Assembly (NCBI GenBank): GCA_025738555.1
Contig: JAOVFP010000005.1
Location: 5,022,001 to 5,086,000, forward strand
Direction: 5' to 3'
DNA from: Cyathus striatus
Lineage: Eukaryota; Basidiomycota; Agaricomycetes; Agaricales; Nidulariaceae
Length of the DNA: 64,000 nucleotides
The notes under the pieces were generated by a model. That model had not been told where the DNA came from. It ran no database searches and worked only from the letters and a program-made list of their open reading frames with translations. The position numbers and the translations under genes are program-made. Positions 1 to 64,000 of this stretch are shown one piece after another (the first letter of the stretch is position 1; the number at the start of each line of letters is the position of its first letter).

Positions 1-454
1 GGATATACCACTGTTCAAATTGCTCTGTGATGCATGATTAATGAGACATCTGTTCAAGTTCAAAGTGTTGTGTGATGCGTGACTGAACAGTTGGTCGAAA
101 GTCTACAGTAACTGGAAGGCACAGGAGAACTACTGTAACAATCAAATCAATTTGTCTGTCACATGTCACACACCCTTTTGATGAGATGAAATTCGGTGCT
201 TGTCACGTGTCACGTTCAAAAATGACGAAGGTTTCAAATGGTCATGCAAAGTTGCAGGTTCAAATTTTTTTTTTGCAGTGGTCAAACTTGCTATTTGGGC
301 TTAAATTGACCTATAAAATTTTCTTTTGCTAGTTCAAGTAGTGAAAGTGACAAAAAATTTTGGTGCATCACACAAGATCTACAAAAGTGACAAACTGATT
401 TGATGGTTCAGCATGTCATGCACTCAGAGGGGTGATGAATTGATTTGATTAATA
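1..454. other. No gene seen
   Basis: AT-rich sequence with several repeats of short words such as GTTCAA and GTGACA. I see no convincing reading frame, TIR or LTR here. It may be the edge of another repeat cut by the window. Confidence 0.4.
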
Positions 455-1113
455 CAGTATAACAAGAACCCAAAGTGAGTGTAGGTGTGGAACATAGAGC
501 AGGAGTGCAGGAAAGAACTGTGGCTTCAGTGTATGTGCTGTGCCACCTGGATATCCCCAGGGAATGGTTTGTATTTCATGGAAGACAATATATGACAAAG
601 GAAAATGTTCCAGAGTATGAGAGGAGGCTTCACTGCTACACTAGGCAGTGGGAGAGAAACCCAAAGGAAAACCCAGAGTGGGTTTCAGAACTTAAGTGTA
701 GGAAGAAGTGTATAAAGTTGATATGAATACTGAAGACTACTTAGTACATCTGGAAGACTATATATACTAAGTAGGAACCTTTAGGTACGAATGTAGAAGT
801 ATAATACTAAGAACAAGTCAAGGGAGTAAGTAGAAGATGAAGTCTGGGCAAAGCAGAGTAGGGGTGCAAATGATGCACTCAGAATGCAGAATAAAGAACT
901 AAACTACAAAAGCCATAATGAAACATACAAGTAGGAATGGAAGAGAGGAGTAACAGAATAATGATGCAGTGAGGCTGTCATAAGAGAAACTATGTATCTG
1001 GGATACCCAATAGAAAACCCAACAGGTTCCAGGTATGTTCCCAGGTGGGAATGTTGGGAAGTGTAAACCTGTAGCAGGTACATTCTGGGAACGGACTGGG
1101 TATGTTCAACAGT
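455..1113 (-). repeat. Diverged LTR family D fragment
   Basis: This matches the minus-strand copy of LTR D at 41,054-41,819 in order (CCCAAAGTGAGT, TATCCCCAGGGAATGG, CACTAGGCAGTGGGAGAG, then the poly-GGTTCC stretch). It lacks the TGTTAC... edge and ends where the inverted-repeat element at 1,114 starts. It is an old, CpG-poor fragment; the open frame at 475-726 is LTR sequence, not a gene. Confidence 0.6.
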
Positions 1114-1877
1114 TAGTGATGAGCAGGGGTATACCCCTGGGTATCTGAGCTGTACCCTTACACTTACCCCCAAAATACCCCTACCCTTGCCAAGGGTAGG
1201 GGTATCTGTGAAGGGTCCAAGGGGTACAGACCCTTACCCATACCCCCAGGGTATCTGGTGAGGGTACAGACTGAATGATCACTGATATATAATTATCAAT
1301 ACAGGATATTCTTCCCATTATTCAAAGTATACTTCTAAGATAACATTCAATTAATTTATATGAGATGTTGAATGAACAATATTTGATATTCAGGTCTAAT
1401 AGCATGCCAGTTACTTGTAACAGAGGAGAATAGAGGAAGAATAAAGGGGAGACTATTTAGTATTTTTATATATAACATCTATATCATTATCCAGTCCTTA
1501 CATTTCTTTTGGTTTTGCAAGCAACTACATAAGTTTTACAACATTGCATAGGTACTTGATAAGTAATACCTTTACTAGCCACTACTTACATCCTACAAAT
1601 GGTTTCAGTACTTACTTGTCTTTGAATATACAGTGTTTTTATACAGTTCACTTTCCATAAATATTTAGAGAATGACATGTATCTAAGTATATATCAAACT
1701 CAGGGTTTTAAACATGTTGAAGTAGTAGAACCATGTTTATTTAGTATCTTCAGTATTTACATTAGTAATACTCCTGGACCCTTGCCAGGGGTAGGGGTAT
1801 TTTCATTTCTGAAAAATCTGGACCCTTACCCCTACCCATGGACCCCCAGGGTACACTGTACCCCTTGCTCATCACTA
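1114..1877. mobile_element. MITE-like inverted-repeat element
   Basis: The ends are inverted: TAGTGATGAGCAGGGGTA at 1,114 and the complement of TAGTGATGAGCAAGGGGTA ending at 1,877. Inside each end are runs of GGGTA and TACCC words. About 764 bp, no transposase frame. The TAGTGATG end resembles that of the hAT element at 2,474, so a non-autonomous hAT derivative is likely. I could not find an 8-bp target duplication; only a TA dinucleotide sits at both edges. Confidence 0.55.
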
Positions 1878-2473
1878 CATATGTAACAAGCATGGCTGAA
1901 CTGTGCACTGTGCCTGTAGTCTTGATGAATAATGTATGTCAATATGTATGGTGTCCGCTTTGTGTATCATGTGACTAGTCACATGACAGGATAAGATAAT
2001 AGATTAGATAATAGATTAGATAATGACCGAAATCCTAATACAATATGCATGAATAAAGACATAAGTAATTCAGTGAATTAGAAGTCTGACCTCAAATCCT
2101 CTCCTTCCATTGGCTGAGGATCCTCCAATGTGTCCATGGCTACTACCGGTACTGAGTCATTAGACTCATAGGTAGCAGATGGGTTGTTAGACCCCTGTGG
2201 AGTCACATGAGAAGGGCCAGCAGCAGGTAGGAAATGTCTTGGAGCAGGAACCAGAATGGGATGGCTGTGGAGTAGGGCTGTACACTGTACCATATAGTTT
2301 ACAGTCATGTGACAGTTATGGTTTGCCTGTAAACCATACTGTATGGAACATTTTTTTGGCCTTGAGAGAATGGTATGGACCATTTTATGGCTACAGGACA
2401 GATTTATATGGGTTACAGGTTATATTTCCAATTTTTTTCTTCCAAAATCTGTTCTACCTGTATTATTCCGATT

Positions 2474-5400
2474 TAGTGATGTCTAAGTTCAGTCCAGAAC
2501 CAAAGTTTGAACTTGAACCCTTCGGAACTGGACCTGAGTTCGGTCTGACGTTCGGTCACGTGGTATGAACCGAACTGTAAGTCTGGTTTACAGTCCACTC
2601 AAAGGGAGAAATTTGCGAACCTGTTTGAATGGGTTCAAACCTACCTGAACCTGTATTAGATACTGTATAAAAACATCCAGCCTTCGTCTTTAAGTTGAGC
2701 ATAAAAGAAAGAGCTCATCAACATGCCGTTCCGAGATCCATTTGAGATCAATGTTAATTGTTAGTAATCAAGATCGCACTGCACTGCATCCATCATTCAT
2801 ACTAATCATGTACCCCACCCCGACTGCCTCAGTTATCCTCTTTCAATGACAACACTTGACCCCAGATCCTCTGGCTTGAAAACTTCAACATTGGGTACAA
2901 GAAAGCTGTCAACAGCCTAAGAATCTTTTCTCAATGACAAGCAGGCTATATATGGAGCGGCAAATTTCAGACCTTCCAATGTGATCCTCCGGCGGAGTAT
3001 TTCAACACTCACTGCTCAGTGAACTCTACATCAGCCACGCTTCAAATAAGATATTCCAGTTCATTCACATAATTCCGTTCACTCAAGCAACGAGCTTTCA
3101 AAGTGTGTGCGACAGCAACTCGTGAAATAAGAAATCCCATCTCTTTCCGAGTCTCTCATAATCTTATTCACTCTAGCTCTCAAAAATATATATAAAGCTG
3201 ATCTTCAGGGCTTTGCAGTCCATAAGCTTTCATCTCTGAAATCTTCTGTGCAAAAACCCACTTCATACAGTTGAGCTTTTCTTTGTATTCAATTTTTATG
3301 ATACTAACTGATTAATATTATAGATACTTACTACGTGCTATGTCTACTTCTGCCTCTGTGAACTCGGATGCTGGATGTGCTGTACGTGATGATGGCATGT
3401 TGAAGGATGCCTCTGAGATTGTTTGGTACAATGACGTTGATGACTCGACCCCTCTTTCGAACTCTCCGAGGTGGCATTCTCTTCGCACTGCAAAGCCTTC
3501 ACAGCGCCTTCTTGAGTCTAAAGAGTCATCAAGTGTCTCAGCTCGGTCTCGTCCATCAACAGCAAACTCATCTAGTTCAGTAATCACGAATAAACGACCA
3601 GCATCTGGCAGTCCTCCAAAGTCTTCTTGTCATGCTGCAAAGAAGACTGTTATTGAAAGCACTGAGGAGTCTGGTGAAGAGACAGATGCAGAGAATACTG
3701 ACAGGGAGGATGACTCTGTAGTCAAGTCATCTGGTCTTGCTTATGAGAAGTTGCAGGGCATGGCGGAAGTGGACTATCAGGTAAGTCATCTAAGTTTCCT
3801 CAATTTCCTGTGCACCACTAATCATGTGTTTCTGTTAATTTAGTCTTTTATTAGTACTTGTAGCAAATGGGATATGACTGCCGATATCTCTACCATCTTT
3901 ATTCGTGAAAGAGAGTGCATTAACCCTCACATGAATAAAGTGCAGAGTGGTTGGTGGTGCAAAATATGCCAGTAAGTGTGGTGACTACTATGGGGTAAAT
4001 CAAGATCACAGCTAACATTTTCATTCAGCAAAACAAATCCAGGGGACGAAAAGAACTTCTTCACTGGAAGCACATCTAGTCTTCGCATGCACATTGCACG
4101 GTAAGAGGCTTCATATTTATGAAACACTTATTCATTTCAATCTAACGTTATTTATTACTAGATTTCATATTGAAGAGTACATTGAGCATTGCAAGAATCT
4201 TGGTATTGAGACAAATTCTCGTGCTCTCTCAAAGCTATCTTCAGAAGTGAGTCAAGGGTAAGCTTACTTCGTTATTATATTTTTTTACATTCTAATGCAC
4301 TGTATATGCAGTCTGTTGCAGACTTCACTTGACTCTGCCATTATCTCTGAGGTCAAGCTGCCTGCTTTTACAACGGAAGGGCTCATGGACCACATTATTG
4401 AGCTTATTGTTTGCGAGGATGAGGTTAGTATTTCATGTCTATCCTTAAAGAATGATACTTATTTATTTATAGGCCTTTCGTCTTATTGACCAAGGGACTT
4501 TCCACAGATTAGTTCAATTCTGCCGTCCATCAGTTTTGGAGAGGGATATTCCACATCGTGTTACTCTCTGAAATGAAATTATGAATTGAGAAAAGCTAGC
4601 GGAACTACATGTTAGAGACATTTTAAAGAGCATGTCCAGTAAAATTTCGACCACATTTGATCTCTGGACATCTAAGTCTGGTGATCCTCATATTTCAATT
4701 ACTGGACACTACATATATAGTCCTCCTGATTGACCAAATGACTGGGAGCTATGAAATGAACAGCTGGCTTTTGAATTGGTTCAAGGTCGACATACTGGCA
4801 AGAACATAGCCATTGTAATTCAACAGACATTTGAACGTTACGATCTTCATGGAAAGGTAAGTTTATTGAACTACAGTTGCACTATACATTTTTAACTACT
4901 TTATTAGATTGGTTGGATTACGAGTGATGGTGCTGCTGTCAATTGGACCACAATTCGAGAACTCAAGAAGATTTTAACCATTGAAGAAATAGACTGGAGT
5001 GCACAAGAACACAATATTTTGTACGTTCTCATTTCTACTGAGGTGCTTATTTTCTAAATGAAATCCAGATGTATGGAGCATGCACTTCATCTTGCTGCGA
5101 AGCACTTTGTCAAAGCTATTGCTCCGCCATCGTCAACTAAGATCAGCAAGAAAGTGCGAGCAGCTCTTAAGAAGTCCAGTCACAATGGTGATCTTGATCT
5201 TGATGAACTCGACCATGAGCTGGCAGAAATCAACCTAGAAGACCCTGAAGGGGACACTGAATCAGACAACAGTGATAATGAAGACTTCAACACATTCCTT
5301 CCAGGTGACTCTCTTGGAAAGGCCCTTGCTCTTGTAAAACAGGTATGTGTATTATGCTCTAAGTAATATATGTAATGCATTTCTAACTTTAATTTATTAC

Positions 5401-7187
5401 AGATTCGTGCATCTCCACAAGCTCATACATTCTTTAGGTCAACATGCTCTCAGGTTGGCATTGACCCACTTGAACTACTTCTTTGGGTTCGTATGCGCTG
5501 GGCATCACTATATACCTTCCTGGAATGCTTATTTAAACAGAAGCTAGTAAGTCTCATCTGTCTTGATATCGTTAAAAGCTACTAAAATTAATTATTAGGC
5601 TGTTGATCAATTTGTACTTCTTGCAGACAAGAGTGAAAAGGTTTCAAATCTATCTGGTAATCAATTGTATTCAGATTTTAAGCTCTCGAAAAGGGATTGG
5701 GAGCGCCTTGACATCATTTGGGAGGTACTACGTGTAAGTTCTAGTTTATTTTTTTGTATTGTAATTTGTGTCGCATTTATTGATTTACTTTCATGGTGCA
5801 GGACCCATCTGTTGTACAACAATCATTCTCTGGTGTACATCACCCTACAGTCTGGAAGATTATTCCCAGTCTTGAGTATATTATCAAACACTGGGAAGCG
5901 ATGCTAAAGAATCCGAAATTTGTTGAATTTAAGAATCCACTTCAAGAAGGGATTCAAAATCTTAAGAAATGGTATCATCAAGTTGATGACACATCTACAG
6001 CATATTCAATCTGTCTCAGTGAGTCACAGTTTCTTTCTTATTAACATTTCGACTGCTCATTATTCTTCCTTTGACTTAGTACTTGATCCGAAAATTAAGG
6101 ATGTCTATTTCCGGATACGCTGGACAACTGAAGAGTTCCAGGCAGTAATGAAGCGCATCAAAGATGTGGTATGTGTCCAGAACTTCTTTAACGCTTCTTT
6201 ACAATTAATTTATGCCTTAATACTAGTTTGATGATTACTATATAGCACCAGAGTCTAATGCCGTTGCATCTACACATTCAGAAAATGGTAGGCCAACATT
6301 AATGTTTCTAATCATTGCTAGCAACTTACCTTTAAATTTACAGCTCATACAACTTCTTCCAACACTACCAATTTTATATATGGTAGCTCATTCCTCCTGG
6401 ATGCTGTACAGTCATACCAAAAAGTAGAGAAATCAGTCTTGAATCCTAGGGATGAACTCCACCAATATCTCAGTGCTGGTCCAGAGATTAATAATCCTGA
6501 GGCAAAGGATGTGATTCGCTGGTGGGGGGTAAGTAATCTCTTTGTATCGTTATTCATGTACTTACAATTTTTTAGCATCAGAGTGATACGAAGTATCCGA
6601 TGCTGAAGTGCATGGCACGCGACTATCTTGCAATACAGGGCTCCACAACACCATCTGAACAAGCATTCAGTAGTGGTGGCATCACTGATGTAGCACGTAG
6701 AAACTGACTTGCTCCTGATATTTTTGGTGCACTTCAGATTCTCAAAAGTGCTTATCATAATGGGCACATCACTGCTTCGCAGCAAGCAGCTGAACATATT
6801 GCTAACGATATTGATGCTATTCCCTCACAGAATGATGGAGTGTACATAGATAATTAGTTGTTCATTTATATTGTAACTAGTTCTACTCTTGTTAATTCAA
6901 GTCGTTAACTAGTTCTATTCTACAAGTTAATTTAAATCTTTTAAAGTATTTTTATTCTTGTTAATTCAAGTCTCTGTACAAAAGATTACCAAAAAAAAAA
7001 CTGGAGAGCCTAGAAAGTCCAGTTCACCGTTCAAACACATTATGAACCTGAACTGAACCCTTATGAACCTGAACCTCAAGTTCAGTTCAAGGTTCTAAAT
7101 TTTCATTGAACCGAACCCCAAGTTCGGTCCTGAGTTCAAAGAAAATGTCTGAAAACCGGACTGAACCGGACTTTGACATCACTATGA
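2474..7187 (+). mobile_element. hAT transposon 1
   Basis: The left end TAGTGATGTC (2,474) and right end GACATCACTA (7,175-7,184) are inverted. The flanks TTCCGATT (2,466-2,473) and ATCCGATT (7,188-7,195) match at 7 of 8 bases. Subterminal regions at both ends are dense in GAACC/GGTTC words (2,500-2,660 and 7,020-7,160), typical of transposase binding sites in hAT elements. The exact right edge is uncertain by about 3 nt. The element carries one spliced, decayed transposase gene. Confidence 0.75.
3340..6857 (+). pseudogene. hAT transposase, decayed (BED finger, hATC)
   Basis: Transposase of the hAT family. Exon 1 (3,340-3,780, low-complexity Ser/Asp-rich N-terminus) is followed by many short introns with GTAAG...TAG borders, for example 3,781-3,843 and 3,972-4,027. 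A BED-type zinc finger reads WWCKIC...HIARFHIEEYIEHC across 3,950-4,195. The RNase-H-like core holds FDLWTSKSGDPHISITGHY, WITSDGAAVNW and CMEHALHLAAKHF. The C-terminal dimerisation domain holds the GSTTPSEQAFSSGG motif near 6,645-6,690. Five in-frame TGA codons (4,569, 4,587, near 4,731 and 4,753, near 6,704) replace expected arginines, so the copy is dead by point mutation alone; splice sites and frame are otherwise kept. Confidence 0.8.
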
Positions 7188-7195
7188 ATCCGATT

Positions 7196-8270
7196 CCTAC
7201 ATGCTTCTACAAGTAGTATTGACTCAGGTAGCAATAGCAGCTATCAATTAAATTCATTAAAAATTAATAACAATAAGTAGTGTCTGGAACTTAGATATGA
7301 GTTTGTAAAATACATTTAGTTATCAAGACTGTTTGATACTGATGTCAACTCAGGACTTTATGTGTATTATTAAATATCTCTAAGCTTAGGTTGACTACAT
7401 GTTGTCACTTCTTCTGTTTGAATGTATGGTTATAGTCAGGGAATAAATTATATAGTTCATCCTTGGAACTTACATATGTACCACTTCATTGCAAATACTG
7501 TGAGTAGTCTAGTAGTTCCTGTATAATAGTATTTATTCTGTAGTAGACCTACCACTGTGGGGCCATCATACATGTATCAGGTAAATTTGACATTTATGTA
7601 TACAAATGCTACTACATGTATGTGCAATCTATGACAATATTGCATTGAGGGAGGAGAGCTGCACCTAAGGAAACCATTTCAACTTGAGTCTCCATCAAGT
7701 TAATAATGATAAAGGATAATATTTATGCAGAAAACTATAACTACAAGCAAGTAATCATTAAGGTATATCATTTGGTAGTACTTTACTAGAACTAAATGGT
7801 ACCAAGAACTCCAATAGAAAGACTACAGTGAACTGTTGCAATGTAATAAGTAACTCACTAGTACCATCTTGTGCATAGGAATCACATGTTAGCATTTCTC
7901 AAGAGTTGAGAATTGAATTTTGATTTCTTTCAAGTGTAAATGTGGTGCAAATTGTGCAAATTGCAAAAAAACAGTTTAAATTTTATCTAAATTGTTAGAC
8001 TTGAAGTATATGGATATGCTTATCATTGTTTTTAAGTAGGTTAGAAGTCAAGAAAATCACACTAATTTTTGATTTATCACTGCTAAGAAGTTATTTACTG
8101 TATAACCATAAGTGACCGTAATATGGCCATATTGGTATGGTGAATATATGGTAGATGGCATGGCTTAAGCTGTACTGTAACAACATCACTCGAAGCCCCT
8201 CCAAAAATGGTATGGGTTCATAAATATGGTAACCCATAAACTGTACAGTACAGATACAGTGTACAGCCCT
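7196..8270. other. Right arm of the outer hAT-like element, non-coding
   Basis: AT-rich sequence with no open frame of note. Near 8,100-8,260 it becomes rich in TATGG and TACAGT words that mirror the left arm at 2,290-2,400. I see nothing else in it. Confidence 0.5.
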
Positions 8271-8577
8271 ACTGTAGAGACAAGTAAATGTAGATGATAA
8301 AAACCAATGATCTCAATCTGAAGGTACTTTTCCTAGCTGCTGGGTTATCTGAGAGAGCATATGAATGCAATGAAGATCATTGGTATTTGGATACCACCAT
8401 CCAGACCATGTGAGAATTGCATCTGGTCCATCAAATCAACTGAGGTGTGCCAGCCTTTGATCATCAAGTTTTTCATAAACTTCAGACTGCAAAAGGGAAC
8501 AGAAGAAGTGATGATCCAGGAAATTCAAACCATAAGGATAGGCATGATCTATCCAGGAGACAGAAACACCATTGAAG

Positions 8578-8908
8578 TGTTAGATATTCTGGGTTGCACA
8601 GCTTCTTTGACAGCTGTCATACTTGACAGTTCTGTGATTGACAGATACTTGATTGACAGATATGTGATTGACAGATATGTGATTGACAGATCTGTGATTA
8701 ACAGATTGACAGCTGTCTGTTACCTTAGTTACATGGACCTTGGTTGGACTTTGGTAAACACCTTTAGTATATAAACACTCTGTAACTTGGTAGTTGTTAA
8801 TAAGTTTCCTCCCCATCTGTGTCTGTCTGTGTTTGTATTTGAGTTTTTGCTCCACTATTATCTTTTATTCTCTCCATCTACCCTCTCTTATTCTTGTTAC
8901 TTCTGACA
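8578..8908 (+). repeat. Solo LTR, family B
   Basis: Starts TGTTAGATATTCTGGG and ends TTACTTCTGACA. Flanks TGAAG and TGAAA are a 5-bp target duplication with one mismatch. It interrupts the gene relic in a coding stretch. It carries five variant copies of the GATTGACAGA unit upstream of a TATATAAACACTC TATA box. Confidence 0.85.
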
Positions 8909-10105
8909 TGAAAATCAATGCCTCTATGACCTCATCTATAGTTAAATTGTTGGCATTAGCTGGGGGGCAGTAGAACCATTGGAAAGTGAAGTTGCTTCCT
9001 CATTGAGGTTCATAATAATTGTCAGGATGGGTATTATTTCATGTTTTGATGGCTTCAGCATAATGATGAGGAAGAGCCACCAAATGAGCAAATTCCTGAA
9101 GAATGATTGCACACAACTTGCTGTTAATGGGGGCTATAGCCTTTCCCAAACCATAGCTGAATGCAGTTCATTGATATACCTGGAATGCACAGTCAACAGC
9201 AATACCTATTAACACATTATTACTGTTCAGATGACAATGATGGGCAATGTACTGGCAGTATGTATCCACCAGTAGGGAACTATTGTGGGCAGGTACCAGT
9301 AATCCAGCTCCTTCTGTAATTTTAGTTGATTGAGGGTTGTATCTAAAGGAATGAGATGGCTATTTGATGAGAGGAAATACATGCAGTAACACATGATGAG
9401 GTGGTGCAGAAAAGTCAAAGTGCTCATTCCTCAGTACATATTTCATAGTGCAATCCTGATCCTGAGCTTTAGTAAACCTCACAATTTGCTGGAAAACTAT
9501 GAGGAGGTCATAAGCTTGTGAACAAGCATCACAGCCATAGAATACATTGAGCATTAACAAATGTAAGGCATCTGCCTGAGCTGGATTCATTGCAAAACCA
9601 CAGGGTGCAAGTTCATACAGTGGTGACTTTCCAAAGTAGGTCTCATCATGTTTGACCTCTTGTACTGAAGTATCCTCCACCAAAGTATGAACAAAGGCTG
9701 TATTCGTGAATGAAGAGATGTAAATGAGCAGTCCATACATCCCAGATAGGGAGTTATCCCTTTCCTTTTTTCCATGCTGCTCAGTTACTATGCTAAATAG
9801 TGATGAGATGCACCTGGGGTTATTATATTGGGGGTCACCAGGTGTGATCTCCTTTTTCCCTTTGTGTAATTTTTGGGTACTGGGCTCAGGGGAGCACAAC
9901 CTCTCATCTGATATATCAGAACCCTTATCAGGTGAATCCACATCTTGCAACCTATCGAAGATAACTTTGTGAGGAGGACAAATAGGACCAGGACATAGGA
10001 ATACAACTGGAGCTTCCCATCTTTTGATTGGATCATTTATCATAACAGCAGGAGTCACACTAACAGGAGTAGGGGCTCATTTAATGCTAGAAAGCTTGTG
10101 CTAAT

Positions 10106-10296
10106 TGTTAGAAGTGATCTGACACTTCTCTGCTGACTAATGAACCTTAGGTAGACTTAGGTAAACTTAGGTACTGGACCTGGGTTGAGACCTTAGTTGG
10201 ACCTTTAGACCCTTAGACCCTTGGACTTTAGTAGATAAGCCAGTAGTATATAACCCTGAGGTCCTACAGAAGCAATCCCCACTTGCTCACTGTACA
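10106..10296 (+). repeat. Truncated LTR family A
   Basis: Begins TGTTAGAAGTGATCTGACAC and follows the LTR of the Copia copies until ...CTCACTGTACA, where it meets an LTR B. The last part of the LTR is missing, so this is a truncated or recombined copy. Confidence 0.75.
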
Positions 10297-10585
10297 TGTT
10301 AGATATTCTGGGTTGCACAGCTTCTTTGACAGCTGTCACTTGTCACCTGTCATACTTGACAGTTCTGTGATTGACAGATTGACAGCTGTCAGTTACCTTA
10401 GTTACATGAACCTTGGTTGGGACTTTGGTAGACAGCCTCAGTATATATATACACTCTGTAACTTGGTAGTTGAAAATAAGTTTCCTCCCCATCTGTGTCT
10501 GTGTCTGTATTTGTATTTGAGTCTTTGCTCCTTTATTATCCTTTATTCTCCCAATCACCCCCTCTTATTCTTGTTACTTCTGACA
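10297..10585 (+). repeat. LTR family B
   Basis: TGTTAGATATTCTGGG to TTACTTCTGACA. No matching flanks: left GTACA belongs to LTR A, right is CTATC. It has a short array of GATTGACAGA units. Confidence 0.8.
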
Positions 10586-10605
10586 CTATCCTGGGGTGGT
10601 ACTGT

Positions 10606-10926
10606 TGTTAGATATTCAGGGTTGCACAGCTTCTTTGACAGCTGTCACTTGTCACCTGTCATACTTGACAGTTCTGTGATTGACAGATGTGTGATTGACA
10701 GATTGACAGCTGTCAGTTACCTTAGTTACAGGACCTTGGTTGGACTTTGGTAGACACCCTCAGTATATAAACACTCTGTATCTTGGTAGTAATTAACAAG
10801 TTTCCTCCCCATCTTGTGTCTGTGTTAGTGTTTGTGTCTGAGTTATTTGCTCTCTTATCACCTCCTTGCTCTTATTATCCTCTATTCTCTCTCCATCCAC
10901 CCCCTCTATTCTTGTTACTTCTGACA
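10606..10926 (+). repeat. Solo LTR, family B
   Basis: TGTTAGATATTCAGGG to CTTCTGACA, flanked by a perfect 5-bp duplication ACTGT (10,601-10,605 and 10,927-10,931). Confidence 0.88.
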
Positions 10927-11220
10927 ACTGTACTACAAGAATATAATGAATCAAAATGAGACAGTCTATAGAAGTTCCTGTGATCCCTACCACTCCTTCC
11001 CCTTTCAGAATCTTCACAAGAATTTGAGTTATAGCAGGGGCCATAGGAGTTGAAGGGATGGTTAGATATGAGGGGGGAGTGAACAAAAAAAAAGAAAGTG
11101 GTAGTAGGAGGAAGAGAAAGAAAAAAGGAATTGATGTGGGTGTCAATTAGATTAAAGTTTGTCAATGTCAACAAACACAAAGCTAGTCATTCATTGGTGG
11201 ATCACTTGTAAAGCTGATTA

Positions 11221-11490
11221 TGTCAGAAGTAACAAGAATAGAGAGGGGTGGTTGAGAGAATAAAAAGTAATAAAGGAGCAAAGACTCAGACACAAACACT
11301 GACACAGACATAGATGGGGAGGAAACTTGTTATCAACTACCAAAGTACAAGGGGTTTATATATACAGAAAAGCACAGCCATGTAACTAAGGTAACTGACA
11401 GCTGTCAATCTGTCAATCACAGATCTGTCAAGTATGACAGGTGACAAGTGACAGCTGTCAAAGAAGCTGTGCAACCCTGAATATCTAACA
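11221..11490 (-). repeat. Solo LTR, family B
   Basis: Reverse-oriented copy, TGTCAGAAGTAAC to ATATCTAACA, with a perfect duplication GATTA on both sides (11,216-11,220 and 11,491-11,495). It sits at the downstream end of the chromodomain-like relic. Confidence 0.88.
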
Positions 11491-12132
11491 GATTAATCTG
11501 CTTAATGCTGTGAAGATTGAGATAGTGACATAATGCATCAAGATCTTTGCAAGCATGGGATGATTCCCAAGTGGTATCACCTTGTGACCATCATATATGG
11601 AATTTCACAAGTCTATTATCAGCCCAGCAATGACCAATAATGTCATTGACAAACCATTCATGTTCAGGATCAGTGCCAAAATTATATGGCTCTGGTTTGG
11701 CTCTGTTGGGAAACAATGCATCACTAGATGGTATGTATGTATTAGATATTCTGAGTTGCACAGCTTCTTTGACAGCTGTCACTTGTCATCTGTCATACTT
11801 GACAGTTCTGTGATTGACAGATTGACAGCTGTCTGTTACCTTAGTTACATAGACCTTAGTTGGACTTTGGTAGACACCTTCAGTATATAAACACTCTGTA
11901 ACTTGGTAGTTGTAAACAAGTTTTCTCCCCATCTTGTATCTGTGTTAGTGTTTGTGTCTGAGTTATTTGCTCTCTTATCACCCTCTTTGCTCCTTTATTA
12001 CTCTCTATTCTCTCAATCACCCTCCTTTATTGTTGTTACTTCTGACAATTATGGTTGTTTTGTAGGCACCTGGCAACTACACTGTTGTATATTGGCCTTG
12101 AGTTGGGGTCTTGACCTATGTGGTGCCATATT
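11491..12132 (-). pseudogene. Chromodomain-like relic, interrupted by an LTR
   Basis: The minus strand encodes, from about 12,132 (MAPHRSRPQLKANIQQ) and then after the LTR B at 11,738-12,047, DPEHEWFVNDIIGHCWAD, NRLVKFHI, a TGA, WSQGDTTWESSHACKDLDAL and LHSIKQI. The spacing of E-x-x-V...I, VKF-x-I-x-W and TWE matches a chromodomain, in which these residues form the aromatic cage and strand core. The TGA between FHI and WSQ sits where arginine or lysine is usual. It may come from a Ty3/Gypsy chromovirus or a host chromo protein. Similarity was judged by eye only. Confidence 0.45.
11738..12047 (+). repeat. LTR family B
   Basis: Starts TGTATTAGATATTC (one base more than the usual TGTTAG) and ends CTTCTGACA. 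No clear target duplication. It splits the chromodomain-like relic. Confidence 0.75.
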
Positions 12133-12600
12133 AGTAGTTCCTTTTTAATGTTTTTGTCTGGAATGACTGCAAAGAAATAGGTTCTGCATTCTTAAGTAGT
12201 CTTCAGCATGGTTTTGAGTTCGGTAGGGAGACTAGAGTGGTGCTGTTTGGGGTGCCAGTTTTGGATGAAGCAATTCACAGCTACTTTCTAGTTTTGAACC
12301 TTATTATTGACAGTAATTTACACTCCAAGAGGTCTGTACAGACCTGTATAGATACCATACAGAATTTATATAGTGGCTATTATTATTATTAGAGGTGATT
12401 ATTCTATACAGAATCCATATATATTCTGCATGGATTCTGTGTAGATTTATGCAGAATCTGTAAGATCTATTTAATACCTTAATCTTCCTGTTTCAAATCA
12501 TAATGAATACAATTAAAACTGTTAATTCATAATCTCATCTCATCCCTACCACCATCTTGTCTCCATTGCTGTCTTGTCACAGGTGCCAAGTGTAATGCTT
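12048..12600. other. AT-rich spacer with CTGTACAGA-type repeats
   Basis: 12,133-12,590 has no convincing gene. 12,330-12,470 repeats words such as TCTGTACAGA and GCAGAATCT in both orientations, related to the tract at 14,320-14,500. It looks like a degenerate satellite or repeat edge. Confidence 0.4.
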
Positions 12601-12635
12601 TGTGAAAAGTGTGACACTACATGAAAATCTGTGAT

Positions 12636-12979
12636 ACACTCAATGCATAGTGTCACACTCAATGCATAGTGTCACACTCAATGCATAGTGTCACACTCAA
12701 TGCATAGTGTCACACTCAATGCATAGTGTCACACTCAATGCATAGTGTCACACTCAATGCATAGTGTCACACTTAATGCATAGTGTCATGCTTAATGTAT
12801 AGTATCACACTCAATACTTAGTGTCACATTTAATATATAGTGTTACACTCAATGCATAGTGTTGCACTCAACACCTAGTGTCACACTTAACATATAGTGT
12901 CACATTTAATGTATAGTGTCACACTCAATACCTAGTATCATGCTTAATACATAGTGTCACACTCAATGCATAGTGTCAC
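12636..12979. repeat. 20-bp tandem satellite
   Basis: About 17 copies of a 20-bp unit, CAATGCATAGTGTCACACT, nearly perfect for the first eight and degenerate after 12,775. The array continues at 14,221-14,282 on the far side of an inserted LTR D. There are no unique spacers, so it is not a CRISPR-type array. Confidence 0.9.
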
Positions 12980-14220
12980 TGTTATATCCATGCCCAGCTA
13001 TATTGTGCCAATATTACCAAAGGTTCCCACATGACCTTTCAACATACCTGGTCCATTCCTGGAACATACCCACTACAGGTTTACACTTCCTGACGTTCCC
13101 ACCTGGGAACATACCCAGAACCCGTCGGGTTTTCTATTGGATACTTCGGATATGTAGTTTCTCTTATGATGGCCTCACCATGTCATTATACCATTACTCC
13201 GTTCATAGGGACATCCAAGCATTTTTCAGAAGTATTCAGGTGAAGTACAACAGATCATGCGTTATGAGCTCCTGATCAGGCAAAATAAACAGATCACAAA
13301 ACCCCAACAAGAAAACCACCCTTTGACTGAATGAAACGACTATTATTTATTACTCTACCTGCACTCATACTGTGGGACGGACACCAGGCCAAACCCGTGA
13401 CACCTCAGCAAGCGCAACAGTAGCTGAGACACAGACAAAACAGGCGTAAAACGGACCAAGGTGGCTCGTACACACACTATGCTACTCCCTACCAGGGACA
13501 GGTACTCAAAAGTGAAGGTGAAGAAAGAGAATGCTGAGGCACAGGGAGACAGGTGCGGGAGGGGAACGGAGACAGTACATAGATCAATGCCGCACATGTA
13601 AGGTCTGACATGGGTTCGCCCAGAGGACAATAAACCAGAAAAAAAAAAAAAAAAAAAAAAAAAAATACCATTACTCCTCTCTTCCATTCTCACTTGTACA
13701 TTTCATTATGGTCAATGTAGTTTAGTTTCTTATTCTTCATTCTGAGTGCATCATTTGTGCCACTACTCCTCTTTACCCAGTCTTTTATTTGTTTACTTAC
13801 ACTTAGTATTCTGTCTCCAGATTCGTATCTATGTCTTACTAGTACATATAAATAGTCTTCCAAATGTACTAGGTAGTCTTCAGTATTTGTATCAACTCTG
13901 TACACTTTCTTCCTACTCTAAGTTCCGAAACCTGCTCTGGGTTTTCCTTCGGGTCTCTCTCCCACTGCCTAGTGTAGTGGCGAAGCCCTTCACATACTCT
14001 GAAACATTTCCTTACATTGGAAATCATCTGTTGTGAAATATGAACCATTCCCTGGGGATATCCAGGTGGCGCAGCACATACACTGAAGCCATGGTTCACT
14101 TCTGCACTTCCACTTCCATTCCCGTACCTGTGCTCACTTCAGGTTTCCATTATAGTTCTCCCATGCCTTCCGGGCGTCTTTGCATTCATTTCCCAGTAGG
14201 AAGGGAATCGGTACGTAACA
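12980..14220 (+). repeat. Solo LTR, family D, with an internal insertion
   Basis: TGTTATATCCATGCCC to GGTACGTAACA with a perfect 5-bp duplication GTCAC (12,975-12,979 and 14,221-14,225). Other copies are about 765 bp; this one is 1,241 bp because a 465-bp poly(A)-tailed sequence plus 12-bp duplication lies inside (13,201-13,677). Confidence 0.88.
13201..13665 (+). mobile_element. Retroposed insert with poly(A) tail
   Basis: Ends in about 27 A residues and is flanked by TACCATTACTCC on both sides (13,189-13,200 and 13,666-13,677). That is the signature of target-primed reverse transcription by a LINE. It is 465 bp and keeps more CpG than its surroundings, so it looks younger. I see no protein homology and no tRNA-type A and B boxes. 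It could be a retrocopied transcript or a SINE or LINE 3' end. Confidence 0.8.
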
Positions 14221-14282
14221 GTCACACTTAATGCATAGTGTCACATTTTACACCTAGTGTCACACTCAACACCTAGTGTCAC

Positions 14283-14507
14283 ACACAAGGAAATAAGTAT
14301 AATTAAATTCTGTACAGAATTTTCAGGTCTGTAATGCAGAATTCTGAGGAATTCTGTGTAATCTGTACAGAATTTTTGGAATCTGTGCAGAATCTGCACA
14401 GACCCAAAAAAACCTCTGCCAAAATGAAAAAATCTGTGCAGATTCCACACAGATTCCAAAAATTCCATACAAATTCTGTGCAGATCCATACAGAACACAT
14501 GGCTAAG
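14283..14507. repeat. CTGTGCAGA/TCTGCACAG repeat tract
   Basis: Imperfect short repeats in both orientations (AATCTGTGCAGA, TCTGCACAGA, GATTCCACACAG). This tract meets the 3' end of the LINE at about 14,507. The open frames across it are repeat translations, not genes. Confidence 0.6.
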
Positions 14508-16888
14508 TGTAAAGAGCTCATCATTGATAGGTATTTCATGGGAGATAAGGTTGTCTGCTATGAAGGCCTATCACAGTCTGCTGGGGCTTATATCTAGGTA
14601 TCAGTGTAATCTCATTACCTCTATTGCTTTGTTTCTGATTTTGAGGTCTAGCATTTTCTTTTCTCCTTTAGAGTGGGGTTCGCACATAATTTCTCTTGAG
14701 ACTGCTGATCTCCCTCCATCCCATATAAAGTTTGATATCATTTTTTGCAGCTGTTTTTCAGTTTCTGGCAGCATGCCTTGGACCCAAGTTTTGAATTGGG
14801 TGTTGCCTCCAATGATGATTTGGATCAGGAGTCTTTTACCTTCAGGTGTTGGATGCAGTCTACCCCAGTTCTGCAGTGCTAGTTCACATTTTTCTAGGAT
14901 GGGGGACCAAATGTTTGTTTGGTTAATTTTGTTCCTGACATAGGCCCCGAGTGCCCACACTGGTTCACCATCTGGTGCTATTTTTATGGTAGTGGAGATG
15001 GGCTGATGATTCTCGCATTGTTTCCTGTTCTGTGTAACATTGGTATGGTGTTCAATTGTCCCAATGGGTAGTATCTCAGTTTTACTGACATTGAATTTTG
15101 CCCTGGAGGCAAGACACCAGTCATCTAGGATTTTGAAGATATCATTGGGGTCATCCTCTTTGGAGAGGAATACTGATGTGTCATCTGTGAAGAGATTAGT
15201 AATCAGTTTCTGTGCCATTCTGTGGGTTTGAAATCTGTTCATATTGCTGTGCCACAGCATGGAGGCTAGTGGCTCTATTGCAAGGTTGAAAAGGAAACAT
15301 GAGAGGGGGTCTCCTTGCCTGACTCCTCTCGTGACTTCATATGGATCACTCAGAATACTGTTGATCATAACTTGGGTTTGGGCATTGGAGTAGAGGGTCA
15401 TGATTAGTTTTATGGTGTCTGAGGTGAAGCCATATTTTTTCAGCACCTGCCAGAGGTAGTGGTGGAAGATTTTGTCATAGGCTTTCTCTTGGTTGAGGAA
15501 GACAATGATGCCATTATGTTCTTTGAGTTCTCCCCAGTAGATAATATTTCATAGCAGGTCAATTTGATTCTCTATGCATTGCCCCTTTAGGAAGCCTGCT
15601 TGGTCTGGGTGGATGAGCTGGAGTAATGTAGGTGCTATTCTATTTGTTAAGATCTTCATTAACAACTTATAGTCTGTATTTAGAACTGTAATTAGATGGT
15701 AGTTTGCAATGTCGGTCCTATCCTTCTTCTTATATATAGGACACATTCATTCTTCATGAAAATTGGAGTTTGGCTCTAGACCCTGGAGTTGAATTTCATT
15801 GAATACTTGAGTTAGTATGATGGTAATGTCAAAGGTACATTCTCCTTTTGTTTTGCTGTCATCTCCTATTTTTACTAGGCATTTCCAGTACTCATTTGGG
15901 ATACCGTCAAGCCCAGGGGATTTTCCTAGTTGGACATCTTTTATTGCTTGTCATATGTCTTCCTTTGTAAAAGGTTGGCTAATTTTTGCTGCTTCCTCTG
16001 GGTCCAATTGTGTTTCAGCATGAGGAGTGCTTATTTGATTTTTTGTCAGTTGAGTGTTTTATTGGCTTCTGTGATGGGTTTTTTGTCATGTTGAAGGAAT
16101 AGATGGTGTGCTTGAGCAATACATGCCATTTTTTTAGAGCTTCTTACAAGGTTATTGGGGTCTGGCCTGACTTGGAGTGCTAGGATCATATCACAGGGTT
16201 TAGATTCCTGGACTGACCTCAGCCAGTGCTTCCCCACCACTTTGTCTTTGATTTTGAAGTTGACATGGATATAGTTTCAGATCACATCAAATTGTTTAAC
16301 ATGTAAGTCTTTAATGTCATGTTCTAGTTGCACAGAGTTAATTCTTTTGTCATCTTGGAATAGTATTGTGGAATTTAGGGTTTCCTTAAGTAATTTTTCT
16401 TTGGACTTAATGAGGGTTTGAATTTTCAGTATTTTCTTCTGGCAGTGTTCTTTGATTATCAAGGTGACTGTTTTTTTGTAGTTCAGATAGAGACTTTGTT
16501 TTGTGTTGCTCTGGTGGTGGTCATCCTGAGAGTGTTCTGTCTGGAGGTTTGTGGTGGACTTTGCAATTTCAGTTATCAATAAGTTGTCATTGAGGGCAAA
16601 GCTGGGGATTGACCACCTCCCTTTACCAATTTCAGAGGTGCCAGGATTGAAGAGCTGTATGGAGACATACTTGTGGTCTGCATGTTCAATACCACTATGT
16701 TCCATGTGCCAGCCTTGACTATGGCAGATCATAGTATTTATAACATATATTTGGTCTAGTTTTGATTGTACATTGGAGTTTTTTTGTAGGTATGTGTATG
16801 CTAGCTCATTAGGGTGTGCATCATGCCACCTGTCTGCCAGGTGGAGCATAGTTTTGGCTGCTTTGAAAATTTCAACAGTTGATTGGTC
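14508..16888 (-). pseudogene. LINE ORF2: linker and reverse transcriptase
   Basis: Reverse transcriptase of a Tad-like LINE, which copies element RNA at a nicked target. Blocks seen in order: KKDRTDIANYHLITVLNTDYK (fingers, usually R-P-I-x-L), HPDQAGFLKGQ, VFLNQEKAYDK (first catalytic aspartate region, with N-Q-E where D-F is usual), GVRQGDPLS, and FTDDTSVFL near 15,180 (the F-A-D-D box). Stops lie near 16,265, 16,020-16,045, 15,915, 15,835, 15,750 and 15,550, so it is dead. The N-terminal piece 16,912-16,277 holds the end of the endonuclease and a helical linker. Confidence 0.75.
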
Positions 16889-16905
16889 TATTAGATGTAG
16901 CAAAG

Positions 16906-16979
16906 TGACCACACCAGGGTTTGAACCTGGGACCTATCTGATAGTTTCAGAGTGCTCTAACCAACTGAGCTATATGGTC
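16906..16979 (-). tRNA. tRNA-like sequence in LTR C (3' LTR of TRIM)
   Basis: It folds as a cloverleaf: acceptor stem 7 bp (one G-U), D stem GCTC/GAGC, anticodon stem 4 of 5 bp, T stem CCAGG/CCTGG, T loop TTCAAAC, discriminator A. The A box TAGCTCAGTTGG fits the consensus, and the B box is GGTTCAAACCC. The anticodon position reads ACT, but the base before it is A instead of the invariant T, and a serine tRNA would need a long variable arm. It is therefore probably a tRNA mimic and Pol III promoter, not a decoding tRNA. Confidence 0.6.
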
Positions 16980-17127
16980 TTGTTCAAGTGAAAGTTGGGT
17001 TGTATTATATATACCCAAGGACCAAGTGTGTTATTCCTGCCAAGAGCCTCTGTGTATTACTGGGTAGGCATATATGGAATACTCAGGGACTCTACCTGTC
17101 ACATGACTAATACATCATCATGCAACA

Positions 17128-17234
17128 CTCTCCCCTGATGTGGCAGGTCTTGTGACTTTGGATCACGTGACCATGAGACACTTTGCTGAATAAGCAGATT
17201 CCCACACACAGTGTAGTGCTTGGGGCCCATAATC
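17128..17234 (-). other. TRIM interior: PBS and polypurine tract
   Basis: On the minus strand it opens with TTATGGGCCCC just after the 5' LTR. This is complementary to the anticodon arm of initiator tRNA-Met (GGGCCCAUAA), as in Drosophila copia, which is primed by a 5' half-tRNA. It closes with the purine tract GGGGAGAG. No start codon frame of any length. Confidence 0.75.
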
Positions 17235-17251
17235 TATTAGATGTAGCAAAG

Positions 17252-17325
17252 TGACCACACCAGGGTTTGAACCTGGGACCTATCTGATAGTTTCAGAGTG
17301 CTCTAACCAACTGAGCTATATGGTC
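17252..17325 (-). tRNA. tRNA-like sequence in LTR C (5' LTR of TRIM)
   Basis: Same 74 nt as at 16,906-16,979, with no difference seen. A TATATATAATA box lies about 24-34 nt upstream, the usual place for TFIIIB. There is no T4 terminator between the tRNA-like end and the primer-binding site, so a Pol III transcript could read into the interior of the element. Confidence 0.6.
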
Positions 17326-17478
17326 TTGTTCAAGTGAAAATTGGGTTGTATTATATATACCCAAGGACCAAGTGTGTTATTCCTGCCAAGAGCCTCTGTG
17401 TATTACTGGGTAGGCATGTATGGAATACTCAGGGACTCTACCTGTCACATGACTAATACATCATCATGCAACATGGTC

Positions 17479-18183
17479 ATCTGGGTGTGCCAGCAATCTG
17501 TCCACACTGTCTTCGACAAGGTTGAAATCACCTAGAACAACATCTGGCTTTGGTATTCTATTGTGTGTGACTAGGGATATTATAGTTTCCCAGAAGGTTT
17601 TTATCTCACTTTCTTTATTAGGTGCATAGATATTTAGGACTTTCAAGACACCCTCACTTTTCTTCCAGGGTGTGATTAGCATGAGTGCTCTACCAGGGAT
17701 CACTTTGATCATTTTAATATCTGACCAAGAAGCACAGCATTTATTGAAAGCAAAGGCAACACCTGCAGCTGCATTGGAGTTATTTGGGTCAGATGAGCTG
17801 ACTACTTTCATGTGGGTCTTGAATTGGTTGTTGAGATTACTGTTTTCAGTGGGTGTCAGGTGGGCTTCCTGTATAGCCATGAATCCTATATTGTCATCTT
17901 GCATTAGCTGGTTTATTTTCTGCCACTTGGGATTCGAGGCAGATGCACCTCCTCTTATATTTGCAGAGGCTATTTTGATATGTGCTCGCAGCACTTTACC
18001 TTGGTTTCTTTTGTTCCTGGGGATGTTAGCTGTTGAGTTGACATGTTGGGGTTGTGGGGTAGCCATCGTTGTTTGACTAGGGGAAGAGGGGAGAGAATTC
18101 CCCAGATTAATATGTGCATCTGAGGAGGAGATGGAGCAGATGTAGTTTGGTCTGGACTTTGCCCCCTTTGAGTAGAGGGTCAA
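17479..18183 (-). pseudogene. LINE ORF2: endonuclease domain
   Basis: AP-type endonuclease (exonuclease-endonuclease-phosphatase fold) that nicks the target. Visible motifs: IASANIRGG (first Asn), MAIQEAHL (catalytic Glu), LNIYAPN and VLGDFNLVEDSVDR (Asp and Asn of the active site). The frame stops at 17,473-17,478, where the TRIM with duplication TGGTC is inserted, and resumes on the other side in the linker. A TGA at 18,180 sits where arginine would fit between SAQN and PSTQRG. Confidence 0.75.
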
Positions 18184-19071
18184 TTTTGTGCACTCTGTGT
18201 GTGCATGCTCCTTCCTCTGCTGTTTCTATCATTGGAGTAACTGGTGTGGGTAGCATTCGTTACCCCTCCAGAACTTGGTGGAAGTGCATGTCCATCAGAT
18301 GAGACTGGCACTGACCTTGAGTGGTCAGAAGGGTCTGAGTAGCCCAGTAAAGTGTCTGAGTGTCTACCTCCGTGATCCCATCCTCCATCATCGGGGGGTT
18401 GAGCAGTAGACAGACCTGCACCTCCTCTGGAGGTTGAGATGCTATTGCTGTAAGACTGGTGAATTGCATCTGTGTGTGAAGAAAATAAGTGTTGAGTAGC
18501 AGCTGTGATAGGTCCTTGCTCATACAGCTGTGGCAAGCAAGGTCAGTACCCTTATGCTGGGGCTCCATTGGCAGACTATGTCGACGTTGCCATTGGGTAA
18601 TCTAGAATTCATCCTCAGGTGGTTATGACTTCAGCTTCTCAGCACAGCATGTCCAGACCTAAATAGGTCACTGGTTTTGGATGGTTGTCAGTTCATCTGG
18701 TAAAGTACAATGTTTTCCTGTCCCTCATAAGGTCAGTATATTTGGGCAATAACTTGTTTGCATCTATTCGACATAGATTATTCCTACTTAATCTGCCTAG
18801 TACTAGATTATTCCTACTTAATCTGCCTAGTACTAGATTACTTTGCAGAGTGAGACATTTGTTGCACTGTAAGGAGGGGTACTGTGCATGGCTTCAAGTT
18901 GTTAGTTCAGAATGTGCGAGGGTTTTAGTGAGGTGCTGTTTGATCTGTTTTGTGAGGTTTTTAAGAATACAGAAGGAATGTATCAGAGTGAGTATGGAAG
19001 AGAAGGAAAGGGGGTGGACAAGACATGACATCATGTGCTTCATATACTTATGAAGAGCAGAGGGTTGTTAG
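18184..19071 (-). pseudogene. LINE ORF1, C-terminal part
   Basis: The frame contains HAQYPSLQCNKCLTL (a Cys-rich stretch), a 30-bp direct duplication (18,777-18,838), then a Ser/Gly/His-rich tail (QSYSNSISTSRGGAGLS). LINE ORF1 proteins bind element RNA. Several stops, among them TGAs. It begins at the edge of Copia copy A, which separates it from the N-part at 23,395-24,016. Confidence 0.5.
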
Positions 19072-19354
19072 TGTGAGATGTACAACCAGGGCAGTGACCT
19101 GCAGGACTGAGAGAGACAGTAGAGTCTGAAGTCCAATGTACAGTGAGCAAGTGGGGATTGCCACTGTAGGACCTCAGGATTATATACTACTAGCTTATCT
19201 ACCAAAGTCCGAGGGTCTAAGGGTCCAAGGGTCCAAGGGTCCAACCAAGGTCTAAGGGTCCAACCAAGGTCCCAACCCAGGTCCAGTACCTAAGTTTACC
19301 TAAGTCTACCTAAGGTTCATTAGTCAGCAGAGAAGTGTCAGATCACTTCTAACA
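19072..19354 (-). repeat. Copia copy A, 3' LTR (family A)
   Basis: 283 bp, TGTTAGAAGTGATCTGAC to ACATCTCACA. It lacks one copy of a 59-bp tandem unit that other family A LTRs carry. It is preceded on the minus strand by the purine tract GGGGGG. Confidence 0.85.
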
Positions 19355-19442
19355 CCCCCCCATGATCTGAACAGTCTCTAAGTATGTAGTTAAGTAAAGG
19401 AAGTAAAAGTGAAAGAATGTGAAAGAAAGTAAATGAATGAAT

Positions 19443-20978
19443 CTAAGGTAAAAGTCCCATGTTCTCTCTACAGAATTCAACCTTTGGAATGGTAAGTGGC
19501 TTGGTGAGAATGTCAGCTATTTGCTTTTCAGTTGGAACATGATGCAAGCTGATAGAGCCTTTTTCAACAGTTTCTCTAAGCCAGAAATAACAAAGATCAA
19601 GTTGCTTCATGCGCCCATGGTGTTCTGGATTCTTGGTGACAGAGATGGCAGACTGGCTGTCAATGTGAAGAGGACTAGAAGTGGGAATGGGGAAGCCAAA
19701 TTCCTTCATGATATTCTGCATCCAAAGTATCTCTTTGCCAGCTTCAACAGCAGCAATGTACTCTGCTTCAGTTGTGGATAAAGTTACTATAGTCTGTAAC
19801 TTGCTAGACCAGCCAATGGCACCTCCACCAATCAGAGTTACATAACCACCAGTAGAATGACCTGTGTCTTTGCAATCACCATGGGAAGCATCACAATATG
19901 TGAGGAAGAGTTCATCTCCTTTGGCAGCACTGTAGGTCAACTTGTAGTCAAGAGTTCCCTTCAAGTATCTGAAGAGATGTTTGACAGCTAACCAGTGTTG
20001 CATGCCAGGGTTGGAGTTGAATCGACCTAAGTACCCAACAGAAAAAGCAATGTCTGGTCTTGTAGTGATAGCAAGATATTGTAGAGATCCTACAGCACTT
20101 AGATAAGGGATGGAGGCCATCTCAGAACGTTCCTCAGCTGTTTGAGGACCCATAGACTTGGTCAGAATGAGACCATGATTCATAGGAGTTCCACAAGGTT
20201 TGCAATCACTCATGCCATATCTCTCAAGCATATCCAGCACATACTGGCGCTGTGAGAGAGTAATAGAGCGATTGGGACGATCCCTGTCTATCTTAACACC
20301 CAGAAGGAAAGATGTGGGGCCCAAATCTCAAAGTTTGAAGTGGGCAGAAAGCTGCTTGACTGTATCATCAGCAGCAGAAGGAGAAGTTGATGCAATGGTA
20401 ATGTCATCAATGTAAACAGGCATGATGATCTTAGTATCACCCTTTGAGTAAATGTAGACTGAGTGGTCTGAATGAGTTCTAGTAAAGCCCATAGTGGTTA
20501 GAACATCTTGAAGCTTCTTTCTCCATTGTCTAGCAGCTTGTTTAAGTCCATACAGTGATTTCCTAAGTCTGCATACATGATTGGGACCACCTTGATGGAA
20601 TCCTTCTGGTTGGAGCATGTATATCTCCTCCTCCAAGTCACCATATGTAAAGGCAGATGAGATGTCAACAGATCGCATAGTCATGTCTTTGATAGCAGAC
20701 AGAGCAGCTACAAGCCTGAGAGAGGCAGGACGAAATGTTGGTGCAAATATCTCTGTGTAATCATACCCAGGACATTGTGAGTACCCTTTTGCAACAACTC
20801 TAGACTTGTATCGCTCAACAGCCCCAGTAGGAGTTGGCTTGATCTTGAATACCCATCTAGAGCCTATAGCCTTCTTTCCTGGGGGCAATTCCACAATATC
20901 CCAAGTTCCATTTCGCATCAATGACATGATCTCATCATTGCAAGCTTCCTGCCATTGTTGTGCATCAGGGGCTTTCAT
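19443..20978 (-). pseudogene. Copia reverse transcriptase and RNase H, copy A
   Basis: Two in-frame pieces (20,978-20,331 and 20,324-19,443) are separated by a single TGA at 20,328-20,330, where copy B has CGA (LRDLGPTSF). Motifs in order: WVFKIKPT, KGYSQCPGYDYTEIFAP, SLYGLKQAARQW, the catalytic box YIDDITIAS, TRPDIAFSVG, then RNase H with YCDASHGDCKDTGHSTGGY, STTEAEYIA and ADILTKPL. One CpG transition is the only visible defect in this part. Confidence 0.88.
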
Positions 20979-21145
20979 GGCAAGCTTGTAGTTCTTGGGA
21001 TCAACTCCTGTTGATGCAGCTCCAGCAAATTGAACCTCCTGATACCCCCCCAGATCATCTTCACTGCTATTATCCTCTAATGCATCAGGCTCCTGAATAT
21101 CCTCATCTGGGTCATCAGGTAGAGGAGCAGGTGATGATGGTACTC

Positions 21146-22876
21146 TTACTTTCCACCACTCACCAGGAGGCCTAACATCCCTTCTGGGACGCCTCTGAGC
21201 CAGTGGAGGAGTAGCAGGCAGAGCAGGAGGAGCAGGAGGTGGTGGTGAAGGGGTGGGAGTTGAGGTTGGTGTGGCAGTAGGAGATGATATTGGAGTTGTA
21301 GGTGGACTAGTTCCTCATAGGGTGTCTTGTCAGGCAGAGACGAAGTGGGAAGACGATTCCACACATAAACCATGGAAGATAGGCATTCACCCCAAAATGT
21401 TGGAGGGAGATGAGACTCATTGAGCATAGCTGTAACATCATCAGCCATAGTGCGATTTGCACGCTCTGCAACTCCATTTTGCTGAGGTCTGGCAGGAGCA
21501 GTATGTCTCCTTACAATCCCACATCTATCTGTAAACTTGATGAATGCATTAGACATGTATTCACCTCCCTTGTCATCCTGTAAAGCTTTAATCTTTCTCC
21601 CAAGTTGATTCTCAACCAATGACTTGTAACTCCTGAAAGCATCAAATGCACCACTCTTCTTCTTTAAGAAGGCAACACAACGATATCTGGTGTAATCATC
21701 AATGAATGTGATCCAGTATCTATAGCCAGATGGAGTCTGAGTAGGCAAAGGGCCATGGAGGTCAGAATGAATGAGTTCTAAGGGGGCAGAAGTGTGAGAT
21801 TCAGATGAAGGGAATGGATTAGAATGCATCTTGCCAGCTAAGCAAGGTTCACAAATAGGGTCAGGCTTCTCCTTGGACTTGATGACAATCCCTGTAGCCA
21901 TATCTTCAGATATAAGTTTCTGAATGTCTGCATAATTATGGTGTGCAAGACGACGATGCCATAGCTGTAAATCCATGGGACAAGTTGAAGAAATGTTGGC
22001 TACTTCAGAAACAGCAGAAAGGGCTTCTGTCTCTCCATCCAAGTATGCATTATTGTTGGCAGTGATGGAAGCAGAGAATATGAGACTTCCATTCTTGCTG
22101 AAATCAACATACTGTGATCCAGCAGTCATAATGATGCCCTTGCAACGAGTTAAGTAGAGACAGGAGAGTAAATTGTTTCTGAGCTGGGGTACATGCAGAA
22201 CTCTGGTGAATTCTATAGATCTGGATACCTTTCCTCTAATCACTGGGTGAAAGACCACAGTGCCCACTCCTTGGGAATAAATGATTTTCCCATCAGCTAA
22301 CTTGATTGGAACCTTCTTGGGTGCATAATTGCGAACCCAATGGCGATGGGGTGTCATATGACAAGATGCCCCTGTATCTGTGTTCCAATCAAAGTCTGCA
22401 TCAAGTTGGAGTGGGTAGGAAGGATCTGAGGGATCCAGAGAATGAGTACTTGCATTTCCAGCAAATTCAGTAGCATCTCCATTGAATTCTGAATCAAATT
22501 TGACATCAGCAGAGGCAGTAGTGACTTCTGAAGTGGAGGATTGTGCTATGGAAGCAGTGGAAGAGGGAGAAGGCTGTGCAGAACCAGTGGAAGATGGCAG
22601 ACTAGATGAAGATATGCCAGGAGAGGTGCTTTTGAATGAAGTGGAACCTGGAATGGAAGACCTGGTAGCCTGCTTATGAGCCTGTGATCTTGCTCTTTTG
22701 AATCTGTAGCAGTTGGATAGAGCATGACCAACTCGAGTGCAGAATTCACAAGTAATAGGCATGGTGTCACCAATGTCTGGTTGTGAGGAGAAGAAGCAGG
22801 TGGTTGATCTAGAATAACTAGAAAGACCAAAGGAATGTGATTTGAAATGCACTGTGGGTAATGACCCAGACAGCAC
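21146..22876 (-). pseudogene. Copia gag zinc knuckle, protease and integrase, copy A
   Basis: The frame starts just after the leader and contains a CCHC knuckle CEFCTRVGHALSNC (about residues 43-56), a Ser/Thr-rich spacer, a protease core WNTDTGASCHM, a GAG-pre-integrase HHCC finger (HRRLAHHNY...CEPCLAGK) and the integrase with FIDDYTRYR, DDKGGEYMS and PQQNGVAERANRT. After TPYE the frame shifts because about 355 bp are deleted. No capsid (UBN2-type) domain precedes the knuckle, so Gag looks incomplete even in the parental sequence shared with copy B. Confidence 0.85.
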
Positions 22877-23063
22877 ACTGAATGGATGTGCAGAGGAGAA
22901 AGACCAGAGTGTGGTAGGAACTGCACTGTTGGTAAAATCCCAGACAGCACAAGTAGAAGGAAGGTGATGAGTTGTAGTGGAACTACCAGAACAACTGGGT
23001 AAAAAGAATGTGGAGTGGAGGTTGATTTAACAAGCAAGCAGTTAAAGCTCGGGGCCCATAACC

Positions 23064-23394
23064 TGTGAGATGTACAACCAGTGCAGTGACCTGCAGGACT
23101 GAGAGAGACAATAGAGTCTGAAGTCCAATGTACAGTGAGCAAGTATTAGATTGAAGTAGTATGTGTACAGCTTACCTGAAGTCCAATGTACAGTGAGCAA
23201 GTGGGGATTGCCACTGTAGGACCTCAGGATTATATACTACTAGCTTATCTACCAAAGTCCGAGGGTCTAAGGGTCCAAGGGTCCAAGGGTCCAACCAAGG
23301 TCTAAGGGTCCAACCAAGGTCCCAACCCAGGTCCAGTACCTAAGTTTACCTAAGGTTCATTAGTCAGCAGAGAAGTGTCAGATCACTTCTAACA
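23064..23394 (-). repeat. Copia copy A, 5' LTR (family A)
   Basis: 331 bp with the 59-bp tandem unit present twice (around 23,095-23,210). Rich in repeated GGACCC and TTAGACC words upstream of a TATATAATCCTGAGG box. Followed on the minus strand by PBS GGTTATGGGCCCCGAGC. Confidence 0.85.
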
Positions 23395-24090
23395 GAGTTG
23401 TGCAAGCTGGGATTACAAGGAGGGGTTGATCATCAGTGATCACTGTGCAGAAAATACTTAGCACTCGTTCTCCTTTTGGGCCTTTGATGCCTTGTCACAA
23501 GGTAGCTTTGTCCTTGCTGAGAATAGCAAGGCAGCAGAAAGGGTTGTTGTCATGTTGATTCCAGATGTGGGAGTTGGTGGATTGGTCGACAAATTCAAAG
23601 AGAGTGTAGGAGTCTAAGCCATTCAGGGCTAGGTCATGATATGTGGCCTGGGGGGCCACAGGATGAGCATTGGGGAGTGTAGACTGGGTGGAGGGAGGTT
23701 AGGCTTGATTCACAGCAGATACTTCCTCAAGTAACCTTCTCCAGTGGCACTCATGTGTGTTCTCCATGACCTCTTCTAACTGGGCACATCTAGTGGCCTC
23801 AAGTTCAGCTTGGGCCACAACATTCAGGGGAGGGCATGAGTTGGAGGGAGTATGAATGGAGGCAGCAACGCCTTGGAGAGGGGGGTTGGCCTGAGCAGGA
23901 GAAGAGATGTACAGATATATAGAGGACCATACCCTTTGTTTTGAGGATGACAAGGGATTGAGTGGCTTTTTGTGGTCTGGGCATCCTTTGTTGAGTGCAT
24001 TGTGGTTGCTCAGCATGAGTGTGTAGTCCTTTGATGTATTTTCCTTTTGTTATGAAGATAGAACCTGTGCTGTGCAGTGACATATGCTTC
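23395..24090 (-). pseudogene. LINE ORF1, N-terminal part
   Basis: The frame from MLSNHNALNKGCPDHKK (24,016) runs through QAELEATRCAQLEEVMENTH (helical) and WRRLLEEVSAVNQA to a TAA near 23,700. The same frame then continues with TLPNAHPVAPQATYHDLALN, YTLFEFVDQSTNSHIWNQHD and ILSKDKATL to the Copia edge. Continuity in the same frame argues for one broken ORF1. It may begin upstream of 24,016. Confidence 0.45.
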
Positions 24091-24616
24091 TAGTGAGGGA
24101 CAAGTGGCTCATTTGACTATGAGGGGTAGTGGGGGGTGGCATAGGGTAGATTTCTCATTGTTGGGGATGGTGTAGTAGTGGTGGGTGTGGTCTCAAAGAG
24201 TGTGAGCGACATTGCTGTCTGTGTTTTCCTTGGTTTGTGATGTTCTGTTTGGTGCTTAGAGTAGTCACTATGTCACTGTCTCAGGAGGTCAGAATCACAT
24301 ACACTGTCTCTGATACTGTTCGGCATCAAATCATGTTGTGAGTTATATTATATTATGTTATATTATGGGGGGTGGGATGTGTTCCCTGAGGGCTAGCTAT
24401 AGTCTCATCACTCCCCTGGGGAAGGTCTGAGGTATAACCATTGAGTGCCCAGTCCAATAACCATAAGTGAACCAATAGACCATAGATGATGGTGGTTCAG
24501 GTTAAAGGAGCCCCCAACTCGACCTGATCTTGTGCTAGAGCGATATATCAATCTCATTTGATGTTTTTTGCATAGTGTTGAATGTCCTAGTACTCCAGTA
24601 CTTCATCAGGTGGGAG
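24091..24616. other. Non-coding stretch, possible LINE 5' region
   Basis: GT-rich, with a short TATATTATATTATGTTATAT stretch near 24,340. I see no coding signal or terminal repeat. It may be the LINE 5' UTR or the Copia flank. Confidence 0.35.
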
Positions 24617-24949
24617 TGTTGAAGGGCAGTGCTGAAGGGCAGACTTTCTATATTTAGTGTAGTGCTCTTGGCTTAGGTTAGGGTTATGTCTAACATTTTT
24701 ATTCTCCTGGGTTGTTATTGTTTTCTACATTTGTAGTCTCAATAACAACCCAGTTATTATCCCATTGTTCCAAGGATATATTGAGTCATCCAGTCATCTA
24801 GAAGCCTCCCTGCCATATACCCTCCAACATATATACAATATATTTTCTTGCTGCACATGACTATGGTGGCTGCTGAGTGAATTAGTATGGGCACAATCCA
24901 AGGGCAAATGGAGTGGACACAGAATTGAGGGCATTTGCATAACCCAACA
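24617..24949 (-). repeat. LTR family E (3' LTR of a Copia remnant)
   Basis: On the minus strand it begins TGTTGGGTTATGCAAATG directly after the purine tract GAGAGGGAG and ends CCCTTCAACA. It follows the Copia stop codon at 24,957 by a few bases, as a 3' LTR should. The 5' partner is not in view. Confidence 0.65.
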
Positions 24950-24956
24950 CTCCCTC

Positions 24957-25969
24957 TCAAGCCCTAACAAGTCCAAGTTCATTAGTGAAGTGCTTGACCT
25001 TTGTGAAGGGCAAGGCTTTAGTGAAGATGTTGGCCACTATGTTGTCAGTGGGACAATAGACAAGATGGATTAATCCTTCTTCAATGATCCAGTGAATGAA
25101 ATGATAGTGCACATTGATATGTTTTATGTGTGCATGGTATTGATGATCTTTGGTGAGGGTGATTGCAGACTGATTGTTGCAAAAAAGAGTGGTAGGGGTG
25201 AGGTTGAGACTGAAGATTTGGGAGATGAAAGAATAAAGCCAAAGAGCTTCCTTCAAGACATGCATTGCTGTGATGTATTTGCTCTCAGTCATCAAGAGCA
25301 AAATAATTTCCTGTCATTTAGAGGACCATGAAATAGTGCTACCATTTAGAATAAAAGCATATCCAGAAATTGCATGTCTATCCTCAGACATGTTCCCATC
25401 TGTGTCAGAGTATCCTGCCAACTCTGTGGAATCTCCACCATATCTCAATCACAAGTCCCTCATACCTTTCAAGTAATGCAGAATGTGTTGAACAGCTTCC
25501 CAGTGAGCAGGACCAGGGCTTAACATAAAATGAGAGACATTTTGCAAAGGAAATGTGAGGTCTGTGCAAGTTCCTAGCACAGTATAGTTGATAGAACCAA
25601 CAGCTTCAGAGTAAGGGATGTTGCACATAAGTATGAAGTCACATGTCAAAGACAGAGACTGAGTGGAGGTGAGTCAAATATTTGGGTCCATAGGAATTGA
25701 GAGAGGCTTTGCATCTTGCAAGTTGAAGCAACAGAGAATAGAATTGATGTAAGAACATTGAGAAAGAAAGAGAGTGTGACATTCATGAATGCAGTGGACT
25801 TTGATTCCAAGTAGCCAATGCAGCTCACCCAAATTGGTAATGTCCACATGACCAGCAATTTGGGTTTTGAACTGGTTGATCAATGAAAGGCTCATTGCCA
25901 CCAGTGTGCAATCATCTACATGCACAAGTACAACTGTCAGTTCTATTCCTCCCTTCTCCTTCTTGATGA
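24957..25969 (-). pseudogene. Copia reverse transcriptase/RNase H remnant (family E)
   Basis: A second Copia family, clearly different from copies A and B. In order on the minus strand: KKEKGGIELTVVLVHVDDCT (the Y-V-D-D box as H-V-D-D), LHWLLGIKV, AVGSINYTVLGT, ALWLYSFISQIF, LFCNNQSAITL, HIKHINVHYHF and FTKALPF before the stop at 24,957. Stops and frame shifts lie near 25,460-25,680. The upstream half is cut off by the hybrid TRIM at 25,970. Confidence 0.78.
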
Positions 25970-26208
25970 TATTAGATGTAGCAAAGTGACCACACCAGGG
26001 TTTGAACCTGGGACCTATCTGATAGTTTCAGAGTGCTCTAACCAACTGAGCTATATGGTCTTGTTCAAGTGAAAGTTGGGTTGTATTATATATACCCAAG
26101 GACCAAGTGTGTTATTCCTGCCAAGAGCCTCTGTGTATTACTGGGTAGGCATATATGGAATACTCAGGGACTCTACCTGTCACATGACTAATACATCATC
26201 ATGCAACA
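25970..26208 (-). repeat. LTR family C
   Basis: 239 bp, the same length and ends as the TRIM LTRs. It truncates the Copia E reverse transcriptase. Contains the tRNA-like sequence. Confidence 0.85.
25987..26060 (-). tRNA. tRNA-like sequence in LTR C
   Basis: Same 74-nt cloverleaf, A box and B box as the other copies, and the same non-canonical anticodon loop AAACTAT. Part of the hybrid element, so not an independent tRNA gene. Confidence 0.55.
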
Positions 26209-26315
26209 CTCTCCCCTGATGTGGCAGGTCTTGTGACTTTGGATCACGTGACCGTGAGACACTTTGCTGAATAAGCAGATTCCCACACACAGTGTAGTGC
26301 TCGGGGCCCATAACC

Positions 26316-26640
26316 TGTGAGATGTGCAACCAGGACAGTGACCTGCAGGACTGAGAGAGACAATAGAGTCTGAAGTCCAATGTACAGTGAGCAAGTGTTA
26401 GATTGAAGTAGTATATGTACAGCTTACCTGAAGTCCAATGTACAGTGAGCAAGTGGGGATTGTCACTGTAGGACCTCAGAATTATATACTACTAGCTTAT
26501 CTACCAAAGTCCGAGGGTCCAAGGGTCCAACCAAGGTCTAAGGGTCCAACCAAGGTCCCAACCCAGGTCCAGTACCTAAGTTTACCTAAGTCTACCTAAG
26601 GTTCATTAGTCAGCAGAGAAGTGTCAGATCACTTCTAACA
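26316..26640 (-). repeat. LTR family A (5' end of hybrid element)
   Basis: TGTTAGAAGTGATCTGAC to CACATCTCACA, with the 59-bp tandem unit twice. Directly followed on the minus strand by PBS GGTTATGGGCCCCGAGC. Confidence 0.8.
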
Positions 26641-27990
26641 GAACCAGAATCTACTAGTGTGAAAAAGGAAAAAGAAAGTGCAGAATCTGATGCAGAAGTA
26701 GATAATAAACAAATGTGTAATGCCTGGGGGTTGTAAAGAGCAGATGCATTGAGGCAGATCTCCTGGGTGTACAGGAGGGATCAATGTGGCCCTCAGTCTG
26801 TATGGGGAACCTGAGGGCTGCACTCTATTTTTTCGAACTCTCATCTGAGTTCAAAATAGAGTCCTCAACAGCAGGTGCGGAAATGGTCGTGGCTCGAGCT
26901 TTAGCTGCTGAGGAGGATGCCTTACGGCAATCCTTAGCACGATGTGTCAGAAGTAACAAGAATAGAGGGGGTGGATGGAGAGAGAATAGAAGATAATAGG
27001 AGCAAGAAAGGTGATAAGAGAGTAAATAACTCAGACACAAACACTAACACAGACACAAGATGAGGAGGAAACTTGTTTTCAACTACCAAGATACAGAGTG
27101 TTTATATACTAAGGGTGTCTACCAAAGTCCCAATCAAGGTCCATGTAACTAAGGTAACTGACAGCTGTCAATCTGTCAATCACATATCTGTCAATCACAG
27201 AACTGTCAAGTATAACAGGTGACAAGTGACAGCTGTCAAAGAAGCTGTGCAACCCTGAATATCTAACACGATGGCCAGGTTTTCTGCAGAAAAGATAAAG
27301 GTTGCTGTCCATGCAGCATTTGTGTTCCTCGGGGGTCAGCTTACCATCCTTTCCAAGTTTACTGCTCAGGTCAAAGGCTGGCATCTGCGGGGTGTTGGTA
27401 GTTTTTCCCAAAGATGGTGAGGACGTCAAAGGCTTGGGGGGAGTCGAAGAGTTGGATTTGTTAGTAGAACTCAGAGATGCCGCATTATCTGAAGACTTTG
27501 CAGCTTGTCTAGAAGGCTTCAACTCAAAACCCTGTTTGGCTTGGCTCCAATAGTGCATATCAACCTTCTGAGCAAGGTACTTCCTATCCCCTAGGGTAGG
27601 AGGTAAGTCAAGGAGAGCGAGGTCATCCTTGATGTGAGAACAGAGGCCACGATAGTACTGAGCTGCAAGGGCAGACTCGCCCCAGTCCAGTAGAGAGGCA
27701 CACTCATTAAACTTTACCTCGTAAGTAGCAATGTGCTGGTTGTCATCCATGTGGATAACCATAATGTGTGACTCTGCATCACTGGTAGGATTGGCAAGGC
27801 CAAAGTGAGTGTGGAGGACTACAAGGAAGTGTGGCCAAGAGGACATCCAGTCCTCAGTGGTACCACTAGAGATGTGCGGTGCAAATAAATTCATGGCTGT
27901 ACCCTGAAGATAGGAAATGGTGTAGTTGACTCTGGAATAGTTGGTGGGGTACATGGTCTTGTTGTTATGAAAAACTAAGAGACACTGTAG
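26641..27990 (-). pseudogene. Ty3/Gypsy gag remnant, interrupted by a solo LTR
   Basis: Capsid-type gag of a Gypsy element. From 27,954: MYPTNYSRVNYTISYLQGTA, WMSSWPHFLVVLHTHFG, EVKFNECASLLDWGESALA, AQYYRGLCSHIKDDLALLD, then a Ser/Lys/Pro-rich linker and the zinc knuckle LFCRKPGHR. The LTR B at 26,945-27,268 splits the knuckle, which resumes as AKDCRKASSS downstream. The first knuckle cysteine is replaced by tyrosine (Y-L-F-C). The coding trace continues to about 26,825 (SILNSDESSKK) and is then lost. Confidence 0.75.
26945..27268 (-). repeat. Solo LTR, family B, inside the Gypsy zinc knuckle
   Basis: TGTCAGAAGTAAC to ATATCTAACA with a perfect duplication CGATG (26,940-26,944 and 27,269-27,273). 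It splits the gag reading frame between His-Arg and Ala-Lys-Asp-Cys of the knuckle. Confidence 0.9.
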
Positions 27991-27994
27991 TATG

Positions 27995-28305
27995 TGTCAG
28001 AAGTAACAAGAATAGAGGGGGTGGATGGAGAGAGAATAGAGGATAATAAGAGCAAGGAAGGTGATAAGAGAGCAAATGACTCAGACACAAACACTGACAC
28101 AGACACAAGATGGGGAGGAAACTTGTTAACTACTACCAAGTTACAGAGTGTTTATATATACTGAGGGTGTCTACCAAAGTCCCAACCAAGGTCCATGTAA
28201 CTAAGGTAACTGACAGCTGTCAATCTGTCAATCACAGAACTGTCAAGTATGACAGGTGACAAGTGACAGCTGTCAAAGAAGCTGTGCAACCCTGAATATC
28301 TAACA
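27995..28305 (-). repeat. LTR family B
   Basis: TGTCAGAAGTAAC to ATATCTAACA. The flanks GTATG and ATTGG do not match, so it may be a recombined end rather than a simple solo LTR. Confidence 0.8.
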
Positions 28306-28414
28306 ATTGGAAGTTTTCGAAGCTTGAGGCTCAATATTGCACTCAGTATCACTTTCTATAATAGTGGGGTGAGTTGATCCTTGGCCTAATTGAGGAAGGT
28401 GTTTATCAATGACT

Positions 28415-28996
28415 TTAAAGTTCAACAGATGAAAAAGGATTACTTTGTTTATCTTGTGTCCCTCCTTTCATACTGCCATTCTTCATATCTCTATCCCCAC
28501 TATCCCTGTTTGCTTGTTTCTTCTTTGCTGGTGCTTTCGACTTCTTGCTCTTGGTAGTGTCTACTTCATCATTCTCATCTAGTCCTTCAGTCTCAGAAGC
28601 TAAACACAAATGTTGACTCCTCAGTACTAGAACTTGTGAAATCAACTTGAGAGAACATTTACCTTCTGTATCATGATGCTTCCATTTTCTCCCTGCTTCC
28701 TGATGCTCTTCATCACCTTTGCATAGCCAAGCTGAATCACTTCAGCATCAATGCCACAGGAACTTGAACTTGTTAAGCATTCTACTAACTAGGGTGCATG
28801 AGTGCATTCTCCTTTGCTTTTTGTCTACCTTCATACTTATAATGTGAGTACCTGGAAACTTTAAAGCTGAAATTGATACTAACCACTCACTGCTACATCA
28901 TCAACCAGTTTTCGATCCTCAATTTCTTGCAAGATACAATTACGAGCTTGAGTTGCAATTGACTTCATAGACCATGTGCTGGATTCAGTAGGCATG
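28415..28996 (-). pseudogene. Small unrecognised gene relic
   Basis: A possible spliced minus-strand gene: MPTESSTWSMKSIATQARNC from 28,996, then IDAEVIQLGYAKVMKSIRKQ, and a last exon SETEGLDENDEVDTTKSKKS with a lysine-rich tail ending at 28,415. Introns with GT...AG edges can be placed, but one piece changes frame. The acidic then basic low-complexity end suggests a nuclear protein. I do not recognise the family and it may be part of a transposon. Confidence 0.3.
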
Positions 28997-29225
28997 GTGT
29001 TACAATGTCAAGGTGCAGGATTTGGGTAGAGTCAAAAGTGGCAGGAGTGAAGGAAAGGGGGAACCACAATGTGGTGCAAATATGAACTTGTACTGAGTGA
29101 GTTGTGATTTGTTATGTGACACAACTGTGCCAAGTTTTAGGCTAACTCGAGCTGCAGATTACCCTCTTCCTCTTTGTTGTTCATTACATATCACTACAAT
29201 TCTACATAGTCACTTTGCACTCAAA

Positions 29226-29508
29226 TGGAACCTCAACAATACTCTTGTCTTGCTTGTGGGACACATCACCTAATGAAAACCAGCTATGAGAAGCACCTCC
29301 ACCTAAGCCATGATCCATTCTGTCATCAGTATGAGGCCCTTCAAGCTCAAAACCAAGCATGGACATAAGGTGTCAAACACAAGAAAATCTTGAGCTCACA
29401 AGCAACATCTTTTTCTGGTGATGCATTTGGCACAGTGGCCCAATATGAAGATGATATGTTTGGACAAGATAAGGCTGAGTTTATTACAACACACATAGGT
29501 GGTGGTTC
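29226..29508 (+). pseudogene. C2H2-like N-terminal fragment, cut by an LTR
   Basis: MEPQQYSCLACGTHHLMKTS then YEKHLHLSHDPFCHQYEALQ: a C-x2-C...H-x3-H arrangement. A TAA follows at about 29,367, after which the same frame goes on with SGDAFGTVAQYEDDMFGQDK until LTR B begins at 29,509. Some fungal DNA transposases start with such a finger, but I cannot assign this one. It is divergent from the relic ending at 28,996, with about 230 bp between. Confidence 0.35.
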
Positions 29509-29667
29509 TGTTAGATATTCAGGGTTGCACAGCTTCTTTGACAGCTGTCACTTGTCACCTGTCATACTTGACAGTTCTGTGATTGACAGATATATGATTG
29601 ACAGATTGACAGCTGTCAGTTACCTTAGTTACATGGACCTTGGTTGGGACTTTGGTAGACACCCTCA

Positions 29668-29983
29668 TGTGAGAAGTAACAAAGAATAAGGAGGGTGGTT
29701 GAGAGAATAGAGAGTGATAAGAGATAGAAGCTCAGACACAAACACAGACACAGACACAAAATGGGGAGAAAGCTTGTTGACAACTACCAAGTTACAGAGT
29801 GTTTATATACTGAGTAAGTCTACCAAAGTCCTAACCAAAGTCCTGTAACTAAGGTAACTGACAGCTGTCAATCTGTCAATCACAAATCTGTCAATCACAT
29901 ATCTGTTAATCACAGATCTGTCAAGTATGACAGGTGACAAGTGACAGCTGTCAAGGAAGCTGTGCAACCCAGAATATCTAACA
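29668..29983 (-). repeat. Solo LTR B inserted in another LTR B
   Basis: A reverse copy TGTGAGAAGTAAC to ATATCTAACA with a perfect duplication CCTCA (29,663-29,667 and 29,984-29,988). The host LTR B continues on the plus strand on both sides (29,509-29,667 and 29,984-30,153). Confidence 0.92.
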
Positions 29984-30353
29984 CCTCAGTATATAAACAC
30001 TCTGTATCTTGGTAGTAGTAAAACAAGTTTCCTCCCCATCTTGTGTCTGTGTCTGTGTTTGTGTCTGAGTCTTTGCTCCACTATCACCCTCTTTGCTTCT
30101 TTATCACACTCTATTCTCTCAATCACCCTCCTTTATTCTTGTTACTTCTGACAGGTTATGGGCCCCGCCTTTTAATCTTTGCCACAACATATTACCACTG
30201 CTACTTCACCCACTTCATCACTCCATACTTGTGCTGTCTGGGACCTTTCCCACAGTTCAGTCTCAACCACTTATCCCTCATTTGTTTTAGAACTTTATCC
30301 CTTCATTCATTCATCATTCACCATGTCTCTCCACAATGCTTCTGAACTTATGG

Positions 30354-30592
30354 TGTTGCATGATGATGTATTAGTCATGTGACAGGTAGAGTCCCTGAGT
30401 ATTCCATACATGCCTACCCAGTAATACACAGAGGCTCTTGGCAGGAATAACACACTTGGTCCTTGGGTATATATAATACAACCCAACTTTCACTTGAACA
30501 AGACCATATAGCTCAGTTGGTTAGAGCACTCTGAAACTATCAGATAGGTCCCAGGTTCAAACCCTGGTGTGGTCACTTTGCTACATCTAATA
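30354..30592 (+). repeat. LTR family C
   Basis: 239 bp, TGTTGCATGATG to ATCTAATA, inside the gag start of the family B element. Flanks TATGG and TGTTC do not match. Contains the tRNA-like sequence. Confidence 0.85.
30502..30575 (+). tRNA. tRNA-like sequence in LTR C
   Basis: Plus-strand copy of the same 74-nt cloverleaf. A TATATATAATA box stands about 24-34 nt before its 5' end. The anticodon loop AAACTAT lacks the usual T at position 33, so a working tRNA is unlikely. Confidence 0.55.
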
Positions 30593-30675
30593 TGTTCTTT
30601 GATGGACTTTGGTTTCTATGGACTTGTGTTGGATTAGGTGGGAGTTTGGTTGTACTAGCTGTGCAAGGTGGGAGT

Positions 30676-30998
30676 GTTAGATATTCAGGGTTGCACAGCT
30701 TCTTTGACAGCTGTCACTTGTCACCTGTCATACTTGACAGTTCTGTGATTGACAGATATGTGATTGACAGATTGACAGCTGTCAGTTACCTTAGTTACAT
30801 GGACCTTGGTTGGGACTTTGGTAGACACCCTCAGTATATAAACACTCTGTATCTTGGTAGTAGTAAAACAAGTTTCCTCCCCATCTTGTGTCTGTGTCTG
30901 TGTTTGTGTCTGAGTCTTTGTTCCACTATCACCCTCTTTGCTTCTTTATCACACTCTATTCTCTCAATCACCCTCCTTTATTCTTGTTACTTCTGACA
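30676..30998 (+). repeat. LTR family B (3' LTR of deleted element)
   Basis: TGTTAGATATTCAGGG to CTTCTGACA, preceded by purine-rich CAAGGTGGGAG. It holds the repeated TGACAG array and a TATATAAACACTC TATA box. Confidence 0.85.
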
Positions 30999-31100
30999 CT
31001 GGGAGGTTGCAAAATAGGCTAAATATTGAGGCCTGAGTTCTACTGCATTCACTGAGCTTCTAGCGATTGATGAAGTATGTATTGTATATTTATTCTTCTC

Positions 31101-32222
31101 TGTTATATCCATGCCCAGCTATATCGTGCTGACATTACCAAAGGTTCCCACGTGACCTTCCAACATACCTGGTTCATTCCCGGAATGTACCCGCTATGGG
31201 TTTATACTTCCCAACATTCCCACCTGGGAACATACCCAGAACCTGTCGGGTTTTCTATCAGATACTTTGGATATGTAGTTTCTTTTATGACAGCCTCACT
31301 GCGTCATTATACCATTACTCCTCTCTTCCATTCTCACTTGTACATTTCATTATGGTCAATGTAGTTTAGTTTCTTATTCTTCATTCTGAGCACATTATTT
31401 GCGCCACTACTCCTCTTTGCCCAGTCTTTATTTTGTTTACTTACACTTAGTATTCTGTCTCCAGATTCGTACCTACATCTTACTAGTACATATAAATAGT
31501 CTTCCAAATGTACTAGGTAGTCTTCAGTATTCATATCAACTCTGTACACTTTCTTCCTACTCTAAGTTCCAAAACCCACTCTGGGTTTTCCTTTGGGTCA
31601 CTCTCCCACTGCCTAGTGTAGTGGCGAAGCCCCTTGCATACTCTGGAATGTTTCCTTACATTGGATATCGTCTGTTGTGAAATACAAACCATTCCCTGGG
31701 GATATTCAGGCGGTGCAGCATATATGCTGAAGCCACGGTTCACTTCCACACTCCTGCTTCTGTTCCCATACCCATACTCACTTTGGGTTTCCATTATAGT
31801 TCTCCCACGCCTTCCGGGTGTCTTCATGTTAGATATTCTGGGTTGCACAGCTTCTTTGACAGCTGTCACTTGTCATCTGTCATACTTGACAGTTCTGTGA
31901 TTGACAGATCCTTGATTGACAGATATGTGATTGACAGATATGTGATTGACAGATTGACAGCTGTCTGTTACCTTAGTTACATGGACCTTGGTTGGGACTT
32001 TGGTAGACACACTCACTATATAAACACTCTGTAACTTGGTAGTAGTTAACTAGTTTCCTCCTCATCTTGTGTCTGTGTCTGTGTTTGTGTCTGAGTCTTT
32101 GCTCCACTATCACTCTCTTTGCCCTTCATTATCCTCTATTCTCCTCTATCACCCTCTTTTCTATTTGTTACTTCTGACACTTCACATTCATTTCCCAGTA
32201 GGAAGGGAATCAGTATGTAACA
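31101..32222 (+). repeat. LTR family D with LTR B inserted
   Basis: TGTTATATCCATGCCC to CAGTATGTAACA. It is interrupted near its 3' end by LTR B at 31,827-32,179; without that it would be about 765 bp. Its own flanks (TTCTC, GTATA) do not match. Confidence 0.85.
31827..32179 (+). repeat. Solo LTR, family B
   Basis: Inserted in LTR D with a perfect duplication CTTCA (31,822-31,826 and 32,180-32,184). It has an expanded GATTGACAGATATGT array. Confidence 0.92.
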
Positions 32223-32229
32223 GTATATG

Positions 32230-32571
32230 TGTTAGAAGTGATCTGACACTTCTCTGCTGACTAATGAACCTTAGGTAGACTTAGGTAAACTTAGGTACTG
32301 GACCTGGGTTGGGACTTTGGTTTGGACCCTTAGACCTTGGTTGGACCCTTGGACCCTTGGACCCTTAGACCCTCGGACTTTGGTAGATAAGCTAGTAGTA
32401 TATAATCCTGAGGTCCTACAGTGGCAATCCCCACTTGCTCACTGTACATTGGACTTCAGGTAAGCTGTACACATACTACTTCAATCTAATACTTGCTCAC
32501 TGTACATTGGACTTCAGACTCTACTGTCTCTCTCAGTCCTGCAGGTCACTGCACTGGTTGTACATCTCACA
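32230..32571 (+). repeat. Copia copy B, 5' LTR (family A)
   Basis: 342 bp, TGTTAGAAGTGATCTGAC to ACATCTCACA, with the 59-bp tandem unit (ACTTGCTCACTGTACATTGG...) twice and a TATATAATCC box. Confidence 0.87.
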
Positions 32572-32758
32572 GGTTATGGGCCCCGAGCTTTAACTGCTTG
32601 CTTGTTAAATCAACCTCCACTCCACATTCTTTTTACCCAGTTGTTCTGGTAGTTCCACTACAACTCATCACCTTCCTTCTACTTGTGCTGTCTGGGATTT
32701 TACCAACAGTGCAGTTCCTACCACACTCTGGTCTTTCTCCTCTGTACATCTATTCAGT

Positions 32759-34165
32759 GTGCTGTCTGGGTCATTACCCACAGTGCATTTCAAATCACAT
32801 TCCTTTGGTCTTTCTAGTTATTCTAGATCAACCACCTGCTTCTTCTCCTCACAACCAGACATTGGTGACACCATGCCTATTACTTGTGAATTCTGCACTC
32901 GAGTTGGTCATGCTCTATCCAACTGCTACAGATTCAAAAGAGCAAGATCACAGGCTCATAAGCAGGCTACCAGGTCTTCCATTCCAGGTTCCACTTCATT
33001 CAAAAGCACCTCTCCTGGCATATCTTCATCTAGTCTGCCATCTTCCACTGGTTCTGCACAGCCTTCTCCCTCTTCCACTGCTTCCATAGCACAATCCTCC
33101 ACTTCAGAAGTCACTACTGCCTCTGCTGATGTCAAATTTGATTCAGAATTCAATGGAGATGCTACTGAATTTGCTGGAAATGCAAGTACTGTTCTCTGGA
33201 TCCCTCAGATCCTTCCTACCCACTCCAACTTGATGCAGACTTTGATTGGAACACAGATACAGGGGCATCTTGTCATATGACACCCCATCGCCATTGGGTT
33301 CGCAATTATGCACTCAAGAAGGTTCCAATCAAGTTAGCTGATGGGAAAATCATTTATTCCCAAGGAGTGGGCACTGTGGTCTTTCACCCAGTGATTAGAG
33401 GAAAGGTATCCAGATCTATAGAATTCACCAGAGTTCTGCATGTACCCCAGCTCAGAAACAATCTACTCTCCTGTCTCTACTTAACTTGTTGCAAGGGCAT
33501 CATTATGACTGCTGGATCACAGTATGTTGATTTCAGCAAGAATGGAAGTCTCATATTCTCTGCTTCCATCACTGCCAACAATAATGCATACTTGGATGGA
33601 GAGACAGAAGCCCTTTCTGCTGTTTCTGAAGTAGCCAACATTTCTTCAACTTGCCCCCTTAGAGCTCATTCATTCTGACCTCCATGGCCCTTTGCCTACT
33701 CAGACTCCATCTGGCTATAGATACTGGATCACATTCATTGATGATTACACCAGATATCGTTGTGTTGCCTTCTTGAAGAAGAAGAGTGGTGCATTTGATG
33801 CTTTCAGGAGTTACAAGTCATTAGTTGAGAATCAACTTGGGAGAAAGATTAAAGCTTTACAGGATGACAAGGGAGGTGAATACATGTCTAATGCATTCAT
33901 CAAGTTCACAGATAGATGTGGAATTGTAAGGAGACATACTGCTCCTGCCAGACCTCAGCAAAATGGAGTTGCAGAGCGTGCAAATCGCACTATGGCTGAT
34001 GATGTTACAGCTATGCTCAATGAGTCTCATCTCCCTCCATCATTTTGGGGTGAATGCCTATCTTCTATGGTTTATGTGTGGAATCGTCTTCCCACTTCTT
34101 CTCTGCCTGATAAGACACCCTATGAGGCATGGCATGGCCAGAAACCTAACCTTAGCAATCTGTGA
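32759..34165 (+). pseudogene. Copia gag knuckle, protease and integrase, copy B
   Basis: The same order as in copy A: CEFCTRVGHALSNC, protease DTGAS (the frame is shifted by a missing base near 33,190, so this part is read in another frame), then MTPHRHWVRNY. The GAG-pre-integrase HHCC finger is lost in a deletion of about 190 bp that joins CTTGCCCC to CTTAGAGC. The integrase core FIDDYTRYR...DDKGGEYMS...QNGVAERANRT is present and ends at a TGA (34,163-34,165) in place of an arginine before VWGCTAY. Confidence 0.85.
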
Positions 34166-34192
34166 GTTTGGGGTTGTACTGCTTATGTCTTT

Positions 34193-36352
34193 GTGCACAA
34201 AGAGCAGAGAAAGTCCCTTCAACCACATATGCAGAAATGTGTCTTCATTGGTTACCCAGCTGGGTACAAGGCTTGGAAATTCTACAATCCAACCACCAAG
34301 AAGACTGTTATCTCAGAAAGAGCTGAATTTGATGAAAGGCTCTTTCCTGGCCTATCCAAGCCAACATCTCCAATTCCACCTCACATTATCTCTTCTCCAG
34401 AGCCTGCTGTCTATGAATCTACAGACTCATCCATTCCCTTTCCTGATGTTTCCATATCACCTCCAAATCATTCTAGCTCTCCAACTAGTCCACCTACAAC
34501 TCCTATATCATCTCCTACTGCCACACCAAACCCAACTCCCACTCCCTCACCACCACCTCCTGCTCCTCCTGCTCTGCCTGCTACTCCTCCACTGGCTCAG
34601 AGACGTCCCAGAAGGGATGTTAGGCCTCCTGGTGAGTGGTGGAAAGTAAGAGTACCATCATCACCTGCTCCTCTACCTGATGACCCAGATGAGGATATTC
34701 AGGAGCCTGATGCATTACAGGATAATAGCAGTGAAGATGATTTGGGGGGGTATCAGGAGGTTCAATTTGCTGGAGCTGCATCAACAGGAGTTGATCCCAA
34801 GAACTACAAGCTTGCCATGAAAGCCCCTGATGCACAACAATGGCAGGAAGCTTGCAATGATGAGATCATGTCATTGATGTGAAATGGAACTTGGGATATT
34901 GTGGAATTGCCCCCAGGAAAGAAGGCTATAGGCTCTAGATGGGTATTCAAGATCAAGCCAACTCCTACTGGGGCTGTTGAGCGATACAAGTCCAGAGTTG
35001 TTGCAAAAGGGTACTCACAACGTCCTGGGTATGATTACACAGAGATATTTGCACCAACATTTCGTCCTGCCTCTCTCAGGCTTGTAGCTGCTCTGTCTGC
35101 TATCAAAGACATGACTATGCGATCTGTTGACATCTCATCTGCCTTTACATATGGTGACTTGGAGGAGGAGATATACATGCTCCAACCAGAAGGATTCCAT
35201 CAAGGTGGTCCAAATCATGTATGCAGACTTAGGAAATCACTGTATGGACTTAAACAAGCTGCTAGACAATGGAGAAAGAAGCTTCAAGATGTTCTAACCA
35301 CTATGGGCTTTACTAGAACTCATTCAGACCACTCAGTCTACATTTACTCAAAGGGTGATACTAAGATCATCATGCCTGTTTACATTGATGACATTACCAT
35401 TGCATCAACTTCTCCTTCTGCTGCTGATGATACAGTCAAGCAGCTTTCTGCCCACTTCAAACTTCGAGATTTGGGCCCTACTTCTTTCCTTCTGGGTGTT
35501 AAGATAGACAGGGATCGTCCAAATCGTTCTATTACTCTCTCACAGCGCCAGTATGTGCTGGATATGCTTGAGAGATATGGCATGAGTGATTGCAAACCTT
35601 GTGGAACTCCTATGAATCATGGTCTCATTCTGACCAAGTCTATGGGTCCTCAGACAGCTGAGGAACGTTCTGAGATGGCCTCCATCCCTTATCTGAGTGC
35701 TGTAGGATCTCTACAATATCTTGCTATCACTACAAGACCAGACATTGCTTTTTCTGTTGGGTACTTAGGTCGATTCAACTCCAACCCTGGCATGCAACAC
35801 TGGTTAGCTGTCAAACATCTCTTCAGATACTTGAAGGGAACTCTTGACTACAAGTTGACCTACAGTGCTGCCAAAGGAGATGAACTCTTCCTCACATATT
35901 GTGATGCTTCCCATGGTGATTGCAAAGACACAGGTCATTCTACTGGTGGTTATGTAACTCTGATTGATGGAGGTGCCATTGGCTGGTCTAGCAAGTTACA
36001 GACTATAGTAACTTTATCCACAACTGAAGCAGAGTACATTGCTGCTGTTGAAGCTGGCAAAGAGATACTTTGGATGCAGAATATCATGAAGGAATTTGGC
36101 TTCCCCATTCCCACTTCTAGTCCTCTTCACATTGACAGCCAGTCTGCCATCTCTGTCACCAAGAATCCAGAACACCATGGGCGCATGAAGCAACTTGATC
36201 TTTGTTATTTCTGGCTTAGAGAAACTGTTGAAAAAGGCTCTATCAGCTTGCATCATGTTCCAACTGAAAAGCAAATAGCTGACATTCTCACCAAGCCACT
36301 TACCATTCCAAAGGTTGAATTCTGTAGAGAGAACATGGGACTTTTACCTTAG
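34193..36352 (+). pseudogene. Copia integrase tail, reverse transcriptase and RNase H, copy B
   Basis: 34,193-34,879 holds the integrase C-part (KCVFIGYPAGYKAWKFYN) and a proline-rich linker. A TGA at 34,880-34,882 replaces the CGA of copy A (SLMRNGTWD). Then an intact 483-residue frame, 34,901-36,352, carries KGYSQRPGYDYTEIFAP, SLYGLKQAARQW, YIDDITIAS, the RNase H motifs and ADILTKPL. This half matches copy A almost residue for residue. Confidence 0.88.
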
Positions 36353-36442
36353 ATTCATTCATTTACTTTCTTTCACATTCTTTCACTTTTACTTCCTTTA
36401 CTTAACTACATACTTAGAGACTGTTCAGATCATGGGGGGGGG

Positions 36443-36783
36443 TGTTAGATGTGATCTGACACTTCTCTGCTGACTAATGAACCTTAGGTAGACTTAGGTA
36501 AACTTAGGTACTGGACCTGGGTTGGGACCTTGGTTGGACCCTTAGACCTTGGTTGGACCCTTGGACCCTTAGACCCTTAGACCCTCGGACTTTGGTAGAT
36601 AAGCTAGTAGTATATAATCCTGAGGTCCTACAGTGGCAATCCCCACTTGCTCACTGTACATTGGACTTCAGGTAAGCTGTACACATACTACTTCAATCTA
36701 ATACTTGCTCACTGTACATTGGACTTCAGACTCTATTGTCTCTCTCAGTCCTGCAGGTCACTGCCCTGGTTGCACATCTCACA
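36443..36783 (+). repeat. Copia copy B, 3' LTR (family A)
   Basis: 341 bp, starts TGTTAGATGTGATCTGAC after a run of nine G. It has the 59-bp unit twice. It ends TCACA and is joined to a fragment of LTR B. Confidence 0.87.
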
Positions 36784-36838
36784 CTTTATTACTCTCTATT
36801 CTCACAACCACCCTCCTTTATTCTTGTTACTTCTGACA
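36784..36838 (+). repeat. LTR family B, 3' end only
   Basis: CTTTATTACTCTCTATTC to TTACTTCTGACA, the last 55 bp of an LTR B. The rest has been replaced by Copia copy B. Confidence 0.7.
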
Positions 36839-37811
36839 GCTCTTGCAGGGTTGAGATGGAGAAAGTGTAACATCATGTTTTTTCCAAGCATGGAGTCCCG
36901 GAACACATCACTTCTGATCATGGTTCCAAGTTTGTGTCACATTTCTTCCATTCTCTTGGTACGGCCCTCGACATCACTTTGCATTTCACTTTGGGTTATC
37001 ATTCCAAAGGTGACAGCCAAACGGAATGCACAAATCAAACTCTGGAACAATACCTTCGGGCCTACTGCAACTACCAGCAGGATAACTAGTGTGATCTCTT
37101 ACCTCTTGCTGAATTTGCTTACAATAATGCACCAAGCACAACCACAGGAATTTCACTGTTCCACACAAACAAGGGTTATCACCCAAACCTTGCAATACAT
37201 CCAGAATGTGATCTCACTTCCACTCATGCCTGGCACTTCGCAGTAAACCTCAAGGAACTTCACAAGATGCTTTGGACCAAAATACTCAGTGCACAGAAAC
37301 ATTACCAAGCACCCACTGATGTGCATCACAAACCCGCACCTGCATTCCCCATCAGGACAAAGGTATACATCAAAGCTGAGTATTTCTGGACAACCCAGCC
37401 ATCCTGGAAACTTGCAGAAAAGTTCCTAGGACCTTTTGAAGTCATCACACTTGCCAGATCGCATTCACATATCTTGTGCCTTCCAGAACAATTTCGTGCA
37501 GTCCACCCAGTATTCCATGTATCCATGCTTGAACCCAATACTGAAAATACTATTCCAGATTGCATTATTCCTCCACCACCACCTGTCCAGGTTGATGGTG
37601 ATATTGAATACAAGGTCTGGAAATCTTGGACTCTAAACTGGATCGTCATTTCCATTGCAAACTGAGGTACTACATACACTGGCTAGGGTATGAAGGGACC
37701 AATGAAGAGTTCTCATGGCTTCCAGCCACGGAACTGGAACATGCTACAGATATCATTGAAGAGTTCCACTCCTGCTATCCAGATAAGCCCAGCCCTACTC
37801 CTATTTCTTAA
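36839..37811 (+). pseudogene. Ty3/Gypsy chromovirus integrase and chromodomain end
   Basis: C-terminal part of a chromovirus Pol: FSKHGVPEHITSDHGSKFVS (second Asp of the D-D-E core), LGYHSKGDSQTECTNQTLEQ (catalytic Glu), LPLAEFAYNNAPST, then ILSAQKHYQ and VHHKPAPAFPIRTKVYI (GPY/F-like module with FLGPFEVI) and a chromodomain DSKLDRHFHCKLRYYIHWLG followed by YEGTNEEFSWLPATEL. A stop interrupts at about 37,088 (before CDLLPL), and a frame shift near 37,617 separates the chromodomain. A chromodomain directs such elements to heterochromatin. Confidence 0.82.
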
Positions 37812-37936
37812 TTTCATATTACTTATTATCCACTTGCAGTTTCATCTTATACAAAAACCAAAAACAATGAATAAACATGCCAAAAAACGAGATACAAGTA
37901 CAATAATTCTTTGGTAATGTGTTACAACCATTTCTA

Positions 37937-38421
37937 TCACTCCCTCTGCATCTGCGATTCAACCCAAGGAACTACCTCACCTTCCGAAGTATTTCCAGCA
38001 CCTGTTACATCTTCCTCATATGCATCCAGTTCCCAGAGGCATTCTGTGAGCAAGGTTTTGATATTGGAAACATGAATGACGTGCTCAGATACTTCGGCAA
38101 TGACTCGAGTTAGCTTACCAAGTTCACCTACCACTTGGTGATTAGTATCTGCAAGGTTTCCAAGTTGAGTAATCATCTCCCTCTGCTGAGAGATGATGGT
38201 GTCATTCTGCAACCACATAGCGCTTAGGACAGATGTCACAACATTCATGGATGTGGACAGGGAGATCAGATTAGCAGAATCGTTTGTACTAGAGGATCAG
38301 AATGATGGACTGCTACTGCAGATGAAGGACGAATAAATTCATCATCTGTATCATCGATCCGAGCCCGCTTCATGCTTTGATGAGACGACTGGTGAGATGG
38401 TGCAACAGATAGGGGACCCAT
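37937..38421 (-). pseudogene. Unrecognised coiled-coil-like relic
   Basis: The minus strand from MGPLSVAPSHQSSHQSMKRA (ATG just left of LTR B at 38,422) continues, after a one-base shift near 38,300, as SLSTSMNVVTSVLSAMWLQN, SQQREMITQLGNLADTNHQV and VGELGKLTRVIAEVSEHVIH to a stop at 37,937. The heptad-like spacing suggests a coiled coil. It lies beyond the Gypsy pol in the opposite orientation, so it could be an antisense accessory frame of that element or a host gene. Function unknown. Confidence 0.4.
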
Positions 38422-38728
38422 TGTTAGATATTCAGGGTTGCACAGCTTCTTTGACAGCTGTCACTTGTCACCTGTCATACTTGACAGTTCTGTGATTGAC
38501 AGATATGTGATTGACAGATTGACAGCTGTCAGTTACCTTAGTTACATGGCTGTGCTTTCTTGTATATATAAACCCCTTGTACTTTGGTAGATGTTAACAA
38601 GTTTCCTCCCCATCTTGTGTCTGTGTTAGTGTTTGTGTCTGAGTCATTTGCTCTCTTATCACCTTCTTTGCTCTTATTATCCTCTATTCTCTCTCCATCC
38701 ACCCCCTCTATTCTTGTTACTTCTGACA
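38422..38728 (+). repeat. Solo LTR, family B
   Basis: TGTTAGATATTCAGGG to CTTCTGACA with a perfect duplication CCCAT (38,417-38,421 and 38,729-38,733). It sits at the start codon of the minus-strand relic 37,937-38,421. Confidence 0.9.
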
Positions 38729-38907
38729 CCCATGTGGGTATCCAAGTGTTCTGAATGCACAGATGGGACAGAACTCATTCTGGCTTTGTTCCGGCCTCAA
38801 GTACTAAGGGAACATTTTCCCTTAATCACTCTGCAAGCAATGCAAGCACTACAGGGAGTTCCTATAAACTATACAGACTGATACATAAGTGTCAGCCAAA
38901 TTTCTCA

Positions 38908-38960
38908 TTTAAGCTCGATGTTTTATGATATTTCATATCATAAAATGTTGAGCTTAAATG
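38908..38960. repeat. Subterminal hairpin, left end
   Basis: TCATTTAAGCT...TTTTATGATAT and its near-complement are separated by only three bases. The same hairpin stands at 43,526-43,579 at the other end of the element. Confidence 0.8.
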
Positions 38961-39019
38961 AGTACAGATTACTCATAAAAACTCATTACTTTGTGCTTCT
39001 TACTATTATTACAATTGAA

Positions 39020-39660
39020 TTATGTGTACTCATAAGTACTCATTACTTTATATTCCTTATTGTTATTGTAATACTATTACATGTACTCATAAGTACTCAT
39101 TACTTTATATTTCCTATTGTTATTGTAATACTATTATGTGTACTCATAAGTACTCATTACATTATGTTTCCTATTATTATTGTAATACTATAATGCATAC
39201 TCATAAGTACTCATTACATTATGTTTCCTATTGTTGTTGTAATACTATTATGCATACTCATAAGTACTCATTACATTGTGTTTCCTATTGTTATTGTAAT
39301 AGTAATATGCATACTCATAAGTACTCATTACATTATGTTTCCTATTGTTATTGTAATACTATTATGTGTGCTTATAAGTACTCATTACATTATGTTTTAT
39401 ATTGTTATTGTAATAGTAATATGCATACTCATAAGTACTCATTACATTGTGTTTCATATTATTATTGTAATACTAGTATGTGTACTCATAAGTACTCATT
39501 ACTTTATGTTCTCTATTATTACTGTAATGCTTCCTATTATTATTTAATGGTATAATGTGTACTCATAAGTACTCATTAATTTATGTTTCCTATTACTATT
39601 GTATTAATATTATGTATACTCATAAGTGCTCATTACTTTATACTTTCTATTATTATTAAT
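39020..39660. repeat. 57-bp tandem array, left arm
   Basis: About 11 units of a 56-60-bp repeat containing TACTCATAAGTACTCATTAC followed by TATTGTTATTGTAATACTA. The unit also holds a short inverted repeat, GAGTACTTATGAGTAC. Confidence 0.88.
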
Positions 39661-39714
39661 AGTATTATGTATGCTTTTCCCTTATGTATTGCTATTACCA
39701 ATTACTAGTTGACC

Positions 39715-40170
39715 TGCGCTTTACATATTTCCCACGCTTCGCATTTGTCACATTATTCACGCGCGTCACGTTCGTCACACATATTCCCGCGCCTCGTATT
39801 TTTCCCACGCATTGCATTTGTCATGTTCTTCACGCGCGTCACGCTCGTCACACATATTCACGCGCGTCACGCTCGTCACACATATTCCCGCGCTTCGCAT
39901 TTGTCACATACTTCCCGCGTGTCACATTTGTCACATATATTCCCGCGCTTCACATCTGTCACATATTTCCTGTGCGTCACGTTCGTCACATATATTCCCA
40001 CGCATCACATTCGTCCCGCCCGTCACGTCTGTCACGCATATTCCCGTGCATCAATTCATCATACATTTCCCACACATCATATTTGTGACAATTTTCATGC
40101 GCGTTACATCTGTCACAATTCTCCCACACTACGCATATATTGCACTTGTCACGCTTTAGCGCATTTGGGG
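39715..40170. repeat. CpG-containing GTCACA array, left arm
   Basis: Irregular repeats of about 30 bp such as CACGCGCGTCACGTTCGTCA and CACATATTCCCGCGCTTCG. It is unusually rich in CpG for this half of the window. The mirror copy lies at about 42,060-42,715. Confidence 0.85.
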
Positions 40171-41053
40171 CACATCACGCTGTGACAATCTGCATGCATG
40201 TCACATAAGTCACATCTGTTTCTTATGATTTGTACATGCATCATATTCATCATGTCTTTGGGACTTACATCATGCTTTCACACACATCATAAGCATTACT
40301 TATGTCACATCTTTGAGATGTATAATACATTTCAAGCACATTATGCTTGCATGTGTATCATGATTGTGACATGTTGATGGGGTTCCAACAGGTCTATAAT
40401 GAAAAATGTTCTGTACCTTTCATATCCAAGGAATCAGAGCACTCAGTGATGCCACATTTAACCCATATCTCATTACTTAGCAGTGTAATTCAGCCTCTTG
40501 CATTGACAAGTCAGTCATTGATTCAGACCCTGTATGACAATACTGCACATCACTATTGAAAAATGATAGTAAGTTTTTCTTAGGCAAGAAAGGAGAAAAG
40601 ACAAAGTAGTCCTTCTGAAAAGAGAACAAGAAGAAAAGAAGGTGATGATGTAGTTGACACTAAACTAAAGAATAGACAAGCAAGTAATGACCAAATGGAT
40701 ACTAATACTAAAGAACTATATAACATAAATCAGAGATGTGAACACATATGACAGTGTAGAAGTGTCATGTAATCATATAGAGTAAGCATATATGTGACTT
40801 AATAATGTGAGTAGAAGATATAAGAATAACCAATAGTTAATGCAAGAATCATTGATTATTTAATAACTGAGATATGTGAGTTTGATGTGATGTGGAATCA
40901 CATATACTCACTATTCTTTCAGATTTTTTATCTGTATGTAGTTCTTTCAGTATGTCCTTTTCTGTTCAGTTGTTAAATATTTCCAAAACATTCATTTCTA
41001 TCATATGATCTCATGATCTCTCATATCCAGACTAACCATTATAGTTTTTACTT
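40171..41053. other. Centre of the foldback element, unique
   Basis: Partly degenerate GTCACA-type repeats to about 40,370, then AT-rich sequence without a coding signal. I see no transposase remnant. Confidence 0.4.
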
Positions 41054-41819
41054 TGTTACGTACCAATTCCCTTTCTACTGGGAAACGAATGTGACAACAC
41101 CCGGAGGGTGTGGGAGAACTATAACAGAAACCCAAAGTGAGTATGGGTATGGGAACAAGAGCGGAAGTGCGGAAGTGAACCGTGGCTTCAGCGTATGTGC
41201 TGCGCCGCCTGGATATCCCCAGGGAATGGTTCGTATTTCACAACAGATGATATCCAATGTAAGGAAATGTTCCAGAGTACAAGAGAGGGCTTCACCACTA
41301 CACTAGGCAGTGGGAGAGAAACCCGAAGGAAAACCCAGAGTGGGTTTCGGAACTTAGTGTAGGAAGAAAGTGTACAGAGTTGATACGAATACTGAAGACT
41401 ACCTATTACATCTGGAAGACTACTTATACTAAGTAGGAACCTGTAGATACGAATGTAGAAGTATTATACAAAGGACAAGTCAAAGGAGTAAGTAGGAAAT
41501 GAAGTCTTGGCAAAGCGGAGTAGGGGCACAAATGACGTGCTCAGAATGAAGAATAAGGAACTAATCTACAAAGGCCATAATGAAACATATAAGTAGGAAT
41601 GGAAGAGAGGAGTAATAGAATGATGACGTGGTGAGGCCGTCATAAGAGAAAGTACATATCTGAAGTATCTGATAGAAAACCCGACGGGTTCCGGGTACGT
41701 TCCCAGGTGGGAACGTTGGGAAGTGTAAACCCGAAGTGGGTATGTTCCGGGAACGGACCGGGTATGTTAGAAGGGAATGTGGGAACATCGGCACGATGTA
41801 TCCGGATACAGATATAACA
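41054..41819 (-). repeat. LTR family D in the centre of the foldback element
   Basis: TGTTACGTACCAATTCCC to CAGATATAACA, 766 bp, reverse orientation. It keeps more CpG than the other family D copies (CCCGACGGG, CCGGATAC). Flanks TACTT and ATTTT are not a clean duplication. Confidence 0.85.
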
Positions 41820-42059
41820 ATTTTCCATGTTACAATCTCCACTTCTACAAGTTCATTTTGTTTCCTCTGCATATATAATTAATTCACTCTATACTATTAA
41901 ATTCTTACTCCACTCTCATGACAGACAGAAAAATATAATGTGATTCAAAAGCATCATATTTGTGAAAAGTTGCAATGCATTTGAAAAATGTTACATGCAT
42001 GAACACATAATGGATTTTAAAAAATGATATATGTAACATATGTGAAAAGTGTGACATGT

Positions 42060-42715
42060 ATGCAGATCATCACGGCGTGACGCGCCTCAAAGACGTGACA
42101 CGTGTGACGTGCGTGAAATGCGTGACAAATAGATGTGAGATGTGTGACATTCATAAAAGCACAATGCTCATAAAGAATGTGACAAATGTGATGCGTGACG
42201 CGCATGAAAGCATGACAAATGCGCTAAAGCGTGACAAGTGCAATATATGCGTAGTGTGGGAGAATTGTGACAGATGTGACGCGCATGAAAATTGTCACAA
42301 ATATGATGTGTGGGAAATGTATGATGAATTGATGCACGGGAATATGTGTGACAGACATGACGGGTGGGACGAATGTGATGCGTGGGAATATATGTGACGA
42401 ACGTGACGCACAGGAAATATGTGACAGATGTGAAGCGCGGGAATATATGTGACAAATGTGACACGCGGGAAGTATGTGACAAATGCGAAGCGCGGGAATA
42501 TGTGTGACGAGCGTGACGCGCGTGAAGAACATGACAAATGCAATGCGCGGGAAAAATACGAGGCGCGGGAATATGTGTGACGAACGTGACGCGCGTGAAG
42601 AACGTGACAAATGCAATGTGCGGGAGAAATATGAGGTGCGGGAGTATGTGTGACGAACGTGACGCGCGTGAATAATGTGACAAATGCGAAGCGTGGGAAA
42701 TATGTAAAGCGCAGG
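42060..42715. repeat. CpG-containing GTGACG array, right arm
   Basis: Inverted counterpart of the left array: GAACGTGACGCGCGTGAAGA and TGTGACAAATGCGAAGCGCG units. Between 42,060 and 42,235 it extends beyond what the left arm still has. Confidence 0.85.
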
Positions 42716-42779
42716 TCAACTAGTAATTGGTAATAGCAATACATAAGGGAAAAGCATACATAATACTATTAATAATAAT

Positions 42780-43490
42780 AGAAAGTATAAAGTAATGAGC
42801 ACTTATGAGTATACATAATATTAATACAATAGTAATAGGAAACATAAATTAATGAGTACTTATGAGTACACATTATACCATTAAATAATAATAGGAAGCA
42901 TTACAGTAATAATAGAGAACATAAAGTAATGAGTACTTATGAGTACACATACTAGTATTACAATAATAATATGAAACACAATGTAATGAGTACTTATGAG
43001 TATGCATATTACTATTACAATAACAATATAAAACATAATGTAATGAGTACTTATGAGTATGCATATTACTATTACAATAACAATATAAAACATAATGTAA
43101 TGAGTACTTATGAGTATGCATATTACTATTACAATAACAATAGGAAACACAATGTAATGAGTACTTATGAGTATGCATAATAGTATTACAATAATAATAG
43201 GAAACATAATGTAATGAGTACTTATGAGTATGCATTATAGTATTACAATAACAATAGGAAATATAAAGTAATGAGTACTTATGAGTACACATAATACTAT
43301 TACAATAACAATAAGGAATATAAAGTAATGAGTACTTATGAGTACACATAATACTATTACAATAACAATAGGAAACATAATGTAATGAGTACTTATGAGT
43401 ACACATAATAGTATTACAATAACAATAGGGAATGTGAAGTAATGAGTACTTATGAGTACACATAATACAATTGTAATAATAGTAAGAAGC
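42780..43490. repeat. 57-bp tandem array, right arm
   Basis: About 12 units with GTAATGAGTACTTATGAGTA, the inverted counterpart of 39,020-39,660. The unit number and order differ a little from the left arm. Confidence 0.88.
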
Positions 43491-43596
43491 ACAAAGTAAT
43501 GAGTTTTTATGAGTAATCTGTACTCATTTAAGCTTGACGTTTTATGATATTTCATATCATAAAATGTCAAGCTTAAATGATAAATTTGGCTGACAC

Positions 43597-44854
43597 ACCT
43601 CACTAATAATCATGACTTACTCACCTGTTGGACTCCCTTAACTGATAGCAATCAGTTCCCTGATCCTGACAGTTTGTGCAGGGCACTGTATGATGGTATC
43701 ATTGTTCCTTTGGCTCCCCAGAGTTACCTTTACTCTTGCCCTTGCCTTTGCCAATGTTTCTGCCACTTTCCACCTCATATCCAGATCCTGCCACCTCTCC
43801 CAACAATCCCGACCCACTCCCAACATTCATCTCCATCAGATTTACAACCCACAGTACAACTGTGTCTGCCACCTTACTGGAATGAATAGATGGAATCAGT
43901 GCCAGCGAAACATCAAGGTACACAGCATTCTCTCATCTTGGAGCTGGATTTACAGGCCTCGGCTTTGGTCTTGGTTTGCTGGAACTTGTCATATCTGTGA
44001 CAATCCCTGTACCATTGGAGTCAACTCCGGGTTTACTCCGCTTTTAGTACGTTTCCTCTGGACTATGTATACTTGTTATATATTGAACTCTTCCTTACTA
44101 ATGTTTACTTGTAACTGTTTACTTGTTCCTTCCCTTTAATATTACTACCTTGTTCTCCGGCCGCAGCCATTTCTCCTATGACTATAATCTAGAGGCGTAC
44201 TACTAGTTTACCATGTTCTACATTTCATGGAGTTTACTTAACTCTAGGATGCCACATACCCATGAGCATTACTCCATATGCATTCGGACAAAGTAGTTTA
44301 CTATATAAACTACTCCTGTAATGTAGATAGACTTCAGTTTCAAATCAACTACGTTTACACCCTTCTCCCACTTGGGCCTTGAGCCAACTCCGCTATTTTG
44401 CCACTTACTCCGCTTTGTTCTAAATATGGAACTGGAAGTCCAAGGGGTGCAACACACAAGTTGAAGCCAACGTTCCACTACTCCCGTACTTGTTCATCTA
44501 TCTCCACACACCTTACTAATGTTGTACAAGTTACTCCGCTATTAGACTATCTACTCTGAGGTTCTTGTCCCTAGTGGAAAAGAATGGGACATGACAGAAC
44601 TACTCCAGGAGGCTGGAGTCAAAGTTTCTGCCTGCTGGTTAGCCACTCAAAAGGCTAGGAAAGCAGCAAATTCCTCTGAAGACATATTCACTAAAGTGCC
44701 ACTCTTATCTATGATGGGGGTTAGAAAGGAATCAGATGTGTATATGTTCTCTTATTTGAACATTCACTAACCAATAGAATTTCTCATATTATTTTTAGTT
44801 ATATTTTCTCACACACAGTATGACCTTGTGGGCTCAGCCCAAAAAGGGGGATAC
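43597..44854. other. Probable 3' internal part of a family D LTR element
   Basis: No confident gene. 44,590-44,770 has a plus-strand frame (MTELLQEAGVKVSACWLATQ) that I do not recognise. It ends in a purine tract AAAAAGGGGGATAC directly before LTR D at 44,855, as expected at the 3' end of an LTR retrotransposon interior. Confidence 0.45.
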
Positions 44855-45618
44855 TGTTATATCCATGCCTGGCTATATCGTGCCAACATTACCAAAGGTT
44901 CCCACATGACCTTCCAACATACCTGGTTCATTCCCAGAATGTACCCACTATGGGTTTACACTTCCTGACATTCCCACCCGGGAACATACCCGGAACCCAT
45001 TGGGTTTTCTATTGGATACTTTGGATACATAGTTTCTCTTATGACGGCCTCACCATGTCATTATACCATTACTCCTCTCTTCCATTCTCACTTGTATGTT
45101 TCATTATGGTCAATGTAGTTTAGTTTCTTATTCTTCATTCTGAGTGCGTCATTTGTGCCACTACTCCTCTTTGCCCAGTCTTTATTTTGTTTACTTACAC
45201 TTAGTATTCTGTCTCCAGATTTGTATCTACATTTTACTAGTACATACAAATAGTCTTCCAAATGTACTAGGTAGTCTTCAGTATTCATATCAACTCTGTA
45301 CACTTTCTTCCTACTCTAAGTTCCGAAACCCACTCCAGGTTTTCCTTCAGGTCTCTCTCCCACTGCCTAGTGTAGTGGCGAAGCCCCTTGCATACTCTGG
45401 AATGTTTCCTTACATTGGATATCATCTGTTGTGAAATACGAACCATTCCCTGAGGATATCCAGGTGGTGCAGCACATATGCTGAAGCCACGGTTCACTTC
45501 CACACTCCCGCTCCTGTTCCCGTACCCATACTCACTTCGGGTTTCTGTTATAGTTCTCCCATGCCTTCTGGGCATCTTTGCATTCGTTTCCCAGTAGGAA
45601 GGGAATTGGTATGTAACA
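44855..45618 (+). repeat. LTR family D (probable 3' LTR)
   Basis: TGTTATATCCATGCCT to GGTATGTAACA, 764 bp, directly after a purine tract. The 5' LTR is not found in the expected place upstream, so the element is incomplete. Confidence 0.85.
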
Positions 45619-45994
45619 GGCATGACAAGTTCAATGCTGTAGCCAAACAAGCCCTCGCCAAACAATGTCAGCTGACCAATGCATCAGTGGCCATGCATTC
45701 AACATGTGCTTAGTAAATCTTCATTTATTCAACTTCTGTCACCAAACCTTGTCTTTTCTTCACCATTCCTCAAGCTCCAAGCATCGTGTCAAGGGAAGAT
45801 TGAGAATGGCAACTGGGTTTTACCATCATCATTCCTTACTTGACATTATCCTGTGATGGAAAGGATGGTCATAGGTTGAGGACTAGGAGTTGTATTTCAT
45901 ATTATTCCTTTTTTGTTTTGCTCACTCTTTCTATTCTATTGTAGTTCTGCTCTTTTATTGTATCTTACAATTAGGTACTTGATGGCACTCTTTT
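45619..45994. other. No gene seen
   Basis: Short AT-rich spacer between LTR D and hAT transposon 2. Nothing recognisable. Confidence 0.4.
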
Positions 45995-46840
45995 ATTCTA
46001 TCTAGGCAACGTCACGGGTAACCCGTGGGTAGTTCAAGGGCTACCCGTACCCGTACTGACACTAACCTGTACCCGCAGACGACGGGTATATATTTAGCGG
46101 GTACTATGAGTAACGGGTATACCTGTGGATTTGAGACGGAGCATGAAGCTGAGTAAGCATGGAAAGAATTAAAGAGGTGCGATTATGAATGCTTCAATTA
46201 CATCATGAACCTCTGTGCATACCAAATACGAACTCAAGTTCATTGTCTGTGGGCGTTTTCAAGCACGAGTTCAAGTTCGTCATCTATGGGTCCCCAACCA
46301 AATCCACTTTAACCCCTCACAGAAGGCATAGCACTGTCATATGGAACTTGGAGTACGTGATCTAGGTGAGGTTTTTTCCGGATTGGATGTGGATTGGATG
46401 TCTGGAAATGAATGGGGATCAGGTGTGTATTCTTTCTCTTGTATTTCTTCTCTACTTCTAGTTCTCTGTCTTTTCCAGCCTTCATGTGTGTACACTGCGG
46501 TGTTCCTCCATCCTAACAGGTGCTACTCAAGTAACAGCACGTACACCTTCTCCACTCACACCTTTCCCACAACATTCCCACTCCCTCCCCACACCATCTC
46601 ATTTTCTAAAGTTATACACCGCATCCATGAGTCCCACAGCCAGTTTGTGACATTGGAGATGCTCACTTTTTTCATAAACATCTGCAAGTCTCACAGCTCC
46701 GAGTTCATGACATTGAAGATGCCCGAGGAAGCCAGCACTAACCCCTCAGCTCCACCTAGAATCATGGGAAAGACCGTCACCTTTGGTGGCGGCATCAAGT
46801 GTGTTGACGGCAGTGTGTGTACCTACTCTCCCCCCCCTCC

Positions 46841-47510
46841 CACATTGACTGTGCGATGCTGATGAGGGTGGGGGAGAGTGGGCATGGTGGGTACTCGACG
46901 CCACAGAGGGGGATGTGATTTGAGGACGAGCAGCATATAGGCGTACTCGACCGCATGATGCTGATGAGGGTGGGGGAGGGTGGGCGTGGCGGGTACTCGA
47001 TGGAGAGGGATGTGATTTGAGGATGAGCACATAGGCATACTGTGCGATGCTGATGAGGGTGGGGGAGAGTGGGTATGGTGGGTACTTGACACTGTGGAGG
47101 GGGATGTGATTTGAGGATGATTGTATAGGCGTACCCAACTGCATGAGGTTGATGAGAGTGGGGGAGGAAGGGCGTGGCATGTACTCGAGGGAAGGGGATG
47201 CAATTCAAGGATGGGCGCATAGGCGTACTCAACGGAGGGGGATACGATTCGAGGACAAACGCATAGGCATACTTGACCGTGTGATGCTGATGAGGGTGGG
47301 GGAGGGTGGGCGTGGCAGGTACTCGACAGAGGGGGATGTGATTCGAGGATGGGCGCATAGGCATACTCGACGGAGGGGGATACGATTTGAGAACGAACAC
47401 ATAGGCATACTCGATGGAGGGGGATACGATTCAAGGACGAACACATAGGCATACTCAACGGAGGGGGATACAATTCAAGAACGAGTGCATAGGTGTACTT
47501 GACGGAGAGG
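46841..47510. repeat. Minisatellite inside hAT transposon 2
   Basis: A short unit of about 44 bp (CATAGGCATACTCGACGGAG then GGGGATACGATTCGAGGACG) alternates with a longer version that has about 60 bp more (GATGCTGATGAGGGTGGGGG...). About ten short units or their equivalents. The long open frames on both strands are repeat translations. It lies between the transposase stop and the left end of the element. Confidence 0.8.
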
Positions 47511-47602
47511 AAAATACAATAGATATACTGTATATGCACATGAAATTGGAACCCAATTGAAACCGTCTACATTCCAGTTTTGACAATAGCAATAAGATTT
47601 AT

Positions 47603-50600
47603 TTACACAGATATGTGGTCCCATCCTACTTTCAGCTCTTCCAGATCCTCCCCTTCAAGCTCAGCCATTCGCGCAACAGCCTCAATATCAGAATCTTTGA
47701 TATATCCTAATTTACTCCAGCTACCAAGACATAAGAGAGCATGAGTCGTTTGGACAGAAAGCCTGCTACGGACATGCGATAGCAGGAGGCAGCCATGACT
47801 AAAGACACGCTCGACATCTACAGATGTAGCTTACACTCAAAGTTAGTCAAACTAATCTAAATAACAATAAGAAGACTCACCTGGAATACTCAGGTAATCT
47901 AACGCCATTCTCGAAAGGCATGGAAACATCGCTTTACGTTCCCACCACCACATTAAGACATCCTCCGACTTGATATTCTCAGTATCTGTTGACAAGTAGC
48001 GATCAATTTCATCTTGAAGAAGTTCTAATGACAGTTGGGAATGAGCAGGCTTGAGAATGCTATCAAATATATTTGCTTCATCACTCATATCCTTAAAGTC
48101 AATGAAGAAAACCAATCAGTACAAGCAGTAATTAAAGACATAGAGTATAGTAACGTACCGCCTCAGCTGTAGGTGTTCCAGCTCTCATCCCAGATGTCTC
48201 AGCAGCACTTGAGTAGTATAGCCTATACTGAGTACGCAACACCTCCATAGCAGTATCAATCCAGGATTCTTGCCACCTTGCGTTCTTGAAGTATTGTAAC
48301 TTGTACTTAGGATGAAGTACTAGAATATAAAGGTAAGAATACTATACAATAGTGAGGAACAAATAGAATGATTACTCATCGCAATTCTGTATGCCTCTGA
48401 CTCATCTGTCCGTGAATAGTACCTGTTGAGGGTTTTCTTTGCAAGTCCAGAAGCAGTGCGAATTGAGGCAGGGACCCCATGGTCAATTGCAATAGAGGTG
48501 AGCTTATCGTTTATGACATCCATTACCAGAATCACATTGGCAATGTTGGGTACCACACGAGAAAATACAAGGGTAGCATCCTTGAGAATCTACAGTGGAT
48601 TAAAATTAGCCCAGCTTTGTATCGACCCGTGGGACAGCCTCACCTTCAGAATCTTACACATCTCTTCGATTATATGCCACTCGTCCTCATTCAATTCGTA
48701 CGTATCTCACAGGCCATTCTCAACATCACCCATAAACCACATATATGCATGTTTATGTTCGAGCAAGAAAAGAAGTAAGTCATAGGTTGAGTTCCATCGT
48801 GTTCTTACATCATGAGGTATAAGCTTAACAGGTTGTCCCAACCCCTCGAGGCACTCCCTCCATGCAGGCAGTAACTTGGTTGTAGAGTACACAACAGTGT
48901 ATGCCAGCTTCCGAACCTATGTCTATGGTAAGCAAGAATTGTTATTGAAGTAGCAAATACTAATCTACCTTTGCAAGTATGAGCTTCACAGGATGAAGCT
49001 TTCCCTCCATCTGCTTACACTCAGCTTGTGATAGTGCAGAAACTTCATCAATCCAACTGTCAAGATTATCATCATCCCCTTCTGCAAACAATGTGGACTC
49101 TTCTTCAAGTACAATACTCAGATCTGAAGTGTCGACATCTTCCTCACAGCAAAGCTCATAGAACTGGGTGTCTTCGATGGTACTCACCTGCACAAGTTCC
49201 TTGAGCTGAGACTTTGAAACTTGAGATGTGTCAAATTGTCTAATGAATGTTTGTGCAATAAGATTGTTAATGTGCAAAAAGCACCATATATGGTTGACCT
49301 TCGTGAATGAGCCCGGCATGTCATGAAGTTTTGAGATCATGGTATCGTTGTTGGCAGCATTATTGCAAGTCATACCTAGGATCTAACGGTATGCTGTTAC
49401 AATGATTCTATTTGATCTAAAAGAATACTAACTCTGTAAGACAGCCCGAAATCCTTTAACATCTCTGCAAATGCTGCCGCTAAATTTTCACCAGTATGTG
49501 ACCTTGGGACCTCGACGATATCAAGAGTTAAAGTTATCATCTTCCCATCATATTCGAAGGTGATCATGAATGCAACAAGAGCACGATGGTTTGGGGATGT
49601 CCAGCCATCTGTACCGACATGCAGCTTGCTGTTGAGTTTCTAGTATGTTATGCATTATTATATTATCTTTCTTTAACATGATTACTTACTTGTAGTATTG
49701 ATGCAATGCGCTCTCGAGTATGCTTAAATACCTGTCATACATCTTGACCAATGGTGCTGGGGGATGGTATATAGCACTCAGGTCGGCCAGTCTTCATCAT
49801 GCATCAATATCCACGATCATCGACAATACTGAAAGGTCTAAGACTCTCAGAGACCCAGCGCACCATCTCAGCCCTATTGGTGAATCAGCGAAGGTGACTA
49901 TAGGTGGAGGAAGTACATACTGTGCCTCTGTACATGTGTGTTGGCGATGAGAGTATGTCACTTTCCCTACCCCCCTTTTATGGAACGCAGCCACTATTGA
50001 ACTGTCTTTAGATTCAGCCAGAGCCTCACGGGCTTCCTTCACCGATTTTGTTGCCATCGCAAGTTGTAATGTATCCTTACCCCAACACCGGTTGGTGTGC
50101 TTATGCATATTCCCTGTTGAAGATGCATCCTTTGTGTCGAGATATCGGTGGCTCTTCGACATACAGGACTTGGAATAGCAGTGGAACTCATGGTATTGAC
50201 GATTGTCATTATCATGTCCAATCTTCAGAATAGGGTGATAGAAGGCGTAAATAGGTGAGGTCCAGTCAGACATTAGACGCTCTATTGAATGTTAATTATC
50301 TTTCGTTTCAGGGAGTTGTAACATACTTCTTTCATCCTCTGGTGACTCAATGACCTCCTCTTCCTCACTATCATCAGACAACTCTATAGTCATCTTATTG
50401 TGCACAATAGGTGCTGTCTGCATCTTGGGTACTGGTACTGGTTGAATAATAGTAGGTACCATTGCCTGCTGAATAATAGATCATAAGTTATGTCTACTTC
50501 TATATAAACAAATGACTACTGACCTCATTAGCAGCCTGTACTGAGGGACCCTTCACTGTGTCTTGATGCCGTCCAGAAGGGGTAAATCCCTTAGGCTTCT

Positions 50601-50793
50601 TCTTCAGTGGCTCATCCTGTTGAGTGGGTCAGTGCTCGTTTAAGTATAATTGGTAAATTATCATGTATGAGCTCACATTATCACCGCTGGGTTTCTTGCC
50701 TCGCTTTTTTGGAGCTAAAGATGCTATCGCCTCTGCTGCTCCTTCCTTTGGTACTGGAGCACATTCTGAGCGTCTTGCCATACTGTCTGCCAT
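47603..50793 (-). CDS. hAT transposase 2, nearly intact
   Basis: Spliced transposase, different from the one at 3,340. It starts MADSMARRSECAPVPK at 50,793, with a Lys-rich, then acidic N-terminus (IELSDDSEEEEVIESPEDER). A BED-type finger spans FHCYSKSC...MHKHTNRCWG near 50,100-50,200. The catalytic core includes LHVGTDGWTSPNHRALVAFM, GMTCNNAANNDTMI, FTKVNHIWCFLHINNLIAQT (Cys-x2-His) and PHDVRTRWNSTYDLL. The C-terminal dimerisation domain holds WWERKAMFPCLSRMALDYLS, SVDVERVFSHGCLLLSHVRS and LSVQTTHALLCLGSW, ending GWDHISV at 47,603. Introns are 45-65 nt with GT...AG edges. Two TGA codons (near 48,709 and 49,735) stand where arginine fits, so it is probably inactive now. Confidence 0.8.
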
Positions 50794-51099
50794 AGTGATG
50801 ATATGTTAGCCTGACTATCATGTTTGTTGTTGATGTGGGTAGCATAAAAAATTAGTCATCATCGATTGGGGGCTTGAGACTATACAGGACCTCCAGGTGA
50901 ATTAGTAATAGTATGAGGCATATGTTGAGATCTGGTCATTGTAATTCTTGGCTCATAATAAAATGATTCATAATTATTTCAGAGCAGGTATGTACACAGG
51001 TAGCAGGTGTGATGAACCATACCCATACCCGTACCCACAAGTACCCGTACCCGTGACCTGCATGGGTATGTGGTACCCTTGCTCTTGCCTAATTCTATC

Positions 51100-52313
51100 C
51101 AAAGTGTTCAGGAATCTGACTGATCAACTTGGTGACAAGGCAATGTTTTGACTCCAACACCATCTGCTGTTGTCATGCTGCACCTGCAGCTTGGGCTGCT
51201 GCATCCACTCTCAGGAAGGGGTGGTTATGTCTTCATACTAGCACTGTGGATTCCTCCTCAAGAGATAACATTGGCAATGTTGTCTGGTTGGTTTGGAGGG
51301 TTCAGGGATGCCAAGCTCATTTATTTTACTTACCTTGTTCTATTCATTCTGGGACATGGTCATTCTACTTACCACATGATGTATCTTTACTCTTTTTGTA
51401 TCTTTATTGGGTTCTGACAGTGCAAGAGCATGTGCATGTTGATCCATACCAGTAGGACACAGCCATTGTATATTATGTGAGTGCTTTGGCATTCAAAATC
51501 TTACCTCTTTTACAGCTTATTCCTTACTATGCAACAACAAACCACAAGCTTTAAGTCTTATGAAGAGTGTCAAATCCAACCAATGTTCTGTCAAATATTC
51601 TCCAATAAGCTAAGTATTCAATCACTTGCTGAGTACTAATGTTCTTTCCTGTTTCTAGTTCTGTAGCCAACAAAGTGGGACTACACTTGCTAAGTGTGCC
51701 TTAACTCATTCTTCCACAACACTACTATAGCACATGTGACATGTACATAAGTAGTAATGAAATTAGCACATATTAGCCTCCAAAGGTTTCCAAATATCAA
51801 AATTATATGCCATATTTTAATCAAATTCTGCAGAATATTTTGGCCCTGCACTTTATGTGTAAAAGGCATGTTATGGATGTGAGGCTGTGATATATAGAGG
51901 AATAATTATCTAACCTATGTGCAATATTGCAATCTGTAGGGGGATGCTTAGGGGGCACTGAATCCAGCATCATAGGAATATTTTTGGCTTCAATAGGGGG
52001 ATACTAGCCAAAGTGTATCCAACCTTTGTCAGAATTTCGCCCATTTATAGGGGGATTCATATCTAAGTTTTGGTGGAATTATCCAGGGTTCTGAGATACC
52101 CCACGCCAGTCATGTGACGCCAGCGTGAGATCGGCGATAGGCGGGACGGCTACCGGACTAGATTTGTCGAAGGTTTGTCTTTGTTTTGAACTCTCTGTAA
52201 TGCTAGATAGGTCTTTGTAAGCTACCCGTCTGTCTCGTAGGTTACAGTTCCCCGCTACTTACCAGTTACCTTGTCTTCCTATCGCTCGTGAATCGCCAAT
52301 ATCGCCGTCCCTC
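51100..52313. other. Intergenic boundary between repeats and genes
   Basis: 51,100-52,080 is AT-rich and CpG-poor; 51,935-52,070 repeats the word TAGGGGGA four times. From about 52,090 CpG becomes frequent (GACGCCAGCGTGAGATCGGCG). The last 200 bp are the promoter and 5' leader of the next gene; CTACCCGTCTGTCTCG and other pyrimidine-rich stretches there are typical of basidiomycete promoters. Confidence 0.55.
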
Positions 52314-55300
52314 ATGTCCGCAACTCCTGGAGTACTGTAAGATATTTGCTTGAGGTACTAAACGCATTTCTTTAATGGTGTCTTTACAGGACCAAGAAGA
52401 TTAGAATAACGGGTTAGTGATTATTGGTTCACGTCCGGACTTCGACTAATCTCTTAACAGTGGTCGCAGCAGACGGCCTTTCAAAGCGCGATGTATTTCG
52501 ACTGCCAGACCCTTTCGCTGTGATTACGGTGGACGCTGAACAAACCCATACGACAAGCGTGATAAAGAAAACTCTTAATCCCTACTGGAACGAAAGCTTC
52601 GACATGTACGTCCGTCCACTGGTACCATATTCTGTTGCAACTAATAATTGCCTTGTCTGCAGCACAGTTAAAGATTCCTCCGTGGTTGCGGTTCAAATAT
52701 TTGACCAGCGCAAGTTCAAACGACGAGATCAAGGGTTCTTAGGTGTCGTCAATGTTCGTGTGAGTGATGTGCTCGACTTGGAGCTCGATGGTCATGGTTA
52801 GCTTCTATTTTATGCTGCTCAATGTTCCAATTTCTGACCTAATGCTGTAGAAATGTTGACGTTGGACCTGAAGAAATCGAACGATAACCTGGTAGTGCAC
52901 GGTAAACTGATCATTTACCTTTCCACCAATGTCACGCAGCCCATTTCAAATCCCGGTCCGTCTCAAGTTTCGGGCCTCGCTACTGCACTGTCTGACATGA
53001 CCATGAACCCGTCCGGTTCAAGCACTTCAAATCTTACTTTACAACCATCCACTTCAAGTAGCACTGCCTTGTCTCGTACCTCTAGCTCCCACGCTGCGGA
53101 AAATACAAGTCCCACTCTCGTTTCGATGCCTGTGCCGAGTGGAGCCACTCCTGCCCTACCTGCGCCGCAGCAAGATACACAAACTCAGCCGTCAGTAGGC
53201 TCCTCGCATTCTACAACTGCTGCTGGCAGCATTACATCAGGCTCGTTTTCAGCTACTTCTGCATCAAACACACCTACCTCCCAGCCACAAGGTGCAACTT
53301 CGCCGGGGGCGTCGGTTCAGAGTACCCAAACACGTAATTTTAACCCCAATGTCGACCAATATGGGCCATTACCCATGGGCTGGGAAAGGCGTATTGACCC
53401 TCTTGGGCGTACCTACTATGTTGATCATAATACCCGCACCACCACTTGGAATAGACCTTCTCCTAACGCAACAGTGAACCACAACACACAGGATACAGAA
53501 ACCAATGCTGCTCGCGATCAGCATTCCCGACGAATTTTAGCCGATGATCTCCTGGAGGCAAATAATAACAGAAACAGCACTAATTCAACGCCGACTGTTC
53601 CTGCAACTATATCTACCACAAATACAACTACAGTAGGGACTGGTGCATTACCTAACGGTTGGGAAGAGCGATACACGCCGGAGGGTAGACCATATTACGT
53701 CGACCATAATACTCGTACAACTACATGGGTGGATCCTCGGCGCCAGACTGTTATTCGTGTGATGGGACCAGGGGGCACTGGTAGCGCATTGCAACCACAA
53801 ACTATTTCACAGCTTGGACCTTTACCATCAGGGTGGGAAATGCGCCTCACCTCTACAGCTCGCGTATATTTTGTCGATCATAACACGAAAACTACCACCT
53901 GGGATGATCCCCGCCTACCTTCAACATTGGATGCCAATGTTCCCCAATACAAGCGTGATTTCCGCAGGAAACTTATTTATTTCCGAAGCCAACCAGCAAT
54001 GCGTGCTCAGCCCGGTAACTGTCAAATTAAGATCCGGCGGAATCACATATTCGAGGATAGCTACGCTGAAATTATGCGACAAACTCCCAATGATCTTAAG
54101 AAAAGATTGATGATTAAATTCGATGGTGAAGATGGACTCGATTATGGAGGACTTTCGAGGTAAGAATTTCGTCACCCCTTCCCCCTCCCCCGATTGATGG
54201 AGGACTAACTTATTTTAAGGGAATTCTTCTTTCTTCTGTCTCATGAGATGTTCAACCCCTTTTACTGCCTCTTCGAATATTCGGCCCATGACAACTACAC
54301 TCTTCAGATAAACCCTGCCTCGGGTGTAAACCCAGAGCATCTTAACTACTTCAAGTTTATTGGGCGATGTCTAGGACTAGGAATATTTCATCGCAGATTC
54401 TTGGATGCTTACTTTATTGTTAGCTTTTATAAAATGATTTTGAAAAAGAAGGTCACATTAGCAGACTTGGAGAGTGTCGATGCAGAACTTCACCGTGGAA
54501 TGACGTGGATGTTGTAAGTATTATTATTATTATAAATAAGTCAGTTTTATTGTTGCTAAACTATTCCATGTTCTAGAGAAAACGACATTACGGACGTCAT
54601 CGATGAAACTTTCACAACTACAGAAGAACGATTCGGTGAAATGGTCACTATCGAACTTAAACCTGGAGGAGAGGATGTACCTGTGACGGAAGAAAACAAG
54701 AAAGAATATGTTGATTTGGTAGTCGAATATCGTATATCCAAGCGTGTGAAGGAACAGTTCGAGGCCTTCATGTCTGGATTTAGCGAGCTAATTCCTCAGG
54801 ACCTTATCACAGTATTCGATGAGAGAGAATTAGAATTGCTTATTGGCGGCATGTCCGAAATTGATGTGTATGTATTCTTGATTTTTATCGCCGAGGTCAC
54901 TTTAGCTGAAGTTGTAAACAGAGATGATTGGACCAAATTTACCGATTATCGTGGATACGAGGTTAATGATGAAGTCATCCAGTGGTTCTGGAAATGTGTA
55001 CGCAGCTGGCCACCTGAAAGAAAGTCTCGTCTTCTGCAGTTTGCGACAGGCACGTCTCGTATTCCAGTTAATGGTTTTAAGGATCTTCAAGGTTCCGATG
55101 GACCCAGAAGGTTTACAATTGAGAAGTCTGGAGATCCATCGCAGCTTCCGAAGAGTCACACTTGCTTTAACCGTATAGACCTTCCGCCATACAAAGACTA
55201 CGCTAGCTTGGAACAGAAATTAACACTCGCAGTCGAGTAAGGAATTCATTTATTTCAAGAAAAACTTGTACTGACCCTTCTTTCTTACAGGGAGACCGTT

Positions 55301-55318
55301 GGTTTTGGTCAAGAATAA
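52314..55318 (+). CDS. RSP5: HECT E3 ubiquitin ligase, Rsp5/NEDD4 type
   Basis: Ubiquitin ligase that binds PY-motif proteins through its WW domains, acting on membrane protein sorting, endocytosis and transcription factor control. Nine exons: 52,314-52,336, 52,390-52,412, 52,461-52,605, 52,663-52,796, 52,851-54,159, 54,220-54,513, 54,577-54,867, 54,922-55,236, 55,291-55,318, giving 853 residues. C2 domain about 8-110 ([40 protein letters not shown]). A Ser/Thr-rich linker follows. Three WW domains lie near 280, 372 and 430 ([24 protein letters not shown], each ending TTTW). The HECT domain runs from about 500; catalytic Cys821 is in [13 protein letters not shown], 32 residues from the end as in yeast Rsp5. 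It ends ETVGFGQE. Every exon joins in frame with no stop, so the gene looks functional. Confidence 0.95.
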
Positions 55319-55544
55319 GCCCATTAAAGAAAGATGTTTGGTTTTTATATTGATTTCGTTACCATGATGTATCCTATATGATTCTCTACTTCTGCCCAAC
55401 GAAGTCATGGCTATTATTTACGTTTATTCAATTCCCTACAGCTAATTTCATTGAATCAGTTTAGCGCTTTTCAAATGCAAAGGCAATGTAAATATCTAAA
55501 CAGAAGTATTAAATTACTTTATCTGTTGCTATCAAATAAAACGA
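55319..55544. terminator. Shared 3' region of convergent genes
   Basis: 226 bp between the RSP5-like stop and the ABD1-like stop. AT-rich, with AATAAA-like words on the plus strand (CAAATAAAACG near 55,533) and A-rich tracts that can serve both polyadenylation sites. The two transcripts probably overlap or nearly so. Confidence 0.4.
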
Positions 55545-57420
55545 CTAACTGGCAGCTTCCCACTGGTCTTCGTCTATTGCACTTTCACCATTGGCATCGA
55601 CAACTTTCATTCTGACCATCAAAGGGCCAAATTCAGGATGTTCTCGATGTTCCTCGAAAATTTGATGAAACTCTTTTTTATAGGTAGGATAGAGATTGTA
55701 CTGTGCCGCCATCCTTATGCAAGCTTATGAGAGTGAGATGAAACCATAAAGAAACTGTACAAACTCAACAAAATTATCCCAGTTTACCACATACTCAGGC
55801 ACATCCTCGACTGCATCTTTAAGAAAGAACCAATACTTGTTACCAAAGACAGGCTTGTTCGTTCGGTTCTCGAATCGAATTTGATACACAGAATTTCCAA
55901 ATGATAAATCCTCTGCGTCTTTTGGGAGGTTGTCCAACTGGTCACTAAAGTCGGATCTGTCACCCAGCTGAGTCGGTGTTCCAAAAACATAATACTTACA
56001 GTAATATATCTGCATTGGGTATTGTTCCAATGAACACACCTCCTGGGCGCAGGTAACGGCTAACATTATCGAGCATACGCTTGGCTTTATCAATTGTTTC
56101 GAAGGCATAATGCATGCAAAATTGCATTGAAACTACGTCAAATGGTTGTGCAAGTTTTGCAGGTGAAAATGCTTTAGACAATGGTTCAGTATAGCAATCC
56201 AGCGTCGCAAAGCTTGCGTCGAATCGATTTCCCCGTAGAGATTCCCAACGTGCTCTAGCTTGCTCAACAGAAACTCCCGCAATATCTAATAATAAAAATG
56301 ACCAATTCATGTAAAAAGTAAAACTAACATGAGTGTAACACGCACCAACTGCGCACACTTCGCGAACCCGTGCTTTAGCCCACTTTGTTATATCGCCACC
56401 TTTACCACAGCCCATGTCCAATATCTTGCCTGAAGTTGAACCTCGGCCACGACCATTCGTTACTTGACTCGCCGCGAGAACGGGATGAGCAAAGCGAGTA
56501 ATTAGCACAGACTTCACCCAGTTATTGAAGTTCTTAAGACCGATAATTGGGGAATCAAGCCGTTGTATAACTCCAACGTCAGGTCGTGAATTATCTAAAG
56601 GCAGAAATGTGAGGTCGGTAGCGGAATGGATAAAGTCAAACATACAATGATGTACTACTACGCCTACATCTCCAACAAGTTTTTTCTTCGGGGGCCGATC
56701 CACTGAACCAGAATCTTCGCTATCAACGCGCTTTCGTTTGGACAGGCGCGCAGCACCTTGGCCACGAAAATTTTTATAATGCTCCAGTTCTGCCAGAGAT
56801 AGAGGAATCAAAATGGAAGTCGCTGGAGTTAATCTGCTCTGGGGATTATATGGAATTATGGAAGGCGGGGGCGTTGGTGGAGGTCCTATTATAGGGGAAT
56901 CTACCCCACGCTTGGTTGTGAAGGAAGGAAATATCGAAGACGACGAAGAGGATGGACGGGAAGAAAAGGAGATACGAGAAGAGGGAGAACCTGTAGGATG
57001 TGGAGGGATAGGGGAGGATGAGCGATGACGGGAAGCTACGGGTACTGGACGAGAAGTGGGAAGTGTGTAAGAGAAATTTGAAAGTAGTTCAGGGGAGTCG
57101 CGTGTAATATCATTGCTCAAGGATGAGCGGCGAAGAGGTTCGGAGCCAGCCAGTTTGTCATCATTTCTGTCGGGGGCATATAAGAGGTGTGAAAGAGCTG
57201 AGGAACGTGGAGGCGGCGTGCGTAGGTTGGGCTGCTGAGAATCGGAATTCAGCAGCACAGAGAGATCAGTTGCTCTTCGTCCAATAGAAGGGCTCGCCGA
57301 TGGAGAGGAGGGTACTGGGGTGGTATTTTGTAAGGAAAGATCAGAGCGTGCAATGAAGGAACTGGGTTGGTCGATGGGGGAGTTGAGGACGGCATCTCTT
57401 ACAGGATCGAAGGCGGGCAT
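55545..57420 (-). CDS. ABD1: mRNA cap guanine-N7 methyltransferase
   Basis: Transfers a methyl group from S-adenosylmethionine to the N7 of the cap guanine on nuclear pre-mRNA. Five exons on the minus strand: 57,420-56,646, 56,594-56,346, 56,285-56,000, 55,944-55,765, 55,713-55,545; together 552 residues with no stop. The first about 230 residues are a Ser/Pro-rich, disordered tail typical of fungal Abd1. The catalytic domain starts near VVHHYNSRPDVGV; RLDSPIIGLKNFNNWVKSVL binds the cap side, ILDMGCGKGGDITKW is the SAM-binding loop, VDIAGVSVEQAR and MQFCMHYAFE continue the Rossmann fold, and it ends IDEDQWEAAS. The start at 57,420 is the first ATG of the frame. Convergent with RSP5; 158 bp downstream of the aminopeptidase. 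Confidence 0.94.
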
Positions 57421-57578
57421 TCTGAAAGTTAAAGACTGCGAGGGCTCAGCGCTCAGCGCTCAGAGCCTGTTGCCAGTTGGGTACGATGGTTAGGGATGGC
57501 TGGCTGCAACCCAACTGCCTAAATAAGTAATATTCATTTTATTACACACGACTACTAGCTAATTCCTGCATTCCAACA
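57421..57578. promoter_or_regulatory. Short intergenic region, promoter of ABD1-like gene
   Basis: 158 bp between the aminopeptidase stop and the ABD1-like start. It contains a CAGCGCTCAGCGCTCAGAGC direct repeat close to the ABD1 start codon and a TATT-rich part nearer the upstream stop. It must hold both the aminopeptidase 3' end and the ABD1 promoter. Confidence 0.35.
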
Positions 57579-60500
57579 TCACAACGTTTCCCTCTTCTTC
57601 CATTCGCTCAGCCAGTTTGCAAGATCCCCCGTCGATCGCTGAATATCGCATTAGTTCGCGTCGTCTGCTTATAGCTTCACATACCTCGACGAATCCAATC
57701 TTGGCTCGAATCGTATCCTCCGCCTGTGCCAAAGACTGATTGTACTTCGAGGTATCCTTGTCCTGTTCATCTCAGACGTTAGTCTCAAAAACTTTTCGTA
57801 GCCATCCGCTGTCACCTTAAAGAAAGTGCTAATCATCGTCAAATCCTCCGGCGACGACAGCGCGCCCATCGAAAACTTAAAACACATTCCTGTCAGAATA
57901 CTTATGCGTGCCCAACTCATACGTGATCCAAACCCACCGACACTAGGTACTGCAGATTAAAGTTTCCTTCGAATCGTTTATATAACTGTATTAAATCGTC
58001 ATTCTCTTTTATTCACTCAGCAATTTTCAATCACACTTACGTTGTTGTACTCATCCATAAAGTACTTGGCTAGCAGTCTTCTAGCCTTGAAGTTCGTCGA
58101 TAATCCACGGAAAAAGTAAACTATATCTTGATTTTTGGCCTTAGTTTCCATGAACTTGAATGTTTCTTCAAGTAAATCAGCTGACTCCGGTGCTCCCATG
58201 GCATGACTATAAAAACGATAACTATGTCAATCGAAATAAGACAACTCTGAAACTCACATTGCTGCTATGCGCGATGTTGGTGTCTTCGCCATGTCATGAA
58301 TTTGTACAACGGCCTCGTATTCTTCCCGTCCTCCGTGGCGAGTAGCCTGTGGATGTGTCATCAGCACTGATTAGATCTGGTTCTAGTATTTGGCCTACCA
58401 CTGCGTAAATAATACGCTGGAGATCAGCTGGAATTTGAGAGTCGTCGCCTGTCTTCATGTAATGATGAAAACGCTTTTTGAGTTCCGTGATAACTCTGTT
58501 ATTTCGAATCTGCGTTTAATTTTCGAGACGGACATTTTCAAATACTTACCCTTCGTCGCAAGCGGCAGCGGCTTGTGAGATTGCACAGGTCCTTAACTCC
58601 GTGACCTCTGTTGGTTCAGAGCTGGAGTAATCGAATCCTAATTGTTTGACGACTGGAACAAACAAAGCCTGTACATTTTGTAAGTTGCTGACGATTTCCG
58701 AAGATTTTAAAACCTACACGACGGAATGCATTGAGTTGGTCCACAATGTCTTCATGCTCCCACCAAGTTGACACCAGATCCCTTAGATTATCCGAAATCC
58801 CAGACCAAACCAAATCTATTCTGATTCGTTATACTAAAAGACTTTCATGTATAACCACTTACATTCCTTCTCGTTTCTGAGAATATCGATCAGTGTCAAT
58901 GCGCTACTGAGCTTGGCTAAGCCCGCCTTCGATACCGCCATAGCATCATACACTAAGCCAATTCTATCGTTTAAGGAGAATACAGAGTCAGTCTTCGCGG
59001 CTTCAACAGCAATCCTTTTGAGCCTGTCAGAAGTATATAAGACCCGGTCTACGTCATCTCGTGTTTTAACGTTAGAACCATGCGCAGTAGATAACCACGT
59101 ACAAACACCAGTGGTTCCAGCATTTAGTTTGTAAGCCTTATTGGTATCAAGGGGAATGAATTTTTCACGTTCTTGAAGAACCACAGTCCTGTCGATAGAT
59201 GTCTTTCCGTTTTCGTCAATCACAAGAATGCTAAGTGGAACATTCCTGGCAATAGGTCAAGTTTAACTTTGAGTGAGATAAGAAATTAAGAACGCACCAG
59301 ATGGTCTGGTTGTCTTTCTCGTTGGCAAGTCCTGTCTCTAAAAATCGATTTTGACGAACAAAAATCCCGTTGTTATTTTCAGTTACAGTAAGCACGGGGT
59401 AGCCAATCTTCACTATAATCAGATGGTTCCAAGCACATGTCTGAATAAGCCAATATGTATGTACTGACCTTAGAGATCCAATTGTCCATCATCTTGGTGA
59501 TGTCAACTCCAGTGGCTTTTGTGATGCCTTCCCAAAGGTCATTCGTCACGCTATTCCCGTAAAGCTTCTTCTTTAGATACAGCGATACCCCATGCAAGAA
59601 TTTGTCTTCCCCGACATAGTTTGAAAGCATTCTCAAAACTACGAAATATCCGCAAGTGTCAGAATCAATACATGCAAGAATGAATATTGCACACAAACCT
59701 GATGCCGCTTTTGAATACGATAAACTATCGAATATCTTGAATACGCGTGGTAAGTGGAATTCATAAAAGCATGGAGTGTGATACCTGATTGATGTGATTT
59801 GCATCTGGGCATTCAACCTCAATTGGATGGGAAGAATACTTAGAGTCCAAGGCAAGGGCTTTGTTTAAATGATCGCAAATAAATTCTGAGTCTACCCTCC
59901 ACTCTGGGAAAACCCTGAACGGCGGTTAATCCAATGCACGAGTACGACTCAGAAGGAAATATACTTGTCTGTCCATGTGGGTTAGTAAACCAATGCTCGG
60001 GATTATGTATAGCCATTTACCTGCAATTATCACCTCCCCCATCTAATCGAAGATAAGTGGTATAATGAATGCGTAACCGCATATAAAAGCGACGTACCAG
60101 CGTTGCAAACCCTTGCAAAATGAAATCAATATATGAGCTAGATTTTGGAAGAACATAATAATACCTTCGTTAAGGTATAGATAGTTCCACCACTCCATGG
60201 TAGTTATGTTCCCAAACCTACAGATAAAACATGTAATAGTTCACATGTGACAAGCAATATGATGCGTACCACATATGGGCAACCTCGTGACTTTGCGTCG
60301 TAGCAACTTGTTTCTTTGCTAGGAGATCAGCATTCTTAGGGTCCAAAAGAAGAGCAGAGGTCCTGCCAGTGATTAACCCCCAATTCTCCATAGCACCTAA
60401 TGAGGTTATTTCGGAGGTATTCTCTAAACCAGAAAACATTACCTGCATCAAAGTCACTGGCCTGCAAAGATATGTTTATATGCATGAACACAATTGAAGA

Positions 60501-61625
60501 GTGAATGCACAGACGACTAGTGTATCAAGCTTCGGAAGCGGATAGCCTACATCGAATACCTTCTCATACAGAGGAAGAACCGCAGCTTTAACATCAAGTG
60601 CAAACTGTGCTTGATGTATAATGTCAGCCGTGGCTGAAATCGCGTTATACTTTAATTTTGACCTTCAGTTATGAACAATGCTATAAACGTACCGTAGATT
60701 CGAAGGGGTACAGTCTTCCCACTCAAAGGCAAAACAACTGACTTCTCCAAATACGCAAATTCACCGTTGGCATATGCAACAATGTATGTAGACATTGGAG
60801 GTGTGGTCTCGAATTTGGTTATTTTCCATTGGCCATTTTCCGGCAAGCTAGATATTAAAGGAAGTAATTCATCAGAAGCGTCATAACCTTGACCGTATGT
60901 CGTTTCCGAAATGGCAGGCATATTGCTAAGACTCGTTGTACTTGTCCTAGATATCAGTGTAATGTCAAACGTCGCCTTTAGCAATGGCTCATCAAGTGAA
61001 GGAAATGCGCGTCGCGCAGCAGTAGGCTAAAAAAAAATGGGGAGCTGAGTTTTGAACCATTGAATACCAGGACGCGAGAGAATACATACTTCAAATTGAG
61101 TCAAGGCGTAAAAGTTAGTTTTCCCGTCCTTTGTCCACGATGATCTGTAATAGCCCATCATGCTTCCAGTCAGCCTACCACTAAAACCTATCTTCACCAC
61201 TGCCTTCGACCCTGTGGGCAGTGGGGATTTCAATTCATAAACAACTCGTTCAGACGCGGAGTCGAAGTGAGAGTTGACAGGTGCCTGCTCCTTGTCCAAT
61301 GCATCGCACCAAACCAAGCTACATGGGGAGATAATTGTAAGAGCCTGGATAACAAACAATATTCCAGATATCACCACACGTACACATTTTCTAATTCAAG
61401 TTCAGACACGTTTAGCACGACCTTCGAGGTTTCCTCTTTCACGTCCAGACTGAGGAGAATAGTGTTAGCGATAAGTTAGCAAAGTCTCCGACAAGCGTAT
61501 GAGAATTAACCTGATTTTGACAAAGCCTTCAAACTTCAGGTCTTCTAGATCTGTCTTGACGGCAAGATCGTAATGTGTAGGTTTAACATTCGTTGGGAGA
61601 CGATATTGGTCTATGTGACCCGCCA
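57579..61625 (-). CDS. M1 family zinc aminopeptidase (Ape2/Aap1, puromycin-sensitive type)
   Basis: Removes N-terminal residues from peptides in the cytosol. Many short exons on the minus strand. It starts MAGHIDQYRLPTNVKPTHYD (61,625). Next come VSELELEN, LTGSMMGYYRSSW and PTAARRAFPSLDEPLLKATF, the usual N-terminal beta domain. The exopeptidase signature GAMENWG is at about 60,383-60,397 after an intron in DFDA-GAMEN, and the zinc site HEVAHMW lies at 60,269-60,289 with the third ligand Glu in WWNYLYLNEG. The C-terminal ERAP1-type helical domain runs through FLETGLANEKDNQTIW, GLVYDAMAVSKAGLAKLSSA and STNFKARRLLAKYFMDEYNN to AQAEDTIRAKIGFVE, RSTGDLANWLSEWKKRETL and the stop at 57,579. The downstream start is preferred because a TATA-like ATAAAAATATAAATAAAG lies at about 61,693-61,710. 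An upstream in-frame ATG at 61,866 would add a basic, presequence-like extension. Confidence 0.93.
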
Positions 61626-61689
61626 TGGTAGAGTAGTGTTGAGTGAATTTTATAGAAATCCTCGCAGATACTGATGATAATCGATTGAG

Positions 61690-61712
61690 AGCTTTATTTA
61701 TATTTTTATGTG
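61690..61712 (-). promoter_or_regulatory. TATA-like element of the aminopeptidase gene
   Basis: On the minus strand ATAAAAATATAAATAAAG, about 70-85 bp upstream of the ATG at 61,625. Its place fits transcription starting close to that ATG and argues against the longer start at 61,866. Confidence 0.45.
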
Positions 61713-62083
61713 CGAATTCCCAATTACGACCACGCGCTGTACTGCTGATTGGCCGATCGAGTGCAAAACTGGCGAAGAGACGGCCTTGGCGAGAGCTTGC
61801 GACGATTCTCTCTAAAAGCCTAGAGGGCCTGAATTTAGACCATCTTTGCATTGACCGGTAATGCATTTAGTATTGAACAGAAGTCCTAGTCAATCCTTAG
61901 TTAATCCCACTTATTACCTAGTAGTTAAGTTATCAACTTGGGAACACGTGCTTTAGCTTCTTCAATTATGTAAGACTCAGAGCATACTTATTACTTATAC
62001 TATAAGTTATACTTATCTACTTGTTATCTACTTGTGGATTCCTAGTCATTTCAACGAAAGTCATAAAAAGTTCAACACAGCCT

Positions 62084-63739
62084 CTATACTTTCAGTGGTG
62101 AAATAACGAAGGGTAATGAGTTAGGGAACGCGTGATCTGGAAGATTTTTAGACATTCTTTGACGGCTATGTGTTTGAATAACATCTCCAAGATGATTCGA
62201 GACTTCCCCGGTAAAATTGTCGATGGCGTCTAAATCATGAAGTAGCGTACGTGCATACTTGCTATACTGATTTTCAACATTAGCCATAGAATTAGTATGG
62301 TTTAGCCTGTCAGTCTATGAGTATATAATTATTAAACGCTTCGAAATGTCAAGACTACACACCGAACGTCACAAAACATCTTGACTTCACGTGTTATCGC
62401 GTTCAAAATTTGCGATTTTGCTTCGGCTATATCTTGCTTGACATCATCAAAGCGTCGTGTGTATTTGCAGAGTAGGACCTATTAACAGAGGGTAAGACAA
62501 AGCCCTACCAGTGACATGAAACTTGACTTCGTTGATTTGTTTAATAAGCTAAAAGGACGAAGGTGTTTTTCATATAAGTATAAGTATATTTGGAACTATT
62601 CATAAGGAACATACGTTAGAAAACCTTGGCGTAACGGGCAAGCTTTCCAAAGGCTTTATATCAGAATGTCTTTGAATAGTACTATCGTCGACTAAAGAGT
62701 AATCGGCATTCACGTCTGCCGAACGTCTGTACTACCAATTTAGCGTACCCTTGCAATGCATCTTATATATCTCCGAAGCCGAACGTTGCATGACTGTCGG
62801 AGAATCTTTTTCTAACGACTTGCAGCGGTTTGACACAGACTGAAGTCGACGACCTCTATCAGGCTTTTCAGATGTATTCGATTTAGAAGAGGGTATTTGC
62901 GGGGTCTTCGCAATTCTCAAAATGTCAGCTTTATATCCTGAAAAAAAAAACTTAACCCCGTGAAAATATTTGCAACGAACCTTTGATGTAAAATGTCCAT
63001 AATCAGCAACAATAGGACCATCGTTGTATACAGATATTTCGTTCAACTGTTGTTGGTATTCTTCGATGATATGCTCCTCAACATCCTGCTTATGTTGCAG
63101 CGCCGAATGCTGATCAGGGTGGTCTCCCTTATGGTTAAAGTCAGACGAAAAATAGTTATAGTAAAATGTCATCAGCGAATAATTAGTAATGTTCATTGTA
63201 TCACAAACCGTAAGATCCACCACTCCGCAAACTTCATGTTGTGGCCCAGAGAGTACATTCTTGGTATTTTTATTTGCTACTATGCAATCAGAATGCGCTT
63301 TCAAGCGCTTTGCACAGTTGTTGTTCGCCATGACCGTAGCATCAACGTTTTTCCCGCTTTCGCAATGTTGTACGCAATAGGAATCAGGTTCGTTGGAGCA
63401 TTCAAATCGTTTTCTCTTGGTTATTGCCGGCGCTACGTCAACATATTAAAATGGATGGCAAGACTCCAGTTTAAACAGTTATACAGAATACACCGGATGG
63501 ATGTTCCACAAAGGGTGAAGTAATATTACTTTGCTGCCAGACTAAAGTACGTTTCAGCATTAGTTACGAATATCTGTAGTGACCTACGGTCAGAGATGCT
63601 CTTTATCTTGCTCTTAAATGAAATTGTCAGTTTTGTTCGGTATTGCAACTTGCCATGCTGCTGCAAACCTGAGTCACTGCACCGTTGAAGTGCTTGATAT
63701 CAGAGCTTAGCTCAATAATAGCTTCGGCCTTCGACATTT
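62084..63739 (-). CDS. Unrecognised multi-exon gene
   Basis: Minus-strand gene with short introns. Exon 1 MSKAEAIIELSSDIKHFNGA VTQ starts at about 63,739 and an intron with GTTTGC...TTTAAG follows; SKIKSISDRRSLQIF comes next. A large exon contains KRKRFECSNEPDSYCVQHCE, then VLSGPQHEVCGVVDLTVCDT and VEEHIIEEYQQQLNEISVYN. After an intron: RIAKTPQIPSSKSNTSEKPD, MQRSASEIYKMHCK, then an intron of about 60 nt whose removal also removes an apparent TAG, then STIQRHSDIKPLESLPVTPR, the helical FDDVKQDIAEAKSQILNAIT and the end NLPDHAFPNSLPFVISPLKV at 62,084. The acidic-helical C-part suggests a coiled coil, the middle is Ser/Lys-rich. I do not recognise the family; splice sites at exon 2/3 and near 62,500 are uncertain. 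Confidence 0.5.
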
Positions 63740-64000
63740 TTATTTCCTTTTTTTGCGAAGTATCAATCCTGTCGTACTACAGTGGTTTCCTTTCAGTACC
63801 CTTACTCAAAACGATAAGGGTGTTGTTACGCACCAGTCCTCTATTCCTCATGACCAAAAGAAGTCTATCCAGAACGTTAGTGCTTAATTGACAGCCTACG
63901 GTATGCCTTTCGATCTTAGAGTCCCCTTTGCCTAGCACATTGTCCCTAAGACTTGGCAAGTGAATTAAGTGCAATGACATGGTAATCTTGTCTTTGCACG
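63740..64000. other. Upstream region of the last gene
   Basis: CpG-containing, no clear coding signal. The minus-strand frame at 63,777-63,980 lacks any recognisable feature. It is probably the promoter and leader of the gene that starts at 63,739. Confidence 0.35.

Follow-up and report, generated by a model that had tools for sequence, protein, structure and literature searches.

A Helenus-type element with tRNA-like LTR units in Cyathus striatus and its hybrids with a Copia lineage

The stretch of Cyathus striatus contig JAOVFP010000005.1 analyzed here (64,000 nucleotides, referred to below as the window) contains a 585-bp LTR element, each LTR of which carries a sequence resembling a tRNA. 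This raises the question of what class of element it belongs to, which polymerase reads it, and which autonomous element has moved it. From the sequences compared in this study, we consider it quite probable that the element represents a new Helenus family mobilised by a Copia lineage, here called Copia X, and that hybrids of the two would have formed through strand transfer at the primer-binding site (PBS).

The 585-bp element and its tRNA-like unit

The original prediction placed an LTR element at positions 16889-17473, and these coordinates are correct. The sense strand is the minus strand, with the 5' LTR at 17473-17235, the interior at 17234-17128 and the 3' LTR at 17127-16889. The LTRs had been described as two equal 239-bp copies; both do have this length, and since they differ at 2 positions they are near-equal. 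The 107-bp interior with PBS and purine tract, as well as the perfect 5-bp duplication TGGTC at 16884-16888 and 17474-17478, are borne out by the sequence. The features of the element are as follows, with the basis of each in parentheses where one applies.

16884..16888, no strand: target-site duplication TGGTC, copy 1 (sequence)
16889..17127, minus strand: 3' LTR of the Helenus-type element, 239 bp (LTR comparison)
16906..16979, minus strand: tRNA-like unit with A and B boxes, 3' LTR (Rfam RF00005, 50.8 bits; ARAGORN)
17003..17013, minus strand: TATATATAATA box, 3' LTR (-34 to -24 relative to the tRNA-like unit)
17128..17136, minus strand: purine tract AGGGGAGAG adjoining the 3' LTR (sequence)
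17128..17234, minus strand: interior, 107 bp (sequence; genome copies)
17222..17232, minus strand: PBS TTATGGGCCCC, pairing with the anticodon-loop half of a host initiator-type tRNA-Met (complementarity)
17235..17473, minus strand: 5' LTR, 239 bp (LTR comparison)
17252..17325, minus strand: tRNA-like unit, 5' LTR (Rfam tRNA match)
17349..17359, minus strand: TATA box, 5' LTR (sequence)
17474..17478, no strand: target-site duplication TGGTC, copy 2 (sequence)

Removal of the element together with one copy of the duplication reconstructs an empty site, across which a LINE open reading frame runs free of stops over 443 aa. The LINE interrupted by the element lies at 14601-18183 on the minus strand and has an RVT_1 domain and an endonuclease-like domain, the latter below the Pfam cut-off.

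The cloverleaf predicted in each LTR was recovered in both as a match to the Rfam tRNA model (RF00005) at 50.8 bits, with a cut-off of 29, and two further LTRs in the window carry the unit at the same score (25987-26060 and 30502-30575). ARAGORN also calls these units tRNA, as a 75-nt tRNA-Ser(ACT), and the agreement of the two programs would suit a reading in which the LTR has taken up a host tRNA gene and codes for a functional tRNA. We regard this as very improbable. Position 33 of the anticodon loop (AAACTAT) is A, as first read from the sequence, and serine tRNAs have a long variable arm, for which a 75-nt unit is too short; with A33 and a serine anticodon on a unit of this length, the sequence is unlikely to be a functional tRNA. 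Nor does the unit resemble a recent capture of a normal host gene, a possibility that the original prediction itself had raised, as the nearest host tRNA among 33 predictions, which form a partial host set, is a tRNA-Ile(AAT) at 75%. The box predicted upstream of the cloverleaf was confirmed as TATATATAATA at -34 to -24, with an exact TATATA at -34.

TRIMs with a tRNA-like sequence in the LTR have been described as Helenus by Kojima 2024 (PMC10886601), from fungi (rusts and some Agaricomycetes), animals and a lycophyte; they measure 311-1263 bp in total, lack transposition proteins, and have their families in Repbase. Those of fungi show 5-bp duplications and a PBS mostly directed against a tRNA anticodon loop, most commonly that of initiator Met, and their dependence on Copia has been inferred; Helenus also has many solo LTRs (PMC10886601). 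The present element agrees with this description in its size (585 bp, of which the LTRs take 239 bp each and the interior 107 bp), in the position of the PBS just inward of the 5' LTR and of the purine tract before the 3' LTR, and in a PBS that matches the anticodon-loop half of an initiator-type tRNA. It also shares with Helenus a tRNA-like unit that is unlikely to function in translation. The tRNA-like sequence with its A and B boxes, which other copies might have lacked, is present in 40 of 40 full-length LTRs recovered, full length being defined by alignment to a unit-bearing LTR; some of the 9 partial copies lack the unit through truncation. The element is another family of Helenus, assigned by the class features described. 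The proposal of a fungal counterpart of the plant Cassandra elements with a tRNA-like promoter stands as regards a TRIM with a tRNA-like LTR unit, but the class had already been published as Helenus, fungal families included.

Copies in the genome and hybrids with Copia X

In 107.45 Mb (24 contigs) we found 57 tRNA-like units with at most 3 mismatches and none with a reversed control pattern; the count admits only this range, and older copies are missed. The interior occurs in 12 copies genome-wide. At a subset of the 57 places, 49 distinct LTR copies were recovered, 40 of them full length, and the 9 partial ones were excluded from rates and duplication counts. The full-length set comprises 25 solo LTRs, 10 3' LTRs and 5 5' LTRs. 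As in fungal Helenus, 5-bp duplications flank 20 of the 25 solo LTRs and 4 of the 5 canonical copies with two complete LTRs, the exception being L086.

Some interiors are accompanied by a different LTR, X, which belongs to a 4.7-kb Copia element with long open reading frames (L093), in whose LTR no tRNA was found. Two window elements, at 23394-19072 and 32230-36783, match L093 at 97-98% identity along most of its length, and one of them carries the Copia-type RVT_2 domain. The corresponding features of the window, together with a chimera of the two families (L083) and a solo LTR, are listed below.

19072..23394, minus strand: Copia X element, candidate partner lineage; 5' LTR 23064-23394, PBS at about 23061, interior partly missing relative to L093
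25970..26208, minus strand: Helenus-type LTR, 3' end of chimera L083 (LTR comparison)
26209..26315, minus strand: Helenus-type interior of chimera L083, with the PBS at its 5' end (interior copy)
26316..26640, minus strand: Copia X LTR (325 bp), the 5' LTR of chimera L083, without a matching duplication
30354..30592, plus strand: solo Helenus-type LTR, without a 5-bp duplication
32230..36783, plus strand: Copia X element, candidate partner lineage; LTRs 32230-32571 and 36443-36783, PBS 32574, RVT_2

The opposed LTRs ending at 25970 and 30592 were also considered as inverted terminal repeats of a DIRS-like element, and this was rejected, the left one being that of the chimera and the right one a solo LTR.

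Merging units less than 400 bp apart gives 51 insertions, of which 44 fall in 13 clusters, one each on 13 contigs, and 7 are isolated. A neighbouring insertion lies within 60 kb for 41 of the 51, whereas 2000 uniform placements give 2.7 such insertions on average and never more than 12. Among the 41 X LTR matches used (42 were obtained from the best 40 of 179 candidates scored, and one partial match was dropped), X LTRs are present in at least 11 of the 13 clusters. A single cluster per contig, mostly shared with Copia X, may mark centromeres. The clusters are those of this window (C5:5.04 Mb) and of 12 other contigs. Within the window, ordinary genes start near 52.8 kb, with a WW-domain protein and an mRNA cap methyltransferase, and long open reading frames of repeated peptide motifs at 42168-43463 and 46795-47539 are probably tandem repeats read through, not genes.

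The sequence preceding the 12 interiors is a Helenus LTR in six (L081, L084, L085, which is rearranged, L086, L088 and L091) and a Copia X LTR in five (L082, L083, L087, L089 and L090). In every one of the five hybrids, X supplies the 5' end and Helenus the 3' end, and the join lies at the PBS. Four retain both ends, and matching 5-bp duplications flank three of these, namely CCCCT (L087), GTTAA (L090) and CATCC (L089); the fourth is the window chimera, and in L082 the 5' end has been lost. L083 and L090 have a complete X LTR; that of L087 is internally shortened, that of L089 is interrupted by a nested insertion and that of L082 is truncated. Hybrids account for 5 of 12 interiors; if the 25 solo LTRs recovered are counted along with the 6 canonical and 5 hybrid copies, their share is 5 of 36. 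The former value overstates the hybrid rate, because a canonical copy can be reduced to a solo LTR and a hybrid cannot. A separate search for an autonomous element with a Helenus interior was unsuccessful, 11 of the 12 candidates being Helenus copies or chimeras and the twelfth L092, a locus described below.

The opposite arrangement was also observed. The PBS pattern follows 6 of the 57 Helenus units, five of them in canonical copies and the sixth at C20:651.6 kb, where a Helenus LTR (99%, positions 1-230) is followed by the PBS and then by a Copia-X interior, with no Helenus interior. This reverse hybrid (L094-L095, C20:646300-651900) is a single case, seen at its 5' junction, and it contains a nested reverse X LTR, with another X element starting 537 nt into L095. 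Together with the Copia LTR of the five hybrids, the junction agrees with the Copia link of fungal Helenus.

Chromosomal recombination between neighbouring Copia and Helenus copies might be thought to produce such structures, since both families are densely co-located and a crossover would also yield a reverse hybrid, which was seen once; that one chimera has no duplication and another is truncated would fit as well. We nevertheless judge this origin very improbable, as matching 5-bp duplications around three hybrids at different sites are not expected from a crossover between two insertions, and five of five X-Helenus junctions fall at the PBS, where the common stretch is very short.

The PBS core GGTTATGGGCCCCG is complementary to CGGGGCCCATAAC(C) of a host tRNA, in which CGGGGCCCATAAC is intact at five of six places, the sixth being a variant. 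We take this primer tRNA to be initiator Met from the features known for such tRNAs. This pairing involves the anticodon arm, so that priming would require a tRNA truncated at its 3' end, as is also the case in Drosophila Copia and Ty5 (Kojima 2024, PMC10886601). At the PBS, GGTTATGGGCCCCGAGC is common to X and 7 of the 12 Helenus interiors, and the exact match extends over 18 nt between L093 and L086 and over 11 nt between the full copy of the window and L093.

On this sequence basis, Helenus RNA would be reverse transcribed in Copia-X particles, with a 3'-truncated initiator-type tRNA at the PBS as primer, and the Copia integrase may then insert the product with the 5-bp duplications that are observed. 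With a PBS common to both RNAs, plus-strand strong-stop DNA of one could anneal to the minus-strand DNA of the other. Copia strong-stop DNA (U3-R-U5-PBS) pairing with the PBS complement of a Helenus minus strand would give a complete Copia 5' LTR on a Helenus interior, and the reverse hybrid would correspond to the opposite exchange. While the hybrid structures are seen directly, intermolecular second-strand transfer is what we infer from them as the best explanation. Normal replication cannot perpetuate the two-LTR structure of a hybrid, so that every hybrid is probably the trace of a single transfer. A weak hint of intermolecular transfer within Helenus comes from site 55, at which the two LTRs of the same copy differ in 2 of the 5 canonical copies (that of the window and L086, which lacks a duplication); 18 of the 40 LTRs carry the polymorphism at this site.

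The PBS core recurs in a second LTR family, Y, where it is followed by GCC. Among the contexts of the 12 interiors examined, we found no Y-Helenus hybrid with an intact PBS; in L092, a Y-like LTR end abuts a Helenus interior and the PBS is missing. An X-like LTR in L092 is identical to the Helenus element of the window over 27 nt across the LTR end and PBS, and these two observations, the lack of an intact-PBS Y hybrid and the 27-nt identity of the X-like LTR, support the X lineage as the partner.

Further repeats were noted around these loci. Y-family repeats in both orientations occupy 26942-30153 and 30667-30998 of the window, with LTR start TGTTAGATATTCAGG and PBS GGTTATGGGCCCCGCC at 30156, and in L092/L012 (C13:2700339 region) the X-like LTR end reads TACATCTAATA and the PBS GATTATGGGCCCCAAG. 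An LTR end TTAACA before the same PBS stretch occurs at 7 places (two on C6, four on C9 and one on C16) and possibly marks another family with the same primer. At L042, a Helenus LTR is split near position 52-58 and a solo LTR of Copia X is present, flanked by the duplication ATATA, X having apparently inserted into Helenus, and at L008 a Helenus chimera lies inside an X interior; from X within Helenus and a Helenus chimera within X, it follows that the families were active in overlapping times. On the 3' side of the nested X and Helenus at L008 there is a SINE-like stretch, with an A-box-like TGGCTCAGCTGG and a B-box-like GGTTCAATTC followed by a T run (by eye), on which ARAGORN made no tRNA call.

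The putative promoter and the two predicted RNAs

Transcription of the Helenus element probably begins in the 5' LTR, either at the tRNA-like unit or a short distance upstream. Judging by the motifs present, we lean towards transcription by Pol III, in which the internal A and B boxes would drive RNA synthesis and the TATA box would perhaps help. The cloverleaf with its A and B boxes is intact across a multi-copy family, and boxes A and B are conserved across Helenus families, for the published members of which Pol III transcription is unproven (Kojima 2024, PMC10886601). Constraint on the promoter is not detectable within the family, and there is no clear selection signal: the A and B boxes have 6 changes over 23 sites, which is no excess of conservation over the rest of the unit (14 over 50), and variable sites are not clearly rarer in the tRNA-like part (6 of 73) than in U3 (21 of 148). 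The original prediction also pointed to the lack of a T4 terminator before the PBS. TTTT is indeed absent over the 437 nt between the beginning of the 5'-LTR tRNA-like unit and the end of the element, one TTTT being present in the 5' LTR upstream of the unit, but this is at chance level: 54% of 2000 dinucleotide shuffles are also without TTTT, and avoidance is not significant.

The TATA box would suit Pol II just as well. The element could be an ordinary Pol II TRIM that is transcribed from this box, its tRNA-like unit being carried along passively or serving at a later stage, a reading that we consider possible rather than probable. An exact TATATA, found here at -34, occurs between -36 and -26 in none of 29 non-redundant host tRNA upstream regions, the X LTR carries a similar box (TATATAAT), and the missing constraint on the A and B boxes points the same way. 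The conservation of both boxes across Helenus families speaks against it, and so does the identity of 42 of the 57 units with that of the window, in a family that is young and a search that allowed up to 3 mismatches. An exact TATA-like pentamer is also found at -30 to -26 in 6 of up to 33 host tRNA predictions (0-2 in other bins), and with a TATA near -30 in some host tRNA genes, a TATA box at this place is compatible with Pol III. As a Pol III signal in its own right, a host-type TATA was set aside as weak: the hexamer with at most 1 mismatch occurs in 8 of the 29 regions at -36 to -26 and about as often elsewhere, in 8 at -25 to -15, 7 at -125 to -115 and 5 at -145 to -135.

If the preferred Pol III start is combined with the strand-transfer account, a broader picture would follow, for which we see an even chance. 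Helenus Pol III RNA and Copia Pol II RNA would routinely be co-packaged and their strong-stop DNA exchanged at the PBS, and a sizeable share of insertions would be hybrid, mostly with a Copia 5' LTR on Helenus and more rarely with a Helenus 5' LTR on Copia. Hybrids, being unable to become solo LTRs, would then durably record which autonomous element drives which TRIM.

Comparison with known elements

In the literature searched, Helenus as the name of a TRIM, and TRIMp3 in that sense, were found only in Kojima 2024, and the terms "chimer", "hybrid" and "centromer" are absent from its main text (PMC10886601). We found no description of Copia-Helenus hybrids in that literature, subscription papers being mostly outside the reach of the search.

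The proposed exchange has parallels in other retroelements. For HIV-1, one report describes intermolecular second-strand transfer with breakpoints at the PBS and a 5' LTR taken from another template (PMC5651808); there the exchange is between variants of one virus, whereas here it would involve two families with little beyond the PBS in common. Recombination among packaged RNAs has also been described for Onsen (PMC5668417). In Triticeae, according to the abstract of PMC1950507, fused LTR elements arose by template switching in reverse transcription and were then inserted; these are large plant elements, and the abstract does not mention a Pol III TRIM.

The partner of Pol III-type TRIMs was previously inferred mainly from resemblance of the PBS. 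Since at least two LTR families here have the same PBS core, resemblance alone cannot pick the partner. Hybrids that were integrated with duplications of their own can do so, and those found here indicate a single Copia lineage. LTR swapping between an autonomous element and its non-autonomous partner was reportedly found in soybean by Du et al.; these are plant elements, and we know of no tRNA-like LTR among them. The search for hybrid junctions at the PBS is applicable to any genome bearing Helenus or Cassandra.

Like Cassandra, a plant TRIM, the present element has a Pol III-type promoter sequence inside its LTR (Cassandra as described in PMC10886601). Unlike Cassandra, in which the sequence is a 5S rRNA promoter in plants and transcript ends have been reported, the sequence here is tRNA-like, and all four Rfam matches in the window are to tRNA, with no 5S rRNA among them. 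Relative to Helenus as published, the family of Cyathus striatus is distinguished by Copia hybrids that point to the partner lineage and by clustering at one site per contig.
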